Source: Natronobacterium texcoconense
GTDB lineage: Archaea > Halobacteriota > Halobacteria > Halobacteriales > Natrialbaceae
Assembly: GCF_900104065.1 (NCBI RefSeq)
Contig: NZ_FNLC01000001.1
Location: forward strand, 1,178,001 to 1,242,000
Direction of reading: 5' to 3'
Length of the DNA stretch: 64,000 nucleotides
Positions 1 to 64,000 of this stretch are shown here, one piece after another. The position numbers and the translations under genes are program-made. The notes beneath the pieces are model-generated. The model saw only the letters and a program-made list of their open reading frames with translations, ran no database searches and was not told where the DNA came from. Each line of letters starts with the position of its first letter. Position 1 is the first letter of the stretch.

Positions 1-111
1 GTCCGATTCGCTCGAGCTGAATATGCGATGCAGCCTCCATCGAAACCGGTCGCAATTGATATCTGATTAATAATAACGGGTATTTTATTTCTCTGTTGAA
101 AACCCGCTACT

Positions 112-645
112 ATGCCCTCCGCTGATCGACGTCAAACGCTTACGAAGCGCCAGCTTCTGGCTGTCTGTGGCTCCTGCGCTGGGGTCGGCACGCTCGGCGG
201 ATACGCATATGGATCGGGATTTTTTCGCGACGACTGCAATCCCACCCCGCTGGATACCTCGCCGGCTGACTGGCCCCTCCCCAGCTACGATGAAGGGAAC
301 ACTCGTGCCGTCCCGTCCGAACACGCGCCAGAGAACGGACTATCCGAAACCTGGAGTGTCGGCATCCGGAACCCCGAACAACTCCTCGTGCTCAACGGCT
401 CCGTTTTCGTCGTCCCGGAAGTGCCTCCGGCGGAGTTCATCACATCGTACGATCTGTCTACCGGCGAAGAACGATGGGTGAAGCCGGTCTCTATCTTTAA
501 ACAGCGAGAGAATCCCGCCGTTCACGGCGGGCGTGAATCTTTAAACAGCGAGAGAATCCCGCCGTTCACGGCGGGCGTGAATCGCGTCACTCGACTACGC
601 AATCCACAGTCTACAGCAGACCGAATACCGAACAGAAGTTATTAG
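112..645 (+). pseudogene. PQQ-repeat (beta-propeller) exported protein, 5' fragment cut by the insertion element
   Basis: Only the N-terminal part of the native gene remains, about 127 residues up to near position 492. It has a short basic start (TKRQLL) followed by a hydrophobic Ala/Gly-rich stretch at residues 13-34 that looks like an export signal. A beta-propeller strand motif, SYDLSTGEERW, lies near residues 111-121 and is typical of PQQ-like outer-propeller repeats. After that the frame runs into two 44-base repeats of the insertion element and stops at 645 with unrelated residues. Full-length family members are usually 350-450 residues, so most of the propeller is missing, and no 3' remnant follows the element. 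A TATA-like run at 82-90 sits about 26 bases before the ATG. The family call rests on one repeat and is moderate. Confidence 0.6.
493..583 (+). repeat. Two tandem copies of a 44-base hairpin-bearing repeat
   Basis: Copies at 493-536 and 537-580 are identical, and three more matching bases follow. Each contains a perfect 7-bp stem, CCCGCCG/CGGCGGG, with the loop TTCA. This resembles in layout the stem CCTCGCCG/CGGCGAGG with loop TTTA at the right end of the same element. The repeats may be remnants of other element ends or a duplicated left end. Confidence 0.85.
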
Positions 646-669
646 TGCCAAAATAACGTACAAATAATT

Positions 670-813
670 GTGCGAACTGAAATCGATATGGAGCGAGGGA
701 GCGACCTACATGAACGGGTGAAAGAGTACGCCCGCGACAATGGCATCCGCCATCCTCGCGCCTACGCTGAACTAATCGAGAACGGATTAGACGCCAGTGA
801 CAACGATAACTAA
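670..813 (+). CDS. Small helical protein upstream of and overlapping tnpB (47 aa)
   Basis: GTG start at 670, stop TAA at 811-813. The peptide is charged and helical, with DLHERVKEYAR followed by RHPRAYAELIENG. It overlaps the GTG start of tnpB (797) by 17 bases in another frame, which suggests translational coupling. An internal ATG at 688 is an alternative start (41 aa). No known domain can be assigned from sequence alone; the helix-turn-helix-like spacing hints at a small DNA- or RNA-binding partner of the element, but this is only inference. Its codon use is less GC-biased than that of neighbouring chromosomal genes, in keeping with an element-borne gene. Confidence 0.55.
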   Translation: MRTEIDMERGSDLHERVKEYARDNGIRHPRAYAELIENGLDASDNDN

Positions 814-2107
814 GACACTTCAAGCGACGTTCGCCCCACCGACAGCCCACAAGCAGTCGAAACTCAACGACCTGCTCGACACGTACCGTGACGGTCTGCA
901 AGAGGCGTTTGACGCCGGGGCAAGTACCATGTCGGCGGTGAGCGACATCGTGACGCCCTACGACCTGCCGTATCAGGCCAAAGCAGCACTCTGCAACTAC
1001 GTCCCGAAACTCCGTAAGACGTACAACGCGCAGGAGTTGGACGACGAACACCCAATACGGCTCACGAATCAGGCTGCCAAGTTCGACCACTCCGAGGAAC
1101 GCGACTACGAGTTCACGTGGTGGGTTCCGCGTCCCGGTCGGGGAACGAACTTCTGGATTCCACTCCGAATCAACCCCGATCAGGAAGATCTCTGGCATGG
1201 CCTCGTATCGGAAGACGCGAAGGCGGGCGAGATACGGCTTCAGAAGCATCGGAAGAGCTGGGTACTGCACGTCACCGTCGAGTACCCAGTCGAAGAACCA
1301 GCGACAGACGGTGACGCCACACACATCGGCTTGGACATCGGAGAAACTGCCCTGATAACGGGCTGTGCCCTCAAGGACGGTTCTCCGACTGACCCGTTCG
1401 TGTGTAGCGGAAGCAGAGCGAAGCATCTCCGCAAAGAGATGCACACGACCCTGAAACGACTCCAAGAGCGTGACGCATCCGAGTGGCGAATTGAAGACCG
1501 CTTCTTGCACTACCAGAACGCGCTCACCGACATCGTGGAGAAGGCGTCTCGGCAGGCCGTCGAGTACGCCCGACAGTTCGAGAACCCTGTGTTGGTGATG
1601 GAGGACTTGACGTACATCCGTGAGCGTCTCGACTACGGGAAGTACATGAACCGTCGCCTTCACTCGTGGGCGTTCGCCCAACTCCAAGGGCGCATCGAGG
1701 ACAAGGCGACGGAAGCAGGCATCCCAGTCGAGTACGTGAACCCGGCGTACACCTCGCAGACGTGCCACTCGTGCCACCGCATCGGTCGGCGGGACTCCCA
1801 AGCCGAGTTCCGGTGTCCGAACGACGACTGCCACGTTTCGACGTTTCAGGCCGACATCAACGCTTCCGCGAATATCGCACGACGGGTTGACCCGTGGGGA
1901 GAGAGCGTCCCGCTTGACAAGGCGGAACGCGATGACTCGTCTCGGGATGGGCGCGGTTGTGACACCGCCATGGCTCACCGTGAGAAGAGCGTACCAGCGC
2001 AGATGACGCTCACGGCGTTCCAAGAGTCGGAACCCTCTGCCAGCGTTCACGAGACCGGAGGTCTCGTGCAGCCCGCCAGAACCGAAGGTTCTGGAGACGA
2101 CGACTAA
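797..2107 (+). CDS. tnpB: TnpB-type RNA-guided nuclease of IS1341 element
   Basis: This 436-residue protein has the full TnpB layout: an N-terminal OrfB helix-turn-helix-like region, then a RuvC-like nuclease split by a zinc ribbon. The three acidic residues are visible as D180 in GLDIGE, E269 in VMEDL and D353 in ADINAS. The zinc cysteines are C323, C326, C340 and C345. All catalytic residues are present, so the protein looks intact. Family knowledge says TnpB is guided by an RNA made from the element's right end and cuts matching DNA, which favours retention of the element. The start is GTG at 797, inside the end of the small upstream ORF. The C-terminal 70 residues after the RuvC core are polar and probably disordered. 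Confidence 0.93.
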   Translation: MTTITKTLQATFAPPTAHKQSKLNDLLDTYRDGLQEAFDAGASTMSAVSDIVTPYDLPYQAKAALCNYVPKLRKTYNAQELDDEHPIRLTNQAAKFDHSEERDYEFTWWVPRPGRGTNFWIPLRINPDQEDLWHGLVSEDAKAGEIRLQKHRKSWVLHVTVEYPVEEPATDGDATHIGLDIGETALITGCALKDGSPTDPFVCSGSRAKHLRKEMHTTLKRLQERDASEWRIEDRFLHYQNALTDIVEKASRQAVEYARQFENPVLVMEDLTYIRERLDYGKYMNRRLHSWAFAQLQGRIEDKATEAGIPVEYVNPAYTSQTCHSCHRIGRRDSQAEFRCPNDDCHVSTFQADINASANIARRVDPWGESVPLDKAERDDSSRDGRGCDTAMAHREKSVPAQMTLTAFQESEPSASVHETGGLVQPARTEGSGDDD

Positions 2108-2160
2108 CTGGTATTCCCCATGCGTGGGAAGCCTCGCCGTTTACGGCGAGGAGGATGTCA
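2108..2160 (+). ncRNA. Predicted right-end guide RNA scaffold (omega/reRNA) of the TnpB element
   Basis: Directly after the tnpB stop lie an imperfect hairpin (2114-2130) and a strong 8-bp stem with loop TTTA (2132-2151), then GGATGTCA. In the TnpB family the guide RNA overlaps the 3' end of tnpB and the right end, and its guide is the flanking DNA. Here the flank begins at about 2161 and is the antisense of the last codons of the neighbouring reductase gene. The role is inferred from family knowledge and the structure; no expression evidence is available. Confidence 0.5.
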
Positions 2161-3237
2161 CACCATCGCTTCGTCGCCGACGTCGGGATTCTCGAGAACG
2201 TACCCGACCAGTCGATCGACGTAGGATTCGAACGCCGGCACCGCGATACCACTGCCCTCGAGCGCCTGTCTCGTCTTCGGACAGGCGTACCGCGTCGGGT
2301 GGTCGAGGTAGTCGAGGGTGGCGGGCTCGAGCGGCAGCGACGACGAGAGCCGGCTCGACACCGCGCGAGCGACCTGCTTCGTCGTCGGCAGCGTGACGGT
2401 ACGGTGGCCGGCCGCCGTCGCGAGGGTTTCGACGAACCGCGGAACTGGAAGCGGCGCGGGATCACAGAGCTGGTAGACCTCGCCGACGGTCTCCTCGCGG
2501 TCGCTGAGGGAGGCGATGGCGTCGACGACGTAGTCCCTGGGGACGACGTTTAGCTCGGCGTCGCTCGAGTCCGGGAGCGAGAACGCCAGCGAGAACCGCG
2601 AGGGCTGGGCGAGCAGGAGTCGAAGCAGGTAGTAGGGGCCGTCGTACTTGTCGGTCTCGCCGGTTCGACTGTCGCCGACGACGATCGCGGGCCGGTAGAT
2701 CGTCGCTGGCAGACCCGCGTCCATTCGCTTCTGCACCGCGACCTCCGCGCGGTACTTGGTCTCCTCGTAGTGGTTGTTGAACGACTGGCCCTCCTGCAGG
2801 TGGTCTTCAGTGAACACGCCGTCGTAGCGGCCGCTGACGTAACAGGTGCTGACGTAGTGGAGCCGATCCACGTCGCAGTCCTCGGCGAACTCGAGAACGT
2901 GCTCGGTGCCCCGGACGTTGACCGCTTCCGCCAGGTCGCGGTCGACTGCGAGGTCGTAGACCGCCGCGAGGTGGTACAGTTCGCGGACGCTCTCGAGCGA
3001 CTCGTCGTCCAGTCCGAGGTCGGGTTCGGTGATGTCACCTTCGTAGAGCCGAATCGCATCTTTGTCGACTCCATCGATTCCGTCGGTGATCTCCTGTGCC
3101 CGCCGTCGAGCCGTCTCGAGGTACTGTGGCTGGACCAGACAGGCGACCGGTCCGTCGCCGCGGGCGAGGACGCGCTCGAGCAGCGCCGAACCGAGAAACC
3201 CCGGGAACCCGGTGAAGAAGACTTCGGGCTCGGTCAC
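2158..3237 (-). CDS. Extended SDR / thioester-reductase-like oxidoreductase (359 aa)
   Basis: The start is the GTG at 3237, whose GTGA overlaps the TGA of the upstream aldehyde dehydrogenase; a GTG three codons earlier is possible. The N-terminus has the dinucleotide-binding motif TGFPGFLG (residues 9-16). The catalytic tyrosine-lysine pair appears in YEETKYRAE. The pattern and length match the NAD-binding-4 (male sterility / fatty acyl-CoA reductase-like) branch of extended SDRs. It forms a two-gene operon with the aldehyde dehydrogenase, so the pair may interconvert an acyl thioester or acid, aldehyde and alcohol; the substrate is unknown. The stop codon lies exactly at the right end of the insertion element, so the native C-terminus may have been slightly changed. 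Confidence 0.85.
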   Translation of the reverse strand: MTEPEVFFTGFPGFLGSALLERVLARGDGPVACLVQPQYLETARRRAQEITDGIDGVDKDAIRLYEGDITEPDLGLDDESLESVRELYHLAAVYDLAVDRDLAEAVNVRGTEHVLEFAEDCDVDRLHYVSTCYVSGRYDGVFTEDHLQEGQSFNNHYEETKYRAEVAVQKRMDAGLPATIYRPAIVVGDSRTGETDKYDGPYYLLRLLLAQPSRFSLAFSLPDSSDAELNVVPRDYVVDAIASLSDREETVGEVYQLCDPAPLPVPRFVETLATAAGHRTVTLPTTKQVARAVSSRLSSSLPLEPATLDYLDHPTRYACPKTRQALEGSGIAVPAFESYVDRLVGYVLENPDVGDEAMV

Positions 3238-4820
3238 GGCAACCACCTCACGAGGCGCCGCTGGATCTTCGTCAGTCCGAACATGAAGCGGGCGAACCAG
3301 CGTGGCGAGACGCCCGGCGGCGCGTCCAGCGGGCCGATTCGCGAGGTCGCGACCGTCCGAGCGTCGACGTACCGGCGGAGCCCCTCCGGGCCGTGCCGAC
3401 GGCCGAGTCCCGAGTCGCCGAAGCCGCCCATCGGCGCGTCCGTCGCCGCCCAGCCGACGGTGTAGGGATCGTTGACGCAGACAGTGCCATAGTCGATCTC
3501 GCGGGCGACTTTCCGGCCGCGCTCGTGGTCGGTCGTCCAGACGCTCGCGTTTAGCCCGTACTCGGTGTCGTTCGCCCGTTCGATCGCCTCGTCGGCGCCC
3601 GAAACGGGATGGACAGTGACGACGGGACCGAACGTCTCCTCGCAGGCGACCCGCAAGTCGGGGTCGACGTCCGTCAGAATCGTTGGCTCGTAACAGAAGG
3701 GGCCGACGTCGGGCCGAGCACGGCCACCCGAGAGCAACGACGCGCCGTTCTCGACCGCGTCGTCGACGAACTCCTGGACGGCCTCGAGGTGGTTGCCGTC
3801 GATCAGCGAGCCGACGTCGGGGCCGTAGTCGAACTCGAGGCCGAGTTCGAGTCGTCGCGTCGCACCGACGAAGGCGTCGAGGAACTCGTCGTACCGTCGT
3901 TCGTCGACGTAGATTCGTTCGGGGGCGAGACAGAGCTGTCCCGCGTTCGTGAACGCGCCCTTGACCGCGCCACGGGCGGCCGTCTCGGGGTCGGCGTCGT
4001 CGAGGACGACCATCGGGTTCTTCCCGCCGAGCTCGAGCGAGCAGCCGATAAGGCTCCGACCGGCCTGCTCGGCGACCGTTCGGCCCGTCTCGGTGCCGCC
4101 GGTGAAGGCGACGTAGTCGACCTCGTCGATCAGCGCGGGACCGACCGTCGCCCCTTCGCCGGTGACGATCTGGAAGAGCCCGTCCGGGAGACCGGCCTCC
4201 GCCAGCAGATCTGCGAGCGCCAGCGCGATAAACGGCGTACGCTCGTCGGGTTTGCAGACGACGGCGTTGCCGGCGAGCAAGGCAGGTATCGCGTCGGTCA
4301 TCGCGAGCGTTAGCGGGTAGTTCCACGGCGAGATCACGCCGACGACGCCGACGGGATCGTACGTGACTGTCGCGTCCGAGGCCAGCGGTACTGCACCGGA
4401 TCGGTCCGCGTCTGCGAGTATCGAGGACCCGTTCGCCGCGTAGTACGAACACGTCAGCGGGACGTCGAGCACCTCTTCGACGGCGTGATGGCGGGCCTTG
4501 CCCGTCTCGAGTTGAACGATATCGAGCAACTCCTCTCGGCGTTTCAGGACGAGGTCGCCGAACCGTTCGAGTATCGCCGCCCGCTCGTCGATCGGCGCCC
4601 GTTCCCAGGCAGCCTGTGCCGAGCGAGCACGTTCGACCGCAGCCGCGGCGTCGTCGGCCGTACAGGACGGGACCGATCCGATCGCCTCGTCGGTGACGGG
4701 CGTCCGAACTTCGAGCGACGCCCCGTCGCCGGTCGTCTCGATCCGAGCCGCGAGACGCTCGAGGCGGCTGCTCTCGAGAGTCGTCGCCCCGAGGATCTGC
4801 GATCCGCTCGTCTGTTCCAT
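3234..4820 (-). CDS. NAD(P)-dependent aldehyde dehydrogenase, succinate-semialdehyde dehydrogenase type (528 aa)
   Basis: Oxidises an aldehyde to the acid with NAD(P). Motifs in order are PWNYP with N167, the cofactor-contacting CKPDE with K190, FTGGTETG (239-246), the general base E263 in LELGGKN and the catalytic cysteine C297 in NAGQLC. It also has the late ETFGPV motif. The family is usually 450-500 residues; the extra length is an N-terminal leader and a basic, hydrophobic tail ending RRLVRWLP, which might touch the membrane. The ATG at 4820 opens the operon, and the downstream reductase overlaps by 4 bases. The closest family type is succinate-semialdehyde dehydrogenase (GabD-like), but the true substrate cannot be read from sequence. 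Confidence 0.92.
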   Translation of the reverse strand: MEQTSGSQILGATTLESSRLERLAARIETTGDGASLEVRTPVTDEAIGSVPSCTADDAAAAVERARSAQAAWERAPIDERAAILERFGDLVLKRREELLDIVQLETGKARHHAVEEVLDVPLTCSYYAANGSSILADADRSGAVPLASDATVTYDPVGVVGVISPWNYPLTLAMTDAIPALLAGNAVVCKPDERTPFIALALADLLAEAGLPDGLFQIVTGEGATVGPALIDEVDYVAFTGGTETGRTVAEQAGRSLIGCSLELGGKNPMVVLDDADPETAARGAVKGAFTNAGQLCLAPERIYVDERRYDEFLDAFVGATRRLELGLEFDYGPDVGSLIDGNHLEAVQEFVDDAVENGASLLSGGRARPDVGPFCYEPTILTDVDPDLRVACEETFGPVVTVHPVSGADEAIERANDTEYGLNASVWTTDHERGRKVAREIDYGTVCVNDPYTVGWAATDAPMGGFGDSGLGRRHGPEGLRRYVDARTVATSRIGPLDAPPGVSPRWFARFMFGLTKIQRRLVRWLP

Positions 4821-4953
4821 GTCCCGATTTTCGCCTCGAGAGTACCTGTAGTTTGGGTTAGAAGAAGGTGAGGGTCGAAGGTTCTCGTTCGAGGCTAAAA
4901 CGCTGCGACGAACTCGAGTGAGGAACCGGCCGGATGGGGCTCGCGACCGACAG

Positions 4954-6249
4954 TCAGTCCTCGTAGACGTACTCGTCTGCCATCTCCGCGGGAGTAATCA
5001 CCTCGAGGTCGCCTTGCTCGACGAGTGCGTCGATCCGTGCGGCAGCCTCCTCGAGTGCCGCGATCGAACTCTCCTCCTCGAGTGCGTAGAACGCGAGCGA
5101 GGTGATCCCACCGTATTCGGCCGTCCAGTCGAGCTTGGTCACCGCCTCGTCGGGCTCCGGATTCGCCACGAGCGAACAGAGGTGTGGGTTACTGGCGTAC
5201 CCCTGACACTCGGCCTGGCCCGCGAACGCGAGGTCGTAGTTCTCGGAGACGAGGTCGTACGACTCCTCGGTGTACTCGGAGCCCGGATAGGCGAAGAACC
5301 GGGCACCGTCCTCGTACCCCTGTTCCTCGAGCCAGTCGATCGGGTCCGTCACGTTCGACTCCAGTTCGTTCGGACTTACATCGCCGAGGTGGATGCCCTG
5401 CGCGGACTGACTGCCGATCGTCCAGCCGGCGCTGGCGAGTTCGCCGACCTGATCGTAGGTGAGCCGGTCACCCTGAACAGCGATGTCTGCCCGGAGTCGG
5501 TCGGTCGGGACGAACGCCGTCGCCGGAAGGTCGTACTCCTGGAGGACGGACATCGCTTCCGTGTAGTGAGATTCGTACCCGCCGTGGAACTGCAGCATGA
5601 CCTTTCCGGTGTCGGGTTTGGGGACGAAGTGGAAGTCGTCGACCCACATCTGGCCCTCGGCGTCGTCGCCGAACCAGCGGATAATCTGGAGGACGTGGAT
5701 CTCGCTCAGGTCGGGATCACCGCGGATGCGCGTGAGCCCGAAATTCTTGCGCGTCAGCGGCATATCTTCCATCACCTGCTGGCTGTACTCGACGTAGTCG
5801 CCGTCCGCGTCCTGGAGCTGGATGCGGACCATCCCGCGCCGGTTGGAGGTCATCGCGAGACCGGGGGCGACGCCACGGATGTCGATCGGTTCGTCCAGTG
5901 AGCGGCGAACCCTGACCTGGCCGTCCTCCTCGCTCGGCTCGAGTCGCGCACACTGCGAGCCGTCGTAGTACCTGTCCGTGTCGGCCTCGATCGAACCGAT
6001 GTCCTGGAACGCAATCCAGGGCTCGAGGTCCTCGAAGTCGTCGAACGTGCCGACGAGGTCCGAGTCCGATTCCTCCTCCACTTCTTCCTCTTCTTCTTCG
6101 GGTTCCTCTTCGGTCTCTTCTTCGTCGCCGGGGTCGTCCCCGTCTTCTACGTCGGGGTCCTCTTCGTCGGCTTCGTCACCCATACAACCCGCGAGCGCGA
6201 GCCCGGTGACCGTCGCCGTCGTCGTCGTGAGGTACGTTCGTCGCTTCAT
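4954..6249 (-). CDS. Lipoprotein with degenerate polysaccharide deacetylase (NodB) domain (431 aa)
   Basis: Signal MKRRTYLTTTTATVTG leads to the lipobox LAGC with C22, followed by a 40-residue, almost purely acidic linker, so the protein is exported and membrane-anchored. Residues 65-210 look like a jelly-roll carbohydrate-binding-type region. From about 215 a NodB fold follows (KVMLQFHGGYESHYT, then LPATAFVP). In active NodB enzymes motif 1 is TFDDG and motif 2 is H-(S/T)-x-x-x-H. Here motif 1 reads QFHGG and motif 2 reads GSQSAQGIH, so the metal-binding Asp and the expected His residues are missing or shifted. Deacetylase activity is therefore doubtful; a glycan-binding role is possible. 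It is transcribed alone. Confidence 0.8.
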   Translation of the reverse strand: MKRRTYLTTTTATVTGLALAGCMGDEADEEDPDVEDGDDPGDEEETEEEPEEEEEEVEEESDSDLVGTFDDFEDLEPWIAFQDIGSIEADTDRYYDGSQCARLEPSEEDGQVRVRRSLDEPIDIRGVAPGLAMTSNRRGMVRIQLQDADGDYVEYSQQVMEDMPLTRKNFGLTRIRGDPDLSEIHVLQIIRWFGDDAEGQMWVDDFHFVPKPDTGKVMLQFHGGYESHYTEAMSVLQEYDLPATAFVPTDRLRADIAVQGDRLTYDQVGELASAGWTIGSQSAQGIHLGDVSPNELESNVTDPIDWLEEQGYEDGARFFAYPGSEYTEESYDLVSENYDLAFAGQAECQGYASNPHLCSLVANPEPDEAVTKLDWTAEYGGITSLAFYALEEESSIAALEEAAARIDALVEQGDLEVITPAEMADEYVYED

Positions 6250-6658
6250 CGGTGTGTGCTGAGCACAGGCCGACTCGCCGGATTGTTATGTGGAAGATAG
6301 CTCGAACTGCCGCTCGCTACCGGTTCGATTATCGCGGGTAACGGCGTCGAACACGGACGCCGTAGCGGTTTCACCGATGGACGAATTTCCGGTCTTACGG
6401 AGCCAAGCGACGCGTTCTGCGGTGTAAGCAGTGGAGAGTGGATGCAGTGAGACCCAACACGGCTGTAAGGTCGGCCAATTACGCTGTCGTCTCTGGGGAA
6501 CGACACCCTGCCACAGGACTCGGTTGCTCGACGGTCGTACCTTTATGCGGCCGGGCGATGTGGCGTCCAGTGAATCGGCTCGAGACGAGCCGTTCGAGCC
6601 AGCGCTACGGGTCGGCGAACGTGTCGAGACGACACAGCCGACCCACGGAGGAGGCCAC
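6250..6658. other. Divergent intergenic region, no gene seen
   Basis: Between the NodB-like lipoprotein and the DUF2267 gene. Short open frames exist on both strands but have no haloarchaeal codon bias or recognisable protein. A TATA-like ACCTTTATG at 6539-6547 could drive the downstream pair with a leader of about 90 bases, which would fit the clear ribosome binding site in front of 6659. Confidence 0.5.
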
Positions 6659-7045
6659 ATGAACTACAAGGAATTCGTCGGCCAGGTCCAGCACAGACTC
6701 GAGTACGCACAGTTCGGGCCCGCGGTCAGGGCGAGCCGAGCAGTCCTGACGACGCTCGGTGAACGCCTCCAGGAGGGTGAAGCGACGGATCTCGCCAGCC
6801 CCCTTCCGATGGAGATCGACCGCTACCTGACCGAGGCGAACCACGGACAGCGCTTCGACTATCAGGAGTTCCTCGATCGCATCGCCGAGCGCGGGGGTCT
6901 CGACCGGGCGGACGCGAACTATCACGCACAGCAACTGCTCGCCGTCGTCGCCGAGGTCGTTCCGCCCGGTAATATCGAGAAAGTACGCGGACAGCTCCCG
7001 GAGGACTTCGAACCGCTGTTCGAACACGTCGAGATCGACGAGTGA
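6659..7045 (+). CDS. DUF2267 family protein (128 aa)
   Basis: The ATG at 6659 is chosen because a strong ribosome binding site, GGAGGAGG, lies 6-13 bases before it, and because the protein then begins MNYKEFVGQVQ like family members. DUF2267 proteins are small, all-helical and contain two repeats of about 60 residues; here these are residues 1-60 and 70-125, each starting near a Phe-rich helix (FVGQVQ, EFLDRIA). Function in the family is not established. The stop codon overlaps the GTG of the next gene (GTGA), so the two are translated together. Confidence 0.85.
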   Translation: MNYKEFVGQVQHRLEYAQFGPAVRASRAVLTTLGERLQEGEATDLASPLPMEIDRYLTEANHGQRFDYQEFLDRIAERGGLDRADANYHAQQLLAVVAEVVPPGNIEKVRGQLPEDFEPLFEHVEIDE

Positions 7046-7728
7046 CTGTCGACGCACCACCGGGACCGATCGCCCCCGTTTCGAGACCGAAGAGAGTCGC
7101 TCGAGACTGGTACGACTCCCTGAGCGACTGGTACGATCTCGTCGCCGATCCGTTCGAGGCTCCGGCGCGGCGAACGGGACTGCAGTTGCTCGATCCCGAA
7201 CCCGGCGAACGCGTCCTCGACGTCGGCTGTGGAACCGGCACGGCGCTCGTCCTGCTCGCTCGAGCCGTGGGTGAGACGGGAACCGCCGTCGGGATCGACC
7301 TCGCACCGGGCATGTGTCGCGTCTCGCGAAACGCGCTCGCCGACGCCGGACTCGATCCCGGCGTCGTAATCGTGGGCGACGGGGCGACACTGCCGTTCCC
7401 CGACGACGCCTTCGACGCGCTGTTCGCGAGTTTCGTCCTCGAACTGTTCGACACGCCGGACCTCCTGCCCGTCCTCGAGGAGTGGCGACGCGTACTCGAT
7501 CCGGACGGACGGCTCTGCGTCGTGGCGCTGTCTCGTCGTCCCAGCCCAGTAACCGAACTCTACGAGCGATTTCACGAGCGGTTTCCGATGTTCGTTGACT
7601 GCCGTCCGATCTACGTCAGAGAGACGTTACTCGAGGCCGGGTTTCGGATCGTCGACGGCCGAACGGAACGGGTCTGGCGGTTACCGGTCGAGGTCGTCCT
7701 GGTTCGGCCTGCGTCGTCGCGGTCGTAA
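7042..7728 (+). CDS. Class I SAM-dependent methyltransferase, UbiE-like (228 aa)
   Basis: SAM-binding motif I is VLDVGCGTG at residues 58-66, followed by an acidic end of strand 2 in GIDLAPGM and a post-motif GDGATLPFPDDAFD typical of Methyltransf_11/25 proteins. The N-terminus (RDWYDSLSDWYDLVADPFE) resembles the start of quinone and lipid methyltransferases such as UbiE. The acceptor is not evident from sequence. GTG at 7042 overlaps the TGA of the DUF2267 gene. The gene ends 9 bases before the convergent universal stress gene. Confidence 0.85.
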   Translation: MTVDAPPGPIAPVSRPKRVARDWYDSLSDWYDLVADPFEAPARRTGLQLLDPEPGERVLDVGCGTGTALVLLARAVGETGTAVGIDLAPGMCRVSRNALADAGLDPGVVIVGDGATLPFPDDAFDALFASFVLELFDTPDLLPVLEEWRRVLDPDGRLCVVALSRRPSPVTELYERFHERFPMFVDCRPIYVRETLLEAGFRIVDGRTERVWRLPVEVVLVRPASSRS

Positions 7729-7736
7729 TTTCGGCA

Positions 7737-8636
7737 TCAGTCCGCACCAGGACGCCCCCGGACCAGCGTTACCGTCCGCGGGGACCGACGGGAGACCCGT
7801 TCCGCGACCGATCCCGTAAAGAGCCGTGTCGCGATCGAGCGGCCGTGGCTCCCCATGACGATCTGGTCGACGTCCTCCGTCTCGGCGTACTCGACGATGG
7901 CTGTAGACGGTTTCTCGTCACTGGTCACCGTCTCGATCGTCGCGTCGTGCTCGCTGGCCAGTTCCCTCGCCGATTCGAGAATCTCCTCGCCCCGTCGCTC
8001 GTGAGCCGTCACGACCTTCTCGAGATACGTTCCTTCGACGTCGGAACGCGGCCGATCGAAGGGCAACGACAGCGCGTGGAAGGCGACGTAGTCCGCGTCG
8101 GGGAACTGCGCGAGCGCGTACTCGAGCGCCGCGTCGGCCTGCTCGGAGCCGTCGACTGGAACGAGGACTTTCCCGGGTAGTTCGCGCTCCCGGATCGCCG
8201 TCGTCGATTCGGGGACGACCGTCGTCGAGACCGGGCCGCGGCGGACGACGGCCTCGCTAACGTGACCGAGGAAGGGCCGCGTGATCGGGGACTCGCCGTG
8301 ACTGCCGAGGACGACGTGGTCGATCCCGCGGTCGTCGTCGGCCGCGACAGTCAGGATCTCCGTGTGTGGCGTGCCGGTTCGGAGCAGCGTCTCGAAAGCG
8401 GACTCGTGACCGAACTCGTCGGCACGGTCGGCCGCCTGCTCGAGGATCCGTTCGCCGTGTTCGCGGGCCCGTTCCGTCGACGGAGATTCGCCTCCGGCGG
8501 TCGCTTCGTGGTCGTGGCTGGGGTCGACGACGTAGAGTGCGGTCAGTTCGGCGTCGGGAAACGACGCGAGGCTGTACTCGAGGCCGGCGAATCCGTGGTC
8601 CGAGCCGTCGACAGGAACGAGAACGTGCTGTGGCAT
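7737..8636 (-). CDS. Tandem UspA-domain universal stress protein (299 aa)
   Basis: Two Usp domains in one chain: residues 1-142 starting MPQHVLVPVDGSDHG and residues 153-299 starting KVLVPVDGSEQAD. Each has the ATP-loop signature G-x2-G-x9-G(S/T): LGSHGESPITRPFLGHVSE in the first and MGSHGRSIATRLFTGSVAE in the second. Both therefore probably bind ATP. The ATG at 8636 is chosen because MPQHVLVPVD matches the family start, while upstream residues do not. Haloarchaea have many such proteins linked to stress survival. It is a single gene, convergent with the methyltransferase. Confidence 0.9.
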   Translation of the reverse strand: MPQHVLVPVDGSDHGFAGLEYSLASFPDAELTALYVVDPSHDHEATAGGESPSTERAREHGERILEQAADRADEFGHESAFETLLRTGTPHTEILTVAADDDRGIDHVVLGSHGESPITRPFLGHVSEAVVRRGPVSTTVVPESTTAIRERELPGKVLVPVDGSEQADAALEYALAQFPDADYVAFHALSLPFDRPRSDVEGTYLEKVVTAHERRGEEILESARELASEHDATIETVTSDEKPSTAIVEYAETEDVDQIVMGSHGRSIATRLFTGSVAERVSRRSPRTVTLVRGRPGAD

Positions 8637-8752
8637 GGTTGCTGGCGGCGCTAGCTCGCCGATCCGACGTTCCACATCGACGAAAATAAATTCAGTCCAC
8701 GAACGGCCACTGTCCCCGAAACGCCAATACGATCGTACACGAAATTCGAAAT

Positions 8753-9700
8753 ATGCCCTCCAGACGACGTGTTCTCACCCTCCTGGCCGCGAGTCCTCTC
8801 GGCGTACTCGCGGGCTGTGCTACGCCCGGCGGCGCACTCACTATGCGGGCAGTCGAGACCGATACTGCGATCGGTGTGGAAGCGACCGAGACGGTCGACG
8901 CGAACAGAAATCCGGAGATAGCAACGTTGCTCGACGATACACTGAAGAGCGACAGCGTCGAAGTCGAAGGGAAACGCCCGCCATTCGATCCGGACCGTTC
9001 CGTCCGATGGAAAGAGGGCGTCTACGGTGTCTCGTGGGAGGTGACTGGCGAACGGACGCGTACTGACTACGTCGTCGCCGCGGAACCCGTCGACGAAGAC
9101 GCCGACCGCGCTCGAATCGCATACGAGGACCTGCCAGCCACCGACAGATCGAAACTCGCCGGCTTTCGGGAAGAACTCGCCCAGGCCAACGACGAACCGC
9201 GGATCGGCGTTCGCCTGGAGTACGTCGACGAGGACGCGATCGAGGCTTCCACGCTGGTCCCCGAATCCGAGTACGATCTCCTCGTCGTCGACGACCACCT
9301 CGTCTCCATCGAGGCCAGGGAAACGGAGACGACGGTCCACACCTTCACGTACGAACTCGAGAAACGAGCCACCTCGACAGCGGCGTACGGTGCCAAACTG
9401 CGGGCCAACCGACTGGTCACCCTGGAGCCGTCGAGCGACGAGCAGCGCGACCTCATCGAGGAGGCGGTCACGGACGGCCGAGCAGTCGTCGGCATCGACG
9501 ACGACGCGTTCGTCGCGGTCGGCGAGCAACTACTGACAGAGGAGCCGATTTACGTCTCCGGCAGAGAAGGAACGTGGCTCGTCGAGTACGAGGACACTAT
9601 CTACTGGACGGAACTGGACGCGCTTCGAACCACGGAACTCGTCGATCGACTCGAGGAGTACGACACGGAACGCGATCGGGGTTTCTCTAGTAACAACTAA
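8753..9700 (+). CDS. Conserved haloarchaeal Tat lipoprotein, function unknown (315 aa)
   Basis: The N-terminus PSRRRVLTLLAASPLGVLAGC is a Tat-type lipoprotein signal with lipobox cysteine at residue 22. The mature part is acidic and has no recognisable catalytic motif. It mixes beta-rich stretches (WEVTGERTRTDYVVAAEPV, IYVSGREGTWLVEYEDTIYWTEL) with a helical segment around 120-150, so a ligand-binding or structural role at the cell surface is possible. The gene is monocistronic, with a 34-base gap before the next frame and no clear shared function. Confidence 0.7.
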   Translation: MPSRRRVLTLLAASPLGVLAGCATPGGALTMRAVETDTAIGVEATETVDANRNPEIATLLDDTLKSDSVEVEGKRPPFDPDRSVRWKEGVYGVSWEVTGERTRTDYVVAAEPVDEDADRARIAYEDLPATDRSKLAGFREELAQANDEPRIGVRLEYVDEDAIEASTLVPESEYDLLVVDDHLVSIEARETETTVHTFTYELEKRATSTAAYGAKLRANRLVTLEPSSDEQRDLIEEAVTDGRAVVGIDDDAFVAVGEQLLTEEPIYVSGREGTWLVEYEDTIYWTELDALRTTELVDRLEEYDTERDRGFSSNN

Positions 9701-9875
9701 AACGAGTTACACCCGATCGCACTGTCCACGATTCTTGCCCGCTTCGAACTTCGCTCGTGTCGTCCGATCGGGACAGTACCTTCCAGTGGCTGCTAGCGTT
9801 CGGTCTCGTGACGGCGAGACGTTCGAAAACCGACGGAACCCAACCATTTTGTCATTGAGGGATAACGTTCCGGGT

Positions 9876-10466
9876 GTGACGTCACCAATCTATTCGCAGC
9901 CGCCGAATCTGTACGTCTTCCTGGCAGCTGTCGCCGTATGGGTCGTCTCCGATCTGAGCATCGGTTTTCGGTACGGCAACCAGTCCGGTAGCAAGCAGGA
10001 CCGCGGGTCGAAACACGCCATCGGTGCGGCGGTCTGTGGCGGCGTCCTGAGTGCTGCGCTTCTTCCGGTATGGGTTCCAGCGGCTGAAATGCCGTATCCA
10101 GCCGCTGCCTTCTGGCTGGGTATCGGACTACTGTTGCTCGGCGTCTCCGTTCGCCAGTACGCCGTCCGGACGCTCGAGGACGACTTCTCCCTCGAGGTGT
10201 CGGTCGACGAGACGGATACGGTCGTCACGTCGGGTCCGTACCAGTGGGTCCGACATCCGTCCTACACAGGTGGGCTCGTCACGCTCGTCGGAATCGGGGT
10301 TGCGGTGGGCCACTGGCTGAGTTTCGGGGCGACCGTCGTCGCGGGGGTGCTCGGATACCGGTACCGGATCTGCGTCGAGGAACGTGCTCTCCGTGCCACG
10401 CTGGGGGACTCGTACGAGGAGTACGCGTCTCGAACACCGTATCGACTGCTTCCGTTCGTCTGGTGA
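9876..10466 (+). CDS. Isoprenylcysteine carboxyl methyltransferase family membrane protein (196 aa)
   Basis: An integral membrane protein with four to five hydrophobic segments and the ICMT/PEMT C-terminal signature: TSGPYQWVRHPSYTGGLV, then a helix, then R-I-x-x-EE-x-x-L and the YEEYASRTPYRLLPFVW end. The conserved RHP and EE residues bind S-adenosylmethionine in this family. The true methyl acceptor in archaea is unknown; lipids or quinones are likely. GTG at 9876 is preferred because the protein then begins right before the first membrane segment. TTG at 9855 and an upstream in-frame start at 9735 are alternatives whose extra residues look non-coding. Confidence 0.8.
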   Translation: MTSPIYSQPPNLYVFLAAVAVWVVSDLSIGFRYGNQSGSKQDRGSKHAIGAAVCGGVLSAALLPVWVPAAEMPYPAAAFWLGIGLLLLGVSVRQYAVRTLEDDFSLEVSVDETDTVVTSGPYQWVRHPSYTGGLVTLVGIGVAVGHWLSFGATVVAGVLGYRYRICVEERALRATLGDSYEEYASRTPYRLLPFVW

Positions 10467-10750
10467 CGGACCAGGGGTGCCAGTCGAGCGTCTCGAACTG
10501 CAGTCGGAGTGGCTCGGTCTCGAAGCTTTCGCACCTCTCCGATCAGAACACTCCGTTGAAATACTGAAACTACAAACCGAAGAAACATTTTCAATGAAAA
10601 AGATGAACTAGGACGTCGACTACAAATCACCAGATATGACGTAATAGAGCACACATATATCAGCTACTCTGATCGTACGAATACAGGAGAATGGTGGCAA
10701 TTGTAAACTCCACCAAGGATTTTTTACATCTCCGCAACCAGTAGAGTGAT

Positions 10751-13441
10751 ATGCAACTACATAACAGGGGCGTCCGACAGGACGTCCGCGAACTCGGCGC
10801 GTTGCTCGGTGAGGTCCTGGAGGACCAGACTTCCCGGAGTGCGTTCGAAACCGTCGAATCCTGTCGTCGTAGCGCGATCGACTACCGGTCCGACGACCTC
10901 GAGTCCCGAGAACCACTCGTCTCGGAACTCGAGAGCCTCTCGCCACACCAGCAACGGATCGTCTCACGTGCGTTCACGACCTACTTCGAACTGATCAACC
11001 TCGCGGAGGAACGCGAGCGAGTTCGATCGATCCGAACCGGCTCTCAGGAGGGAACCCTCGAGGACAGCCTCGAGACGGCGGCCGAGGAACTCGGCGAGAA
11101 AGACACCGAGACTGTCCGGCAGATACTCGAGGACGTCCTGATCGAGCCGACGTTCACTGCCCATCCCACGGAGGCCCGCCGCAAGACCGTCAAGTCGAAG
11201 CTGCGGACGATCTCGACGTCCCTCGAGACGCTCGACGAACGGCTCCTGACCGACAAGGAGAAAGACCAGCTCTGGCGGGATATCGACGCCGAGGTGACGA
11301 GCCTCTGGCAGACGCCCCAGGTCCGCAACCGCCAGCCCGAACCCGAGGACGAGGCCCGGAACGTCCAGTGGTACCTCGAGAACACGCTGTTCGACGTCGT
11401 CGGCGAAGTATACGACGAACTCGCCGACGCGATCGACGAGGAACTCGACGGGGACCTCGAGATTCCCAAGCTCTTCGAGTTCCGATCGTGGGCCGGCAGC
11501 GACCGCGACGGCAACCCCTACGTCACGCCCGAGGTAACGGCCAATACTCTGGAACGACAGCGGTCGGTCATCCTCGAGCGGTACCGCGAGCAACTCAAAC
11601 GTCTCTCCGGCGTGTTGAGCCAGGACGGGAGCCGGGTCGAGGCCGGCTCCGAATTCCAGGCCTCGCTCGAGCGCGACCTCGATCGGCTTCCCGGTAGCGC
11701 CCGCACCGCCGAACAGCGGTACCCGGACGAACCGTACCGCCAGAAGCTCAAACTCATGCGCGAACGGCTCGACCGGGTCGGCGACGTTCGACCGGGCGGC
11801 TACGACGACGTCGACGAACTCCTCGAGGATCTCGAACTCATCGCCGAGAGCCTGCAGAACAACGGGGCCGAAAGCGTCGTCGAGTCCCACGTCGACCCGA
11901 TCCGGCGTCAGGTCGCGACCTTCGGCTTCTCGCTTGCCAGCCTGGATCTGCGCGAACACCAGGAGAAACACACCGACGCCATCGCCGAGGCGCTCGAGGG
12001 CGAGGGGATCGACTATCACTCGCTCTCGGAGGACGAACGCGTCGAGTTGCTCACCGACGCGATCCTCCAGGACGAACCCGTGATCGACCTTACCGAGACC
12101 GACGGTCTCTCCGACGAGTCCGCACGCGTCCTCCGGCTGTTCGCCGAACTCGGCGACTGGCAGGCAGAGTACGGCGTCGAGGCCATCGACACCTACTGCA
12201 TCTCGATGACCGAAGAGCCGAGTCACGTCCTCGAGGTGCTCTTCCTCGCCGACCAGTCCGGCGTCGTCTCCCTCCCCGAACACTGCGGCATCGACGTCGT
12301 ACCGCTGCTCGAGACAGAGTACGCCCTCTCCGGCGCTCGACGGATCATGGGCACGCTGTTCGAGAATGAGGCCTACAGCCAGGCGCTCGAGGCGCGCGAT
12401 CGAACCCAGGAGATCATGCTGGGGTACTCCGACTCGAACAAGGAGAACGGTTTCCTGGCTGCGAACTGGTCGCTGTACAAGAACCAGCGTCGACTCGGCG
12501 AGATCTGCGACGACCACGACGTGACGATGCGGCTGTTCCACGGCCGCGGCGGGTCCATCTCCCGCGGTGGCGGACCGATGAACGAGGCGCTGCTGGCACT
12601 GCCCAACAGTACCGTCACGGGCCAGGTCAAGTTCACCGAACAGGGTGAGGCCATCGCCGAGAAATACGCCAACCCCCGTATCGCCGAGCGCAACATCGAA
12701 CAGATGCTCAACGCACAGCTTCGAGCGCGCAAGCGAGCCCTCGAACAGCCCGAAGAGGACGTCCCCGAGGAGTGGGTCGACGCCATGGAGACGATGGCCG
12801 ACGCTGCCCGCCGGGAGTACCGCGACCTGCTCGAGAGCGACGGCTTCGTCCAGTATTTCGAACAGGCGACGCCGATCACGGTCATCGAAGACCTCAACCT
12901 CGGTTCGCGGCCGGCCTCCCGATCCGGCGAGCGGACGGTCGAGGACCTGCGGGCGATCCCGTGGGTGTTCTCCTGGACCCAGTCCCGGTGTATCCTGCCG
13001 GGCTGGTACGCGGTTGCGGCCGGGATCGATTCGTATTTGAACGACGGCGGGTCGATCGAGACCCTTCAGGAGATGTACGCCGAGTGGCCGTTCTTCCAGA
13101 CGACGCTGGACAACGCCGCCTTGTCGCTGTCCCGGACCGAACTCGAGATCGCCGAGAAGTACGCGGACTTGGCCGACACGGAACTCCGCGCGACGTTCTT
13201 CCCGCGCGTCAGCGAGGAGTACGAGCGTGCCGCCGAACTGATACAGACGATCGGTCAGCGCGACCAGCTACACACCCGCGACTGGCTTGGCGAGAACCTC
13301 GAGCGACGCAACCCCTACGTCGATCCGCTGAACATGCTGCAGGTGTACCTGCTGGATCAGACTCACCGGACCGACGTCGAGGAGCGAACGCTGCGGCTGA
13401 CTGTGAAGGGGATCGCCGCCGGGATGAAGAATACGGGATAG
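10751..13441 (+). CDS. ppc: Phosphoenolpyruvate carboxylase (896 aa)
   Basis: Adds bicarbonate to phosphoenolpyruvate to give oxaloacetate, refilling the citric acid cycle. All hallmarks are present: FTAHPTEARR with catalytic H138, the MLGYSDSNKENG motif at about 556-567, and the glycine-rich FHGRGGSISRGGGP loop at about 596-609, plus a C-terminal end of the expected type (KGIAAGMKNTG). Length equals that of bacterial-type PEPC (about 880-940), unlike the short archaeal type found in methanogens and Sulfolobus, which points to the bacterial-type lineage common in haloarchaea. It is a single gene preceded by about 280 bases without a gene. The malic enzyme at 41.6 kb could work against it at the PEP/pyruvate/oxaloacetate node. 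Confidence 0.97.
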   Translation: MQLHNRGVRQDVRELGALLGEVLEDQTSRSAFETVESCRRSAIDYRSDDLESREPLVSELESLSPHQQRIVSRAFTTYFELINLAEERERVRSIRTGSQEGTLEDSLETAAEELGEKDTETVRQILEDVLIEPTFTAHPTEARRKTVKSKLRTISTSLETLDERLLTDKEKDQLWRDIDAEVTSLWQTPQVRNRQPEPEDEARNVQWYLENTLFDVVGEVYDELADAIDEELDGDLEIPKLFEFRSWAGSDRDGNPYVTPEVTANTLERQRSVILERYREQLKRLSGVLSQDGSRVEAGSEFQASLERDLDRLPGSARTAEQRYPDEPYRQKLKLMRERLDRVGDVRPGGYDDVDELLEDLELIAESLQNNGAESVVESHVDPIRRQVATFGFSLASLDLREHQEKHTDAIAEALEGEGIDYHSLSEDERVELLTDAILQDEPVIDLTETDGLSDESARVLRLFAELGDWQAEYGVEAIDTYCISMTEEPSHVLEVLFLADQSGVVSLPEHCGIDVVPLLETEYALSGARRIMGTLFENEAYSQALEARDRTQEIMLGYSDSNKENGFLAANWSLYKNQRRLGEICDDHDVTMRLFHGRGGSISRGGGPMNEALLALPNSTVTGQVKFTEQGEAIAEKYANPRIAERNIEQMLNAQLRARKRALEQPEEDVPEEWVDAMETMADAARREYRDLLESDGFVQYFEQATPITVIEDLNLGSRPASRSGERTVEDLRAIPWVFSWTQSRCILPGWYAVAAGIDSYLNDGGSIETLQEMYAEWPFFQTTLDNAALSLSRTELEIAEKYADLADTELRATFFPRVSEEYERAAELIQTIGQRDQLHTRDWLGENLERRNPYVDPLNMLQVYLLDQTHRTDVEERTLRLTVKGIAAGMKNTG

Positions 13442-13500
13442 ACGCTCTCCCGCCGGTCCCATTGTAAACCGTTAATGTACCGCCTCGTCTCGCCGTAGGT

Positions 13501-14796
13501 ATGGACTTCGATCTCAGGGAGTTTACCGATCGTCTCTGTCGATTTCGGACGACTGCTGGCGAGGAGGCCGCTGCTGCGGACTGGCTCCAGGATCGCTTCG
13601 AGGAACTCGGCTTCGAGACCTACGCGTGGGACGCCGATCCCGATCTGCTCGCGAACCATCCGTCTTTCCCAGACGATCCGGCCGTCCTCGAGGCCGAAGT
13701 CGAAGGGCGACGGAGCGTCGCCGGCGTACTCGCACTCGGTGAGGCCGATCCCGGTGGCGACGACGAGTACCCGACAGTCGTCCTGAACGGACACTTCGAC
13801 GTAGTTCCCGCCGAGCGAGGAGTGTGGTCGAGCGATCCGTTCGACCCGGTTCGGCGAGGTGGTGACGACGACCCCGAGACGCTCACCGCCCGCGGCGCAG
13901 CGGATATGAAGTCCGGGCTCGCGGCTTGCGTCGGCGCGGCACTCGAGGTTCGCGAAGCGATCGAGTCCGGCGAGATGGACGCCAACCTCCGGATCGTCGT
14001 CGAGGCCGTCGCCGGCGAGGAAGACGGCGGCTTCGGCGCGGCGACGGCAGCACTCGAGAATCCCTACCCGTTCGACCGCGATGCAGCGATCGTCGCGGAG
14101 CCGACCGAACTCCGTCCCGTCGTCGCCTGCGAGGGGAGTCTGATGGCTCGCCTCGAGTTGTCTGGGAAAAGCGCCCACGCCGCGACGCGGTGGCACGGCG
14201 AGGACGTGCTCCCGCGATTCGAGCGGATTCGGCAGGCCTTCGTGGATCTCGAGTCCGAGCGCACCCAGGCGACGACGCATCCGCTCTACGAGGCGTTCCC
14301 GGTTTCGGCTCCCGTCGTCTGCGGGAAAGTCGAGGCTGGATCGTGGGCGTCGACGGTTCCGGCGTCGCTAACGGCGGAGTTCCGGATCGGCGTCCTCCCC
14401 GGCGAGACGGTTCGGGAGGTCCAAGAGCAGTTCGAGCAACGGCTCGCGGAAGTCGTCGCCGACGATCCGTGGCTCCGCGAGAATCCGCCGCAGTTCGAAC
14501 GCTTTTCCGTCCAGTTCGAGCCCTGCGAGATCGACGCCGACGAGCCGATCGTCGAGGCGATACGGGCCGGAATGGACGACGCTGGGGTTTCGCCTGCGGA
14601 GCCCGAGGGTGTGACCTACGGCGCCGACTCACGACACTACATCGAGGCAGGTATTCCGACGGTGCTGTTCGGGCCGGGAAGCATCTCCGAGGCGCACTAT
14701 CCGAACGAGACGATCGAGTGGGCGGAGGTCGAGGAGGCACACAATGCGATCGCAGCTGCAGTGCTCGAGTACGCCGAGATGGTTCCTAACAGTTGA
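13501..14796 (+). CDS. M20 family metallopeptidase / deacylase, ArgE-DapE type (431 aa)
   Basis: A zinc-dependent amidohydrolase of the ArgE/DapE/CPG2 group. The first metal motif is NGHFDVVP near residue 96, the bridging aspartate lies in RGAADMKSG near 132-135, and the catalytic pair EE is in GEEDGGFG near 174. The dimerisation domain occupies about 205-320 and the final metal histidine is in SISEAHYPNE. It probably removes an acyl or succinyl group from an amino acid, but which one is not shown; family members in haloarchaea are often annotated acetylornithine deacetylase or desuccinylase without proof. ATG at 13501; no operon partner. Confidence 0.88.
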   Translation: MDFDLREFTDRLCRFRTTAGEEAAAADWLQDRFEELGFETYAWDADPDLLANHPSFPDDPAVLEAEVEGRRSVAGVLALGEADPGGDDEYPTVVLNGHFDVVPAERGVWSSDPFDPVRRGGDDDPETLTARGAADMKSGLAACVGAALEVREAIESGEMDANLRIVVEAVAGEEDGGFGAATAALENPYPFDRDAAIVAEPTELRPVVACEGSLMARLELSGKSAHAATRWHGEDVLPRFERIRQAFVDLESERTQATTHPLYEAFPVSAPVVCGKVEAGSWASTVPASLTAEFRIGVLPGETVREVQEQFEQRLAEVVADDPWLRENPPQFERFSVQFEPCEIDADEPIVEAIRAGMDDAGVSPAEPEGVTYGADSRHYIEAGIPTVLFGPGSISEAHYPNETIEWAEVEEAHNAIAAAVLEYAEMVPNS

Positions 14797-14904
14797 ACCA
14801 GAATTCTGTCGAGTATAGATTTGGTCGGGGACCCAGGCCCTGCCACAGATGTGAATTTCGAGCCCTCCAAAGGAGTATAAGTTCTCCAGCACTAAGTACA
14901 CGAT

Positions 14905-15417
14905 ATGAACCGCCGCCGATTACTCGCTCTTTCGGGTGTCGGTGTTGGCGTCTCCGGCGGGTATCTGGCACGGGAGTGGCATCGGTCCCGTTCACCGACG
15001 CTCCCCGACGGAATGGACGTCGATACCCACTACACGACCGACTTCCCCACGTTCGTATTAGAAGAGCAGTGGGAAGGCAGAGCCGATTGGAGAGAAGAAC
15101 GCCACCACGTCTTTGCAGACGCCGATGCTGCCGACGAAGCAGTACGAACGACACGCGAGTCTCTCACGTCGCTCGTCGACGAGACTGATTTCGACGTCTC
15201 GTACCTCCTCGTCGTCCAGAACGGAATGCAATCGGCACCCGACCTAGAATTGGAGGGGATCGAACGGGTAGACGACAGCATCCACGTCGAAATCAGTATC
15301 AATGCGCCATCCAGTGGTGGCGACGATCTGGCTACCCACACCTTCCTAACCAGAATTACCGATACGAAAACCGGTGTGCCAGAAACCGCATCCGTCGATA
15401 TCGAGGGCTACGTCTAA
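14905..15417 (+). CDS. Exported haloarchaeal protein with twin-arginine signal, unknown function (170 aa)
   Basis: Begins MNRRRLLALSGVGVGVSGG, a Tat-type signal without a lipobox cysteine, then ARE-W, so the protein is either cleaved or remains anchored by its signal. The mature part is acidic, mixing a helical section (ADAADEAVRTTRESLTSL) with beta strands (FDVSYLLVVQN, SIHVEISINAP). No family with known function is recognised. It stands alone and converges on the MoxR gene. Confidence 0.65.
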   Translation: MNRRRLLALSGVGVGVSGGYLAREWHRSRSPTLPDGMDVDTHYTTDFPTFVLEEQWEGRADWREERHHVFADADAADEAVRTTRESLTSLVDETDFDVSYLLVVQNGMQSAPDLELEGIERVDDSIHVEISINAPSSGGDDLATHTFLTRITDTKTGVPETASVDIEGYV

Positions 15418-15452
15418 CCGTTACTCCCGCAGTTGTAGACACGTTCGGTGCC

Positions 15453-16403
15453 CTACTCGAGCGTCGGCACCGGCACCGACTCGAGGATCGAGTCGACGAT
15501 CTGGGCTTTGTCGACGCGGTTGACGGTTGCGTCCGGCGTCAGAACGAGTCGGTGGGCGAGCACCGGACCCGAGACGCGTTTGATGTCGTCGGGCGTAACG
15601 TATTCGCGGCCGACGATCGTCGCGTAGGCTCGCGCAGCCTCGAACAGCCGCTGGGTACCACGCGGGGAGACGCCGACCTCGACGCGGCCGTCAGTGCGGG
15701 TCTCGCGAGCGATTGCGGCGACGTACTCGAGCAGGTCCTCGTCGACGCGAATCGTCTCGGGGACCGACCGGAGGTGGTCGACCTGGTCGGGTTCGAGAAC
15801 CGACTCGACCGTGGGGCTGGTCGTCTCGCGGCCGGCGCGTCGCCGCAGGAGTTCGACCTCGCCGTCCTCGTCGGGGTACCCCATCGAGGTCTTGACGAGG
15901 AAGCGATCGACCTGTGCTTCGGGCAGCGGAAAAGTCCCTTCCTGTTCGACGGGGTTCTGGGTTGCGATGACGAAAAACGGATCCGGAAGCTGGCGGGTCT
16001 CGCCGTCGACCGTCACCTGCCCTTCTTCCATCGCCTCGAGCAGGGCGGCCTGCGTTTTGGGGGGTGCGCGGTTGATCTCGTCGGCCAGCACGATGTTCGC
16101 GAAGATCGGTCCCTCGTTGAACTCGAAGGTCCGCTCGCGTTCGTTGAAGACGTGCGTGCCGGTCACGTCGGCCGGAAGGAGGTCGGGCGTAAACTGGATG
16201 CGGGAAAAGGACAGGCCGAGCGCGTCGGCGACGCTGCGGGCGGTCAGCGTCTTGCCCGTGCCGGGCACGTCCTCTAAGAGGACGTGGCCGCGGCCGACCA
16301 CGCCGACGAGGATCTCCTCGAGAAAGGATCGGTCGCAGATGACCGCATCGCCGACGGTCTCGAGGACGGCCTCGCACTCGTCGCTTGCCTTGGTAACGTC
16401 CAT
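15453..16403 (-). CDS. MoxR-family AAA ATPase (316 aa)
   Basis: Walker A is EDVPGTGKT (residues 44-52), Walker B is VLADEINR with D108/E109, sensor 1 lies in FFVIATQNPVEQEGTFPLPEAQ, and the lid domain follows with GVSPRGTQRLFEAARAYA. This is the MoxR branch, which acts as a chaperone-like ATPase usually paired with DUF58 (von Willebrand-type) proteins. No DUF58 or transglutaminase gene is beside it here, which is unusual for haloarchaeal MoxR. ATG at 16403 (MDVTKASDECEAV) is chosen because the longer frame would run back toward tRNA-Ser. Confidence 0.92.
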   Translation of the reverse strand: MDVTKASDECEAVLETVGDAVICDRSFLEEILVGVVGRGHVLLEDVPGTGKTLTARSVADALGLSFSRIQFTPDLLPADVTGTHVFNERERTFEFNEGPIFANIVLADEINRAPPKTQAALLEAMEEGQVTVDGETRQLPDPFFVIATQNPVEQEGTFPLPEAQVDRFLVKTSMGYPDEDGEVELLRRRAGRETTSPTVESVLEPDQVDHLRSVPETIRVDEDLLEYVAAIARETRTDGRVEVGVSPRGTQRLFEAARAYATIVGREYVTPDDIKRVSGPVLAHRLVLTPDATVNRVDKAQIVDSILESVPVPTLE

Positions 16404-16517
16404 GAAGACGGCGTCGGGGGCTCGAGTCAAACCGTTTACGCTTGGGGACGAGACCCCGTCACATCCCTCGAGAAAAATCGAAACCGGTAAAAACGTCTCG
16501 CGGGTAGATAGAGATGA

Positions 16518-16602
16518 GCCGAGATAGCCTAGCCCGGCCAAGGCGGCAGATTCGAAATCTGCTGTCCTCACGGACTCGGGAGTTCAAATCTCCCTCTCGG
16601 CG
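16518..16602 (+). tRNA. tRNA-Ser (anticodon CGA)
   Basis: The 85-base cloverleaf has acceptor stem GCCGAGA/TCTCGGC, anticodon stem GCAGA/TCTGC around loop TTCGAAA (anticodon CGA, reads UCG), a long class II variable arm (TGTCCTCACGGACTC) and a T-arm GGGAG-TTCAAAT-CTCCC, with G as discriminator. No CCA is encoded. The sequence from the T-loop to the 3' end is repeated three more times downstream. Confidence 0.96.
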
Positions 16603-17041
16603 CTTCTGTGGCGACCAACAACGACGAGCGGCGCGTAGCAACGCGAGTCATCCGGTCGCCACGAACGACTACGGGAGATTTGAATCAGGGAGGTCGCAGG
16701 CTCGCGAACGAAGTGAGCGAGACCGTCCGACTGTGGTTCAAATCTCCCTCTCGGCGCTTTTCAGCGAACAACACCGCCGAGCACCGCGTAGCGTGTGCTC
16801 GGCATCCGTGAGCGGAAAGCGTGAACAGGGAGTTTGAACGAGACCAGGCGCGCGCAGCATAGCGAGCACGTCTGGGCGTTGTTCAAATCTCCCTCTCGGC
16901 GCTTTTCACCAGCACAAAACGACGAGCATAGCGAGTCGTCCGTGCTGCTGAAAACGATACAGAGGAGATTTGAATTAGACCGAGGTTCTGCGCCGCAGGC
17001 GCAGGTTCTCGGGCGTTGTTCAAATCTCCCTCTCGGCGCTT
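16582..17041 (+). repeat. Four copies of the tRNA-Ser T-loop-to-3'-end sequence, spaced 137-154 bases
   Basis: An identical 24-base sequence (starts GTTCAAATCTCC, ends CGGCGCTT) occurs at 16582-16605 (inside the tRNA), 16736-16759, 16881-16904 and 17018-17041. Each interval contains a hairpin: stems at 16608-16616/16654-16662 (9 bp), 16776-16784/16795-16803 (9 bp), and within 16903-16954. Each hairpin is followed by a reverse-complement fragment of the T-arm (GGGAGATTTGAA or variants) at 16673-16685, 16828-16839 and 16965-16975. The copies start in the T-loop, which fits successive integrase att sites, but the ordered hairpins and inverted pieces suggest a defined module. Confidence 0.9.
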
Positions 17042-17245
17042 CTACGGTGACCAATACTGACGAGCGGGCGTAGCGACGCGAGTCGTCCAGTCTCTCCCTC
17101 GGAATCGCAGACGGCGTATACCTCGCCGTCATGCGCAGGGCTGTTTTTTATCGATATGTGTGTGGTCCCCACGCAGTGTGATCGATAGCAACGCTACCGC
17201 CCTTTCGTACGGTCCAGCGCCGCCTTCTCGAGGTGACGCCGCCCG
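17042..17245. other. Gene-free stretch with hairpin and T-run before the Fe-S gene
   Basis: The first 60 bases resemble the spacer after the tRNA-Ser copy (GACGAGCGGGCGTAGC-ACGCGAGTCGTC). A 7-bp stem, GACGGCG/CGCCGTC, at about 17110-17130 is followed by a run of T at 17144-17149. This could end transcription from the repeat region, or the T-rich stretch may be the promoter of the Fe-S gene starting at 17246. No ORF is credible here. Confidence 0.45.
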
Positions 17246-18622
17246 ATGAGTGACGATCGTCCGGACCGTGACGATCCGTTCCACCCTCTCGGGGAGGCCG
17301 CAGAGGAGGACTTCGAGCGAATGCTCGAGGAGACCGAGTACGACGCGGAACTCGGGATGGAAATGGCCAGAGACGCCTTGCGGCTGACGAAAGGCGAGAT
17401 CGGCGAGGAGGAGTTCTACGATCGGTACCACGAGGACGTGATCGAGGAGTTCGGCGAGGACGAACGGCCGATGGCTGCGGAGATCGAGGCGGCGCGAGCG
17501 GAAGACGGGGAGGGTGCGGTCTCCGAGGCGCTCTCGACGCTCGGCGTCGGCAGCGAGTCGCGGCGCGATGTGATGAAGAAGATGGGCGCGGGGGCCGGTG
17601 TCGTCGGCCTCGGTGCGTTCGGTGCGAGTCAGGGACCGGACGGGACCGACCCGGCCGCTGCGCAGGACGAACAGGAAGACGCGGAAGACGGCGATGGCGT
17701 CCAGTGGGGAATGACTCTCGACCTCGAGACCTGCGACGGCTGTCTTTCCTGTGTCGTCGCCTGTAACGCGGAGCACAACTGGAACGAGGGGGCAAACTGG
17801 ATGTACATCCTCGCCTACGACGACGGGATCGTCGAGTCCCCGGACACCGACGAGTTCGACGACTTCCGCGAGTTCAACTACCTCATCCGGCCCTGTCAGC
17901 ACTGTACGGACGCCCCGTGTGAGAAGGTGTGTCCGACGACGGCCCGTCACACCCGCGACGAAGGTGGGCTGGTGTTGACGGATTACGACGTCTGTATCGG
18001 CTGCCGGTACTGTCAGGTTGCCTGTCCGTACGGCGTCAACTACTTCCAGTGGGAGGACCCCCCGGAGGAAGCACAGGAGATGGACGACGACATGATTTAC
18101 GACCAGCGCGACCGGTGGGTCAGCGGTGCCGGACCGCGTGGCGTCATGGAGAAGTGCATCTTCGATCCAGCCCGTCAGGACGGACAGATGGGCGAGGACA
18201 TGGTCGGAACGACGGCCTGTGAGGACGCCTGTCCACCCGGTGCGATCCAGTTCGGCGACATGAACGACCCCGAGAGCGATCCCCAGCAGTACCTCGAGGA
18301 TACCGCGCTCGCACGCGCCCTCGAGCACGATCCCGAGGAGGAAGACCTCCAGGAAGCGATCGAGATACTGCAGGACGAAGACGACGCCGACGAGGAGGAA
18401 CTCGAGGAGGCACGCACGCTCATCGAGAGCGAGTACGGCACCGGCGACTCGCGGTTCAGGCTCCTCGAGGAGTACAACACGAATCCGAACGTGATGTATA
18501 TCGGCAACGAGCCGGGGCCACACGCCGAGCAGGTCGAGGGGCCCGTCGCCTACGATGACGTTGGTATGGTGGACAATCGGAAGAACGTCCTCGACGAGGG
18601 AACGGTCGGCTTCGATCTCTGA
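17246..18622 (+). CDS. Multi-cluster 4Fe-4S electron-transfer protein with internal Tat motif (458 aa)
   Basis: Residues 1-100 form an acidic helical N-terminal domain found on some haloarchaeal ferredoxin subunits. Only then comes a twin-arginine motif, R106-R107 in SRRDVMKKM, followed by a Gly/Ala-rich hydrophobic stretch. The core from 155 resembles DmsB/NrfC/HybA: four cysteine groups C163-166-169-173, C217-220-225-229, C250-253-256-260 and a last set in EKCIFDP and ACEDACPPGA. Such subunits pass electrons between a membrane quinol-oxidising subunit and a molybdopterin enzyme. No catalytic or NrfD-type partner is next to it in this window, so it is an orphan here. The polar section at about 350-395 is an unusual acidic insertion. 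Confidence 0.85.
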   Translation: MSDDRPDRDDPFHPLGEAAEEDFERMLEETEYDAELGMEMARDALRLTKGEIGEEEFYDRYHEDVIEEFGEDERPMAAEIEAARAEDGEGAVSEALSTLGVGSESRRDVMKKMGAGAGVVGLGAFGASQGPDGTDPAAAQDEQEDAEDGDGVQWGMTLDLETCDGCLSCVVACNAEHNWNEGANWMYILAYDDGIVESPDTDEFDDFREFNYLIRPCQHCTDAPCEKVCPTTARHTRDEGGLVLTDYDVCIGCRYCQVACPYGVNYFQWEDPPEEAQEMDDDMIYDQRDRWVSGAGPRGVMEKCIFDPARQDGQMGEDMVGTTACEDACPPGAIQFGDMNDPESDPQQYLEDTALARALEHDPEEEDLQEAIEILQDEDDADEEELEEARTLIESEYGTGDSRFRLLEEYNTNPNVMYIGNEPGPHAEQVEGPVAYDDVGMVDNRKNVLDEGTVGFDL

Positions 18623-19174
18623 GACGGTCCGTTGTAGCAATTTGACGACCCCGGAATAGCTCTCGATCGTCCCGGAAGTGAGTGGTCGTTAAAGTGGCCG
18701 ATATTTGATAGGAACCGCGTGCTGGATACATGGCACGAATGTGGGACGGACTGAGGGAAATCTACAAGTGTTAGTGATCGGTCAATAGGAGATGATCTAC
18801 CACCAAAATCAACTTCCCCTCTCCTCAATCACCGACCAATGATCTTGTCATAGAGCCATACACCTACAAACACAACTGCGAGAAGGAGGAGTATATTGAA
18901 CAATATGACTGTTATTTCCGGAATTCCAGGGAGCTGTAAGGGTGTGGGGTTCACAACTAGAGGTAATATTAGGAAAATGATAGGCTTTGGGGTGTCCTAT
19001 ATACAGGTGTACTGAACGACTATTTCTCCTACTTCGTAGCGAAACAAACAGAGTCGTGTTGCACTTATGCTCTGAATTCAACCGCTAGAACCTATCGTCT
19101 GTCGAGGGTTTCGACGACTGACAGCAGTCCGTATAACTCGAGGCTTTCATAACGGTTCGGCCGAAGAACCGGAT
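18623..19174. other. AT-rich gene-poor region with a possible small membrane ORF or remnant
   Basis: This 550-base stretch is clearly richer in A+T than its surroundings. On the minus strand a frame free of stops from 18996 to 18829 encodes about 55 residues with two hydrophobic segments (PIIFLILPLVV and ITVILFNILLLLAVVFVGVW), ending YDKIIGR. It lacks ATG; a TAG precedes it, and the only usual start is GTG at 18954, which would lose the first segment. It may be a decayed small membrane protein gene. A 14-codon frame at 730-774 of the 18-kb block (18730-18774, plus strand) is not credible. Confidence 0.35.
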
Positions 19175-19372
19175 ATGGATACTCGTGACCGGGTAATCGT
19201 CGGCACGCTCTGGTTTTCCGTCGCTGCAGTGATGGCGCTGACGCTCGAGCCCGCGATTCCGTCGACAGTGAGCGAGGGTGCGCGGCTGTTCGTGGTCGTC
19301 GTTGCGCTGTCTCTCTCCGTCCTCTACATCTTCGATCCCTGGGGGCTGTTGAGTCGACAGCCGTTCCACTGA
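19175..19372 (+). CDS. Small two-helix membrane protein (65 aa)
   Basis: The protein starts MDTRDRVIVG and has two hydrophobic segments: residues 7-24 (VIVGTLWFSVAAVMALTL) and 37-54 (ARLFVVVVALSLSVLYIF), with a short outside loop. It ends near a DPWG turn. The codon use is typical of this genome. Function unknown; such small membrane proteins are common in haloarchaea. It converges on the citramalate synthase gene with a 34-base gap. Confidence 0.65.
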   Translation: MDTRDRVIVGTLWFSVAAVMALTLEPAIPSTVSEGARLFVVVVALSLSVLYIFDPWGLLSRQPFH

Positions 19373-19406
19373 TCGTCTCGGTTACCGCAAAAATACGCCA
19401 GTTAGG

Positions 19407-20939
19407 TCAGTCGTCCGCCAGCGCGAGCGGGTTCTCTTCGGTCGCGAGTAGTCGATCGAGCGCGTCGACCATCGCGTCGACGCTGGCGCGCGTGATGTCG
19501 GCCTCGCTGCGGGCGACCGTTACGGAGCGGTCGTCGCGGACCATCGTCACCTCGACGGTGACGACGGCGTCCGTTCCGCCCGTCACGGCGTCGACGTGGT
19601 AGGACTCGAGTTCGGCGTCGGCGCGCGAACCCAGTGCCTTGCGGATCGCGGAGACGGCCGCGTCGACGGGACCGGAGCCGGTGCCGCTGGCGACGCGCTC
19701 CTCGCCGTCGACTGCGAGGCGGACGCTGGCTGTCGGGACGGGGCCGCCGCTGGTCGCCTGGACGTCGAGCAGTTCGACGACGCGTTCGCGGTCGTCGCCG
19801 GTAACGTCCTCGGCGATGGCGAGCAGATCGGCGTCGGTCACCCGCCGGCCGCGGTCGCCGAGTTCCGTCACACGGGTGGCGATATCGGCGACTTCGTCGT
19901 CGGTCGCCTCGACGCCGTGTTCCTCGAGGGTCGCTTCGACACCTGCCCGGCCGGTGTGTTTCCCGAGTGCGAGTCGGCGCTCGCGTCCGACCGTCTCGGG
20001 CGCGTAGGGTTCGTACATCTTGTCGTCCTTGAGCGTACCGTCCGTGTGGATCCCGCTCTCGTGGGTGAAGGCGTTCTCGCCGATGACGGCCTTGTTCGGC
20101 GGCAACGCAACACCGGTCGCCCGCGAGACGATCTGGGCGAGGTCGTACAGTTCCTCGAGGTCGACCGTCTCGACGTCGTAGACGTGCGAGAGGGCGATCG
20201 CGACCTCCTCGAGCGCGACGTTGCCGGCGCGTTCGCCGAGTCCGTCGACCGTACAGTGAACCAGGTCGGCGCCAGCAGCGACGGCCGCGAGCGCGTTCGC
20301 GACGCCCAGGCCGAGGTCGTCGTGGGTGTGGGCGCTGACCGGTCCGAGTTCTGCGAGTCGCGAGACTGCCTTCGCGGTGTGTTCCGGCCCCGTGTGGCCG
20401 ACGGTGTCGGCGAAACAGAACCGGTCCGCGCCGGCGTCGAGCGAAGTCTCGGCCAGGTCCGCGAGGTAGTCGAGGTCGGCCCGTGAGCCGTCTTCGCCGA
20501 TGACTTCGACCCACAGGTCGTGATCCGTGGCGTACTCGACGAGTTCGGCTGTCGTCGCCAGGTTGTCCTCGCGGGAGGTGCCGACCTTCCCCTCGACGTG
20601 GCGGTCGCTCGAGGGGACGACGACGTGGACGCCGTCGACGTCACACTCGAGCGCGAGGTCGACGTCGCCCGTGAGCCCCCTGCAGAAACTCGTCACGCGG
20701 GCCTCGAGGTCGAGGTCGGTGACCCGCGAGATGGCCTGGCGTTCACCCGCACCGGTGCAGGCGCTGCCGGCCTCGATCGTCGAGACGCCGGCACGCTCGA
20801 GTGCGCGGGCGATCTCGACTTTCTCGTTCGGTGAGAGCGAGACGCCAGGGGCTTGTTCGCCGTCACGAAGCGTCGTATCGAGAAGGCGGACTGTACGGTC
20901 GGATGCTATCGTCTGTTCGGCTGAGTGAGTAACAGGCAA
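19407..20939 (-). CDS. cimA: (R)-citramalate synthase / 2-isopropylmalate synthase family (510 aa)
   Basis: Condenses acetyl-CoA with a 2-oxoacid; CimA uses pyruvate to start the threonine-independent isoleucine route, LeuA uses 2-oxoisovalerate. The HMGL-like barrel begins RLLDTTLRDGEQAPGVSLSPNEK and carries the metal site SAHTHDDLG and the loop ENAFTHESGIHTDG. The C-terminal LeuA allosteric domain spans about 390-505, ending EADITRASVDAMVDALDRLL. The pattern, including IEAGSACTGAGER and LECDVDGVHVVVPSS, is closer to the characterised methanogen CimA than to LeuA as I recall those sequences. The start is uncertain: TTG at 20939 fits the family length; GTG at 21044 would add 35 unconserved residues. 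Confidence 0.87.
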   Translation of the reverse strand: MPVTHSAEQTIASDRTVRLLDTTLRDGEQAPGVSLSPNEKVEIARALERAGVSTIEAGSACTGAGERQAISRVTDLDLEARVTSFCRGLTGDVDLALECDVDGVHVVVPSSDRHVEGKVGTSREDNLATTAELVEYATDHDLWVEVIGEDGSRADLDYLADLAETSLDAGADRFCFADTVGHTGPEHTAKAVSRLAELGPVSAHTHDDLGLGVANALAAVAAGADLVHCTVDGLGERAGNVALEEVAIALSHVYDVETVDLEELYDLAQIVSRATGVALPPNKAVIGENAFTHESGIHTDGTLKDDKMYEPYAPETVGRERRLALGKHTGRAGVEATLEEHGVEATDDEVADIATRVTELGDRGRRVTDADLLAIAEDVTGDDRERVVELLDVQATSGGPVPTASVRLAVDGEERVASGTGSGPVDAAVSAIRKALGSRADAELESYHVDAVTGGTDAVVTVEVTMVRDDRSVTVARSEADITRASVDAMVDALDRLLATEENPLALADD

Positions 20940-21114
20940 GAATGATGAACTGCGACTACGTTCGTCGCGGAATTTCGCGCCCAGCCGGGTCGCCCCGACT
21001 TCCTCTATCCTCGTCAGGCATGGAATCTCGTGCCATCGTACCACGTCCTATTGTAACAGGCCTACTTAACTCCGCCCCTCGAGGCGGAGTTTGCGCCGTC
21101 GTGGTTGCGAGCCG

Positions 21115-21468
21115 TCAGGTTTCCTCGAGGAAGAGTCGATCTCCTTCTTCGACGTCGTCTGCGGCGCCGGCCGGGAGTTCGACGATCGTGTCGGCTTCCG
21201 CACGGGCGAACCCGCGCCATGGCTGGAGGCGTTCGACCCGCGTCACCTCGCGGTCGACGACCCAGACGACGTCGATCGGGAAGAAGACGAATAGCATGTG
21301 GACGTCACGCGACGTCGCACCGTCGAACCGGAAGACGAGTGCCGATCCGTCGGGGAACGACCGGCGGAACATCAACCCGCGAACCTGACTGAGCATCGAC
21401 TCCGCGAGATCGACGCTCGTCGCGAGCACCGACGACCCCTCGCCGGCCGGTTTATGTCGTAATCGCAC
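21115..21468 (-). CDS. DUF192 family protein (117 aa)
   Basis: A compact beta-rich domain with the family pattern SQVRGLMFRRSFPDGSALVF, then DVHMLFVFFPIDVVWVVD and the C-terminal ELPAGAADDVEEGDRL. DUF192 proteins are about 110-150 residues; this one has no signal peptide, so it should be cytoplasmic. Biochemical function is not established. GTG start at 21468. It lies on the same strand as the transducer gene upstream, separated by about 54 bases, so co-transcription is possible. Confidence 0.88.
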   Translation of the reverse strand: MRLRHKPAGEGSSVLATSVDLAESMLSQVRGLMFRRSFPDGSALVFRFDGATSRDVHMLFVFFPIDVVWVVDREVTRVERLQPWRGFARAEADTIVELPAGAADDVEEGDRLFLEET

Positions 21469-21522
21469 GCCCTCGAGTCGGTACCGGGGGGTGAAAAAAC
21501 TCCCGTCCCGTACCGGGGACGC

Positions 21523-23085
21523 TCACGCCATCGCACGATCGATCGTCGCGTTCGGGCCGACGTCGGTCTCGAACCGCTCGAGCGCTTCCGAGAGATCCGT
21601 GGCTCGCTGACCGAGTTCGTCGGCCGAATCCAGGACAGATGCGAGTGCGGAAGTCTGCTGTTCGGCGGCCACGGCGACGGTTTCAGCCTCGCTGCTCGTC
21701 GTCTCCGAGATAGTCGCGACCTCGTCGACGACCGCGACCACTCCCTGGGTCGAGGCCGCCTGCTGTTCGGTCGCCGTCGAAATCTCCTTGACTCCGTCAG
21801 TGGTCTCGGCGGCGTAGTCGGCGATCTCGTCGAGCGAGTCCATCACGTGGGTAACGAGTTCGTCGACGCGGTCGATCTCCTCGCTCGTCCGGTCGACGGC
21901 CGTCGCCGACCGGTCGGTCTGGGACTGGACCGCCTCGAGCTGGGCGCTGATCTGTCTGGCGGCCTCCTTGACGTCCTGGGAGAGTTCCTTGACCTCGGCT
22001 GCGACGGTGCTGAACCCACCTGTGTCGCTCCCGCCCGCGGAGCGCGAGGCCTCGATGTTGGCGTTCAGCGCCAGCATGTTCGTCTGTTCGGCGATTTCCG
22101 TGATCGTCTCGGTCAGGTCGTCGATCCGGTCGACCTGCGTCCGAAGGTCGTCGAACTCTTCGACCGCAGAGCGATACTCCGACTCGAGGTCGTCACAGGC
22201 CTCGATCGCCGCCCACGCTGCCGCACGGCCCTCACGGGTCGTTCGCGTCGTCCGTTCCGCGAGATCGACGACGTCGTTCGAGGAAGCGGCGATCCGTTCG
22301 GTCGTCGTCGAGAGCGTGTCCATCCGGGAGTCGACCAGTTGCAGGGCCTGGTACTGCCGTTCCGCTCCCTCGGAGATCTCCTGAATCGAGTCGCTGACCT
22401 CTCGGCTCGAGGTCCTGACGTCCTCGCTCGAGTCGGTGACGCCCGTACTCGCGGCCACGACGTCGGTCGCGAATCCGTCGAGGCGAGCGATCGTCGCCTC
22501 CATTTCGGCAACCATTCCGTTGAATTCCTCGGCGATCGACGTCATCGCCTCGTGCTCGCCCTGTGGCTCCATACGAGCGGTCAGGTCACCGCTTGCGGCC
22601 GACTGGATCACCCGACTGTACTCGGCTGCCGTCCGTTCCAGTCGCTGGTTGCTTCGCTCGAGCGCGTCTCGTTCGGCCTGCAACGCCGCCCGCTGGCGCT
22701 CGGTTTTCTGGATCCGCTTTTCGAACCCGTCACACGTCGCGTCGATGCCGTCGTAGAGTCGGCCGACTGCGTCGATCCGCTCCGACTCGAGGTCGATCCC
22801 TGAGTCGTCGTCTCTTTCCTCGAGTTCGTGGGTGAGACGGTCTATCGATTTCGCCGTGTTGTGAGCGAGAAGCGCCCCGACGAGTCCGGTCGCGAGTGCG
22901 CCACCGCCGATAGCGACGAGCCCGTACGTCGTCGCGGTGGCCGGTTCGATGCCGTCGACGGCGACGGCACCGACGAGGCCGGCGGTTCCGAGGGCGAACG
23001 TCGCCAGAGAGAGTACGATGGCGAACTTGAGCGCGTATCTGCGCCTGACGAACTGTGGGACGAGACGTCGAAGCTTCCCGATCAT
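21523..23085 (-). CDS. Methyl-accepting chemotaxis-type transducer (Htr) (520 aa)
   Basis: Two transmembrane segments near the N-terminus (residues about 19-39 and 51-72) enclose almost no outside loop, so it has no extracellular sensor domain. A HAMP-like and coiled-coil region follows, then the MCP signalling rod whose hairpin tip reads EIAEQTNMLALNANIEASRSAGG and GGFSTVAAEVKELSQ. The tip matches the CheA/CheW-binding region of transducers, with methylation helices on both sides. Input may come from the membrane state or a partner protein. ATG at 23085 (MIGKLRRLVPQF) is chosen over an upstream in-frame start because the earlier residues look non-coding. Confidence 0.9.
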   Translation of the reverse strand: MIGKLRRLVPQFVRRRYALKFAIVLSLATFALGTAGLVGAVAVDGIEPATATTYGLVAIGGGALATGLVGALLAHNTAKSIDRLTHELEERDDDSGIDLESERIDAVGRLYDGIDATCDGFEKRIQKTERQRAALQAERDALERSNQRLERTAAEYSRVIQSAASGDLTARMEPQGEHEAMTSIAEEFNGMVAEMEATIARLDGFATDVVAASTGVTDSSEDVRTSSREVSDSIQEISEGAERQYQALQLVDSRMDTLSTTTERIAASSNDVVDLAERTTRTTREGRAAAWAAIEACDDLESEYRSAVEEFDDLRTQVDRIDDLTETITEIAEQTNMLALNANIEASRSAGGSDTGGFSTVAAEVKELSQDVKEAARQISAQLEAVQSQTDRSATAVDRTSEEIDRVDELVTHVMDSLDEIADYAAETTDGVKEISTATEQQAASTQGVVAVVDEVATISETTSSEAETVAVAAEQQTSALASVLDSADELGQRATDLSEALERFETDVGPNATIDRAMA

Positions 23086-23219
23086 GATCCAGGATGTATG
23101 TCCCCTCCCACCGAGTTTCCAAAACCTTTTCTTTAAAATCAACTACTATTCTAGAGTACGTATCGGTCTGCTGTAGGGTCGGTGCATTCAACACGGTCCA
23201 GTCCATACTGGGGGCCGAT

Positions 23220-23756
23220 ATGGAGAAGACGCCCCAGGGAACGTCGGTCGGCGTCGACGACCCCTACGAGTTCGCGGGCGTCTGTGACTACCTCACCGGA
23301 GAGGGACAGTGTCGCTACGCCCTCGAGCAGTACGGACACGACCCGGAGTTCGCTCGCGAACGCGCACAGGAGGAGTACGAGTGTCCGGTCGTCGACCCCG
23401 AACGTGAGGAGACCTGGGCCGACTGTCCGCACTTTCGGTCTCGCAACCGCGACCGCGAGTGCGTCCGCTGTGGCCTGGAGGAGAAGCGGATGGCCCACGA
23501 CGACGAGCGGCCGCTGCTCGAGGAACACCACCTCTCGTACGCTCGCGACGGCGAGGAACTCTCCCACGAGATCACGGTCTACCTCTGTCGGTGGTGCCAT
23601 TCGAAGGTCCACAACTCCTGGGCACGGATCACGGACGACGCCTCGCCCGAACCGGCAGCCATCGCGGAACTCGAGGGGCGACGGAGTCGTGAACAGGAGG
23701 AACTGGGGTTTTCGTCGGCCGCGGATCGGTACGATCCAGAAGCGAGCGACGAGTAG
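23220..23756 (+). CDS. HNH-like zinc protein of haloarchaea (178 aa)
   Basis: The ATG at 23220 (MEKTPQGTS) is chosen; the longer frame overlaps the promoter of the transducer. Several Cys/His groups are visible: C-x5-C early in VCDYLTGEGQC, DCPHF, CVRCGLEEKR, then EEHHLSYARDG and LCRWCHSKVHNSW. The last pair resembles the beta-beta-alpha metal core of HNH proteins (HH ... C-x2-C-H-x3-H), and the CVRCG group may bind a structural zinc. The nuclease activity is unproven. The gene is divergent from the transducer. Confidence 0.7.
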   Translation: MEKTPQGTSVGVDDPYEFAGVCDYLTGEGQCRYALEQYGHDPEFARERAQEEYECPVVDPEREETWADCPHFRSRNRDRECVRCGLEEKRMAHDDERPLLEEHHLSYARDGEELSHEITVYLCRWCHSKVHNSWARITDDASPEPAAIAELEGRRSREQEELGFSSAADRYDPEASDE

Positions 23757-23813
23757 TCGATCACATGCGTTCGTCGGGGAGTTGTTTAACCGCTCAGCTA
23801 CCGAACGCTCGCC

Positions 23814-24932
23814 GTGTCCCAGGTACTCGTCTACGGTTCGTACGGCTTCGTCGGCGACCTGATCGTCCGGGAGGCGATCGACCGCGGACTCGAGGTCGTC
23901 CTCGCCGGCCGCGACCCCGAAGCCGTCGCCGAACAGGTCGAGGAACTCGAGGTGCCGGGTCGACGGTTCGCGCTGGACGACCCGGACGTCGTCGCCGAAG
24001 CGATCGACGGCGCGGATGTCGACTGCGTGTTGAACTGTGCGGGCCCGTTTTCGAATACCGCGGAACCGCTCGTCGAGGGCTGTCTGCGGACGGGGACGGA
24101 CTACGTCGACATCACTGGCGAGATTCCGGTCATCGAATCGATCGCGGATCGCGATAGCGAGGCGGAAAACGCCGACATCACGCTGTTGCCTGCCGTCGGT
24201 TTCTCCGTGGTGGCGATGGACTGTCTCGCGGCCCACCTCGCGGACCGACTCCCCGAGGCTGATGCGCTCGCACTCGGTGTCGACTCGCTGCGTCCGCCGT
24301 CGATCGGTACGGTCCGGACGGTCATCGAGGGTGCCGAAGACGGCGGTGCAGTCTACCGGGACGGCACGCTCGAGCACGTTCCCGCCGCGTGGCGAACGCG
24401 GCGCATCGACTTCGGTCGCGGTACCAGACCTGCAGTGACGATGCCGACGGGCGACGTCTCGACGGCTCACTACACGACGGGTGTACCGAACGTGACCGTC
24501 TACGCGCTCATGCCCCAGCCTGCAAGAGCGGCACTGAAAGCACACCGGTACCTCGCGCCGATAGTCGCTTCGAGGCCGATCCAGGAGACGCTAAAGACGC
24601 TCGCAGGCTACGTCCGTGAGGGGCCGTCCCCGTGGTCGCGAAAGCTCGGATCGACCTACGTCTGGGGCGAAGCAACGGTCGACAGCACAGACGACGAAAC
24701 ACCCGACAGACAGGCCGTCTCCCGGCTGAAGACACCTGACGCCTACGTCGTGACCGTAAACGGTGCCGTCGAAGCGACCGAGCGCGTCCTCGAGAGCGAG
24801 GCCGAAAGCGGATTCCAGACGCCCGCTGGCACGTTCGGGTCCGGATTCGTCCTCGACCTCGAGGGCGTCGAGGGCTACTTCGACGAGACGACGCCCGAGT
24901 CGGGGACACGAGTGGTCGACGTCCCGTCGTAG
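23814..24932 (+). CDS. Saccharopine dehydrogenase-like / trans-acting enoyl reductase family protein (372 aa)
   Basis: The N-terminal Rossmann fold starts VLVYGSYGFVGDLIVREA with the glycine-rich NADP motif, followed by LAGRDPEAV. The mid region NCAGPFSNTAEPLVEGCLRTGTDYVDITGE is the hallmark of the saccharopine dehydrogenase NADP-binding family used by lipid-linked reductases. Haloarchaeal members may reduce isoprenoid or other lipid precursors, but no substrate is shown. GTG start at 23814. A Pro/Arg-rich hinge near 240-270 includes a weakly hydrophobic stretch that could touch the membrane. Confidence 0.83.
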   Translation: MSQVLVYGSYGFVGDLIVREAIDRGLEVVLAGRDPEAVAEQVEELEVPGRRFALDDPDVVAEAIDGADVDCVLNCAGPFSNTAEPLVEGCLRTGTDYVDITGEIPVIESIADRDSEAENADITLLPAVGFSVVAMDCLAAHLADRLPEADALALGVDSLRPPSIGTVRTVIEGAEDGGAVYRDGTLEHVPAAWRTRRIDFGRGTRPAVTMPTGDVSTAHYTTGVPNVTVYALMPQPARAALKAHRYLAPIVASRPIQETLKTLAGYVREGPSPWSRKLGSTYVWGEATVDSTDDETPDRQAVSRLKTPDAYVVTVNGAVEATERVLESEAESGFQTPAGTFGSGFVLDLEGVEGYFDETTPESGTRVVDVPS

Positions 24933-25000
24933 GCAACGGCCGGGCGCTTCCTGCTGGTGCAGGCAACGAGCGTTTCGTCCGGCGGCCACGTGTCCGAGAC

Positions 25001-25432
25001 ATGGGTACTATGTTCACCGAGGAAGACATCGGCAAGACGGTCGAGGACTCGAACGGAGCGGCGCTCGGCGTCGTCGCGTCCGTCGACGACGGCATCGCGA
25101 TGGTCGAACCGGATCCCGGAGCCATCGACTCAATCAAGGCGGCACTCGGCTGGGAGAGCGATCCCGACGAGGTGTTCCCGGTCGAACCCGGCTCCGTGGA
25201 CGTGATCGGCGGCGAAACTGTGCGTCTCGAGGGTGACGGAGCCGACCGAACCGAAGACGACGTACGAATGGCCGATGGGAACGAGAACGGAGCGAAACGC
25301 GGAGGTGCGACTCGAGACCAGTCGCAGGTCGAGGGAGAAGCCGGCAGTGACCGCCACCAGGATAACGCGGACGCACCGCCGGAGGGCGATCGGACGATGA
25401 CGACCGACCGCGGGAGAAAAGACGACCGGTAG
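25001..25432 (+). CDS. PRC-barrel-like protein with disordered acidic tail (143 aa)
   Basis: Residues 4-75 form a small beta barrel: FTEEDIGKTVEDSNGAALGVVASVDDGIAMV has the order of a PRC-barrel domain, seen in RNA maturation and photosynthetic reaction centre proteins. The rest (80-143) is polar and rich in Asp, Gly, Arg and Gln, probably disordered. A second in-frame ATG at 25010 (MFTEEDIG) is equally likely as the start. Function unknown. Confidence 0.7.
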   Translation: MGTMFTEEDIGKTVEDSNGAALGVVASVDDGIAMVEPDPGAIDSIKAALGWESDPDEVFPVEPGSVDVIGGETVRLEGDGADRTEDDVRMADGNENGAKRGGATRDQSQVEGEAGSDRHQDNADAPPEGDRTMTTDRGRKDDR

Positions 25433-25461
25433 CGGTCACAGCATATCGTTCGCGGTGTCTG

Positions 25462-25665
25462 TCAGTCGATAATGTCGCCGACGCGTCGCGGTTCGCCCTG
25501 CAGGTTCGGCTGTTCGGCGACGATCTTCAGCACCTCGTGGTCGGTGACGTCGTAGTAGGTCTTCTCCGTTGCCTCTTCGATGAGTTCTCGCTCGAGTCGG
25601 AACTCGGTACCTTCGTAGACGACGTCGACACCCTCGTCGTCGAACGCAAGTGTAGTCATGCCCAT
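25462..25665 (-). CDS. Small conserved haloarchaeal protein (67 aa)
   Basis: The sequence MTTLAFDDEGVDVVYEG, then FRLERELIEEATEKTYYDVTDHEVLKIV, and the end GEPRRVGDIID is compact and mixed alpha/beta, with codon use typical of real genes. I recognise it as a widely conserved short haloarchaeal protein (DUF5800-like, from memory), function unknown. Two ATGs two codons apart (25665 and 25659) could be the start. It is divergent from the bactofilin-like gene. Confidence 0.72.
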   Translation of the reverse strand: MGMTTLAFDDEGVDVVYEGTEFRLERELIEEATEKTYYDVTDHEVLKIVAEQPNLQGEPRRVGDIID

Positions 25666-25743
25666 CCGTATGAGCCGAGATAGTAAAAACGGGCCGGACT
25701 CGCGCGATGATATCCGTCCGCCGTCCGTCAGACGACGCGCGAG

Positions 25744-25751
25744 GTTTATTA
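25744..25751 (+). promoter_or_regulatory. TATA box for the bactofilin-like gene
   Basis: GTTTATTAAC is centred about 29 bases before the GTG at 25777, the usual spacing for a leaderless haloarchaeal transcript. This supports 25777 rather than the upstream TTG at 25765 as the start. Confidence 0.55.
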
Positions 25752-25776
25752 ACGAAGGAACGCATTGGATGGAAGT

Positions 25777-26637
25777 GTGTCCTTCAGCAGGGATCCGCTC
25801 GACGAACTCGTCGTCCCGGACGGGACTGAAGTCAAGGAAGTCGCCGTCGAAACCGACGGTGACGTCCTCGTCGGGAGCCGTGCGACGATCGACTTCGGGA
25901 TCCGCGGCCGGAACGTCCTCGCGGGCGAGAGCGTCGAGGTCGGCGGCGAAATCGAGGCCGAGGGAGACTGTCGGCTCGACATGTGGTGTGACGTCGCCCA
26001 GAACGTTCTCGTCGCCGAGGACGCCTACATCGGCGAACGGGTCCACATCGGCGGACAGCTAAAGGTCGCCGGCGACCTGGACATCGGTGACGACGTCGAC
26101 ATCGAGGAGGGGTTCGAGGCCAACGGCTGGATCGTCATCCGGAACCCGATGCCGACGATCGTCTTGCTTTTCGTCTACCTCAAACACCTGCTTCTGGTCG
26201 GCGAGGAAGACACTGCACAGCGACTCATCTCGGAACTCGTCGACGAGGAGGAACTGGACCAGCCCTCGACCGATCCGCTCGTCATTCCACCCAATTCGAC
26301 GCTCTCGGACGACGCCTGGCGAACCTCCACGCCTGCAACGATCGGTTCGGACTGTCGACTCCACGGCAACGTTCGCGCCGAGACCCTCGAGGTCGGCGAC
26401 GAGTGCAACGTCTTCGGGAGCCTGCGTGCTCGCGGTGATATCCGTATCGGCGAGGAAACTCGGATACACGGCGACCTGACGACTCGGGACGGTGACGTGG
26501 TCATCGAGGGTGACGCACGCGTACTCGGTGACGTCTCCTGTACGAACCTGGACCTGGCCCCCGGCGCGGAGGTTGACGGGACGATCAGGGCAAGCGGCGA
26601 GGTCACGATGGGAACGACCGAGCGCGAACTCGAGTAA
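25777..26637 (+). CDS. Bactofilin-like / polymer-forming cytoskeletal family protein (286 aa)
   Basis: The chain is made of short beta repeats of the bactofilin type: a first block at about 10-110 (GSRATIDFGIRGRNVLAGE, AYIGERVHIGGQLKVAGDLDIGD) and a second at about 190-280 (TIGSDCRLHGNVRAETLEVG, DIRIGEETRIHGDLTTRDG, GEVTMG). Between them is a hydrophobic stretch, PTIVLLFVYLKHLLL (about 129-143), then a helical acidic linker. Bactofilins form filaments or membrane scaffolds; the split beta helix with a central hydrophobic helix could place the protein at the membrane. GTG start at 25777 is favoured by the TATA box. Confidence 0.75.
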   Translation: MSFSRDPLDELVVPDGTEVKEVAVETDGDVLVGSRATIDFGIRGRNVLAGESVEVGGEIEAEGDCRLDMWCDVAQNVLVAEDAYIGERVHIGGQLKVAGDLDIGDDVDIEEGFEANGWIVIRNPMPTIVLLFVYLKHLLLVGEEDTAQRLISELVDEEELDQPSTDPLVIPPNSTLSDDAWRTSTPATIGSDCRLHGNVRAETLEVGDECNVFGSLRARGDIRIGEETRIHGDLTTRDGDVVIEGDARVLGDVSCTNLDLAPGAEVDGTIRASGEVTMGTTERELE

Positions 26638-26755
26638 CACGCGAGAAATAGTCTTTGTGGCCGATCGTAATCGGCGGTTGACTCGGTAAAGAGCTGCTAG
26701 AAAACTCCTACCGTCGCCTGAGCGCACTGTTTCTAATGGCGATTTTCACCCCCAT

Positions 26756-26763
26756 CCTTAATA
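26756..26763 (+). promoter_or_regulatory. Candidate TATA element of the etf/fix operon
   Basis: CTTAATAC at 26757-26764 in an AT-richer stretch lies about 70 bases before etfB, so the transcript would have a leader. A possible ribosome binding site, GGAGG, is at 26819-26823 just upstream of the ATG. Confidence 0.35.
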
Positions 26764-26829
26764 CCCATACTTCCGATAGGGAGAGACAGGCATGGTATTT
26801 GAGAACATACTTGTTGGACGGAGGTATCC

Positions 26830-27708
26830 ATGCGATCGATCGTACTGACCAAGGGCGTCCCCGATTTCTCGGAGGGGGCAGTGTCGTTCGACGAAGACGG
26901 TCACCTCGAGCGGGGCAAGACGCCGACGGTGATGAACCCGAACGACGCGTTCGCGGTCGAGGCGGCCCTGCAGACCAGGGTCCGCCACGGCGGTCACGTC
27001 AGTGGGATGAGCATGGGGCCGCCGGGGTACGCGGACGTCCTGCAGGAGGCGATGGAGTCGGTCTACACCGACGACAGCTATCTGCTCTCGGATCGGGAAC
27101 TGGCCGCCTCGGACACGTGGGCGACGTCGATCACGCTGAGTGCGGGCCTCGAGAAGTATCAGGAGGAGGTCGGGGAGATCGACCTCGTTTTCGCGGGGTT
27201 CAAATCGGCCGACGGGGAGACGGGTCAGACCGGCCCCCAGACTGCCTGGGCGATGGACTGGCCGATCGTCACGCACGTGATCGCGCTCGATATCGATCCC
27301 GACGAGCGGGTTCTGCGGGCAAAACGGCTCGTCGAGGGTGACGTCGACGAAATCGAGACGGTCGAGGCGCCGCTTCCCTGTTTCGTCGTCACCGACCCCG
27401 AGTTCGAACCGACGTATCGGAAGGCCTCACATCGACTGACCCACAAACAGCTTCGGGCGGAGACCCAGGAGCGGGCGGCCGAACACGAGGAACACCTGAC
27501 CACGTGGAGTCAAGTCGACCTGAATCTCGACCCCGACTACATCGGACTCGACGGCTCGCCGACGATCGTCTCGTCGGTCGATCCGATCCCGAAGGCACCG
27601 TCCGAACGGGACGCGACGATGATCGATCCCGACGAAGACGACATGAGCGACGTACTCGAGGAGATGCAACCGTTTGCCGCCGGCGCTGGCGCGGAGGCAG
27701 GTGATTGA
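26830..27708 (+). CDS. etfB: Electron transfer flavoprotein beta subunit (292 aa)
   Basis: EtfB/FixA carries AMP (or a second FAD in bifurcating ETFs) and docks partner dehydrogenases. The start MRSIVLTKGVPDF and MNPNDAFAVEAAL match the family; FAGFKSADGETGQTGPQTA is the nucleotide-binding loop and VEAPLPCFVVTDPE the docking region. The C-terminal 40 residues are an acidic extension. First gene of a four-gene operon; the stop is 2 bases before the ATG of etfA, and FixC follows, which is the set-up for passing electrons from acyl-CoA or other dehydrogenases to quinone. Confidence 0.95.
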   Translation: MRSIVLTKGVPDFSEGAVSFDEDGHLERGKTPTVMNPNDAFAVEAALQTRVRHGGHVSGMSMGPPGYADVLQEAMESVYTDDSYLLSDRELAASDTWATSITLSAGLEKYQEEVGEIDLVFAGFKSADGETGQTGPQTAWAMDWPIVTHVIALDIDPDERVLRAKRLVEGDVDEIETVEAPLPCFVVTDPEFEPTYRKASHRLTHKQLRAETQERAAEHEEHLTTWSQVDLNLDPDYIGLDGSPTIVSSVDPIPKAPSERDATMIDPDEDDMSDVLEEMQPFAAGAGAEAGD

Positions 27709-27710
27709 CC

Positions 27711-29276
27711 ATGACTATCGATCCGGACGAACATACCGTAGACGAACTCGAGGAAGAGCTCGAATCGATCGACGACGCGGATACCCTCCAGTCGGTCATG
27801 GAGGCAGAGCAGGCGGGACGGGACCGCAAGACCGCTCGTGAAGCGATCCACCGACGGCTGGAAGCGATCGGCGCAGTCGAGGGCGACAGCGAGAAACTCG
27901 AGGGTGACACCGAGACCGAAGGCGAGTACGAGGAGACGAAAGAGACGGTCGGCGAGCAAGCGGAGGGTGAGGAGGTCGAAGAGGTGGACGAGGAGGAAGA
28001 CGAAGAAGAAGAGGACGACGAACTCTCTCACCCGACCCGCGACAAGAGACACGTCCGTGCGCTCGAGGGCGGCGAGTACGCCGACATGTGGGTGTTTTGT
28101 GAGACCCAGCAGGGCGAACTCGTCGACGTCTCGAAGGAGATGCTGGGGAAGGCCCGGCGACTGATGGACCAGTTCGCCGAGGACTATGGGGACGAGGAGA
28201 ACGTCGTCGCCTTCCTGATCGGCGACGACTGCGAGGGCCTCGCCGAGGAGTGTATCGCCTACGGCGCAGACGTCGCGGTCTACCACGACGACGAGCGACT
28301 CGAGCGATTCCTGCACAAGCCCTACACCGAAATCTCGACTCATATGGCTCGCGGCGAGGGATCAGTCGAGAGTACGGACTGGCGCAATTACGACGAGCCA
28401 CGCTACATCCTCTTCCCGGCGACGAACAACGGACGGGACCTCTCGGCGAAGGTACAGGCCGAACTCGACTCCGGGCTCGCGTCGGACTGTTCTGACCTGT
28501 TCATCGAGGAGAACGAGGTCTCGAATCCCGTCAAGACCGGCGAACCCGGCGTCAAGAAGACCTTCGAGAAAGTCCTTCACATGAAACGGCCCGACTTCTC
28601 CGGGTTCGAGTACTCGACGATCCTCTGTCTCGACAATCCAGGACGCGATTTCCACCCGCAGGGTGCCTCGGTCATCCCAGGCAGCTTCGACCCGATCGAA
28701 CCGGACCACGACCGCGATGGACTGGTCGTCGAACACGAGATGGACCTCGAGGAAGAGTGGTTCCGCGTCGAGATCACCGAGTACGACCAGCTCGAGGCCG
28801 GGATCGACCTTACGGGCCACGAGGTGATCGTCTGTCTCGGTCGCGGCATCGCGGACGACCCCACGGAGGGGATGGAACTCGGCCTCGACCTCGTCGATGC
28901 CTTCGAGGATGCCGAACTCGGCATCACACGGGGTATCGTCACTTCCTCCTACCAGTTCGAGGGCCACGTCGAGGAGTACTCGAAGGAGGAACGCCAGATC
29001 GGTGAAACCGGCCAGGTCGTCGCACCCGAACTCTACATCGCGGCAGGCGTCTCCGGCGCGGTCCAGCACAAGGTCGGGATGGACGAGTCCGACACCATCG
29101 TTTCGATCAATACCGATCCGGACGCCCGTATCCGGGACTTCTCGGACTACTTCGTCGAAGGTGATCTGTTCGAGGTCGTTCCGCAACTGATCGAGGCGAT
29201 CGAAGCCGGCGAGACGAAACTCGAGGCGATCGCCGACGGCAGCGGTGGCGACGAGAGCGGGGGTGAGTCACAATGA
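27711..29276 (+). CDS. etfA: Electron transfer flavoprotein alpha subunit with long acidic N-terminal extension (521 aa)
   Basis: The EtfA core begins about residue 120 (YADMWVFCETQQGELVDVSKEMLGKAR), and the FAD-binding C-terminal domain has IGETGQVVAPELYIAAGVSGAVQHKVGM. Typical EtfA is about 320 residues; here about 115 extra N-terminal residues include EELESIDDADTLQSVMEAE and a nearly pure Glu/Asp run at about 75-103. The extension could be a docking or solubility element. ATG at 27711 is chosen (an in-frame TTG at 27705 overlaps the etfB stop). The stop overlaps the ATG of fixC by 4 bases. Confidence 0.94.
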   Translation: MTIDPDEHTVDELEEELESIDDADTLQSVMEAEQAGRDRKTAREAIHRRLEAIGAVEGDSEKLEGDTETEGEYEETKETVGEQAEGEEVEEVDEEEDEEEEDDELSHPTRDKRHVRALEGGEYADMWVFCETQQGELVDVSKEMLGKARRLMDQFAEDYGDEENVVAFLIGDDCEGLAEECIAYGADVAVYHDDERLERFLHKPYTEISTHMARGEGSVESTDWRNYDEPRYILFPATNNGRDLSAKVQAELDSGLASDCSDLFIEENEVSNPVKTGEPGVKKTFEKVLHMKRPDFSGFEYSTILCLDNPGRDFHPQGASVIPGSFDPIEPDHDRDGLVVEHEMDLEEEWFRVEITEYDQLEAGIDLTGHEVIVCLGRGIADDPTEGMELGLDLVDAFEDAELGITRGIVTSSYQFEGHVEEYSKEERQIGETGQVVAPELYIAAGVSGAVQHKVGMDESDTIVSINTDPDARIRDFSDYFVEGDLFEVVPQLIEAIEAGETKLEAIADGSGGDESGGESQ

Positions 29277-30955
29277 GCGCCGACTCGAGCGACCGCGAAC
29301 ACTACGAGGCGGTCGTCGTGGGCTGTGGTCCCGGCGGGGCCGCGGCCGCTGCACGGCTCGCCGAGCACAACATCGAGACGCTCGTCCTCGAACGGGGTAC
29401 GGCAGCGGGGTCGAAGAACGTCTCCGGCGGCCTCATCTACGCCGAGAACTCCGCGCCGTACACGATCGACGACCTCTTCGACGGCTTCCGCGAGGCGGCC
29501 GCCGAACGGCCGGTCACGGACTACCGAATCCACAACGTCGCGGGCAATCGCGTCAAGACCTACGACCTCACCGATCTCCACGAGCACGACACCGACTGGT
29601 GTGACGCCGTACTCCGCCGGCAGATGGACTCGTGGCTCGAGACACGCGTTCACGAGAAGACGAGCGAGACGGGGGGCGGCGTCCTGACGAACGTCCGTGT
29701 GAACGGACTACTTCGGGAAGACGGCGAGATCGTCGGCGTCACCTGCGACGAACTCGATCCGATCGAGGCGGATATCGTCGTCGCCGCAGACGGAGTCAAC
29801 TCCGAACTCGCCCGCGACGCGGGCCTGATGGACTGGGAGGAGCCCGAGGAGTGGTTCCAGGGCGTCAAGGCCGTCGTCGATATGGATCCCGACGTCATCG
29901 ACGACCGGTTCGATATCGGGGAGGACGAGGGCGTCGCCCACCTCTTCTCCGGCGACCTCTTCGAGGACGTCCGCGGCGGCGGCTTCCTCTACACCAACGA
30001 GGACTCGCTTTCGATCGGGACCGTCTTCCACCTCGACAGCCTCGTCGAACAGCAGGCCGAACCACACCAGTTACTCGACGCCTTGCTGACACACCCGATG
30101 ATGGCCCGCTGGCTCGGCGACGAGTACGAGGAACGCGAGTACGCAGCGAAACTCGTCCCCGACTCGAAGAAGGTGGCCCATCCAGAACCGTACCAGGACC
30201 GACTCGTCCTCGTTGGCGACGCGGCCGGCCAGATGCAGGCCCAGGGCCCGATCATCAAGGGGATGAACCACGCCGTCACCGCCGGCGCGCTCGCGGCCGA
30301 CGCCTTCGCAGTCACCCGGGGCAACGCTGACCCCGAAGCCGCGGGCCGGCGATACGCCAGGATGCTCGAGGAGTCGGGTACGATGGATAAACTCCGTCCC
30401 CGGCGGTACGAACTCGCGCGGACGGTCGGCGAACGCGACGTCGTCACGAACGCCGTCGAACGCGTCCTCGAGTCGCCAGTCGGCTCGCTGGCGCTCGGGA
30501 ATCCGATCGCGGATCGGCTCCTGCAGCGGGCGTTCAACTCACCGTTCATGCTGGCGATGTTGCCCGACACGAAAACGGGCTACGTGACGATTCCGTCGAT
30601 CATCGGCGAGGAACACGGCCGCACCATCCAGTGGGAGACCGATATCGAGCCGCCGAGCCTCGAGGAACGGATCGGCGACCTCACCTACGACACCGACGTC
30701 GGTAATCCCCACATCGAACTCCAGGACGAGTCCTTCGAATCGAGCGGAACGGCAGTCTACGCCTGCCCGGTCAGCGCGGAGGACTTCGGCGGCGGCTGCT
30801 ACCGCTCGGAGGAGGTCAAACGAAACGGCACCGAAGAGACAGTCGTCAGTCTCGACACGCAGCCGTGCGTCGAGTGTGGCACCTGTGCGATCGTCGCCGA
30901 CACCGAATGGGAACACCCACGCGGCGGCAAAGGCGTCGAGTACCGAGAGGGGTAA
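29273..30955 (+). CDS. fixC: FixC-FixX fusion: ETF-quinone oxidoreductase with C-terminal ferredoxin domain (560 aa)
   Basis: The FAD-binding N-terminus reads VVVGCGPGGAAAAARLAEHNIETLVLERG. A second FAD motif, LVLVGDAAGQMQAQGPIIKGMNHAVTAG, follows near residues 312-340. A FixX-like part starts at about 485: ACPVSAEDFGGGCY and PCVECGTCAIVAD. FixC alone is about 430 residues and FixX about 95, so this is a fusion of the two. It would accept electrons from EtfAB and reduce membrane quinone; the exact cluster ligands are harder to place because the first Cys group is irregular. Overlaps etfA by ATGA. Confidence 0.9.
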   Translation: MSADSSDREHYEAVVVGCGPGGAAAAARLAEHNIETLVLERGTAAGSKNVSGGLIYAENSAPYTIDDLFDGFREAAAERPVTDYRIHNVAGNRVKTYDLTDLHEHDTDWCDAVLRRQMDSWLETRVHEKTSETGGGVLTNVRVNGLLREDGEIVGVTCDELDPIEADIVVAADGVNSELARDAGLMDWEEPEEWFQGVKAVVDMDPDVIDDRFDIGEDEGVAHLFSGDLFEDVRGGGFLYTNEDSLSIGTVFHLDSLVEQQAEPHQLLDALLTHPMMARWLGDEYEEREYAAKLVPDSKKVAHPEPYQDRLVLVGDAAGQMQAQGPIIKGMNHAVTAGALAADAFAVTRGNADPEAAGRRYARMLEESGTMDKLRPRRYELARTVGERDVVTNAVERVLESPVGSLALGNPIADRLLQRAFNSPFMLAMLPDTKTGYVTIPSIIGEEHGRTIQWETDIEPPSLEERIGDLTYDTDVGNPHIELQDESFESSGTAVYACPVSAEDFGGGCYRSEEVKRNGTEETVVSLDTQPCVECGTCAIVADTEWEHPRGGKGVEYREG

Positions 30956-31320
30956 TGAGCCGATACGGACCCCGGATCGCCGCGTTACAGCGCCAGGCCG
31001 AACGCGACCGGCAGCGACTCGAGGACGAGCGCGAGTCGGACTCGCGGGTCGACGAGCCAGCCGACTACCTCCGGGACGGCGCTGGCAGCGCCATCTGGCT
31101 CTACGTCGAGGGTCGAACCGGCGGGCGGATGGTTCCGTACTCGGCGGCCGAACTCGAGGCCCTCGAGGGAGCGATGAACGACTGGCTCGAGTGTTACGCA
31201 CTGTGTCACGGCGTCGAGATGGAGGCGGCGTTTACGGTTCGCGAGGCGGCAGAACTGTTGCTCGAGACGCGAAACGTGATCGATACGGCCCAGTTACTGC
31301 TCGGCGTTCCAACCCGGTGA
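30955..31320 (+). CDS. Conserved small protein, last gene of the etf/fix operon (121 aa)
   Basis: ATG at 30955 shares one base with the TAA of fixC (TAATG), so it is translated as part of the operon. The N-terminal half is charged (RQAERDRQRLEDERES) and the second half helical, with AELEALEGAMNDWLECYALCHGVEMEAAFTVREAAELL. It has two cysteines (C-x4-C in LECYALCHGV). No known domain is recognised. The fixed position suggests a role linked to ETF electron transfer. Confidence 0.78.
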   Translation: MSRYGPRIAALQRQAERDRQRLEDERESDSRVDEPADYLRDGAGSAIWLYVEGRTGGRMVPYSAAELEALEGAMNDWLECYALCHGVEMEAAFTVREAAELLLETRNVIDTAQLLLGVPTR

Positions 31321-31410
31321 GGGTCGAACGGCCTACGTATCGTCTAAAACGAAAGACATGGCGTCCGACGGCTCCGAACAGTCATCGACGTTCGGACCCT
31401 GCCTATCGAC

Positions 31411-32061
31411 GTGGCACTGATCGTCGAGTACGAACTCCGGACGCCAGTACTCCGGCCAGCGGAAGCGACGGACAACCGTATCCACCTCGAAGAGGGGTAC
31501 AGTACGGAATCCGGAGCACTGAAACTGCTCTTCTGGGCGATCGGGGAAGAGTCCGAATCGTTCCAGGCTACCGTGAGGGACGACCAGAACGTGATCGAAC
31601 TCTCGTTGCTCGAGGAGACGGTCGATCGCCGACTCTACAGCGTCACCCTGACCGACAGAGCCGCGAACAAACTCACGTATCCCCTCGCCGCCGAACACGA
31701 CATCGTGATACTGGAGGGCGTCGTCACCGACTCGACACTCGTCCGGGCTCGAGCGCCGAGTCGCGAGGCGCTGTATGCCTATCGTGACAGCTGTCTCGAG
31801 CGTAACGTCGGCTTTCGAGTAAAGCGAATCTACCAGGAGAAAGAGCGAGCGACCGACCGGTACGGAATCACCGAATCGCAGCGCGAAGCGTTGCTGGCCG
31901 CGTTCGAAGCAGGCTACTTCGCAGTGCCGCGAGACACGTCGCTGTCCGATATTTCGGCAGAGCTTGGCATCTCCGATCAGGCGCTGTCGGCACGACTCCG
32001 GCGCGGACAGGCGAACCTCCTGGCACAGACACTCGGGAAAGACCTCCCCCGTTTTGAATGA
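31411..32061 (+). CDS. Bat-type (bacterio-opsin activator) HTH regulator (216 aa)
   Basis: The C-terminal HTH_10 domain reads ITESQREALLAAFEAGYFAVPRDTSLSDISAELGISDQALSARLRRG, the standard motif of this haloarchaeal family. The N-terminal 140 residues form the associated sensor-like fold (MALIVEYELRTPVLRPA start). GTG at 31411 is the start, about 90 bases after the previous gene. The ATG of the next gene overlaps its stop (ATGA), so it is co-translated with a HalOD1 protein. Targets unknown. Confidence 0.9.
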   Translation: MALIVEYELRTPVLRPAEATDNRIHLEEGYSTESGALKLLFWAIGEESESFQATVRDDQNVIELSLLEETVDRRLYSVTLTDRAANKLTYPLAAEHDIVILEGVVTDSTLVRARAPSREALYAYRDSCLERNVGFRVKRIYQEKERATDRYGITESQREALLAAFEAGYFAVPRDTSLSDISAELGISDQALSARLRRGQANLLAQTLGKDLPRFE

Positions 32062-32426
32062 TTGACCTGCCAACGACGCTGCTTTCAGTGCTGGTCGGCC
32101 TTCTTGCGTTAATGAGTACTGAACAGCCGATGGCGACGGTGGGCGACGACCAGTTCGTCTATCAGACAGCGACGGAACGACCACCCAGCGAGGCGGTTGT
32201 CGCTGCAATCGCAGCCCAGACCGACGACGCCCCGATAGCGATCGCCGGCGAGTACGGACCGCTGTACGAGGTCGTCGATCCTGGCGCACTGGACGCACTG
32301 TTCGACTCGTCGGGCGGGCCCGACCGGTCCGAGGGAACGGTCACGTTCACCTACGCGAACCGTCGCGTCGAAGTCGATACGACGGGGCGAGTGGTACTTC
32401 GCCCGCTCGAGCAAGAACAGGTATAG
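32058..32426 (+). CDS. HalOD1 output-domain protein with hydrophobic N-terminus (122 aa)
   Basis: The HalOD1 domain occupies about residues 35-122: PLYEVVDPGALDALFDSSGG and GTVTFTYANRRVEVDTTGRVVL are its hallmarks, as in outputs of haloarchaeal signalling proteins. The first 20 residues, LPTTLLSVLVGLLALM, are hydrophobic and may anchor it. If the internal ATG at 32112 is used instead, the protein is a standalone soluble HalOD1 domain. The 4-base overlap with the HTH gene favours the longer form. Confidence 0.82.
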   Translation: MIDLPTTLLSVLVGLLALMSTEQPMATVGDDQFVYQTATERPPSEAVVAAIAAQTDDAPIAIAGEYGPLYEVVDPGALDALFDSSGGPDRSEGTVTFTYANRRVEVDTTGRVVLRPLEQEQV

Positions 32427-32430
32427 ACCG

Positions 32431-33102
32431 TCAGTAGATCAGTTCGTCGTCGTTTTCGACCATGTACAGCGTCCGCGCAGCGATGTTGACCGCGTGATCG
32501 CCGACGCGTTCGAGGTCACGAACCGTCAACAGCAATCTGGAGACGTCCTGCAGAAGCGGCTCGGCCTCATCGGGTGACTCGAGTTCGCGCTCGATCAGGT
32601 CCCGGACGACGGTCTCGCTGGCCCGCTCCGCGACCGCGTCGAGTTCGTCGTCTCGGGTTGCAATCTCACGGCAGCGGTCGGTATCTTCGGTGTCGTACGC
32701 GACCATGGCGTCCTCGACCATCTCGAGGGTCATCTCGCCCATCGACTGGACGTCGACGTCCGGGAAGAGATCCTGTTCGGCGTTTATAGTGTACTCCCCG
32801 AGGTTGACCGCGAGGTCGCCGATCCGTTCCAGGTCGGTGATAATCTTGAACGACGCCGCGATAAACCGAAGATCGCTGGCAACAGGCTGCTGGAGCGCGA
32901 GCAGGTCGATACACTCCTGTTCGAGCTCGAGATACATCTGATTGATTTCGCTGTCGCCATCCATCACCTGCCGGGCGAGGTCGACGTCTTTCTGCTCGAG
33001 TGCGTCGAGTCCCATTCGAAGCCGCTCCATGACAACCTCACTCATATAGAGAATGTCCTCACGGAGTTCCGTGAGTTGTGCCTGATACGATTTTCTGGCC
33101 AT
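32431..33102 (-). CDS. phoU: PhoU phosphate-signalling protein (223 aa)
   Basis: Two PhoU repeats of three helices each (residues about 8-100 and 115-215), with metal-binding acid patterns DLERIGDLAVNLGEY and DLERVGDHAVNIAART. PhoU senses Pst transport state and dampens phosphate uptake. ATG at 33102 (MARKSYQAQLTELRED) is chosen because the longer open frame adds unconserved Arg-rich residues. It is read toward the HalOD1 gene and separated from pstB by the HNH gene on the other strand. Confidence 0.94.
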   Translation of the reverse strand: MARKSYQAQLTELREDILYMSEVVMERLRMGLDALEQKDVDLARQVMDGDSEINQMYLELEQECIDLLALQQPVASDLRFIAASFKIITDLERIGDLAVNLGEYTINAEQDLFPDVDVQSMGEMTLEMVEDAMVAYDTEDTDRCREIATRDDELDAVAERASETVVRDLIERELESPDEAEPLLQDVSRLLLTVRDLERVGDHAVNIAARTLYMVENDDELIY

Positions 33103-33543
33103 GATGCAGGCACCTTTGCGGGCGTAAATATAGCTTGCGCCCACGACGAACGTTACACCCGTCTGTCGGTTGGCCGGAGAGTCCAGCCTCGCGTTCGACA
33201 CCCCGAGCCGAACCCCGATCGGTACTCGTCGATCCGCTCGTACACCTCGAGAGAGTCCCCGAGCGAGACGTTGTCTGCTCGGGCTTCCGTCTGTGGCGTT
33301 CGAACGACTCTGTCTGGCGTCAAAGTCAGTTCCGTCGAAGGCCGATAGCGGACCTCGAGCATGCGACTCTCGTCGATGGACGCTCCGAAATGTAGCGGGC
33401 GACGGGACCGATTTCTCCGCGGTTTCGGCGGTCAAAACGGCTGATCGAGCACACACAGGGGTGTCAGTGACACCGCCCTACGGTGGAATCGAGTCCAGCC
33501 GCCGACGAATCTTTGATACCCGCCACCGTAGCACCCCGAACAG
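33103..33543. other. Gene-poor gap between phoU and the HNH gene
   Basis: This 440-base stretch could hold one small minus-strand ORF (33153-33362, 69 aa, beginning MLEVRYRPSTELTLTPDR). Its third-position G+C is lower than that of the neighbours, and no relative is recognised, so I rate it weak. A TATA-like CTTTGATACC lies at about 33511 in front of the HNH gene. Otherwise nothing is seen. Confidence 0.4.
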
Positions 33544-34275
33544 ATGGGGAATCGCAGTGAGACGGACACCGACGACCAGTCCGACGCTCGAGGCTACGGC
33601 GAGGGATGGGAGGACCTTCGCCAGCAAACCCTACGTCGCGACGGCTATGCCTGTACTCGCTGTGGTGCCGACGACCGGACGCTCCAGGCCCACCACGTCG
33701 TCCCGCGATCCCAGGGCGGCCCCGACGAACTCGAGAACCTGCTGACGCTGTGTCGGCCCTGTCACGGCGTCATCCACCAGTCGAACAGTTCGTTCGACGA
33801 CGTTCGCGACGACGCGCCGCTGTTCCCCGAACCGGACGCGCCCGATCCGGTCGCACGGATGCGCGAGCCAGGCGACGGCGACTGTAGTCGCTGTGGACAC
33901 GAGTTCGACCCCGAGGAACTCGTCGCCTGGACGGACGTCCCGCCGGCCGACGGTTCCGTCCCCGACCACCTCACCCTCTGTAAACCCTGTGCCGGGTTCG
34001 CCCTCGAGAACGTCCCGGCGTGCGACCAGGAGTCGCTGACCGGAAACCACCGGTTCGGGATCCACGAACTCTCGGCGTGGCGGCTGGACGCCCCTGTCCG
34101 CTCGAGCATCTTCGCCTCGCCACAGGTCGCCGTCCGCCGGGAGCCACGGACCGTGCGCGAACGGATCGTCGACGACACGCCGCTGCGATTCGTCTGGAAC
34201 CACACGGGTATCCGCTGGCTAACGCTGATCGCGATCGGGTACGTGCTGTTGATGCTGGTAGTCGCGTCGATCTAA
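33544..34275 (+). CDS. HNH endonuclease domain protein with C-terminal membrane helix (243 aa)
   Basis: The HNH core occupies about residues 28-78: YACTRCGADDRTLQAHHVVPRSQGGPDELENLLTLCRPCHGVIHQ, with both zinc-binding CxxC pairs and the HHVVP catalytic histidine. A second zinc group follows (CSRCG ... LCKPCAGF). The last 22 residues (WLTLIAIGYVLLMLVVASI) form a membrane helix. Membrane tethering of an HNH domain is unusual and argues against a free nuclease role. ATG at 33544. It sits convergent with pstB inside the phosphate cluster. Confidence 0.85.
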   Translation: MGNRSETDTDDQSDARGYGEGWEDLRQQTLRRDGYACTRCGADDRTLQAHHVVPRSQGGPDELENLLTLCRPCHGVIHQSNSSFDDVRDDAPLFPEPDAPDPVARMREPGDGDCSRCGHEFDPEELVAWTDVPPADGSVPDHLTLCKPCAGFALENVPACDQESLTGNHRFGIHELSAWRLDAPVRSSIFASPQVAVRREPRTVRERIVDDTPLRFVWNHTGIRWLTLIAIGYVLLMLVVASI

Positions 34276-34319
34276 CCGCAGCAAAAAGATCGTCGACCGC
34301 TGAGCGGCGAGAGTCGGTC

Positions 34320-35186
34320 TTACCCGAACTTGCCCGTGATGTAGTCCTCGACGCGGTCGTGTTCGGGGTTCTCGAAGATCTTGTTCGTGTCGTCGAACTC
34401 GACGAGTTCGCCGCCGGTGAGGAAGACGGCCGTCTTGTCGGAGATACGGGCCGCCTGCTGCATGTTGTGGGTGACGATGACGACCGTGTACTCCTCGGCG
34501 AGTTCCTCGACGAGGTCCTCGATCTTCGAGGTCGCGACGGGGTCGAGCGCCGAGGCCGGTTCGTCCATCAGAATGACCTCGGGGTCGGTCGCGATCGCTC
34601 GAGCGATACAGAGTCGCTGCTGCTGGCCACCCGAAAGATCAAGTCCCGACGAGTCGAGTTGGTCTTCGACCTCGTCGAGGAGCGCGGCACGCTCGAGTGC
34701 CGTCCGGACTTTCTCCTCGACGTCGCCGTCGTCTTTCCCCTGAACGCGGAGTCCGTAGGCGACGTTGTCGAAGATGCTCTTCGGGAAGGGGTTCGGTTTC
34801 TGGAAGACCATGCCGATCTTCCGGCGGAGAGCGACGGGGTCGACGTCTTCGTCGTAGACGTTCTTTCCGCGGAAGTAGAGGTCGCCCTCGACGCGTGCGA
34901 CGTCGATGAGGTCGTTCATCCGGTTGATCGACCGCAGGAACGTCGACTTCCCACAGCCCGAGGGTCCGATGAGAGCGGTCACCTGCTGTTCGGGAATCTC
35001 CATCGAAATACCCTGGAGCGCCTGGTCGTCGCCGTAGTAGACGTCGAGATCGCGAGACTCGAGGATTGTTTCGGAGACGTCGGGACCGTCGAGCGGTGCC
35101 TCTTCGGTCTCCACGCCGGTCTCGGGTTCGGAACGGCCGGTCTCGGAAGTCGATACGGTTCGTGGGCCGCCGCCGTTCGCGGTCAT
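34320..35186 (-). CDS. pstB: Phosphate ABC transporter ATP-binding protein (288 aa)
   Basis: Residues 1-40 form an acidic leader absent from bacterial PstB. Walker A is GPSGCGKST at 74-82, the signature is [10 protein letters not shown], Walker B is [13 protein letters not shown], and the H-loop histidine lies in IVTHNMQQ. The PstB-specific Q-loop region [11 protein letters not shown] is intact. It energises phosphate uptake with PstA and PstC. The gene is on the same strand as pstA but separated by 193 bases containing its own likely promoter and three TACGTA palindromes. Confidence 0.96.
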
Positions 35187-35263
35187 ACGAGGTACCTAGG
35201 CGTTGGTCCTGGCGCAGTTACCTGTTCCGGATTCGGTCGGTCGATCGGCTGTTCGGCTGCCAT

Positions 35264-35335
35264 TACGTAGTCGATGGCACGTCCCGGACAAATACTCCAC
35301 TATGATACGTATGTCGGAAAACTGTGGGATACGTA
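35264..35335 (-). promoter_or_regulatory. Three TACGTA palindromes in the pstA-pstB gap
   Basis: TACGTA occurs at 35264-35269, 35306-35311 and 35330-35335, spaced 42 and 24 bases. A TATA-like CTATATAG (35338-35345) lies upstream of them on the minus strand. In this GC-rich sequence a 6-base AT-containing palindrome is uncommon, so the cluster looks like a set of regulator sites controlling pstB. No known binding protein can be assigned. Confidence 0.4.
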
Positions 35336-35379
35336 GCACTATATAGTCTGCAGGAATCGAGAGGAAAACGGAGCGAGTC

Positions 35380-36309
35380 TCACCCGCGAGGATCGTACCG
35401 GTTGCGGATGTAGATCGCGACGGCGTTCATCAGCAACAGTACGGTCAGCAGGACGACGATCCCTGCCGCAGCGACGTGCTGGAAGTCGTCTTCGGGGAGT
35501 TTCGCCCACTCGAAGATCTGCATCGGCATTGCACCGAACGGCCCCGTCGGATCGGTCAGGTCCGGCGGCGCAAACAGCGTCGTCGCCGCACCGACCATCA
35601 GGATCGGCGCCGTTTCACCGATCGCTCGAGATAGCGAGAGGATAATCCCAGTCATGATGCCCGGGACCGCCTCCGGGAGGACGACGTTGCGGATCGTCTG
35701 CCACTTCGTCGCACCCGCACCGTAGGACGCCTGGCGCATCGAGTCGGGAACCGCTCGCAGCGACTCCTGGGACTGGACGATGACGATCGGCAGGATCAAC
35801 AGGGTAAGCGTCAGCGAACCCGCGATGAGACTCTGCCCTGTCTGGAGTGCCCGGACGAACACCGCCAGGCCGAGCAGTCCGTAGACGATCGACGGAACGC
35901 CCGCGAGGTTCGAGATGTTCGCCTCGATAAACCGCGTCAGGAAGGTATCACCGGCGTACTCCTCGAGGTAGATCGCCGCACCGACACCCAGGAACAGGGT
36001 GAAGATAGCGGTGAGCGTGATCAGATAGATCGAGCCGACGATCATCGGGTACATCCCGCCGGGACCGGTTGGGAGGTCACCGTAATTCGACGGATCGTAG
36101 TGTTCGACGATCTGGGACGGCGGATACGTCAGGAACTCCCAGGTGAGCCAGCCCCAGGCCTCGACGATTACGTCGACCAGCAACGCGACGAGTGCCACGA
36201 TGCCGACCATCGTCGCGGCAAAACACAGCCCGAGGAAGACCCGCCCGAGCTGGCGTTTGCGTTTCACCGCCGATTCGTCGAACTCGAACTCGCTCGTTTC
36301 CGTACTCAT
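35380..36309 (-). CDS. pstA: Phosphate ABC transporter permease PstA (309 aa)
   Basis: Six predicted membrane helices; the EAA-type loop reads [29 protein letters not shown], followed by [16 protein letters not shown], typical of PstA. The family signature [14 protein letters not shown] lies in the third helix region. ATG at 36309 overlaps the pstC stop (ATGA). The large external loop contains a Pro/Gly-rich stretch ([18 protein letters not shown]) also seen in other PstA proteins. Works with PstC to form the membrane channel. Confidence 0.95.
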
Positions 36310-37247
36310 TGGTACTCCTCCCGGTAGCGCGACCGGATCCACATACTGAAGACGTTCATCAGGAACGTCATCACGAACAGGGTCAGCCCGATCGCAAACA
36401 GGCTCTGGTACCCGATCGATCCAACCGACGCGTCACCGGTCCCGATCTCGACCATGTATGCCGTCATCGTCTGAATCTCCTCGAACGGATCGTTCGTAAT
36501 CTGGGGCAGGGCCCCGGCCGCGAGCGTGACGGCCATCGTCTCGCCGATTGCCCGCGAAATCGCGAGGATGTACGCCGCCATGATCCCCGACAGCGACGCC
36601 GGCAACACGACCTGCGTCGAAACCTCGAACTTCGTCGCTCCGAGTCCGTAGGCGGCGTTTCGAAGCGAATCGGGGACCGCCGACATCGCGTCCTCGGAAA
36701 TCGAAGACACCATCGGGATGATCATGACTCCGACGACGATCGCCCCCGCCGCAGCGTTGAACGTCCCCGGAACCGGTAGGAACTCGACGTGCCTCCCGAG
36801 TGACTGCAGGATCGGCGTGATAAACGACAATGCGAAGAAGCCGTAGACGATCGTCGGAATCCCCGCGAGAATCTCGAGCGTCGGCTTTACGACCTTCCGG
36901 ACCCGCGGATCGGCGTACTCGGAGAGGTAGATCGCGGTCAGCGTTCCGACCGGAATCGCGATCAACGCCGAGCCGACGGTAATCATCAGGGTTCCCCAGA
37001 CCAGCGGTAACACACCGAAACTCGGGTTGTCGGCCGCTCGTGGCGACCAGTTAGTCCCCGTGAAGTACTCGGTCAGCGAGACGTACGAGAAGAAATCCAT
37101 CGCGCCGTCGACCAGGACGACGATGATCGCGAGCGTCGTCGCGACGGTGACGAACGCACACGCGAAAAAGACGTACCGAGCAACCTTGTCGCCCAGCGTC
37201 CCGACGTCGTTACCGTTCCGGCTCAGATCCAGTGGTTCAGTACTCAT
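36306..37247 (-). CDS. pstC: Phosphate ABC transporter permease PstC (313 aa)
   Basis: Six membrane helices with the N-terminal helix [20 protein letters not shown], the external [17 protein letters not shown] and the EAA loop [29 protein letters not shown] followed by [15 protein letters not shown]. Paralogous to PstA; the SRAIGET motif is conserved in both. The ATG at 37247 lies four bases inside the pstS stop region. Part of the pstS-pstC-pstA operon. Confidence 0.95.
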
Positions 37248-38236
37248 GTATACCTCTCGATGGCGTCCTCGAGTTTCTCCCGCTGATCTTCGATCGTCTC
37301 GTCGGGAACGGCGTAGAACCCGACGTCACGTGCCGTCTCCTGGGTGTTCTCGAGGTAGAACCGCATGAACTCTCGGAACTCGGGCCGCTCGAGTTCGTCC
37401 AGGCGTACGTAGAGAAACATTGGCCGGGACAGGGGCTGGTACTCCTGTGCTTCGATCGTTTCCGGAGTCGGGATTACGCAGCCGTCACCGTTGTCGATGG
37501 CGATCAGGTCGACGTCGTCCTCGTTCTCGTAATAGTAGCCAGCGCCGCCGAAACCGACAGCGTACTGGTTGCCACGGACGCCACGGATGATGTTGTTCGT
37601 GTCCGGCGAGCCGCTGTAATCGTTGCGGATGTTTCCGACGGCACCGTTTATCTGCTCGGTGAAGTAGTCGTACGTCCCCGAGGCGGCGTCACGTCCGTAG
37701 AACGAAATCGGTTCGTCGGGCCAGCCATCGTTGTCGTCGTCGAGGTCCGCCCACGTCTCGACGTCCGACCCTCGCTCCCACATCCGGTTGAGCTGGTCGA
37801 CCGTGAGACAGTCACACCAGTCGTTCTGTGGGTGTTTCATGACTGCGAGGCCGTCCAGCACGACCTCGAGTTCGAGCCAGTCGACGTTGTTTTCCTCACA
37901 CTGTTCTCGTTCGTCGTCGCTGATCGCTCGACTCGCGTTCTGGAGTTCGGTTTCACCCCGGCAAAACTGCTGGAATCCGGCTCCAGTACCGGAGCCGCTG
38001 ACTGGAATGTCTACCTGGTTGTTCTCCCACATGAACAGCTCGGCCACGAGCGCGCTGTTTGGCAACAGCGTGTTCGAACCGTCGATCGTGATTCGCCCCT
38101 CGAGCCCGCTGTCTTCGCCACGTGTGATACAGCCAGCAAGTCCAGCAAGAGCGGTTCCCGCAGTGCCGAGTAGAACGCGCCGACGTGAGAGTCCACCGTC
38201 GTCGGCCCGATTCGATATCGGCTCATTTCCCATCAT
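37244..38236 (-). CDS. pstS: Phosphate-binding lipoprotein PstS (330 aa)
   Basis: Tat lipoprotein signal LSRRRVLLGTAGTALAGLAGC with lipobox C36. The phosphate-binding fold starts ITIDGSNTLLPNS (phosphate anchor Ser/Thr) and continues VSGSGTGAGFQQFCRGETELQNASRAI, SFYGRDAASGTYDYF and VRGNQYAVGFGGAGYY. Two ATG codons next to each other (38236, 38233) are both possible starts. First gene of the operon; divergent from the AbrB-PhoU regulator across a 159-base control region. Confidence 0.96.
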   Translation of the reverse strand: MMGNEPISNRADDGGLSRRRVLLGTAGTALAGLAGCITRGEDSGLEGRITIDGSNTLLPNSALVAELFMWENNQVDIPVSGSGTGAGFQQFCRGETELQNASRAISDDEREQCEENNVDWLELEVVLDGLAVMKHPQNDWCDCLTVDQLNRMWERGSDVETWADLDDDNDGWPDEPISFYGRDAASGTYDYFTEQINGAVGNIRNDYSGSPDTNNIIRGVRGNQYAVGFGGAGYYYENEDDVDLIAIDNGDGCVIPTPETIEAQEYQPLSRPMFLYVRLDELERPEFREFMRFYLENTQETARDVGFYAVPDETIEDQREKLEDAIERYT

Positions 38237-38395
38237 TCACCTAGTGGGGATATCGTCTCTAAATACTCTACTATGTTCTCTATATACTGCTATATGGGGC
38301 AATCATTCGCACGAGGTGAACTGGCGGCCTGTATACGACGGCCTATGAGGACAGCACACCGGTCACTGTCTGGCGTCTCGTACTCGAATCTATAG
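38237..38395. promoter_or_regulatory. Divergent control region pstS / AbrB-PhoU regulator
   Basis: An AT-rich core, CTCTATATACTGCTATATGG (38278-38297), holds overlapping TATA-like boxes that can point both ways. CTAAATACTC (38258-38267) may be the pstS TATA element at about -28. Phosphate-dependent control is expected from the gene context; no known operator is recognised. Confidence 0.5.
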
Positions 38396-39436
38396 ATGGA
38401 TGTGGATTTACGTTTGGATCTCGAACGCCGATCCATGGAGACGCGCAAAGTACAGGTGACGGGTGGGTCGACGTACACCGTCTCGCTCCCGAAAGGGTGG
38501 GCGACGGAAAACGACGTCAGTTCCGGGACGGTCGTCGAACTTTTCCCCGAGGACGACGCCTTGCTGCTGACGCCACGGAGCGAGACCGAACGGCAGGAAG
38601 GAACCCTCGACGTCTCGGATCTCGAGGGCGAACGGCTCACGCGGGCCGTAATGACGATGTACGTAAGCGGCTTCGATATCATCCGTCTCGAGGCCAGCCG
38701 GATCACGACCGACCAGCGACGAGCGATCAGGGACGCGACACAGAGTCTCGTCGGCGTCGAAGTCCTCTCGGAAACGACCGACAGCGTCGTCATCCAGGAT
38801 CTACTCGACTCCTCGGAACTGTCGATCGTCAACGCCGTCCGGCGGATGCGTCTGATCGCGACCTCGATGCTCGAGGACGCGGTGCGGGCGCTGGTCGAGA
38901 ACGACGACGACATCGCTCACGACGTCATCGAACGCGACGACGACGTCGACCGACTCTGGCTGGTCGTCTCCCGGATCTTCCGGGCGACGCTTCGCTCGCC
39001 CCGCGCCGCCGAAGAACTCGGCGTCTCCCGCGAGGACTGTTTCGACTTCCACTCGAGCGCCCGGCAACTCGAGCGTATCGCCGATCACGCGGCCAAGATC
39101 AGCCAGCTCGCGCTCAAACTCGGCGACATTCCAGCGGAAGTCGACGACGCGCTCGCAGCCCTGCACGCCGACGCGTCGGACGTTCTCGAGAAGTCGATGG
39201 ACGCGCTGTTCGCCGAGGAAACCGACGAAGCGAATCGACTCGGTCACGCCGCTCACGAGGCCGTTCTCGAGATCGACGAACACACGCGACGCGTCGACGA
39301 CATGCTCCGAGACCTCGACCCCGTTCAGGCCCAGTCGCTGGGATTGATCGTCGACTCGCTGTCCCGGAGTGCAGACTACGGCGGCAACATCGCCGAAACC
39401 GCGCTCCAGAAGGCAGCGCCTCGTCCGCGGTCGTAA
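38396..39436 (+). CDS. AbrB-PhoU fusion, phosphate-uptake regulator (346 aa)
   Basis: The N-terminal swapped-hairpin AbrB/SpoVT DNA-binding domain reads METRKVQVTGGSTYTVSLPKGWATENDVSSGTVVEL; the rest is a PhoU-like helical pair (residues about 115-205 and 215-335) with ARQLERIADHAAKISQLALKLG. This protein type is thought to link PhoU sensing to transcription in archaea. It is divergent from pstS, so it probably controls the pst genes and itself. ATG at 38435 (METRKV) is an alternative start that gives the usual family N-terminus. Confidence 0.88.
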   Translation: MDVDLRLDLERRSMETRKVQVTGGSTYTVSLPKGWATENDVSSGTVVELFPEDDALLLTPRSETERQEGTLDVSDLEGERLTRAVMTMYVSGFDIIRLEASRITTDQRRAIRDATQSLVGVEVLSETTDSVVIQDLLDSSELSIVNAVRRMRLIATSMLEDAVRALVENDDDIAHDVIERDDDVDRLWLVVSRIFRATLRSPRAAEELGVSREDCFDFHSSARQLERIADHAAKISQLALKLGDIPAEVDDALAALHADASDVLEKSMDALFAEETDEANRLGHAAHEAVLEIDEHTRRVDDMLRDLDPVQAQSLGLIVDSLSRSADYGGNIAETALQKAAPRPRS

Positions 39437-39529
39437 GCGACGAGAGCAGGCAAACGGCACGTTCGTCACACAGATCGTCGAACCGGAAGCGGCCAGAAGG
39501 TAGATTTGTACCTGTTAGTGAATGAAGAT

Positions 39530-39979
39530 ATGGTCTCGAGGCGGAAACTGTTGGGTGGAGTCGCTACGGCCTCACTGCTGTCGCTGTCCGGTTGTCTGGC
39601 GAATATGGACGTCGTCAACTATTACAAGAAAGCGGATCAGCTATTTCAGGCTGCGGAGGTCTCGAGAGAAGAGGGAGAACTCGAAGACGCGATGTTTCTG
39701 TACGGAGAGTCTGCCACCTACTTCGAATCTGCGAGAGAGCTGACGGAGAACGAACACTCCGAACGATTCTGTTACGAAGCCCGGGAAGTCGCACGGATTC
39801 ACGAGGAGGCGACCGAGGCGATGATCGAAGAACACGACCCCGACGACGACGAGACGTGGGACGTCCCGGACGACATCAGCGAGTACGTCGAACCCAGTGA
39901 CCGTCGGAAACTCGACGAGTACGAGATCCGATATTCGGCAGCCCTGGAGCGACGAACTCGTCTCCCCTCTTCTTCCTAA
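39530..39979 (+). CDS. Helical Tat lipoprotein, TPR-like (149 aa)
   Basis: Signal VSRRKLLGGVATASLLSLSGC with lipobox C21. The mature part is mainly helical: YYKKADQLFQAAEVSREEGELEDAMFLYGESATYFESARELTEN resembles two tetratricopeptide-like helix pairs, followed by a Asp-rich linker (DPDDDETWDVPDD). No specific function. ATG at 39530 is chosen (longer frame begins before the signal peptide). Confidence 0.7.
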   Translation: MVSRRKLLGGVATASLLSLSGCLANMDVVNYYKKADQLFQAAEVSREEGELEDAMFLYGESATYFESARELTENEHSERFCYEAREVARIHEEATEAMIEEHDPDDDETWDVPDDISEYVEPSDRRKLDEYEIRYSAALERRTRLPSSS

Positions 39980-40107
39980 CAGCGTGCGATCCCTGGCGAC
40001 GAACCTGCCCGTTCTTCGGAGTTGTGACGCAGGAAACCCACGTTGTATTTGGCAAACGGGTCGGCCCCGCTCGTTTCGATCCTGTTGGTACTACCGGGAA
40101 TGCAGTG

Positions 40108-40130
40108 TCGAAGAAAACCTTTGAAAACGG
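40108..40130 (-). terminator. Probable T-rich terminator after rps8e
   Basis: Reading the minus strand after the S8e stop, two T-tracts (GTTTTC, GGTTTTCTTCG) occur within 23 bases. Haloarchaea often end transcripts at such T-rich stretches. No convergent gene lies closer than 150 bases. Confidence 0.4.
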
Positions 40131-40131
40131 C

Positions 40132-40506
40132 TTACTCGTCGAGCAGAACGGCGTTGACCTGTCCGGTCTGGCCGGGACGGGACGTTACGCGTGCTTGCCC
40201 TTCGGACGTCTCGATGACGGCGCCTTTCGTGATGATGTTTCGGCGGACGTAGTTGGGGTTTGCCTCGTTCTCGACGACGTCCTCGATTTCGGCCGAGACG
40301 GTCTCGTCGCCGTTGTTGACGCTTGCGACGTTCGTCGCAAGCGCACGAGTCTTCGTATCGTTACCGCGGACGTCGACAGTACGGAACCGGGGCTCGCCGA
40401 CCTGCGTCTCGGTCGGGAGTCGGCCGAGTTCGTCCTTTCGGCGCTTGCGAACGTTCTTCAGTCGACCGCCGGTACGCTTGCGCGTAGAGCGTCCCTGATC
40501 TTGCAT
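40132..40506 (-). CDS. rps8e: 30S ribosomal protein S8e (124 aa)
   Basis: Archaeal/eukaryal ribosomal protein; the basic start QDQGRSTRKRTGGRLKNVRKRRKDELGR and the later RRNIITKGAVIETSEGQARVTSRPGQTGQVNAVL match S8e over the full length. Acidic insertions (NNGDETVSAEIEDVVENEAN) are the halophilic adaptation. It is a single gene here, away from large ribosomal operons, as in other archaea. Confidence 0.96.
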   Translation of the reverse strand: MQDQGRSTRKRTGGRLKNVRKRRKDELGRLPTETQVGEPRFRTVDVRGNDTKTRALATNVASVNNGDETVSAEIEDVVENEANPNYVRRNIITKGAVIETSEGQARVTSRPGQTGQVNAVLLDE

Positions 40507-40621
40507 ATACGGGAGAAATCGTGGCGTCTACTTGAATGCACGCTTTCACGCCGGCGGACCCGTCCACCCCGCCTCGGTCCAATCCACTGTCCATTTCGTG
40601 TCGCGGGACGAACCACACACA

Positions 40622-41587
40622 ATGAGTGTCTCGTCTCTTCGTCGCCGACTCCGGGCCGTCGCTCTGGAGGCAGACCGTCGGTACGTCGCCTTCGGTATCG
40701 TTTCGGTCGGAACCGTTCTTCTCGCAGCCGTCGTGTTCGATAGCGGCTTCACGAACCCGCTCCCGCTGTACTATCTCTACGGTGGCCTCGTCGCTGGGAA
40801 CGTCACCCTCATTACCGTCGTCGTTTCGATCAACCAGCTGGTTCTCTCTCGCGACTTCGGCTCGCCGAATCAATTGCGAGACGAGATCAGGCAAACGATC
40901 GACTTCCACCGGTCCGCGACGAACCGAACGGACGTCCCGTTCGAACCGGCTCCGTTCTTCCAGGCGTCAGTCGACCAACTCGAGTCCTACTCGACCGCTC
41001 TCAGCCGATCGGTTGTGGACAGCGACGAAGCCGGACGTGAGCTTTCGGCTGCCGTGTCGACGTTCAATTCCCGAATCGACGAGCACGTCTCGGCAGTTCG
41101 AACCCGCCTCGAGGACGACGCGTCGTCTCCATTGCTCGCCGTCGTCGTCGCGGTGCTTCCAGTCAGATACATGGACCTCATCCAGTCAGTCCAGTACGTC
41201 AAAACCGAATTCGCAGACGAATTGTCCGCGGACGACGAGAACCTACTCGAGGAGGTCCGCACCGAACTCGAGCAACTAGATATTGCCCGGTACTATTTCG
41301 TCTCGATTGCTATCCAGCGCGAACTGTCGCGGCTGTCACAGACACTACTTTATACCGGCATCCCTGCCGTCTTCCTGGCGATCACGATGCTCGTTCGACT
41401 GGCGGGCTACGAAACAGCCGCGGAACTATCGATGGCGACGATTCTGCTTGCGATACTGACAGTCGCCATCGGATTCCTCCCGATAGCCCTGTTGACTGCC
41501 TTTGCAGTGCGAATATCGATCGTCGCACGACACGTCTCGATTACGCCGTTCGATCTACGACTCGAGCGGGAACCAGTGGAAAAATAG
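40622..41587 (+). CDS. Conserved haloarchaeal membrane protein, four to five helices (321 aa)
   Basis: Two hydrophobic segments near the N-terminus (VAFGIVSVGTVLLAAVVF and YLYGGLVAGNVTLITVVVSI) are followed by a helical cytoplasmic region of about 130 residues, a moderately hydrophobic LLAVVVAVLPVRYMDLI stretch, and two C-terminal helices (GIPAVFLAITMLVRLAG, ATILLAILTVAIGFLPIALL). Family not assigned. ATG at 40622 is chosen; it lies 115 bases after the divergent rps8e start, and ends 2 bases before the malic enzyme stop. Confidence 0.72.
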   Translation: MSVSSLRRRLRAVALEADRRYVAFGIVSVGTVLLAAVVFDSGFTNPLPLYYLYGGLVAGNVTLITVVVSINQLVLSRDFGSPNQLRDEIRQTIDFHRSATNRTDVPFEPAPFFQASVDQLESYSTALSRSVVDSDEAGRELSAAVSTFNSRIDEHVSAVRTRLEDDASSPLLAVVVAVLPVRYMDLIQSVQYVKTEFADELSADDENLLEEVRTELEQLDIARYYFVSIAIQRELSRLSQTLLYTGIPAVFLAITMLVRLAGYETAAELSMATILLAILTVAIGFLPIALLTAFAVRISIVARHVSITPFDLRLEREPVEK

Positions 41588-41589
41588 GG

Positions 41590-43845
<2,256 letters not shown>

Positions 43846-43954
43846 ACCAGGGACACTAGGGGCGACCACTAAAAACAATGCGAAGGGGCATTTCGACATC
43901 TGTCGAATTATCGGCGGTGGAAACCGTCACTGGAACTGTTCCCCGTTTCGACCG

Positions 43955-43961
43955 TTTTATA
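43955..43961 (+). promoter_or_regulatory. TATA box of the phosphopantetheine adenylyltransferase gene
   Basis: TTTTATA, centred 28 bases before the ATG at 43986, predicts a leaderless transcript and supports that start over the longer upstream frame. Confidence 0.6.
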
Positions 43962-43985
43962 CGCACCGCGCCAGTCAGGAGGGAT

Positions 43986-44471
43986 ATGGACGTCGCGCTT
44001 GGTGGGACGTTCGACCCCGTTCACGACGGTCATCGCAAACTGTTCGAACGGGCGTTCGAACTCGGGGACGTAACAGTCGGACTGACGAGTGACGACCTCG
44101 CGCCCAAGACACGACAGGTCGACCGGGAGATCAGATCCTTCGAGCAGCGACGGGAGGATCTGGCGGACGAACTCGAGACCATCGCCGAGGAGTACGACCG
44201 CGAGTTCGAGATTCGCACGCTCGAGTCGCCGACCGGCATCGCGACCGAGCCCCAGTTCGAGTACCTTGTCGTCTCGCCGGAGACGCGCGAGGGTGGCGAA
44301 CGGATCAACGAAATCCGCCGCGAGCGAGGGCACGACGCTCTCGAAGTCGTCGTCGTCCCCCACGTTCGAGCCGAAGACGACGACATCATCTCGAGCACCC
44401 GGATCGTCAAGGGTGAGATCGACGAACATGGAAACGTCCTCGGCGATAGCGACGAGTCGACGACGGAATAG
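43986..44471 (+). CDS. coaD: Archaeal phosphopantetheine adenylyltransferase (161 aa)
   Basis: Transfers AMP from ATP to 4'-phosphopantetheine, the next-to-last step of coenzyme A synthesis. The nucleotidyltransferase motif GGTFDPVHDGH (residues 6-16, H13-x-x-H16) and the C-terminal DDIISSTRIVKGEID (ISSTRI motif) are present. The archaeal family differs from bacterial CoaD mainly in the middle section (EFEIRTLESPTGIATEPQFEYLVVSPET). The start is supported by the TATA box. The 20-residue acidic tail is not conserved. Confidence 0.94.
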   Translation: MDVALGGTFDPVHDGHRKLFERAFELGDVTVGLTSDDLAPKTRQVDREIRSFEQRREDLADELETIAEEYDREFEIRTLESPTGIATEPQFEYLVVSPETREGGERINEIRRERGHDALEVVVVPHVRAEDDDIISSTRIVKGEIDEHGNVLGDSDESTTE

Positions 44472-44602
44472 GAGAGAAGCGAGCGGCTACTCGAGTCCGA
44501 CTGCTGTTCCAGCATCGTATTCTCCAGTTACGGCCAGCAACAGTTCGCCGACCTCGGCTAACGTTCAGCTACGGTTACTCGCGATTGCCACGTCTTATCG
44601 CC

Positions 44603-44911
44603 TTACCAGCCCGGTGGCTCGAGGCCGGCGGTCTCCAGGACGTCTTTCCAGCGTGACTGGATCGACAGCCGTGAGACGTCCGCGGCGTCGGCGACCGTTC
44701 CCTGACTCACTCCCTCGCCGGCGACGAGCGAGCCGGCGTAGACGCTCGCCGCGAGTGCGGGCCGTTTGGATCGGTCGTCCTCGGGGACGTCGGCGAGAAA
44801 GAGATCGGCCGCACACGACCGTGCCTCGCTCGATAACTCCAGTCGGTCGGCGATTTGATCGAGTTCCTCGAGCCAGGACTCGTACTCGATGCGATCCCGG
44901 GCGCTGTGCAT
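44603..44911 (-). CDS. Single-cyclin-repeat TFB-like protein (102 aa)
   Basis: The sequence DQIADRLELSSEARSCAADLFLADVPEDDRSKRPALAASVYAGSLVAGEGVSQGTVADAADVSRLSIQSRWKDVL follows the cyclin-fold pattern of transcription factor B (TFIIB) repeats. Normal TFB has a zinc ribbon and two repeats (about 300 residues); this has one repeat and no ribbon or B-reader. It may act as an accessory factor or TFB competitor, but this is inference. ATG at 44911. Confidence 0.75.
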   Translation of the reverse strand: MHSARDRIEYESWLEELDQIADRLELSSEARSCAADLFLADVPEDDRSKRPALAASVYAGSLVAGEGVSQGTVADAADVSRLSIQSRWKDVLETAGLEPPGW

Positions 44912-45170
44912 ACCCGAACTATCGCCTCGTCCGAAATAAATCCGCGGACGAACCGTTTCTGTTCACCGGGTTACCGTTCCGGACCGCCAATACGGTGCTA
45001 CTGGACCCAACGGACAGCTACGAACGGGTAGGTGAACCGGCCGTTCTCTCCGGATTTCACTAGGAGGTGGCTACTAAAGCGGGGGGAAGATGAACGGATG
45101 GACGACCCGACAGTATTCACGACCGTCCACGACCCTTCGCCCGGCTTCGGTCACGGTCGGGCACACCGAC

Positions 45171-45344
45171 ATGAAAGAGCCAACCTGCAAACTCGTCTGT
45201 ACCGGCTGCGGGCTCGAGATGCCCTACCGGGACCGATCGCTGGCTGAACAGGCCGCGGAACTCCACCAGCTACGGGATCCGGAGCACGTAACCTTCATCG
45301 TTCCGCCGGACTGGTCCCCCGAGGAGCCGGTCAAGCATCAGTGA
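45171..45344 (+). CDS. Small zinc-finger-like protein (57 aa)
   Basis: ATG at 45171: MKEPTCKLVCTGCGLEMPYRDR has C-x3-C-x2-C, followed by a helix AEQAAELHQLRDPEHV. A small CxxC-type metal site is possible, with the histidines as extra ligands. Such tiny zinc-finger-type proteins are common in haloarchaea; no function known. The upstream 80 residues in the same frame lack coding bias. Confidence 0.55.
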   Translation: MKEPTCKLVCTGCGLEMPYRDRSLAEQAAELHQLRDPEHVTFIVPPDWSPEEPVKHQ

Positions 45345-45392
45345 CCGCTGGATCGACAGGTTCTTACTCGATTCGTGAAAATGCAGGAACGA

Positions 45393-45477
45393 GCGCGGGT
45401 AGCCAAGCTAGGCCAACGGCGCAGCGCTTAGGACGCTGTCCTGTAGAGGTCCGCCGGTTCGAATCCGGTCCCGCGCA
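45393..45477 (+). tRNA. tRNA-Leu (anticodon TAG)
   Basis: The 85-base cloverleaf has acceptor GCGCGGG/CCCGCGC, anticodon stem CAGCG/CGCTG around CTTAGGA (anticodon TAG, reads CUA), a long variable arm and a T-arm with loop TTCGAAT; discriminator A at 45477. No CCA encoded. The T-loop-to-3'-end part is repeated at 45574-45594. Confidence 0.96.
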
Positions 45478-45594
45478 TTGCTGTCGCGAGCTAACCCGCG
45501 AGCGACAGCAATCGTCGGCCGGTTCGAACCAGACGAGTCGCAGCGCGAACGGAGTGAGCGACCGTCTCGGCGAGGTTCGAATCCGGTCCCGCGC
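45454..45594 (+). repeat. Duplicated tRNA-Leu 3' end with hairpin module between the copies
   Basis: The sequence GGTTCGAATCCGGTCCCGCG plus C occurs inside the tRNA (45456-45476) and again at 45574-45594. Between them lie an 11-bp perfect hairpin, 45477-45487/45502-45512, a palindromic T-loop-like GGTTCGAACC (45521-45530) and the core AGCGCGAACGGAGTGAGCGA (45542-45561). The order equals that after tRNA-Ser at 16.6 kb. Confidence 0.9.
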
Positions 45595-45725
45595 CTCTCT
45601 AACCTGAGACCACCTACTCGAGCGCCCAAACCACCCCGATTTCTTTCCCCCCATGACACGACAAAATCAGACACCTGTCGGACGGCCCATAACGCTTATT
45701 CGAGCGGGCACAGGTTGTATGATCA

Positions 45726-46538
45726 ATGGACGGGTTAGACGACGTGTTCGGTGACCTCTTCTCGAGTGTCGACGGTGTCCTGCTGTTTTCGCCGAGTGGT
45801 TCCTACTACGAGCGGTTTGCGGCGATCGAGGAAGTCGACGTGATCGTCGTCGGGACGGAAAACGAGGTCGGCGCGGAGACGTTCGTGGAACTCCCGCTTG
45901 CCTTCGACGACGTCGCCGATCGGATCAAGTTCGGCATCGAGGGAGCACTCGAGCAGGAGGTAATCGAGGACGGGGACGAGCTAGCCTGTGCCACCCGGAT
46001 TTTCGCTGACGAGATCGACACCGTCTCCCGGGTCCGTGCGAGTGCGGACGCACACACTGGCATTTACGATCTGTTCGCCAAGTCCCGTGCCGAACCCGAC
46101 GTCGTCAAGTCTGTCCTCGAGTTGGCGGTCGAACTCGGCAAGAAAGGGCAGAAGGGCAAACCTGTCGGGGCGCTGTTCATCGTCGGCGACGCGGGGAAGG
46201 TGATGAACAAGTCCCGGCCGCTGTCGTACAACCCGTTCGAGAAGTCCCACGTCCACGTTGGCGATCAGATCGTCAACGTGATGCTCAAGGAGTTCTCGCG
46301 GCTCGATGGCGCGTTCGTCATCTCCGACGCCGGCAAGATCGTCTCGGCGTATCGGTATCTCGAGCCCTCCGCGGAGGGAGTGGATATTCCGAAGGGGCTG
46401 GGTGCTCGGCACATGGCTGGCGGTGCGATCACCCGGGATACGAACGCGGTGGCGATCGTCCTCTCCGAGAGCGACGGTCTCGTCCGGGCGTTCAAGGGCG
46501 GTGAACTAATTCTGGAGGTCGATCCGGAGGCGTACTGA
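45726..46538 (+). CDS. dacZ: DacZ-type diadenylate cyclase (c-di-AMP synthase) (270 aa)
   Basis: The N-terminal domain (1-120) begins MDGLDDVFGDLFSSVDGVLLFSPSGSYYERF. The C-terminal DisA_N cyclase domain has the active-site motif DGAFVISDAG (about 200-209) and GARHMAGGAITRDTNAVAI (the second motif, RHM in place of the bacterial RHR). It makes c-di-AMP, which in haloarchaea is linked to osmotic balance. ATG at 45726. The gene is one base apart from the next, a mechanosensitive channel, so the two form an operon. Confidence 0.94.
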   Translation: MDGLDDVFGDLFSSVDGVLLFSPSGSYYERFAAIEEVDVIVVGTENEVGAETFVELPLAFDDVADRIKFGIEGALEQEVIEDGDELACATRIFADEIDTVSRVRASADAHTGIYDLFAKSRAEPDVVKSVLELAVELGKKGQKGKPVGALFIVGDAGKVMNKSRPLSYNPFEKSHVHVGDQIVNVMLKEFSRLDGAFVISDAGKIVSAYRYLEPSAEGVDIPKGLGARHMAGGAITRDTNAVAIVLSESDGLVRAFKGGELILEVDPEAY

Positions 46539-46539
46539 C

Positions 46540-47304
46540 ATGGAGTGGCAGACGTTACTCGAGGAGCCAGCGGTCATCGCCGCTGCGGTGCTTGCCCTCG
46601 GGCTCGTCGCTGGCTACCTGGTCGGGCGGCTCAACAACGAGTTGCTGACGGCCGCGGGCGTTCCGGAAGCGGTCGAGGGGACGCCGTTCGAGCGGACGGC
46701 GCAGTCGATCGGGACCTCGACGGTCGAGATCGTTGCCCGACTGAGTTCGTGGTTTATCTACGGGATCGCCGTCCTGACGGCGATTCACATCGCCCAGTTG
46801 CTGGACACCGACGCGTTCTGGTTCCGCGTGACGGAGTTCATCCCGCAGGTCTTCGTCGCGGTGCTCGTGTTGATTCTCGGCTTTATCGTCGCGGACAAGT
46901 CGGAACTGGCCGTTAGTGAGTACCTTCGTGGAGTCAAGCTTCCCGAAGTCTCTTTGTTCCCGAAGATCGTCAAGTACTCCGTTCTCTACGTCACGTTCGT
47001 CATCGCGTTAGGGCAGATCGGCGTCCACGTCCTCGCCCTGTTGATCCTGTTGACGGTGTACGCCATCGGGTTGCTCGTCGTCTTCGTCGTTGCCTTCAGG
47101 AGTTTCCTGACCTCGAGTGCGGCGGGAATCTACCTGTTGCTCGAGCAGCCCTACAGTATCGGCGACGAGATCGAGATCGGCGACCAGTCGGGGATCGTCC
47201 AGGAGGTCGATCTCTTCGTCACGAAGATCGAGGACGAGTCCGAGGAGTACATCGTCCCGAATCGGAAGGTCTTCGAGGACGGGATCGTTCGAGTTCGAGA
47301 CTGA
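46540..47304 (+). CDS. MscS-family mechanosensitive channel (254 aa)
   Basis: At least four membrane helices: residues 11-29, 67-85, 96-117 and 144-185. The pore-lining region (GLLVVFVVAFRSFLTSSAAGIYLLLEQPYSIGDEIEIGDQSGIVQEVDLFVTKI) and the beta domain start match MscS. It has a short C-terminal domain compared with E. coli MscS. Directly after dacZ, so c-di-AMP could act on or with this channel in osmotic stress; this is inferred from gene order. Confidence 0.85.
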   Translation: MEWQTLLEEPAVIAAAVLALGLVAGYLVGRLNNELLTAAGVPEAVEGTPFERTAQSIGTSTVEIVARLSSWFIYGIAVLTAIHIAQLLDTDAFWFRVTEFIPQVFVAVLVLILGFIVADKSELAVSEYLRGVKLPEVSLFPKIVKYSVLYVTFVIALGQIGVHVLALLILLTVYAIGLLVVFVVAFRSFLTSSAAGIYLLLEQPYSIGDEIEIGDQSGIVQEVDLFVTKIEDESEEYIVPNRKVFEDGIVRVRD

Positions 47305-47421
47305 CGTTCACGGCGCGGTGACGGTCGAACTGTTTTCATCGTCGTAAACTGCCACCGGCACCCATGAAACATTGTTAGCGTTAGAAACGATTATGTAGAA
47401 CAAACTTGAGTGTGGTATGCA

Positions 47422-48801
47422 ATGGCAGAACATCGGTTGATCGATACCCAGGTCGGGGTGATCGGAGCGACGGTCCTCATCATCGGAAACGTCATCGGCG
47501 TCAGCGCGTTCGTCCTTCCTGGACCGCTTGCCGGCGACGCCGGTCCGGGCGTGATCGTCGCGCTGTTGCTCGCGTTGATCCCGCTCGTCTTCGGCATTCT
47601 CATGTCACTGCAACTCGGGAGCGCGATTCCGGTCGCCGGCGGGAGCTACGTGTATGCCTCGCGGCTCGTCGGGCCGTTCTGGGGGTTCCTGTTGCCGTGG
47701 ATCACAATCCCGGGTGTGTGGGCCGGCATGCTCTTCATCGGACTCGGCTTCGCAGAGTACGTCGACTTCGTCGCGGAGAACATCTCGTTCGTCCCGTCGG
47801 TGCCCGAACTCGCGCTCGTCTACGCGTTGCTCGTCCCGTTTATCGTCCTGAACGTCCTCGGAATCAGGATGGTTGCGATCGTCCAGTTCACGATGGTATC
47901 GCTCATCGTCGTCGGCATGATCGCGTTCATCGTTCCCGGTGCGTTCGCGATCGATGCGGCCAACTACACGCCGCTGTTCCCGGAAGGTGCTGGTCCCGTC
48001 ATCGTCGCAATCGTCTCACTGTACTTCCCGCTTCGCGGGTTCCGACTCGTCGTCGAACTCGGCGAGGAGATGAAAAATCCTGCAGAGAACATCCCGCGCG
48101 TGCTCGGCCTGTCGGCCGCCGTCTCCCTCTCGTTGCTGATCGGTCTCGTCGTCGTCCTCGTCGGCACGACGAACTGGCAACAGCTCGGTGGTATGGACGC
48201 CGCCGTCGCCCAGGTTTCGCTGGGGAGCTTCCCGGCACCGCTGACGGGACTCGTGCTTGTCGCCGCCGCGATGGGTGCGCTCACGTCGATCAACATGACT
48301 TACACCGCCTACTCACGGCTCCTGATGCGAGCCGCTCGAGACGATATCATCCCGTCGCCGATTGCACGGGTCCACCGCCGATTCAACTCGCCTCACGTCG
48401 CCGTTCTCCTGCTTGGTATCCCGCCGCTGGTCGTCGCACCAGTCTCGCCAGGGACGGTGACGCTCTCGGTCGCGCTCTCGCTGACGATCCTGTTCGGGCT
48501 CGCCGTCGCCGGGGTCGCGCTGTGGAACCTGCCGAAAGCCTTCCCGCAGCGGTACGAACACTCGCTGTACAGGTTACCGCCATGGCTGCTCAAGTTCGTC
48601 GCCGCCGGCGCGGTCGTCTCCGCCGGGTTCCTCTGGGTACTGGTTTCGACGCAGCTTCCCGAGATGGTTGCCGTACTCGTCGGCTGGCTGGTCCTCGGCT
48701 ACGTCTTCTACCGTGTCCGGATTCGTCGGTTCGCCCAGCGCGGCGTCGACCTCGAAGAGCGGATGGCGAGACTACACGAAAACGAGCGAGTAGAGACGTA
48801 G
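47422..48801 (+). CDS. APC family amino acid permease (459 aa)
   Basis: Twelve predicted membrane helices. The first helix motif LIDTQVGVIGATVLIIGNVIGVSAFVLPGPLAG and the conserved IPVAGGSYVYASRLVGPFWGFLLPW are typical APC signatures. The substrate is not shown. ATG at 47422 is chosen over the start four codons upstream because MAEHRL fits the family. Monocistronic; converges on udp. Confidence 0.9.
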   Translation: MAEHRLIDTQVGVIGATVLIIGNVIGVSAFVLPGPLAGDAGPGVIVALLLALIPLVFGILMSLQLGSAIPVAGGSYVYASRLVGPFWGFLLPWITIPGVWAGMLFIGLGFAEYVDFVAENISFVPSVPELALVYALLVPFIVLNVLGIRMVAIVQFTMVSLIVVGMIAFIVPGAFAIDAANYTPLFPEGAGPVIVAIVSLYFPLRGFRLVVELGEEMKNPAENIPRVLGLSAAVSLSLLIGLVVVLVGTTNWQQLGGMDAAVAQVSLGSFPAPLTGLVLVAAAMGALTSINMTYTAYSRLLMRAARDDIIPSPIARVHRRFNSPHVAVLLLGIPPLVVAPVSPGTVTLSVALSLTILFGLAVAGVALWNLPKAFPQRYEHSLYRLPPWLLKFVAAGAVVSAGFLWVLVSTQLPEMVAVLVGWLVLGYVFYRVRIRRFAQRGVDLEERMARLHENERVET

Positions 48802-48814
48802 GTCGGTCGAGGTT

Positions 48815-49642
48815 TCAGTACTCCTCGAGCGAGAGTCCGGCGTGCCAGCGGTCGACGCCGGCCTCGCGCTTTTTCGCGTCCATCTTCGCGAGCAGGTGGG
48901 TCGCGAGCGTCGCCGTCTCCGCCGCTCGAGACTCGCCTTCGGTCCTGAACTCGCCGGTCTCGCGGTTCGCGTAGACGGTACAGACCGCGCCGGCACGGAG
49001 TCCGTAGAGGTTCGCCAGCGTCATGATGGCGCTTGCCTCCATCTCGATGTTCTTGACGTTCGCTTCTTTCAACTGGTCGACGAGTTCTTCGGAGCCGGCG
49101 GCCTCGAAGCCGTCGTAGCCGGGGCGACCCTGCCCGGCGTAGAACGAGTCGGCGCTCATCGTGACGCCGGTGTGGTAGTCGTAGCCCAGCCGTTCGGCCG
49201 CGGCGACGAGCGCGCTGACGACCTCGTAATCCGCCGTCGCGGGGTAGTCTTCCCGGACGTACTCGTCGCTCGTCCCTTCCTGCCGGACGCCACCGGTCGT
49301 GATCACGAGGTCGCCGACGTCCATCTCGCGCTGGAGCGCACCACAGGAGCCGACCCGGATGAACGTATCACAGCCGACACGCGCCAGTTCTTCGACCGCG
49401 ATAGCCGCGGACGGACTGCCGATACCGGTCGAGGTGACCGAGATCGGCGTCCCCTCGTAGCTTCCCGTCGCAGTCCGGTACTCGCGGTGGCGTGCGCGGA
49501 TCTCGTGGTCCTCCCAGTGAGCGACGATCTTCTCGAGGCGTTCCGGATTGCCCGGCAGGAGGACGGTGTCCGCGACGTCCTCGGGGCCGACCTCGAGGTG
49601 GTACTGTACGTCCGCGTTCGGGTCTTCGCTGTCGCCGGTCAT
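48815..49642 (-). CDS. udp: Uridine phosphorylase / purine-nucleoside phosphorylase family (275 aa)
   Basis: The PNP-UDP-1 family fold begins VQYHLEVGPEDVADTVLLPGNPERLEKI. The phosphate-binding motif is GSPSAAIAVEELARVG and RVGSCGAL, and the nucleoside site is NIEMEASAIMTLANLYG. It splits a nucleoside to base and ribose-1-phosphate in salvage; uridine specificity is likely but not certain. ATG at 49642 (MTGDSEDPNADV). Divergent from the DUF488 gene across a 59-base region with one TATA element. Confidence 0.88.
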   Translation of the reverse strand: MTGDSEDPNADVQYHLEVGPEDVADTVLLPGNPERLEKIVAHWEDHEIRARHREYRTATGSYEGTPISVTSTGIGSPSAAIAVEELARVGCDTFIRVGSCGALQREMDVGDLVITTGGVRQEGTSDEYVREDYPATADYEVVSALVAAAERLGYDYHTGVTMSADSFYAGQGRPGYDGFEAAGSEELVDQLKEANVKNIEMEASAIMTLANLYGLRAGAVCTVYANRETGEFRTEGESRAAETATLATHLLAKMDAKKREAGVDRWHAGLSLEEY

Positions 49643-49701
49643 TCGACGCCGGTGATTCGCGCCGACACCGTATATAAATGCGGGGCACGCGTACTCCCGG
49701 T
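49643..49701. promoter_or_regulatory. Single TATA element shared by divergent udp and DUF488 genes
   Basis: The sequence TATATAAATG at 49671-49680 is centred 28 bases before the ATG at 49702 (plus) and about 30 bases before the ATG at 49642 (minus). The core TATATA reads the same way on both strands, so one site could drive both leaderless transcripts. Confidence 0.55.
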
Positions 49702-50142
49702 ATGGCACGCGGAACGCTCGCGGACACGTACGCCGCGGCCGTCCAGCACGACCTGGCGGAACTTCCGGAGGAGGCGACGCTGATCGGGGTCGTCCGGAAA
49801 CCGGCGCCGTGGTTCCACAGCGCGGTCGACGAGAACAGACCGGAACTCGGGCCGCCCGTCGACCTGCTCGAGGCGACCAAAGACGCCGAGGAAGAACTGA
49901 AGATGCAGGGGCTGTGTGCCGAGGGTGCCCACAACGCGGCCTGGGATCGAGTGAACTTCGACGAGCAGTTTCGAACCTATCTCGAGACCTCGAACGAGGC
50001 AGGGGATGCCCTCGAGGACCTGCAGTCCCGGCTCGAATCCGGTGAGTCGCTGGCGCTGGTCTGTTACGAGAACACCGAGAAGAAACGGTGTCACCGGACG
50101 ATTCTCCGGGAGCGGCTCGAGGATCGAATCGGCGCGGAGTAG
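49702..50142 (+). CDS. DUF488 family protein (146 aa)
   Basis: The pattern VVRKPAPWFHSAVDENRPELGPPVDLLEATK, KMQGLCAEGAHNAAWDRV and LALVCYENTEKKRCHRTILRERL matches DUF488, in which the Cys-His end motif (C-x5-6-C-H-R) is the most conserved part. Function unknown. ATG at 49702 supported by the TATA box. It converges with cdd. Confidence 0.85.
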   Translation: MARGTLADTYAAAVQHDLAELPEEATLIGVVRKPAPWFHSAVDENRPELGPPVDLLEATKDAEEELKMQGLCAEGAHNAAWDRVNFDEQFRTYLETSNEAGDALEDLQSRLESGESLALVCYENTEKKRCHRTILRERLEDRIGAE

Positions 50143-50146
50143 AACG

Positions 50147-50542
50147 CTACTCGAGTGTCTCCTCCGAAATCGTGTTCGGCAGCAGTTCGCCGAGGGTGTA
50201 CTCGCTCGGTTCGTCGTCGCCTTCGTCACAGACGATCACGAGGTCGTCGCCGCAGAATTCGGCGAGCGTCTGGCGGCACATCCCACAGGGAGTGACGCCG
50301 TCCCGACGGCTCGAACTGACGGCGATCCTGGTGAAGTCGCGGTGGCCCTTCTTGACCGCCTCGGCGATGGCCACCTCCTCCGCGTGGAGGCTGTTACTGA
50401 AGTTCGCGTTCTCGAGGTTACAGCCGACGAAGACCTCTCCGTCTGCCGTCTCGAGGGCGGCCCCAACGCGGTACTCGGAGTAGGGAACGTGTGCGGCAGA
50501 CTGGATCTCGCGGGCGCGCTCGAGGAGTTCGAGATAGGGCAT
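50147..50542 (-). CDS. cdd: Cytidine deaminase (131 aa)
   Basis: Turns cytidine or deoxycytidine into uridine. The small tetrameric type: YSEYRVGAALETADG, the zinc and catalytic segment H53-A-E55 in SLHAEEVAIAEAV, and the P-C-G-M-C motif (C86, C89). The first ligand is His rather than the Cys of most short deaminases. ATG at 50542. It lies between udp and the phosphohexomutase, consistent with pyrimidine salvage. Confidence 0.94.
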   Translation of the reverse strand: MPYLELLERAREIQSAAHVPYSEYRVGAALETADGEVFVGCNLENANFSNSLHAEEVAIAEAVKKGHRDFTRIAVSSSRRDGVTPCGMCRQTLAEFCGDDLVIVCDEGDDEPSEYTLGELLPNTISEETLE

Positions 50543-50598
50543 GAAAACTGGTACTCTCGAGTCGTGCAAGAAAGCACCGACCGTGCTTGCGGATTCGG

Positions 50599-51972
50599 TT
50601 ACGATACGTCAGTGACCGTCGATACGACGACCTCGCGTGCGTCCCCGACCAGCGCATCGACGTCGTCGCTTTCGGCGTAGATTCGGACGTACGGTTCGGT
50701 CCCGCTCGGCCGGACGAGGATCCACGAGGCGTCCTCGAACTCGAGGCGAACGCCGTAGTCGGTGTCGACGGCCGCGTCGGGGAACGCTGCGGGAAGGTCG
50801 GACTCGAGAGTCGCCATCACGTCGGGTTTGGCGTCGTCGGGACAGTCGACGCTGACCTTGCGGTAGGGGCGTTCGGTGACCGGGTCGCGAAGCGTCTCGG
50901 TGTCGCCGACCTCGGCGACGAGCGCGGCGACGGCGGCGGCGCTCGCGACGGCGTCGATCCAGCCGCCGAAGTGGGTGTGGACGTGCTTCCAGGGTTCGGC
51001 AGCGAAGACGACCTCGGTTCCCTCGTCGCCTGCACGTCGTTCACGAGCGATTCCCTCGTGGAGCGCGCCGAGTCGGACGCGTTCGACGCGGCCGCCGGCC
51101 TCGCGCACCTGTTCGTCGATGCGTGCGGAGGCGTTCGGCGTCGTGACCACGACGGGGTCGGCGGCGTCGCTCTCGGCCGCGTAGTGGGCTGCGACGACGG
51201 CCAGGACGGTGTCTTCGTGGATCACCTCGCCGTCGGGACCGAGGACGACGAGTCGGTCGCCGTCGCCGTCGTGGGCCAGTCCGAGGTCGAACGAGCCAGC
51301 GGCGAGAAAGTCCGAGAAGTCTGTCAGCGTCTCCGGCGTCGGTTTGCTCTCGCGTGCCGGAAAGTGGCCGTCGACGGTCGCGTTGACCGCGACGACCTCC
51401 GCGCCGAGTCGCTCGAGAACCTGCGGCGTCGCGACCGACGCCATCCCGTTCCCACAGTCGACGGCGACCGACAGTCCCTCGAGGAGGCTCCCCTCGTTCT
51501 CGCCGTCACCGAACGCCGAATCGACGTAGTCGACCACGGCGTCGCGGTACGGCTGGAGCACCTCGAGCCGATCGGAATCACCCCAGTCGTCCCAGGAGGC
51601 GAGCGTGTCGCCGTCGACGCGGCCCTCGATCGTGCGCTCCGCGTCGCGGTCGTACTCGACGCCGTCGACGAACAGTTTGATCCCGTTGTCCTCGGGCGGG
51701 TTGTGACTCGCGGTGATCATCGCGCCGCGTCGCCCCTGCGAGGCGAACGCGAGCGCCGGCGTCGGCACCTGCCCGAGTCGGTAGACGTCGGCACCGGCGC
51801 TCTCGAGGCCGGCTTCCATCGCCGCCGCGAGCGCCGAACCGGTCTCGCGGCCGTCGCGACCGACGACGAACGTCTCTCCCGGCTGGCCTGCGGCCTGCCC
51901 GACCGAAAGCGCGAGCGCGGGCGTGATTTGCTCGACCGGGCCACGGATCCCGGCAGTCCCGAACAGTGTCAT
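50599..51972 (-). CDS. glmM: Phosphohexomutase (phosphoglucosamine/phosphomannomutase family) (457 aa)
   Basis: Start MTLFGTAGIRGPVEQITP; catalytic serine S89 in MITASHNPPEDNGIK; metal-binding DGDGDRLVV near 240; sugar-binding EPWKHVHTHFGGW in place of the usual E-x-S-G motif; C-terminal phosphate loop RPSGTEPYVRIYAE. Families of this kind act on glucosamine-, mannose- or glucose-phosphate; the exact sugar is not certain, so the symbol is tentative. Same strand as cdd, 56 bases apart. Confidence 0.85.
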   Translation of the reverse strand: MTLFGTAGIRGPVEQITPALALSVGQAAGQPGETFVVGRDGRETGSALAAAMEAGLESAGADVYRLGQVPTPALAFASQGRRGAMITASHNPPEDNGIKLFVDGVEYDRDAERTIEGRVDGDTLASWDDWGDSDRLEVLQPYRDAVVDYVDSAFGDGENEGSLLEGLSVAVDCGNGMASVATPQVLERLGAEVVAVNATVDGHFPARESKPTPETLTDFSDFLAAGSFDLGLAHDGDGDRLVVLGPDGEVIHEDTVLAVVAAHYAAESDAADPVVVTTPNASARIDEQVREAGGRVERVRLGALHEGIARERRAGDEGTEVVFAAEPWKHVHTHFGGWIDAVASAAAVAALVAEVGDTETLRDPVTERPYRKVSVDCPDDAKPDVMATLESDLPAAFPDAAVDTDYGVRLEFEDASWILVRPSGTEPYVRIYAESDDVDALVGDAREVVVSTVTDVS

Positions 51973-52083
51973 GTGAGGTCGTTTCCAGAGGAGACACTTA
52001 TAGTGTCGGAGAGTGCGCCGACGGCAGAAGAGAAAGGGGACACCCGACCGTATCCGACGCGCGAACGGCGGCGACGGGGGGTG

Positions 52084-52734
52084 TTATGCGTCCGGCTGTT
52101 CGTCGATCAGGACGACGGCCTCGCCGTCGATGACCATCGCGTCGTCGCTCTCGTTTCGGATGACCGTCTCGAGACGGAACTGACCTTTCCCGAGGTTCTC
52201 GACGACTTCCACGCGCGCGGAAACGGTGTCACCGATGCCGACGGGACCGCTGAACTCGAGGTCCTGGGAGAGATAGATCGTGAGCCCCGGAAGGCGTGCC
52301 AGGGCAGCGCTGATGAGTCCGGAGACGAGGGTCCCGTGAACGATCCGTTCGCCGAAGCGAGTCTTCTCGGCGAACTCTTCGTCCAGGTGGAGGCGGTTCG
52401 TGTCGCCGCTGATCTCTGCGAACGCACGAACGTCGTCTTCGGTCAGCGTCTTCTCGAAAGTGACGGTGTCACCGACGCCGATATCTTCCCGGTCGTCGAC
52501 GGTCCGATCGAACTCCCACTCGAGGTTGGAGTGATCGACCGACGGAATCGATGCGGGTACCGTCTCGTCGCTCGCGCAGCCGTCGGTCGACTGACTCGAG
52601 GTGGCCGTCGGCAGCATCGCTGAGACGGCAGCACGGTTGGCCGCGGTCGCGCTCTGGAAGAAACTCTGAGTCATCGACGTCCAGGCGTCAGTCACGGCAG
52701 TGAAATCGGGTGTCCCGGAGTTCTGGTGAGACAT
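52084..52734 (-). CDS. phaJ: MaoC-family (R)-specific enoyl-CoA hydratase, PhaJ type, with extra N-terminal segment (216 aa)
   Basis: Hydratase-2 motif D111-x-N-x2-H116 in SGDTNRLHLDEEFA, followed by the hotdog fold FGERIVHGTLVSGLISAALARLPGLTIYLSQDLEF. It would supply (R)-3-hydroxyacyl-CoA to PHA synthase. The first 45 residues, TDAWTSMTQSFFQSATAANRAAVSAM, are not part of the hydratase and resemble the amphipathic start of granule-associated proteins. The gene is divergent from phaR, as expected for the haloarchaeal PHA cluster. ATG at 52734. Confidence 0.9.
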   Translation of the reverse strand: MSHQNSGTPDFTAVTDAWTSMTQSFFQSATAANRAAVSAMLPTATSSQSTDGCASDETVPASIPSVDHSNLEWEFDRTVDDREDIGVGDTVTFEKTLTEDDVRAFAEISGDTNRLHLDEEFAEKTRFGERIVHGTLVSGLISAALARLPGLTIYLSQDLEFSGPVGIGDTVSARVEVVENLGKGQFRLETVIRNESDDAMVIDGEAVVLIDEQPDA

Positions 52735-53051
52735 TCTACGAACGAATTAAGGAGGGAGACATTATGACTTCTTTGGCTCATCTAACCACCTTTTACTACG
52801 GGAAACTGGCCATAAGAGGTGATTATACGTAATCCCGCTCGGTGAGAAGGGACACGACAGCCCTCGCGGTTGTTCGAATCGTCGTTCGAACACTACGTAC
52901 ACGATTTTACGGTGAAATCGACGCTCGAGTGGGTCGATACTGCTTCCCGACCGGAGACGGATTCAGAGCGTCGCGCCATCCGAACCATCTCATACCATCT
53001 AATGGTATCTAGTGGAAACTCTTATTAGGTCTCGGGGCGTTGACACTGTTG
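52735..53051. promoter_or_regulatory. Divergent phaJ / phaR control region with inverted repeat and TATA boxes
   Basis: An inverted repeat, ATACCAT-CTA-ATGGTAT, lies at 52992-53008, directly before the TATA-like CTTATTAGG (53021-53029), which is 28 bases upstream of the phaR ATG. The preceding ACCATCT is repeated at 52984-52990 and 52994-53000. On the minus strand a CATAATG-like box at about 52762 precedes phaJ by about 28 bases. PhaR is an AbrB-type protein known to control its own operon in Haloferax, so this repeat is a candidate operator. Confidence 0.55.
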
Positions 53052-53375
53052 ATGACGGACGACACCGACCGCTCGCCGTGGTTTCCGCCCGCGATGTTCA
53101 CAGAGCAGATGCAGGAGGCCGGCGAGCAGGTTGCCCAGTCCCAGCAGGAGATGATGAAACAGCTGATGGAAGCGACGTCGACGACGTCGAACCCGTTCGA
53201 AGAGATGTCGGCATTCGGGCCGATGAACATGGGCACGGCGACCTTCAAGGCCCGCGTGCAGAGCGGCGGTCGGATCAGCATTCCCGGCCCCGAACGGGAA
53301 GCCCTCGACATCGAAGAGGGCGACATCGTCCAGACGATCGTCGTCCCAGTCAAACGCAACCGCAACGAGGACTAA
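53052..53375 (+). CDS. phaR: PhaR, AbrB-type regulator of PHA granule genes (107 aa)
   Basis: Residues 63-104 form the AbrB/SpoVT hairpin: ATFKARVQSGGRISIPGPEREALDIEEGDIVQTIVVPV. The N-terminal 60 residues (WFPPAMFTEQMQEAGEQVAQSQQEMMKQLMEA) are a helical granule-binding-type section rich in Gln and Met. In Haloferax mediterranei PhaR binds both DNA and PHA granules. ATG at 53052; leaderless by the TATA box. The phaP start follows 4 bases after its stop. Confidence 0.9.
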   Translation: MTDDTDRSPWFPPAMFTEQMQEAGEQVAQSQQEMMKQLMEATSTTSNPFEEMSAFGPMNMGTATFKARVQSGGRISIPGPEREALDIEEGDIVQTIVVPVKRNRNED

Positions 53376-53379
53376 CACC

Positions 53380-53865
53380 ATGACACAGAACCCACTCACC
53401 GCGATGTTCGACGCACAGCGCGTCGCACTCGAACAGACCCAGAACTTCACCCACGACGCTCTCGAGGCCCAGAAGACCTCGATGAACGCGATGGCCGACG
53501 CCGTCGAAACGTCAGAGTCACTCGCCGAATCCAACGCCGAGTTCACCCGCGGCGCCATCCACGCCTACTTCGACGCGCTCGAGGCGTCGATGCCCGAGGG
53601 CAGCGCCGACTTCGAGGAGATGCGCGAACTCGTCGACGACGGCTTCGACTCCGCGACCGAAGCCCAGTCGCAGTCGGTCCAGGCCGCTCTCGAGGCCATC
53701 GAGGAGTCGGAAGCCGCCTACGACGAGTTCGCGGAGAACTACGCCGAAGCCGTCGACAGTTCCTTCGACGCCGCACTGGAAGCCCACGAGCAGTTCGAGG
53801 AGAACGTCTCGGCAGTCGCTCAGAACGTCGAGCAGGCGGCCGACGAGTTCGACGCGTCGGCGTAA
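53380..53865 (+). CDS. phaP: PhaP phasin, granule surface protein (161 aa)
   Basis: An almost wholly helical, Ala/Glu-rich protein without Cys or Trp: FDAQRVALEQTQNFTHDALEAQKTSMNAMADAVETSESLAESNAEFTRGAIHAYFDAL, with heptad-like repeats through the chain (coiled coil). Phasins coat PHA granules and control their size. It is second in the phaR-phaP-phaE-phaC operon, immediately downstream of phaR. The family has low sequence identity, so the call rests on composition, helix content and gene order. Confidence 0.9.
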   Translation: MTQNPLTAMFDAQRVALEQTQNFTHDALEAQKTSMNAMADAVETSESLAESNAEFTRGAIHAYFDALEASMPEGSADFEEMRELVDDGFDSATEAQSQSVQAALEAIEESEAAYDEFAENYAEAVDSSFDAALEAHEQFEENVSAVAQNVEQAADEFDASA

Positions 53866-53907
53866 CCCGGCCTCGGACTTTTTACGAACCCCGTTCAATT
53901 TTAACCA

Positions 53908-54456
53908 ATGTCAGACTCACAGCCCCAGAACCAGAACTGGAACGCGTTCGTCGAACAGTGGAACGAACAGTTCCTCGAGGCCCTCGAGGACAACATGGAA
54001 GCACAGGCCCAGTTCGTCGAGAGCTGGTCCGAGACGGTCAGCGAGGTCAGCGAGGACGAGGAGATCTCCGACGGCGTCGAAGGGTACGCGAAGGCCTACG
54101 AGACGTGGATGAACGCCTCCGAGCAGATGGTCGAGCGGATGAACGACGTCCTCGAGGGTGAGGACGTCGAGATGGAGGAGTTCCGCGACATCTGGCTCAA
54201 CACGGCAAACGAGGCGTTCAAAGACGTGATGTCGACGACCGCGTTCGCGAAGATGACCGGCGAGACCGTCGGCGACGTGCTCGAACTCCAGCAGCAGGCC
54301 GACGAAGCCTCCCAGGAGACGCTCCGATCGCTCGGCTTCGCAACCGAAGAAGACATCGTCGAGGTCGGTGACCGCCTCGTCGAACTCGAGCGGCGCCAGC
54401 ACGACGTCGAGCAGAAACTCGACCGCGTCCTCGACCACCTCGAAGACGAGCAATGA
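53908..54456 (+). CDS. phaE: PhaE, small subunit of class III PHA synthase (182 aa)
   Basis: Acidic helical protein: [30 protein letters not shown] and later DELLEL-type heptads ending [22 protein letters not shown] (coiled coil). Archaeal PhaE is about half the length of bacterial class III PhaE (about 360) and is needed for PhaC activity. The stop overlaps the ATG of phaC (ATGA), ensuring 1:1 synthesis. 42-base gap after phaP. Confidence 0.92.
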
Positions 54457-55892
54457 GAAACCCCTACGCAACCGCACTGGACCTGCAACGACAGGCCTGG
54501 GAAGCGACGGCCGACCTCGCCGGGAAGTCCCAGGTCGCACCCGAGCGAACCGAGACCGTCGAGAACGCCGACGTCGGCCAGACGCCGAGCGAGGTCGTCT
54601 ACGAGGAGAACAAGCTCCGACTGCTCCACTACGAACCCCAGACCGAGGAACAGCACGACGTCCCCATCCTCGTCGTCTACGCGCTGATCAACAAGCCGTA
54701 CATCCTCGATCTCCAGCCCGATCGGTCGGTCGTCCAGACGCTGCTCGAGTCCGGCTTCGACGTCTACATGATCGACTGGGGCGAGCCGTCCAAACTCGAT
54801 CGGTCGCTGACGCTCGACGACTACGTCAATCGCTACATCGACAACTGCGTCGACGTCGTCCGTGAGCGGTCCGGTCTGGACGCGATCAACGTCCTTGGAT
54901 ACTGCATGGGCGGCACGAAGTCGGCCATGTATGCCGCCCTCTACCCCGAGAAAGTCCGGAACCTCGGCCTGATGGCCGCCGGCCTCTGTTTCGCTGGCGA
55001 CGGCGGCGTCCTCGAACTCTGGGGTGCAGAGGAGTACTACGACCCCGAGAAAGTGACCGACACCTTCGACAACGTCCCCGCGGAGTTCTTGGACGTCGGC
55101 TTCGCGCTGATGGACCCCGTGGCGAACAACGTGACGAAGTACGTCCGGTTCTACGACAACGTCGAGGACGAGGACTTCGTCGAGAACTTCGCCCGGATGG
55201 AACGCTGGCTCGACGAAGGGATCGACGTCGCCGGCGCGACCTACGAGCAGTTCATCAGCGACGTCTATCAGGACAACAAGCTGGTCGACAACGAACTGTA
55301 CCTGGACGGCAAGCACGTCGACATCGAGAACATCGAGATGCCCGTCCTCCAGATCGTCGCGGAGTACGACCACCTCATCCCGCCGGAGGCGTCGAAGCCG
55401 TTCACCGAAGAGATCCCGTCCGACGACACCGAGATCATGGAGTTCGCGACGGGTCACATCGGAATGTCCGTCTCCTCGCGGAGCCACGCCGAACTCTGGC
55501 CCGACGTCTGTGAGTGGTTCGCGGAACGGTCGGTGCTCGAGGAAGACGAGGACGCCGACCTCGAGGTCGGTGCCGAGACCGACAGCCAGGAACCCGACGC
55601 TGCGCTCGCGGAGGACGTCTCGGGCGACGAGACTGGCCCCGAGGACCTCGAGGGGAGCGGTAGGGTCGACGAGGAGGTCACAAACGGTGGCGGCGAGTCC
55701 GCCATCGAAGCCGAGACCGACGACCTCACCGACCTGAACGGCGTCGGGCAGGCCTACGCCGAGGACCTCTCGGCGGCCGGTATCGAGACGTTCGACGAGC
55801 TCGCGGCGGCCGACTCAGCGGAACTCGCCGCCGAAACGGGAATCTCGCCATCTCGGATCGAGAGCTGGATCGAACAGGCTGGCGACCAGTAG
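54453..55892 (+). CDS. phaC: PhaC, class III PHA synthase with C-terminal helix-hairpin-helix module (479 aa)
   Basis: Polymerises (R)-3-hydroxyacyl-CoA. The alpha/beta-hydrolase core runs about 40-360: the catalytic cysteine C151 lies in the lipase-like box GYCMGG, the aspartate is D306 in AEYDHLIPP, and the histidine is H335 in TGHIGMS. After a 60-residue acidic linker, residues about 427-476 ([50 protein letters not shown]) form a helix-hairpin-helix-like pair more typical of DNA-binding proteins. This is an unusual fusion for a granule enzyme. Overlaps phaE by 4 bases. Confidence 0.95.
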
Positions 55893-56030
55893 CGACGTCG
55901 GTGGAGCGACCCGCACCGACAGGTCTCTCACCGATATCTCTCTTTTACTGTTCTCTCCACTGGGGCAGAACGGCGTTCTCGAGGCGTATTTCTGCACGAC
56001 CACAACAGTGTCAATATCTAACACATAGCA

Positions 56031-56037
56031 TTATATA
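56031..56037 (+). promoter_or_regulatory. TATA box of the phaB-like gene
   Basis: TTATATA at 56031-56037, centred 32 bases before the ATG at 56066, in an AT-rich stretch after the phaC operon. It gives the reductase its own promoter and favours 56066 over the upstream GTG at 56054. Confidence 0.55.
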
Positions 56038-56065
56038 CCAGCGGACGTAGAACGTGCCGGCGGAC

Positions 56066-56809
56066 ATGTCTATGGAGGGACGTACCTGCGTCATCACTGG
56101 TTCCGCACGTGGCATCGGTCGGGGGATAGCCGAACACCTCGGCAGCGAGGGTGCGAACGTAGTCATCAACTATCGGTCTTCGGCGGAAGCCGCTCACGAA
56201 GCGGTCGACGCCGTCGAGACTGCCGGCGGAAGCGCAGTCGCGGCACAGGCCGACGTCTCGAACCGCGAGGACGTCGAGCACATGCGTGAGGTCTGTCACG
56301 AGGCGTTCGGTCCGGCGGACGTCCTCGTGAACAACGCGGGAATCACGGCCGACAAGCAGTTCACCGAGATGAGCCGCGAGGAGTGGGACCGCGTGATGGA
56401 CGTCAACCTCGGCGGGATGTTCAACTGCACCCAGGCGTTCTACGACGACATCTGGAACGCCGAGGAAGGTCGGCTGATCAACATCTCGAGCGTGGTCGGT
56501 AAACAGGGTAACTTCGGCCAGGCGAACTACGCCGCCGCCAAAAGCGGCATGTTCGGATTCACCCGGACGATCGCGCTCGAGTTCGCCCAGGGTGGATCGA
56601 CCGCGAACTGCGTCGCACCCGGCTTCACGCGGACGGACATGGTCGAGAGCGTTCCCGACGAGGTCTTAGACCGGATCGTCGCGGGTATCCCGCTCGAGCG
56701 ACTGGCGGAAGTCGAAGACATCGCGGCAGTCGTCCAGTTCCTCGCGAGTGAGAAGTCGTCGTACGTGACGGGTGAGGTGATCGACGTCAACGGCGGGATG
56801 GACCTCTAG
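56066..56809 (+). CDS. phaB: Acetoacetyl-CoA reductase-type SDR (PhaB / FabG) (247 aa)
   Basis: Classical SDR: NADP-binding TGSARGIG (11-18), NNAG (89-92), catalytic N114, S142, Y155 and K159 (YAAAK). C-terminal VTGEVIDVNGGMDL is the usual end. It would make (R)-3-hydroxybutyryl-CoA for PHA, feeding PhaC; a broader 3-ketoacyl reductase role is possible. It lies 174 bases after phaC with its own TATA box. Confidence 0.9.
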   Translation: MSMEGRTCVITGSARGIGRGIAEHLGSEGANVVINYRSSAEAAHEAVDAVETAGGSAVAAQADVSNREDVEHMREVCHEAFGPADVLVNNAGITADKQFTEMSREEWDRVMDVNLGGMFNCTQAFYDDIWNAEEGRLINISSVVGKQGNFGQANYAAAKSGMFGFTRTIALEFAQGGSTANCVAPGFTRTDMVESVPDEVLDRIVAGIPLERLAEVEDIAAVVQFLASEKSSYVTGEVIDVNGGMDL

Positions 56810-56925
56810 GCGAGCCACTTCGTCGTTTGTTCAATCTGCAGCAGCGCCGAGTCGGGTTCGTACGCCCCCGCCGCTAAAATATATTTTAGCTAACATCTAA
56901 TCCGTCGGAGCTACTCGTACGGAGT

Positions 56926-57666
56926 ATGCGACAGACAGTTCACGATCGCTCCCTCGCCGGACGCGAGTCCGAGTCGATCGCTCCCGCGCCCGAGAGACTC
57001 CCGGTTCCCGTCCAGGGAGGGACGGCGGACGACTCGAGTAGCATCGTCGAGACTGGCACGACGACGGTCGGCGTCGTCGGAACGGACGGCGTCGTCCTCG
57101 CCGCCGACAGACGAGCGAGCCTGGGTGGTCGGTTCGTGGCCAGCAAGCAGGCCCGAAAGATCGAACCGGTCACCGAACGGACGGCGCTTACGTTCTCCGG
57201 GAGCGTCGGCGAGGCACAGTCGTTCGTCCGACAACTGCGATCCGAGTTGCGCCTGTACGAACTGCGCCACGAGAGTCCCGCATCGGTCGAGACGGTAGCG
57301 ACCGTCGCAGGCGACCTGATCAGGCAAGGCTCGTACCGGGCGCTCGACCTCGTGCTCGGAGGTATCGACGACGAACCGGCACTGTACCGGATCGGTCCCG
57401 GTGGCGGCGTCATGCGCGCCGAGTACGCGGCAAGCGGGAGCGGGATGCAACTGGCCTACGGCATCCTCGAGGACGCCTACGAGACCGACCTCTCGCTGTC
57501 GACGCTCCGACGGGTCGCCGCCACCGCCGTCCACAGCGCGACCGAACGGGATACCGCGAGCGGCGACGGCGCGACCCTCGCGACAGTGACAGATGACGGC
57601 GTCGACCTCGAGACGTTCGACACCCCGGAAGCGGCGGTCGCCGCAACGGGCGAGGAGGTGGCCTGA
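56926..57666 (+). CDS. psmB: 20S proteasome beta subunit (246 aa)
   Basis: A 44-residue propeptide ends in VETG, followed by the catalytic TTTVG with Thr at residue 45. D61 (Asp17) and K78 (equivalent to Lys33 allowing one inserted residue) complete the active site. The chain then follows the Ntn-hydrolase pattern to GSGMQLAYGILEDAY. It is a member of the catalytic beta subunits. The stop of this gene is followed 2 bases later by the alpha subunit ATG: a beta-alpha pair that differs from the usual separate loci in haloarchaea. Confidence 0.94.
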   Translation: MRQTVHDRSLAGRESESIAPAPERLPVPVQGGTADDSSSIVETGTTTVGVVGTDGVVLAADRRASLGGRFVASKQARKIEPVTERTALTFSGSVGEAQSFVRQLRSELRLYELRHESPASVETVATVAGDLIRQGSYRALDLVLGGIDDEPALYRIGPGGGVMRAEYAASGSGMQLAYGILEDAYETDLSLSTLRRVAATAVHSATERDTASGDGATLATVTDDGVDLETFDTPEAAVAATGEEVA

Positions 57667-57667
57667 G

Positions 57668-58399
57668 ATGGACTCGAGCGCCCGCCAGCAGGCCTACGAC
57701 CGCGGAAGTACGATCTTCTCTCCGGACGGCCGACTCTACCAGGTCGAGTACGCACGGGAAGCCGTCGAACGGGGTGCACCGAGCGTTGGTGTCGTCGCCG
57801 ACGACGGCGTCGTTCTCGCAGCGCGGAAACGACTTCGGTCACCCCTGCTCGAGTCGGCGTCGGTCGAGAAGATTCACGCCGTCGACGACGGCCTCGCAGT
57901 TGCGTCCGCGGGACACGCGGCCGATGCCAGACAGCTGGTCGACGTCGCCCGCCGCACGAGCCAGCATCATCGGCTGCGGTATGGTGAGCCGATCGGCGTC
58001 GAACGGCTGGCGAAACGGCTCGCGGACCACGTACAGGAACGGACGCAGAACGGCGGCTCGCGACCGTACGGGGCGGCCCTACTGGTCGGTGGCATCGACG
58101 CAACCGGCGACGCAAATCGACCGCGGCTGTTCGAGGTCGATCCGAGCGGGACGCCCTACGGCTGGACCGCGACCGCGATCGGCGACGGTGCAAGCGACGT
58201 CAGATCAGTCTTCGGGGCGGCGGCCGATGACACAGGTGGTCGTCAGCGGGCGGTCGAAACCGCGCTCGAGGGGCTCGATGCGACGGCCGACGACGACCTC
58301 GAGTCCACGGGGCTCGAGGTTCGAACGATTACCGCCGACGGTATCGAGACGCTGTCCGAGAATCGCGTCGCGGACGTACTCGCGACCGTCGGCTCGTAG
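57668..58399 (+). CDS. psmA: 20S proteasome alpha subunit (243 aa)
   Basis: Alpha-type N-terminal helix and cap: RQQAYDRGSTIFSPDGRLYQVEYAREAV, the typical proteasome A motif for gating. Alpha subunits have no propeptide Thr. The internal core LVGGIDATGDANRPRLFEVDPSGTPYGWTATAIG is standard. It has a Ser/Arg/Gln-rich portion (SQHHRLRYG) not seen in the major alpha subunits, and the chain is shorter than typical PsmA1 (about 250), so this is probably a paralogue. ATG at 57668, 2 bases after psmB. Confidence 0.93.
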   Translation: MDSSARQQAYDRGSTIFSPDGRLYQVEYAREAVERGAPSVGVVADDGVVLAARKRLRSPLLESASVEKIHAVDDGLAVASAGHAADARQLVDVARRTSQHHRLRYGEPIGVERLAKRLADHVQERTQNGGSRPYGAALLVGGIDATGDANRPRLFEVDPSGTPYGWTATAIGDGASDVRSVFGAAADDTGGRQRAVETALEGLDATADDDLESTGLEVRTITADGIETLSENRVADVLATVGS

Positions 58400-58405
58400 C
58401 GACCG

Positions 58406-59386
58406 TCATCCGTCGTCCGTCGATCGCTGGACGTCGACGACGGATACGTGTTCGTCGACGTAGAGCGCGAGCACGTCCTCCTCGAGTTCGGTGACGACGC
58501 GAACGGCGAGTGGCTCCTCCGAGAGGACCGTCTCGGCCCACTCGTGGCCGACGTTCCAGATCGGTCGGTCTCCGAGGTCTTCGCCGTGTTCGTGGTAGAA
58601 GGAGACAACAGCCGGATGATCGAGAACGGCGAGGGTCACCGGACACCGCAGTTCGATCCCACAGCAGTGACACGAGAACTCCGCCTGGACGTGGTCGTCG
58701 TACTCCGCCGGGAGTTCGTCCGCGACGTCTGCACTCGGCGTCACGAGTCGGCCGGAGACGTCGCCGCTGCAGTCCGGACAGACGCCGTCGGCAGCGAGCG
58801 CGAGTCGGTGGCGGTGGTGGCGATCGAACGCCGCTGGAAACTCATCGCCGTGAGACTCGACGCCAGCGGGCGGAAAGCCGAGACGTAACAGCGACCGGTC
58901 GCAGTCACCACAGGCGATCGTCACGACGTTGTCGCTCGACCGCGCCTCGAGTTCCCGTCGGTCACAGAACGGACAGGGATCCTCGAGTTCGACCGACGGA
59001 CGATCGACGCGGTGCGTGTACGTCCCGGTCGCGATGGCCCTGGCGATCCGCTCGCCGGCGTAGGTTAACTCGTAGCCATCGTCGTGGTGGTGGAGATACA
59101 GTCCGACGAGTTGCTCGAGGTGGTAGGCGAACCCGGCGGAGGTGTCGACGTCCGATTCATCGAACAGCGTCGAGAAGGAGACTCGGGAGGGACCGTCGCC
59201 ATCGGTTCGCTCGAGCATCGTATCCAGGATTCCCATGCGGATCTCGTTGCCGAGCGCCTGGAACGCGTCGCTTGGCTCCGACACGCGTTCCGTCCGTGCC
59301 GTCTCCGTGGTCGGTGAGACAGTCGACGCGCTCGAGTTCGGCCCCTGGCTGTTTCTCGACGGATCGTCGACCTGTTCGGAATCCAT
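58406..59386 (-). CDS. ArsR-type HTH regulator with zinc-ribbon insert (326 aa)
   Basis: Residues 40-130 form a winged helix: FQALGNEIRMGILDTMLERTDGDGPSRVSFSTLFDESD, then AYHLEQLVGLYLHHHDDGYELTYAGERIARAI. From about 135 there are several zinc-binding groups: CPFCDRRELEAR, ACGDCDRSLLRL, VCPDCSGDVSG and CHCCGIELRCPV. A C-terminal alpha/beta section follows (LTELEEDVLALYVDEHVSVVDV). Haloarchaeal DUF7351-type regulators look like this. The ligand or DNA target is unknown. ATG at 59386, with an upstream in-frame start that has no coding signal. Confidence 0.82.
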   Translation of the reverse strand: MDSEQVDDPSRNSQGPNSSASTVSPTTETARTERVSEPSDAFQALGNEIRMGILDTMLERTDGDGPSRVSFSTLFDESDVDTSAGFAYHLEQLVGLYLHHHDDGYELTYAGERIARAIATGTYTHRVDRPSVELEDPCPFCDRRELEARSSDNVVTIACGDCDRSLLRLGFPPAGVESHGDEFPAAFDRHHRHRLALAADGVCPDCSGDVSGRLVTPSADVADELPAEYDDHVQAEFSCHCCGIELRCPVTLAVLDHPAVVSFYHEHGEDLGDRPIWNVGHEWAETVLSEEPLAVRVVTELEEDVLALYVDEHVSVVDVQRSTDDG

Positions 59387-59460
59387 AGTCACACCTTGGC
59401 ACGGACGGGGAAGAACGTTGCTCAACCGACAACGAGCGGACGGGAATCCGGGTGTGATCG

Positions 59461-60483
59461 CTACTGAGCCGACGATCGTGAAAGCTCGTCGATCCGCTCG
59501 CAGGTCTCCTCGACGAGGCCGGCGACGAGTTCTCCCGCAGGGCGAACGTCGTCCGTCAGCCCGATGCTCTGTCCGGCGAACAGCGCCATCGAGTCGATAT
59601 CACCGTCGACGTCGGGCGTCGCGAGCGCTTCGGCGTATCGTTCGATCGGATCGCCCGATTCCGCGGTCGCGACGCGGTCGGTTTCGCCCGGCCGATCGCC
59701 CGGTTCAGGCTCGCCCGCCTGCTCCCATCGTTCGAGCGTTTCGTTTCGCAGTACCCGATGGGGCATCCCGGGCCACCCTTTGTCGAACAGCGACGTGAGG
59801 TCGGTGTCGGTTTCGTCGCTCTCTCGAAGTCGTTCCCGGTAGACGCCGTGGACGTTCGCTTCCTCGGTCGCGACGAACCGCGTCCCCAGCCACGCGCCGT
59901 CCGCGCCGAGCGCGAGCGCGGCGGCGATTCCGCGTCCGTCCGCGATCCCGCCCGCCGCGACGATCGGGACCGCGTCTTCGACGGCGTCCGCGACGCGAGG
60001 AACGAGTGCCGTCGTCGTCACCTCGCTCTGGACGTGTCCCCCGGCCTCGAGTCCCTGCGTGACGACGACGTCGACGCCAGCGTCGACAGCCTTTCGAGCA
60101 GCGTCGGCGCTGCCGACCGTTTGCATCGCGATCGCGTCCGACTCGTGGACCCGATCGACGTAGTCGGTCGCGTCGCCGAACGAGAACGAGACCGCGTCGA
60201 CGCCCGCCGAGAGTACCGTCTCGAGGTGGGCGTCGGTTTCGACGACCGTCGTTCGCTCGTCGAGGACGAGGTTGACCGCAAACGGTGCGTCGGTTCGCTC
60301 CCGCGTCTCCCGGATCACTCGCTCGGTCTCCGCCCGGTCGCGCCAGGTCACCGCGAGGTGGCCCAGTCCTCCGGCGTTCGAGACGGCTGCGGCGAGTTCC
60401 GGACAGGTCGCGCTCCCGATCGGAGCCTGTACGATCGGGGCTTCGATCCCGATCGTCTCACACAGTCGGGTCTGTAACGACAT
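59461..60483 (-). CDS. Nitronate monooxygenase / 2-nitropropane dioxygenase-like FMN protein (340 aa)
   Basis: TIM-barrel FMN enzyme: APIVQAPIGSATCPELAAAVSNAGGLGHLA, VVVTQGLEAGGHVQSEV and VPIVAAGGIADGRGIAAALALGADGAWLGTRF, the three hallmark segments. It oxidises toxic nitronates to aldehydes. A 50-residue low-complexity stretch (EPEPGDRPGETDRVATAESG) near 252-280 is typical of haloarchaeal loops. It lies 6 bases after moaC in the same operon, which is an odd partner, so the operon may reflect general redox repair. Confidence 0.9.
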   Translation of the reverse strand: MSLQTRLCETIGIEAPIVQAPIGSATCPELAAAVSNAGGLGHLAVTWRDRAETERVIRETRERTDAPFAVNLVLDERTTVVETDAHLETVLSAGVDAVSFSFGDATDYVDRVHESDAIAMQTVGSADAARKAVDAGVDVVVTQGLEAGGHVQSEVTTTALVPRVADAVEDAVPIVAAGGIADGRGIAAALALGADGAWLGTRFVATEEANVHGVYRERLRESDETDTDLTSLFDKGWPGMPHRVLRNETLERWEQAGEPEPGDRPGETDRVATAESGDPIERYAEALATPDVDGDIDSMALFAGQSIGLTDDVRPAGELVAGLVEETCERIDELSRSSAQ

Positions 60484-60489
60484 CGTCGC

Positions 60490-60987
60490 TTACTCCTGTT
60501 CGGGGCGTTTCTCCTTCTCGAGTACGCGTACGCTCTCGATCCCCGTCTCGGGATACTGACCCTCGTTGTCTTTCTCGACGGCCTTGACCATGTCCCAGAC
60601 GACGTTCAGACCCGTAGTGACGCCCTCGAGGGCCTCCATCTCGCAGCCCGTTTTTCCAGTGGTCTCGACGGCGACCTCGCACTCGATCCGGTCCTCGCGG
60701 AGGTCGAAGTCGGTGTCGACGTTCGTGATCGGGATCTGGTGGCACATCGGGATCGTCTCCCAGGTGTGTTTCACGGCCTGGATCGCACCAATGCGGGCGG
60801 TCGCGAGCACGTCGCCTTTCCCGACCTGGTCGTCACGAATCGCTTCGATCGTCGACGGCTGGAGTCGGATTTCTCCGGCCGCGACCGCACGCCGGTTCGT
60901 ATCCGGCTTGTCCCCGACGTCGACCATCTGGACGTCGCCCTCGTCGGTGGTGTGGGTGAGGTCTTCGGCGTCTGCGTCCTCAGACAT
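60490..60987 (-). CDS. moaC: Cyclic pyranopterin monophosphate synthase MoaC (165 aa)
   Basis: Second step of molybdenum cofactor synthesis. Signatures: MVDVGDKPDTNRRAVAAGEIRL, ATARIGAIQAVKHTWETIPMCHQIPI and the later TGCEMEALEGVTTGLNVVWDMVKAVEKD. ATG at 60987 overlaps the upstream nnr stop by 8 bases. Its C-terminal acidic extension (NEGQYPETGIESVRVLEKEKRPEQE) is short and typical. The presence of a molybdopterin-type Fe-S partner at 17.2 kb means the cell makes Moco enzymes. Confidence 0.96.
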   Translation of the reverse strand: MSEDADAEDLTHTTDEGDVQMVDVGDKPDTNRRAVAAGEIRLQPSTIEAIRDDQVGKGDVLATARIGAIQAVKHTWETIPMCHQIPITNVDTDFDLREDRIECEVAVETTGKTGCEMEALEGVTTGLNVVWDMVKAVEKDNEGQYPETGIESVRVLEKEKRPEQE

Positions 60988-62407
60988 CGGAACCACCCCA
61001 CAGTACCGCGGGAATCTCAGCGAGTAGCTCCGATGCGAGGAAGCCGTGTTCGTCGCGCTCGGCGAGGCGTTCGCCGACGAGTCCGTTGACGTGGGCGGCG
61101 GCCACGGCAGCGTCCAGCGGTTCCGCGTACTCGAGCAGGGCAGCGACGATGCCGGCGAGGGTGTCGCCGGTGCCGCCGACTTTCATGCCGACGGTTCCCG
61201 AGCGGCTGATTCGGGTCCGTTCGCCGTCGGTGATCACGTCGTCGGCACCCTTCGCGAGGACGACGTGGCCGAGGTCGGCCGCGAAGGATTCGATCTCGCC
61301 GGCGACCGCTCGAAGGTCGTTCGCTTCGGGGCCGCCCATCCGCGCGAGTTCGGCCCGGTTGGGCGTACAGACCAGCGTCGCGTCGGTCTCGACCTCGGGA
61401 ACGACTGCGAGCGCGTCGGCGTCGACAACGGCCCGGCCGTCGTAGGACTCGAGAAATTGGCGTGCGGCCTCGAGCGTCTCCTCTGCGGTTCCCAGACCTG
61501 GCCCGAGCACCACGGGGTTGTCGTACTCCTGGGCGGTCTCGAGCAGGTCGTCGGCTCGTTCTGGCGTGAGAATATCCTCTTCGTAGGGCTGGACGATGAG
61601 GTCCTCGGCGTAGCCCTGGATCTCGCCGGCGACCGTCTCGGGCGCTGCGACGAAAGAGAGTTCCGCGCCAGCACGAAGTGCGGACTGGGCGGCGAGGGCT
61701 GGTGCCCCTGTGTAGGGGCCACCGCCGATGACGTACGGTCGCCCGTCGCGGTCGTCCGGCCGCGCGAGGGAGATATCGCCGGGGCCAACGAACCGCTCTG
61801 CGGCGGCGGGGATACCGATGTCTGCGACGGTCACCTCGGACTCGAGATCCGCGAGGCCGGGCTTGGTGTCGTGAAACGTCACGACGCGGTCGGCCTCGAC
61901 CCGGTTTTCGGCGTGGTCGTTCCCGTCCGCGTCGAACCCGGTGGGGACGTCGACCGCCACGACGGTCGCATCAGCCGCGTCGATCGCTTCGGCTGCGGTC
62001 GCCACGGGTTCACGCAGGTCGCCGCTGATCCCCGTTCCCAGCATCGCGTCGACGATCACGTCCGCGTCGGGGAGGTCGAACCCGCTCGAGTCTCGGATCT
62101 CTCGCGTGTCGTAGTCCGCCCGCTCGAGTGCCTCCCAGTTCTCGCGGGCGATCTCGGTGCCGATATTCTCGGCGCGGCCGAGCAGGAGAGTGGTGACGTC
62201 GTACTCGTCCAAGAAGCGAGCGGCAACGAACGCGTCCCCACCGTTGTTTCCGCGACCCGCAACGATCGCCACGCTCGAGCCCGGGTCGGCGACTTCCCTG
62301 ACCGCGCGGGCGACGGCGTTCCCGCTCGACTCCATGAGCTGCTTGCGCGGCACGCCGAGTGCCGCGGCGTTCTCGTCGACGGCGGCCATTCGCCTGCCTG
62401 TGATCAT
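60980..62407 (-). CDS. nnr: Bifunctional NAD(P)H-hydrate epimerase / ADP-dependent dehydratase (475 aa)
   Basis: Repairs hydrated NADH/NADPH. The N-terminal epimerase domain (YjeF_N, about 1-210) starts RKQLMESSGNAVARAV and has VDAMLGTGISGDLREPV; the C-terminal ribokinase-like dehydratase domain (about 220-475) has VIGGGPYTGAPALAAQSAL, GAELSFVAAPE and the ATP-site GTVGMKVGGTGDTLAGIVAALL. First gene of a nnr-moaC-nitronate monooxygenase operon. ATG at 62407 is chosen; MAAVDE (62392) is an alternative start. Confidence 0.95.
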   Translation of the reverse strand: MITGRRMAAVDENAAALGVPRKQLMESSGNAVARAVREVADPGSSVAIVAGRGNNGGDAFVAARFLDEYDVTTLLLGRAENIGTEIARENWEALERADYDTREIRDSSGFDLPDADVIVDAMLGTGISGDLREPVATAAEAIDAADATVVAVDVPTGFDADGNDHAENRVEADRVVTFHDTKPGLADLESEVTVADIGIPAAAERFVGPGDISLARPDDRDGRPYVIGGGPYTGAPALAAQSALRAGAELSFVAAPETVAGEIQGYAEDLIVQPYEEDILTPERADDLLETAQEYDNPVVLGPGLGTAEETLEAARQFLESYDGRAVVDADALAVVPEVETDATLVCTPNRAELARMGGPEANDLRAVAGEIESFAADLGHVVLAKGADDVITDGERTRISRSGTVGMKVGGTGDTLAGIVAALLEYAEPLDAAVAAAHVNGLVGERLAERDEHGFLASELLAEIPAVLWGGSDV

Positions 62408-62482
62408 ACGTGAGCGTTCGACAGGCCGACCGTTCAAGATTGCGGACGACACGCTCATGGCCTACGAACTGCTAGAGATTGC

Positions 62483-63004
62483 GTGAACGTCTTCTGGCTC
62501 GACGAAGAGCCTCGGCTCGCCGCCCGCTATCACTGCGATCAGCACGTCAACAAGATGCTTCTCGAGGCCGCACAGGTCCTCTGTACGGCAGCCCGCGAGA
62601 ACGGCTACGACGCCGAGTTCCTCTACGCCGCGACCCACGTCGGCCACCCGGTCACCCGCTGGGCCGTCGAGTCGCGAGCCAACTGGCTCCGACTGCGCGA
62701 GCACGCCGAGGCGCTCAACGCCGAGTTCGTCGAACGCTACGACAAGGACGCGGATCACGCGAGTTGGCGGGTAATCGACCGGATCGAGTCAGACGCAATC
62801 ACGTTCCCGACCGCAGAGCCGACGCCGCGCCCGCAGGCGATGCCCGACGAGTACAAACGGCCTGGCGATCCCGTGGCCGCCTACCGTGCCTACTACGCCG
62901 GCGAAAAGGCGGCCTGGGCCGAGTGGAACTACACCGCAGAACCGCCGTGGCTCGCCGAGTATCGGGACACGTCGGAGTCGTGCGTCGACCCTGATCTCGA
63001 GTGA
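62483..63004 (+). CDS. Phage-type conserved small protein (MNxFxLD-type) (173 aa)
   Basis: The N-terminus MNVFWLDEEPRLAARYHCDQHVNKMLLEAAQVLCTA matches a group of proteins from T4-like and other phages (there starting MNIFVLDEDP... AQYHCDKHVVKM). Such proteins are of unknown function; the conserved CDQH/CDKH-V-x-K-M block suggests a metal or nucleic-acid site. The C-terminal part (YAGEKAAWAEWNYTAEPPWL) is conserved in the family. GTG start at 62483. Its place next to nnr on the other strand gives no further clue. Confidence 0.68.
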   Translation: MNVFWLDEEPRLAARYHCDQHVNKMLLEAAQVLCTAARENGYDAEFLYAATHVGHPVTRWAVESRANWLRLREHAEALNAEFVERYDKDADHASWRVIDRIESDAITFPTAEPTPRPQAMPDEYKRPGDPVAAYRAYYAGEKAAWAEWNYTAEPPWLAEYRDTSESCVDPDLE

Positions 63005-63057
63005 CGGCCCCGCGAGACGCGGTACGTTTATACTGCTTCCGCTGTCATTTTCGGGCG

Positions 63058-63384
63058 ATGTCCCCCATCTCTCGAGGTTCGATCTTCGAAGGCGAACTGG
63101 ACGCGGACGACCTGGACCCCCTCACCCGCGCGTACCAGAACGTCGTTATCTACGCCGACGCGAACTCGGAAGAGGTCCTCTACGAAGGGCCGATCGTCGT
63201 CCACGCGAACGGCTGGCTCGAACTCGAGGGGAACCGGCTGCTCTCGCCGAGCGCGGTCCACCACGTCGACGTCTACGACGACGAAACCGAGAGCGATCGG
63301 TCCGACGACACTGGCAACGATACCGACGGTCGCGGCGACGACCGCGGAGACGACAACCGTACCAGCCGATTCAGCCCGCGCTAG
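63058..63384 (+). CDS. Small haloarchaeal protein with acidic low-complexity tail (108 aa)
   Basis: ATG at 63058: MSPISRGSIFEGELDADDLDPLTRAYQNVVIYADANSEEVLYEGPIVVHANGWLELEG gives a compact beta-rich domain of about 75 residues, with VHHVDVYDD; the rest is a Asp/Gly/Arg-rich tail (SDRSDDTGNDTDGRGDDRGD). Function unknown. The stop overlaps by 4 bases with the end of the convergent amidohydrolase gene. Confidence 0.65.
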   Translation: MSPISRGSIFEGELDADDLDPLTRAYQNVVIYADANSEEVLYEGPIVVHANGWLELEGNRLLSPSAVHHVDVYDDETESDRSDDTGNDTDGRGDDRGDDNRTSRFSPR

Positions 63385-64000
63385 CGAAGCAGGCGCTCGA
63401 TGTTACGATGCCGAACGTTCGCCCACGCCTCCCTGTCGAGGTCGAACCGATCGAACAGGCCGAACTGCGGGACGGCCTGACCGGGATAGAGGTAGTCAGT
63501 CCCGAAGACGATCTGATCGTGGTGGGTCTCGAGCAGTTCCTGTCCCAGTGTCTCGTCGCGGACGAGCGCGTTCCAGCCGGATCGCGTGGAGATGTCGCCA
63601 TAAATGTTGTCGTACTCCGCGAGTAACTCCCAGATCCGGCCACGAGACTCGATCGGTCCTTCCGGGATGCTTCCGAGGTCCGCCCGTTCCACGTCCGCAC
63701 CCATGTGTGCCCACCAGCCGTGAGCGTGAGCGACGAAGTCGACTTCCGGGTACGAGGCCAGCACGCTCTCGAGTCGTGGAAGCCCGATCTCGTCCGGCAG
63801 CGACTGGCGGTCGGTGTGAAAGAGGATCGGCAACTCGTACTCCGCACAGCGTTCGTAGATCGGCCCGAGGCGCTCGTCGTCGATCGGCATGCCGACTTTC
63901 AGTTCGCCGAACCCGCGTGCGCCGCGGTCGATGTAGCCCTCGAGCAGATCCTCGGCGGTGTCCTCGCCGTACACCAGCGTTCGGGGATCGATCGTACAGA
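63381..64000 (-). CDS. Amidohydrolase-2 family metal-dependent hydrolase, C-terminal part (partial)
   Basis: The 5' end lies beyond the window; the visible frame stays open to 64000 (TIDPRTLVYGEDTAEDLLEGYIDRGARGFGELKVG). The metal histidines and aspartate visible are FHTDRQSLP, FVAHAHGWWAHMG, and the final FGTDYLYPG. This is the C-terminal two-thirds of a TIM-barrel hydrolase (decarboxylase or hydrolase, ACMSD/Amidohydro_2 type). The substrate is unknown. Confidence 0.85.
   Translation of the reverse strand, partial: CTIDPRTLVYGEDTAEDLLEGYIDRGARGFGELKVGMPIDDERLGPIYERCAEYELPILFHTDRQSLPDEIGLPRLESVLASYPEVDFVAHAHGWWAHMGADVERADLGSIPEGPIESRGRIWELLAEYDNIYGDISTRSGWNALVRDETLGQELLETHHDQIVFGTDYLYPGQAVPQFGLFDRFDLDREAWANVRHRNIERLLR

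Follow-up and report, generated by a model that had tools for sequence, protein, structure and literature searches.

Modules with an rtT-like layout, ending in copies of the host tRNA's own 3' end, lie behind many haloarchaeal tRNA genes

In the window that we analysed, a 64,000-nt stretch of the Natronobacterium texcoconense genome, a tRNA-Leu(UAG) gene and a tRNA-Ser(CGA) gene are each followed on the same strand by repeat modules (Table 1). Behind tRNA-Leu(UAG), the sequence-only reading had described a hairpin, a palindromic T-loop-like sequence, a core and a second tRNA 3' end, and each of these parts could be located. The stem of the first hairpin, P1 (halves 45477-45487 and 45502-45512), is topped by GA/GA mismatches; GGTTCGAACC lies at 45521-45530; and the core AGCGCGAACGGAGTGAGCGA (45542-45561) sits inside a second hairpin, P3, which matches our P3 model R1 at window positions 45529-45575 (G000:C1:1223529-1223575, G000 being this genome; E 3.7e-13). 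The source of the closing tail copy is the last 21 nt of the tRNA (45456-45476), and the fold z-score of the module, from RNA folding against shuffled sequence, is -4.5. A DacZ-like diadenylate cyclase gene (PF19294, PF02457) lies 3' of this module at 45726-46538. No integrase or element remnant adjoins the modules, whose neighbours are the DacZ-like cyclase, mechanosensitive channel and ferredoxin-domain genes. We also considered an integrated element in the window and rejected it, an integrase being absent nearby.

Behind tRNA-Ser(CGA), the order of parts seen at tRNA-Leu recurs three times in tandem, followed by a truncated fourth unit whose P1 is 88% like that of the first. The first interval has the arrangement that had been claimed for it, including the core at 16701-16720. 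The Ser tail copies are 22 nt long and end at 16757, 16902 and 17039, and the fold z-scores of the three complete modules range from -4.9 to -7.5 (the first taken as 150 of its 154 nt). The third is the counterpart of the sole Ser(CGA) module in a congener, G003.

Table 1. Features of the two tRNA loci (window coordinates)
Feature	Position	Strand	Basis
Host tRNA-Ser(CGA)	16518..16603	+	ARAGORN
Ser module 1: P1, inverted arm 16673-16687, P3 with core 16701-16720, tail copy 16736-16757	16604..16757	+	Repeats; fold; match to model R1
Ser module 2, tail copy 16881-16902	16758..16902	+	Repeats; fold
Ser module 3, type II P3 (CCGAGGTTCTGCG..), tail copy 17018-17039	16903..17039	+	Repeats; fold
Incomplete fourth Ser module, P1 part only, end approximate	17040..17110	+	Repeat families; sequence
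Host tRNA-Leu(UAG)	45393..45477	+	ARAGORN; Rfam tRNA
Hairpin P1, perfect 11 bp, beginning at the tRNA-Leu 3' end	45477..45512	+	Inverted repeat; fold
Inverted copy of the tRNA-Leu T-arm, imperfect (GGCCGGTTCGAACC)	45517..45530	+	Predicted fold pairs arm with tail copy
Hairpin P3, type I, containing the core	45531..45573	+	Match to P3 model R1
Direct copy of the tRNA-Leu 3' end, 21/21	45574..45594	+	Direct repeat

We defined an own-tail copy as at least 18 of 20 nt of a tRNA's own 3' end, recurring no more than 450 nt downstream. Such copies follow 23 of the 42 tRNAs in G000 and 7 of 36 in the congener G003. Further afield, G024, from a different genus of the family, has them at 28 of 40 tRNAs, and G030, from a different family of the order, at 18 of 35. 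As a control, the tails of other tRNAs matched in 0.3-0.8% of combinations across the four genomes; in G000 the figure was 8 of 1718 (0.47%), and the copies are therefore not chance occurrences. The preference for the host's own tail amounts to about two orders of magnitude, and the counts in G000, G024 and G030 bear out the expectation that the module would be found at many tRNAs with host-specific ends. Modules have a median length of 123 nt (80-180 bases overall); among 142 arrays, 95 consist of one module, 41 of two and 6 of three. A palindromic arm pattern was found in 333 of 391 Halobacteria genomes, against 0 for the reversed control.

From 42 candidate units in G000 and 195 units over all loci we drew a common anatomy, in which the tRNA end is followed by a T-rich start, P1, an inverted copy of the tRNA 3' end, P3 and the direct tail copy. 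The inverted arm consists of an anti-T-loop, TTYGAA, plus the T-stem; it is an imperfect copy, and the anti-T-loop is not recognisable in 38 of the 195 modules. Beyond the universal loop, the arm matches its host's T-stem 61-65 at 3.16 of 5 positions, against 2.40 (sd 0.064; largest shuffle 2.62) when labels are shuffled. Both tRNA-derived ends thus track the host tRNA as proposed, the direct copies by the comparison of own with other tails and the inverted arm by this T-stem match. The acceptor part is better kept in internal than in terminal tail copies (0.968 vs 0.918), a weak sign of decay of the distal copy.

P3 falls into a few sequence types. Among 18 type I units, taken from many tRNAs and genera, standard pairs occupy 93.5% of cells against 80.5% after shuffling, and 57 cells are changed on both sides against 16.3 expected (0 of 500 shuffles); this signal is lost when the pairing partners are slid. 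Wobble mismatches on the tRNA-sense strand comprise 43 G.U against 17 A.C, a modest excess, and the P3 alignment keeps its GA/GA pairs in sense orientation. Together these two features argue for selection on the tRNA-sense strand, which would act most simply on an RNA. Watson-Crick double changes could arise in part from template-switch correction of DNA palindromes rather than from RNA selection. By inspection, we rejected a kink-turn in P3, where no 3-nt bulge lies next to the GA pairs.

Strong covariation, internal-loop motifs conserved across genera, a structure on the sense strand and the persistence of modules across the class are all what a regulatory RNA useful to the host might display, whether it acted in trans or in cis (as an RNA sponge, in the control of tRNA 3' processing or as a switch that pairs the inverted arm with the T-arm of the tRNA itself), with selection keeping the arms matched. 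We nevertheless regard such a role as unlikely: presence varies widely among congeners (at the looser threshold of at least 16 of 20 nt, a copy follows 28 tRNAs in G000 but 12 in G003), and the interiors at one tRNA belong to several unrelated types.

The core, GCGAACGNAGTGAGCG, forms a hairpin with a GNA loop and tandem GA pairs. It has 13 exact copies in G000, 6 of which lie away from tRNAs, in IS605-like right ends and in terminator-like or 3'-flanking hairpins, and on this count we rejected the 16-nt core as a marker of the family; it is a recurring hairpin tip and no marker of homology. Of the earlier idea of a shared core, what stands is that the interior is common to different hosts; the 16-nt core itself is unspecific, about half of its copies lying elsewhere. 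The family marker is the whole P3 hairpin. A covariance model of P3 (R1), built without the tRNA-derived arms and searched in G000, G003 and G024 at E<=1e-3, gave 53 matches, 50 of them 3' of a tRNA on the same strand (one, G024:316461, trails a tRNA 3' part that has no ARAGORN call). The other three comprise one decayed site (G000), one unit that follows a truncated tRNA end (G024) and one opposite-strand match at tRNA-Pro (G003). A search of 84,980 species with an arm-free pattern for type II P3 gave 10 loci, each from Halobacteria (including Haloferax, Halovenus and Natrinema), and all 10 lie 47-73 nt 3' of a tRNA; seven isoacceptor kinds are represented, and the arms fit each host. At G024:C1:1454800-1455600 (L271), a module follows a truncated tRNA 3' end without a tRNA and may be the distal boundary of an element integrated long ago.

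The sequence-only reading knew of no described system with this layout, but the RtT repeats of E. coli tyrT (RF00391; rttR) have it, and their ends are host-specific too. Like the haloarchaeal modules, RtT units lie directly behind a tRNA on the same strand, end in a copy of the host's own tRNA 3' end, contain a partial inverted copy that pairs with the tail copy, and run from a hairpin through the inverted tail and a structured core to the direct tail, with tandem copies in both. They also share a tandem-GA hairpin with a GNA loop, the tandem GA motif having been reported in RtT (PMC7657543), and RtT copy number varies among strains, as in the 175-bp VNTR of Paratyphi A (PMC2658671). In the 11 tRNA regions of E. 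coli K-12 that we compared, RtT scores above the gathering threshold behind tRNA-Tyr (tyrV), lysT, lysW, lysY, lysZ, lysQ and lysV, and below it in two spacers of the tRNA-Arg cluster. The order there is hairpin or terminator, inverted tail, core and a direct copy of the last 17-19 nt of the host, CCA included, and the Tyr, Lys and Arg copies each bear the end of their own host. At lysQ and lysV (L242, L245), the RtT unit duplicates the tRNA tail; at lysQ the native terminator hairpin is duplicated as well, so that the repeated segment extends beyond the tRNA.

The RF00391 model matched none of 12 haloarchaeal loci at E<=0.5, which places the haloarchaeal modules outside the RtT family: they are rtT-like, not RtT. 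Their core is one long hairpin, whereas that of RtT comprises several short ones; their paired arm includes the T-loop; CCA is not encoded by these tRNA genes and so is missing from their tail copies; and in several genomes they accompany at least half of the tRNAs, while RtT accompanies few. The haloarchaeal modules have the RtT layout and, in our view, probably its life style too.

Other known systems resemble the modules less closely in our comparison. The 3'ETS-leuZ of E. coli, a tRNA 3' external transcribed spacer, is a co-transcribed RNA behind a tRNA, as the modules probably are, and by analogy suggests a possible regulatory role, but the leuZ region that we read has no tRNA end copy, array or inverted arm. 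PATEs, other IS605-derived elements and the SMRs of haloarchaea (PMC3119063) are short, palindrome-rich, non-coding and dispersed, as the modules are; they are not tied to tRNAs and cause no target duplication, and SMRs bear terminal inverted repeats (PMC3119063), whereas each module has a 20-24-nt direct copy. IS605-like right ends do share the hairpin tip of the modules; this tandem-GA/GNA tip, an unexpected likeness, is present in apparent IS605-type right ends at L008, L050 and L051, on C3 and C5 of G000. Integron-like sites were set aside, as the T-arm sequence seems to depart from the attC R-box consensus. Rfam gave no family above or near threshold except tRNA and known leaders. As expected in a haloarchaeon, the window has a leuA-Halobacteria leader RNA (RF03001) at 20967-21019 on the minus strand. 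In the literature on haloarchaeal tRNA trailers and tail repeats, of which our coverage was incomplete, we found no description of the modules, and an earlier one may exist.

Modules turn over. At the orthologous tRNA-Leu(UAG) of 30 genomes, units vary in P1, P3 and number. A 157-nt tRNA-Asn unit of G000 is missing in G003, where the flanks are rejoined within the repeated segment; because a near-identical unit follows tRNA-Asn in G024, this absence is a loss. At Ser(CGA), G003 has the P1 of G000 module 2 fused to the P3 of G000 module 3, a deletion through the inverted arms. Within G003, Pro(TGG) and Ser(CGA) carry an identical 44-nt P3, the identity stopping in the T-loop arms and the outer arms being host-specific, and Pro(TGG) of G000 carries another P3 variant; this is the one clean case of recent P3 transfer between tRNAs. 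In 40 of 139 cases, against 11.5 expected, the nearest P3 relative in another genus belongs to the same tRNA, which indicates that P3 is both inherited in place and passed between tRNAs. Of the two origins that had been posed, a dispersed element and a recurrent recombination product, each holds in part: interiors are dispersed, and recombination occurs at the tail repeats. An extra 365 nt at Leu(gag) in G003 was tried as a clean insertion and proved to be a tandem duplication of flank with tail. In G006 (L124, 1571-1746), a second full-length tRNA-Leu(UAG) lies directly 3' of the first, with N at the junction that may mark an assembly artefact.

Several of these features could also be produced by a genuinely mobile element, small and non-autonomous, that a trans-acting enzyme places site-specifically at tRNA 3' ends with duplication of a 20-24 bp target: the 20-24 bp direct repeats, a unit present in one congener and missing from the other with rejoined flanks, the extra Ser modules on the tRNA-proximal side and the interiors common to different tRNAs. 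However, plain target duplication does not explain why the inverted arm is host-specific too, no enzyme is linked to the modules, the repeated segment can exceed the tRNA end (at Asn, and at E. coli lysQ with its terminator), and the Asn absence looks like a loss, a near-identical unit being found at the same tRNA in another genus. We therefore consider such an element quite improbable.

Archaeal integrases are known to favour tRNA 3' ends (PMC8371274), and the repeat in the modules is a tRNA 3' end, as in tyrosine-recombinase attachment sites, so that the tail copies might be scars of integrative elements, that is, attR-like sites. In G002, a 388-aa tyrosine recombinase (PF00589, E 8e-20; L120, ORF 1718-2884) begins about 58 nt behind the same tRNA-Leu(UAG), where other species have a module. 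Yet the modules here have no integrase beside them, they are tiny (about 120 nt), folded and common to unrelated tRNAs, and scars would explain neither inverted arms nor covariation; we rate this origin as very unlikely. Alternatively, the tail copies might be selected as decoys at which integrases recombine, sparing the tRNA gene, and in G055 (L141) and G061 (L128) integrase-like remnants with broken frames do start just behind a module tail copy and not behind the tRNA. A decoy would need neither inverted arm nor P3, and the order of events could be the reverse, with the module gained after integration, which leaves decoys with a very slight chance of being right.

We think it somewhat probable, instead, that the modules are rtT-like structured tRNA-trailer units, co-transcribed with their tRNA, duplicating and deleting through their tail repeats and exchanging their interiors through the T-loop, a reading meant to cover what we observe of their anatomy, match to the host, covarying base pairs, restriction to tRNA flanks, turnover and reshuffling. 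On this view a module is a folded non-coding unit that immediately follows a tRNA and is probably part of the same transcript. In the RNA, P1 would fold where the tRNA ends, and pairing of the inverted arm with the tail copy would make an acceptor/T-stem-like helix capped by P3. tRNase Z, the tRNA 3' processing enzyme, should cut behind the tRNA and, given the copied host 3' end that closes each unit, again behind each tail copy; with cuts at both ends, tRNA maturation would be unharmed and a small RNA freed. Recombination or slippage between tail copies would raise or lower the number of units and P1 and P3 would be reshuffled within arrays, while P3 interiors would move between tRNAs by recombination at the T-loop segment TTTGAAC..GTTCAAA, common to nearly all tRNAs, so that the outer arms would remain host-specific. 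A shared middle with host-specific ends might thus be explained without a dedicated enzyme, and a candidate for the first birth of a unit is a template switch in which the tail was copied in both orientations. Nothing points to an essential role, since many tRNAs have no module and one congener has few (7 of 36); we prefer to see the modules as nearly neutral or slightly beneficial trailers that persist because they arise easily and do no harm.

More tentatively, the E. coli RtT repeats and the haloarchaeal modules might be two independent lineages of a class that spans domains, RNA-shaped genetic elements confined to the 3' flanks of tRNAs that would take on a copy of the host tail when they arrive, pass between tRNAs through the universal T-loop and be tolerated because they restore the tRNA 3' processing site; we find this conceivable but doubtful. 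The poorly understood E. coli rtT RNA in any case now has a close counterpart in layout throughout an entire archaeal class, and the haloarchaeal modules offer many natural replicates in tractable hosts such as Haloferax. They also caution against taking every tRNA-tail repeat in haloarchaea for the mark of an integrated element. The proposed reading makes a clear prediction, that tRNase Z should cut at each tail copy, and opens the way to asking how trailers act and spread.
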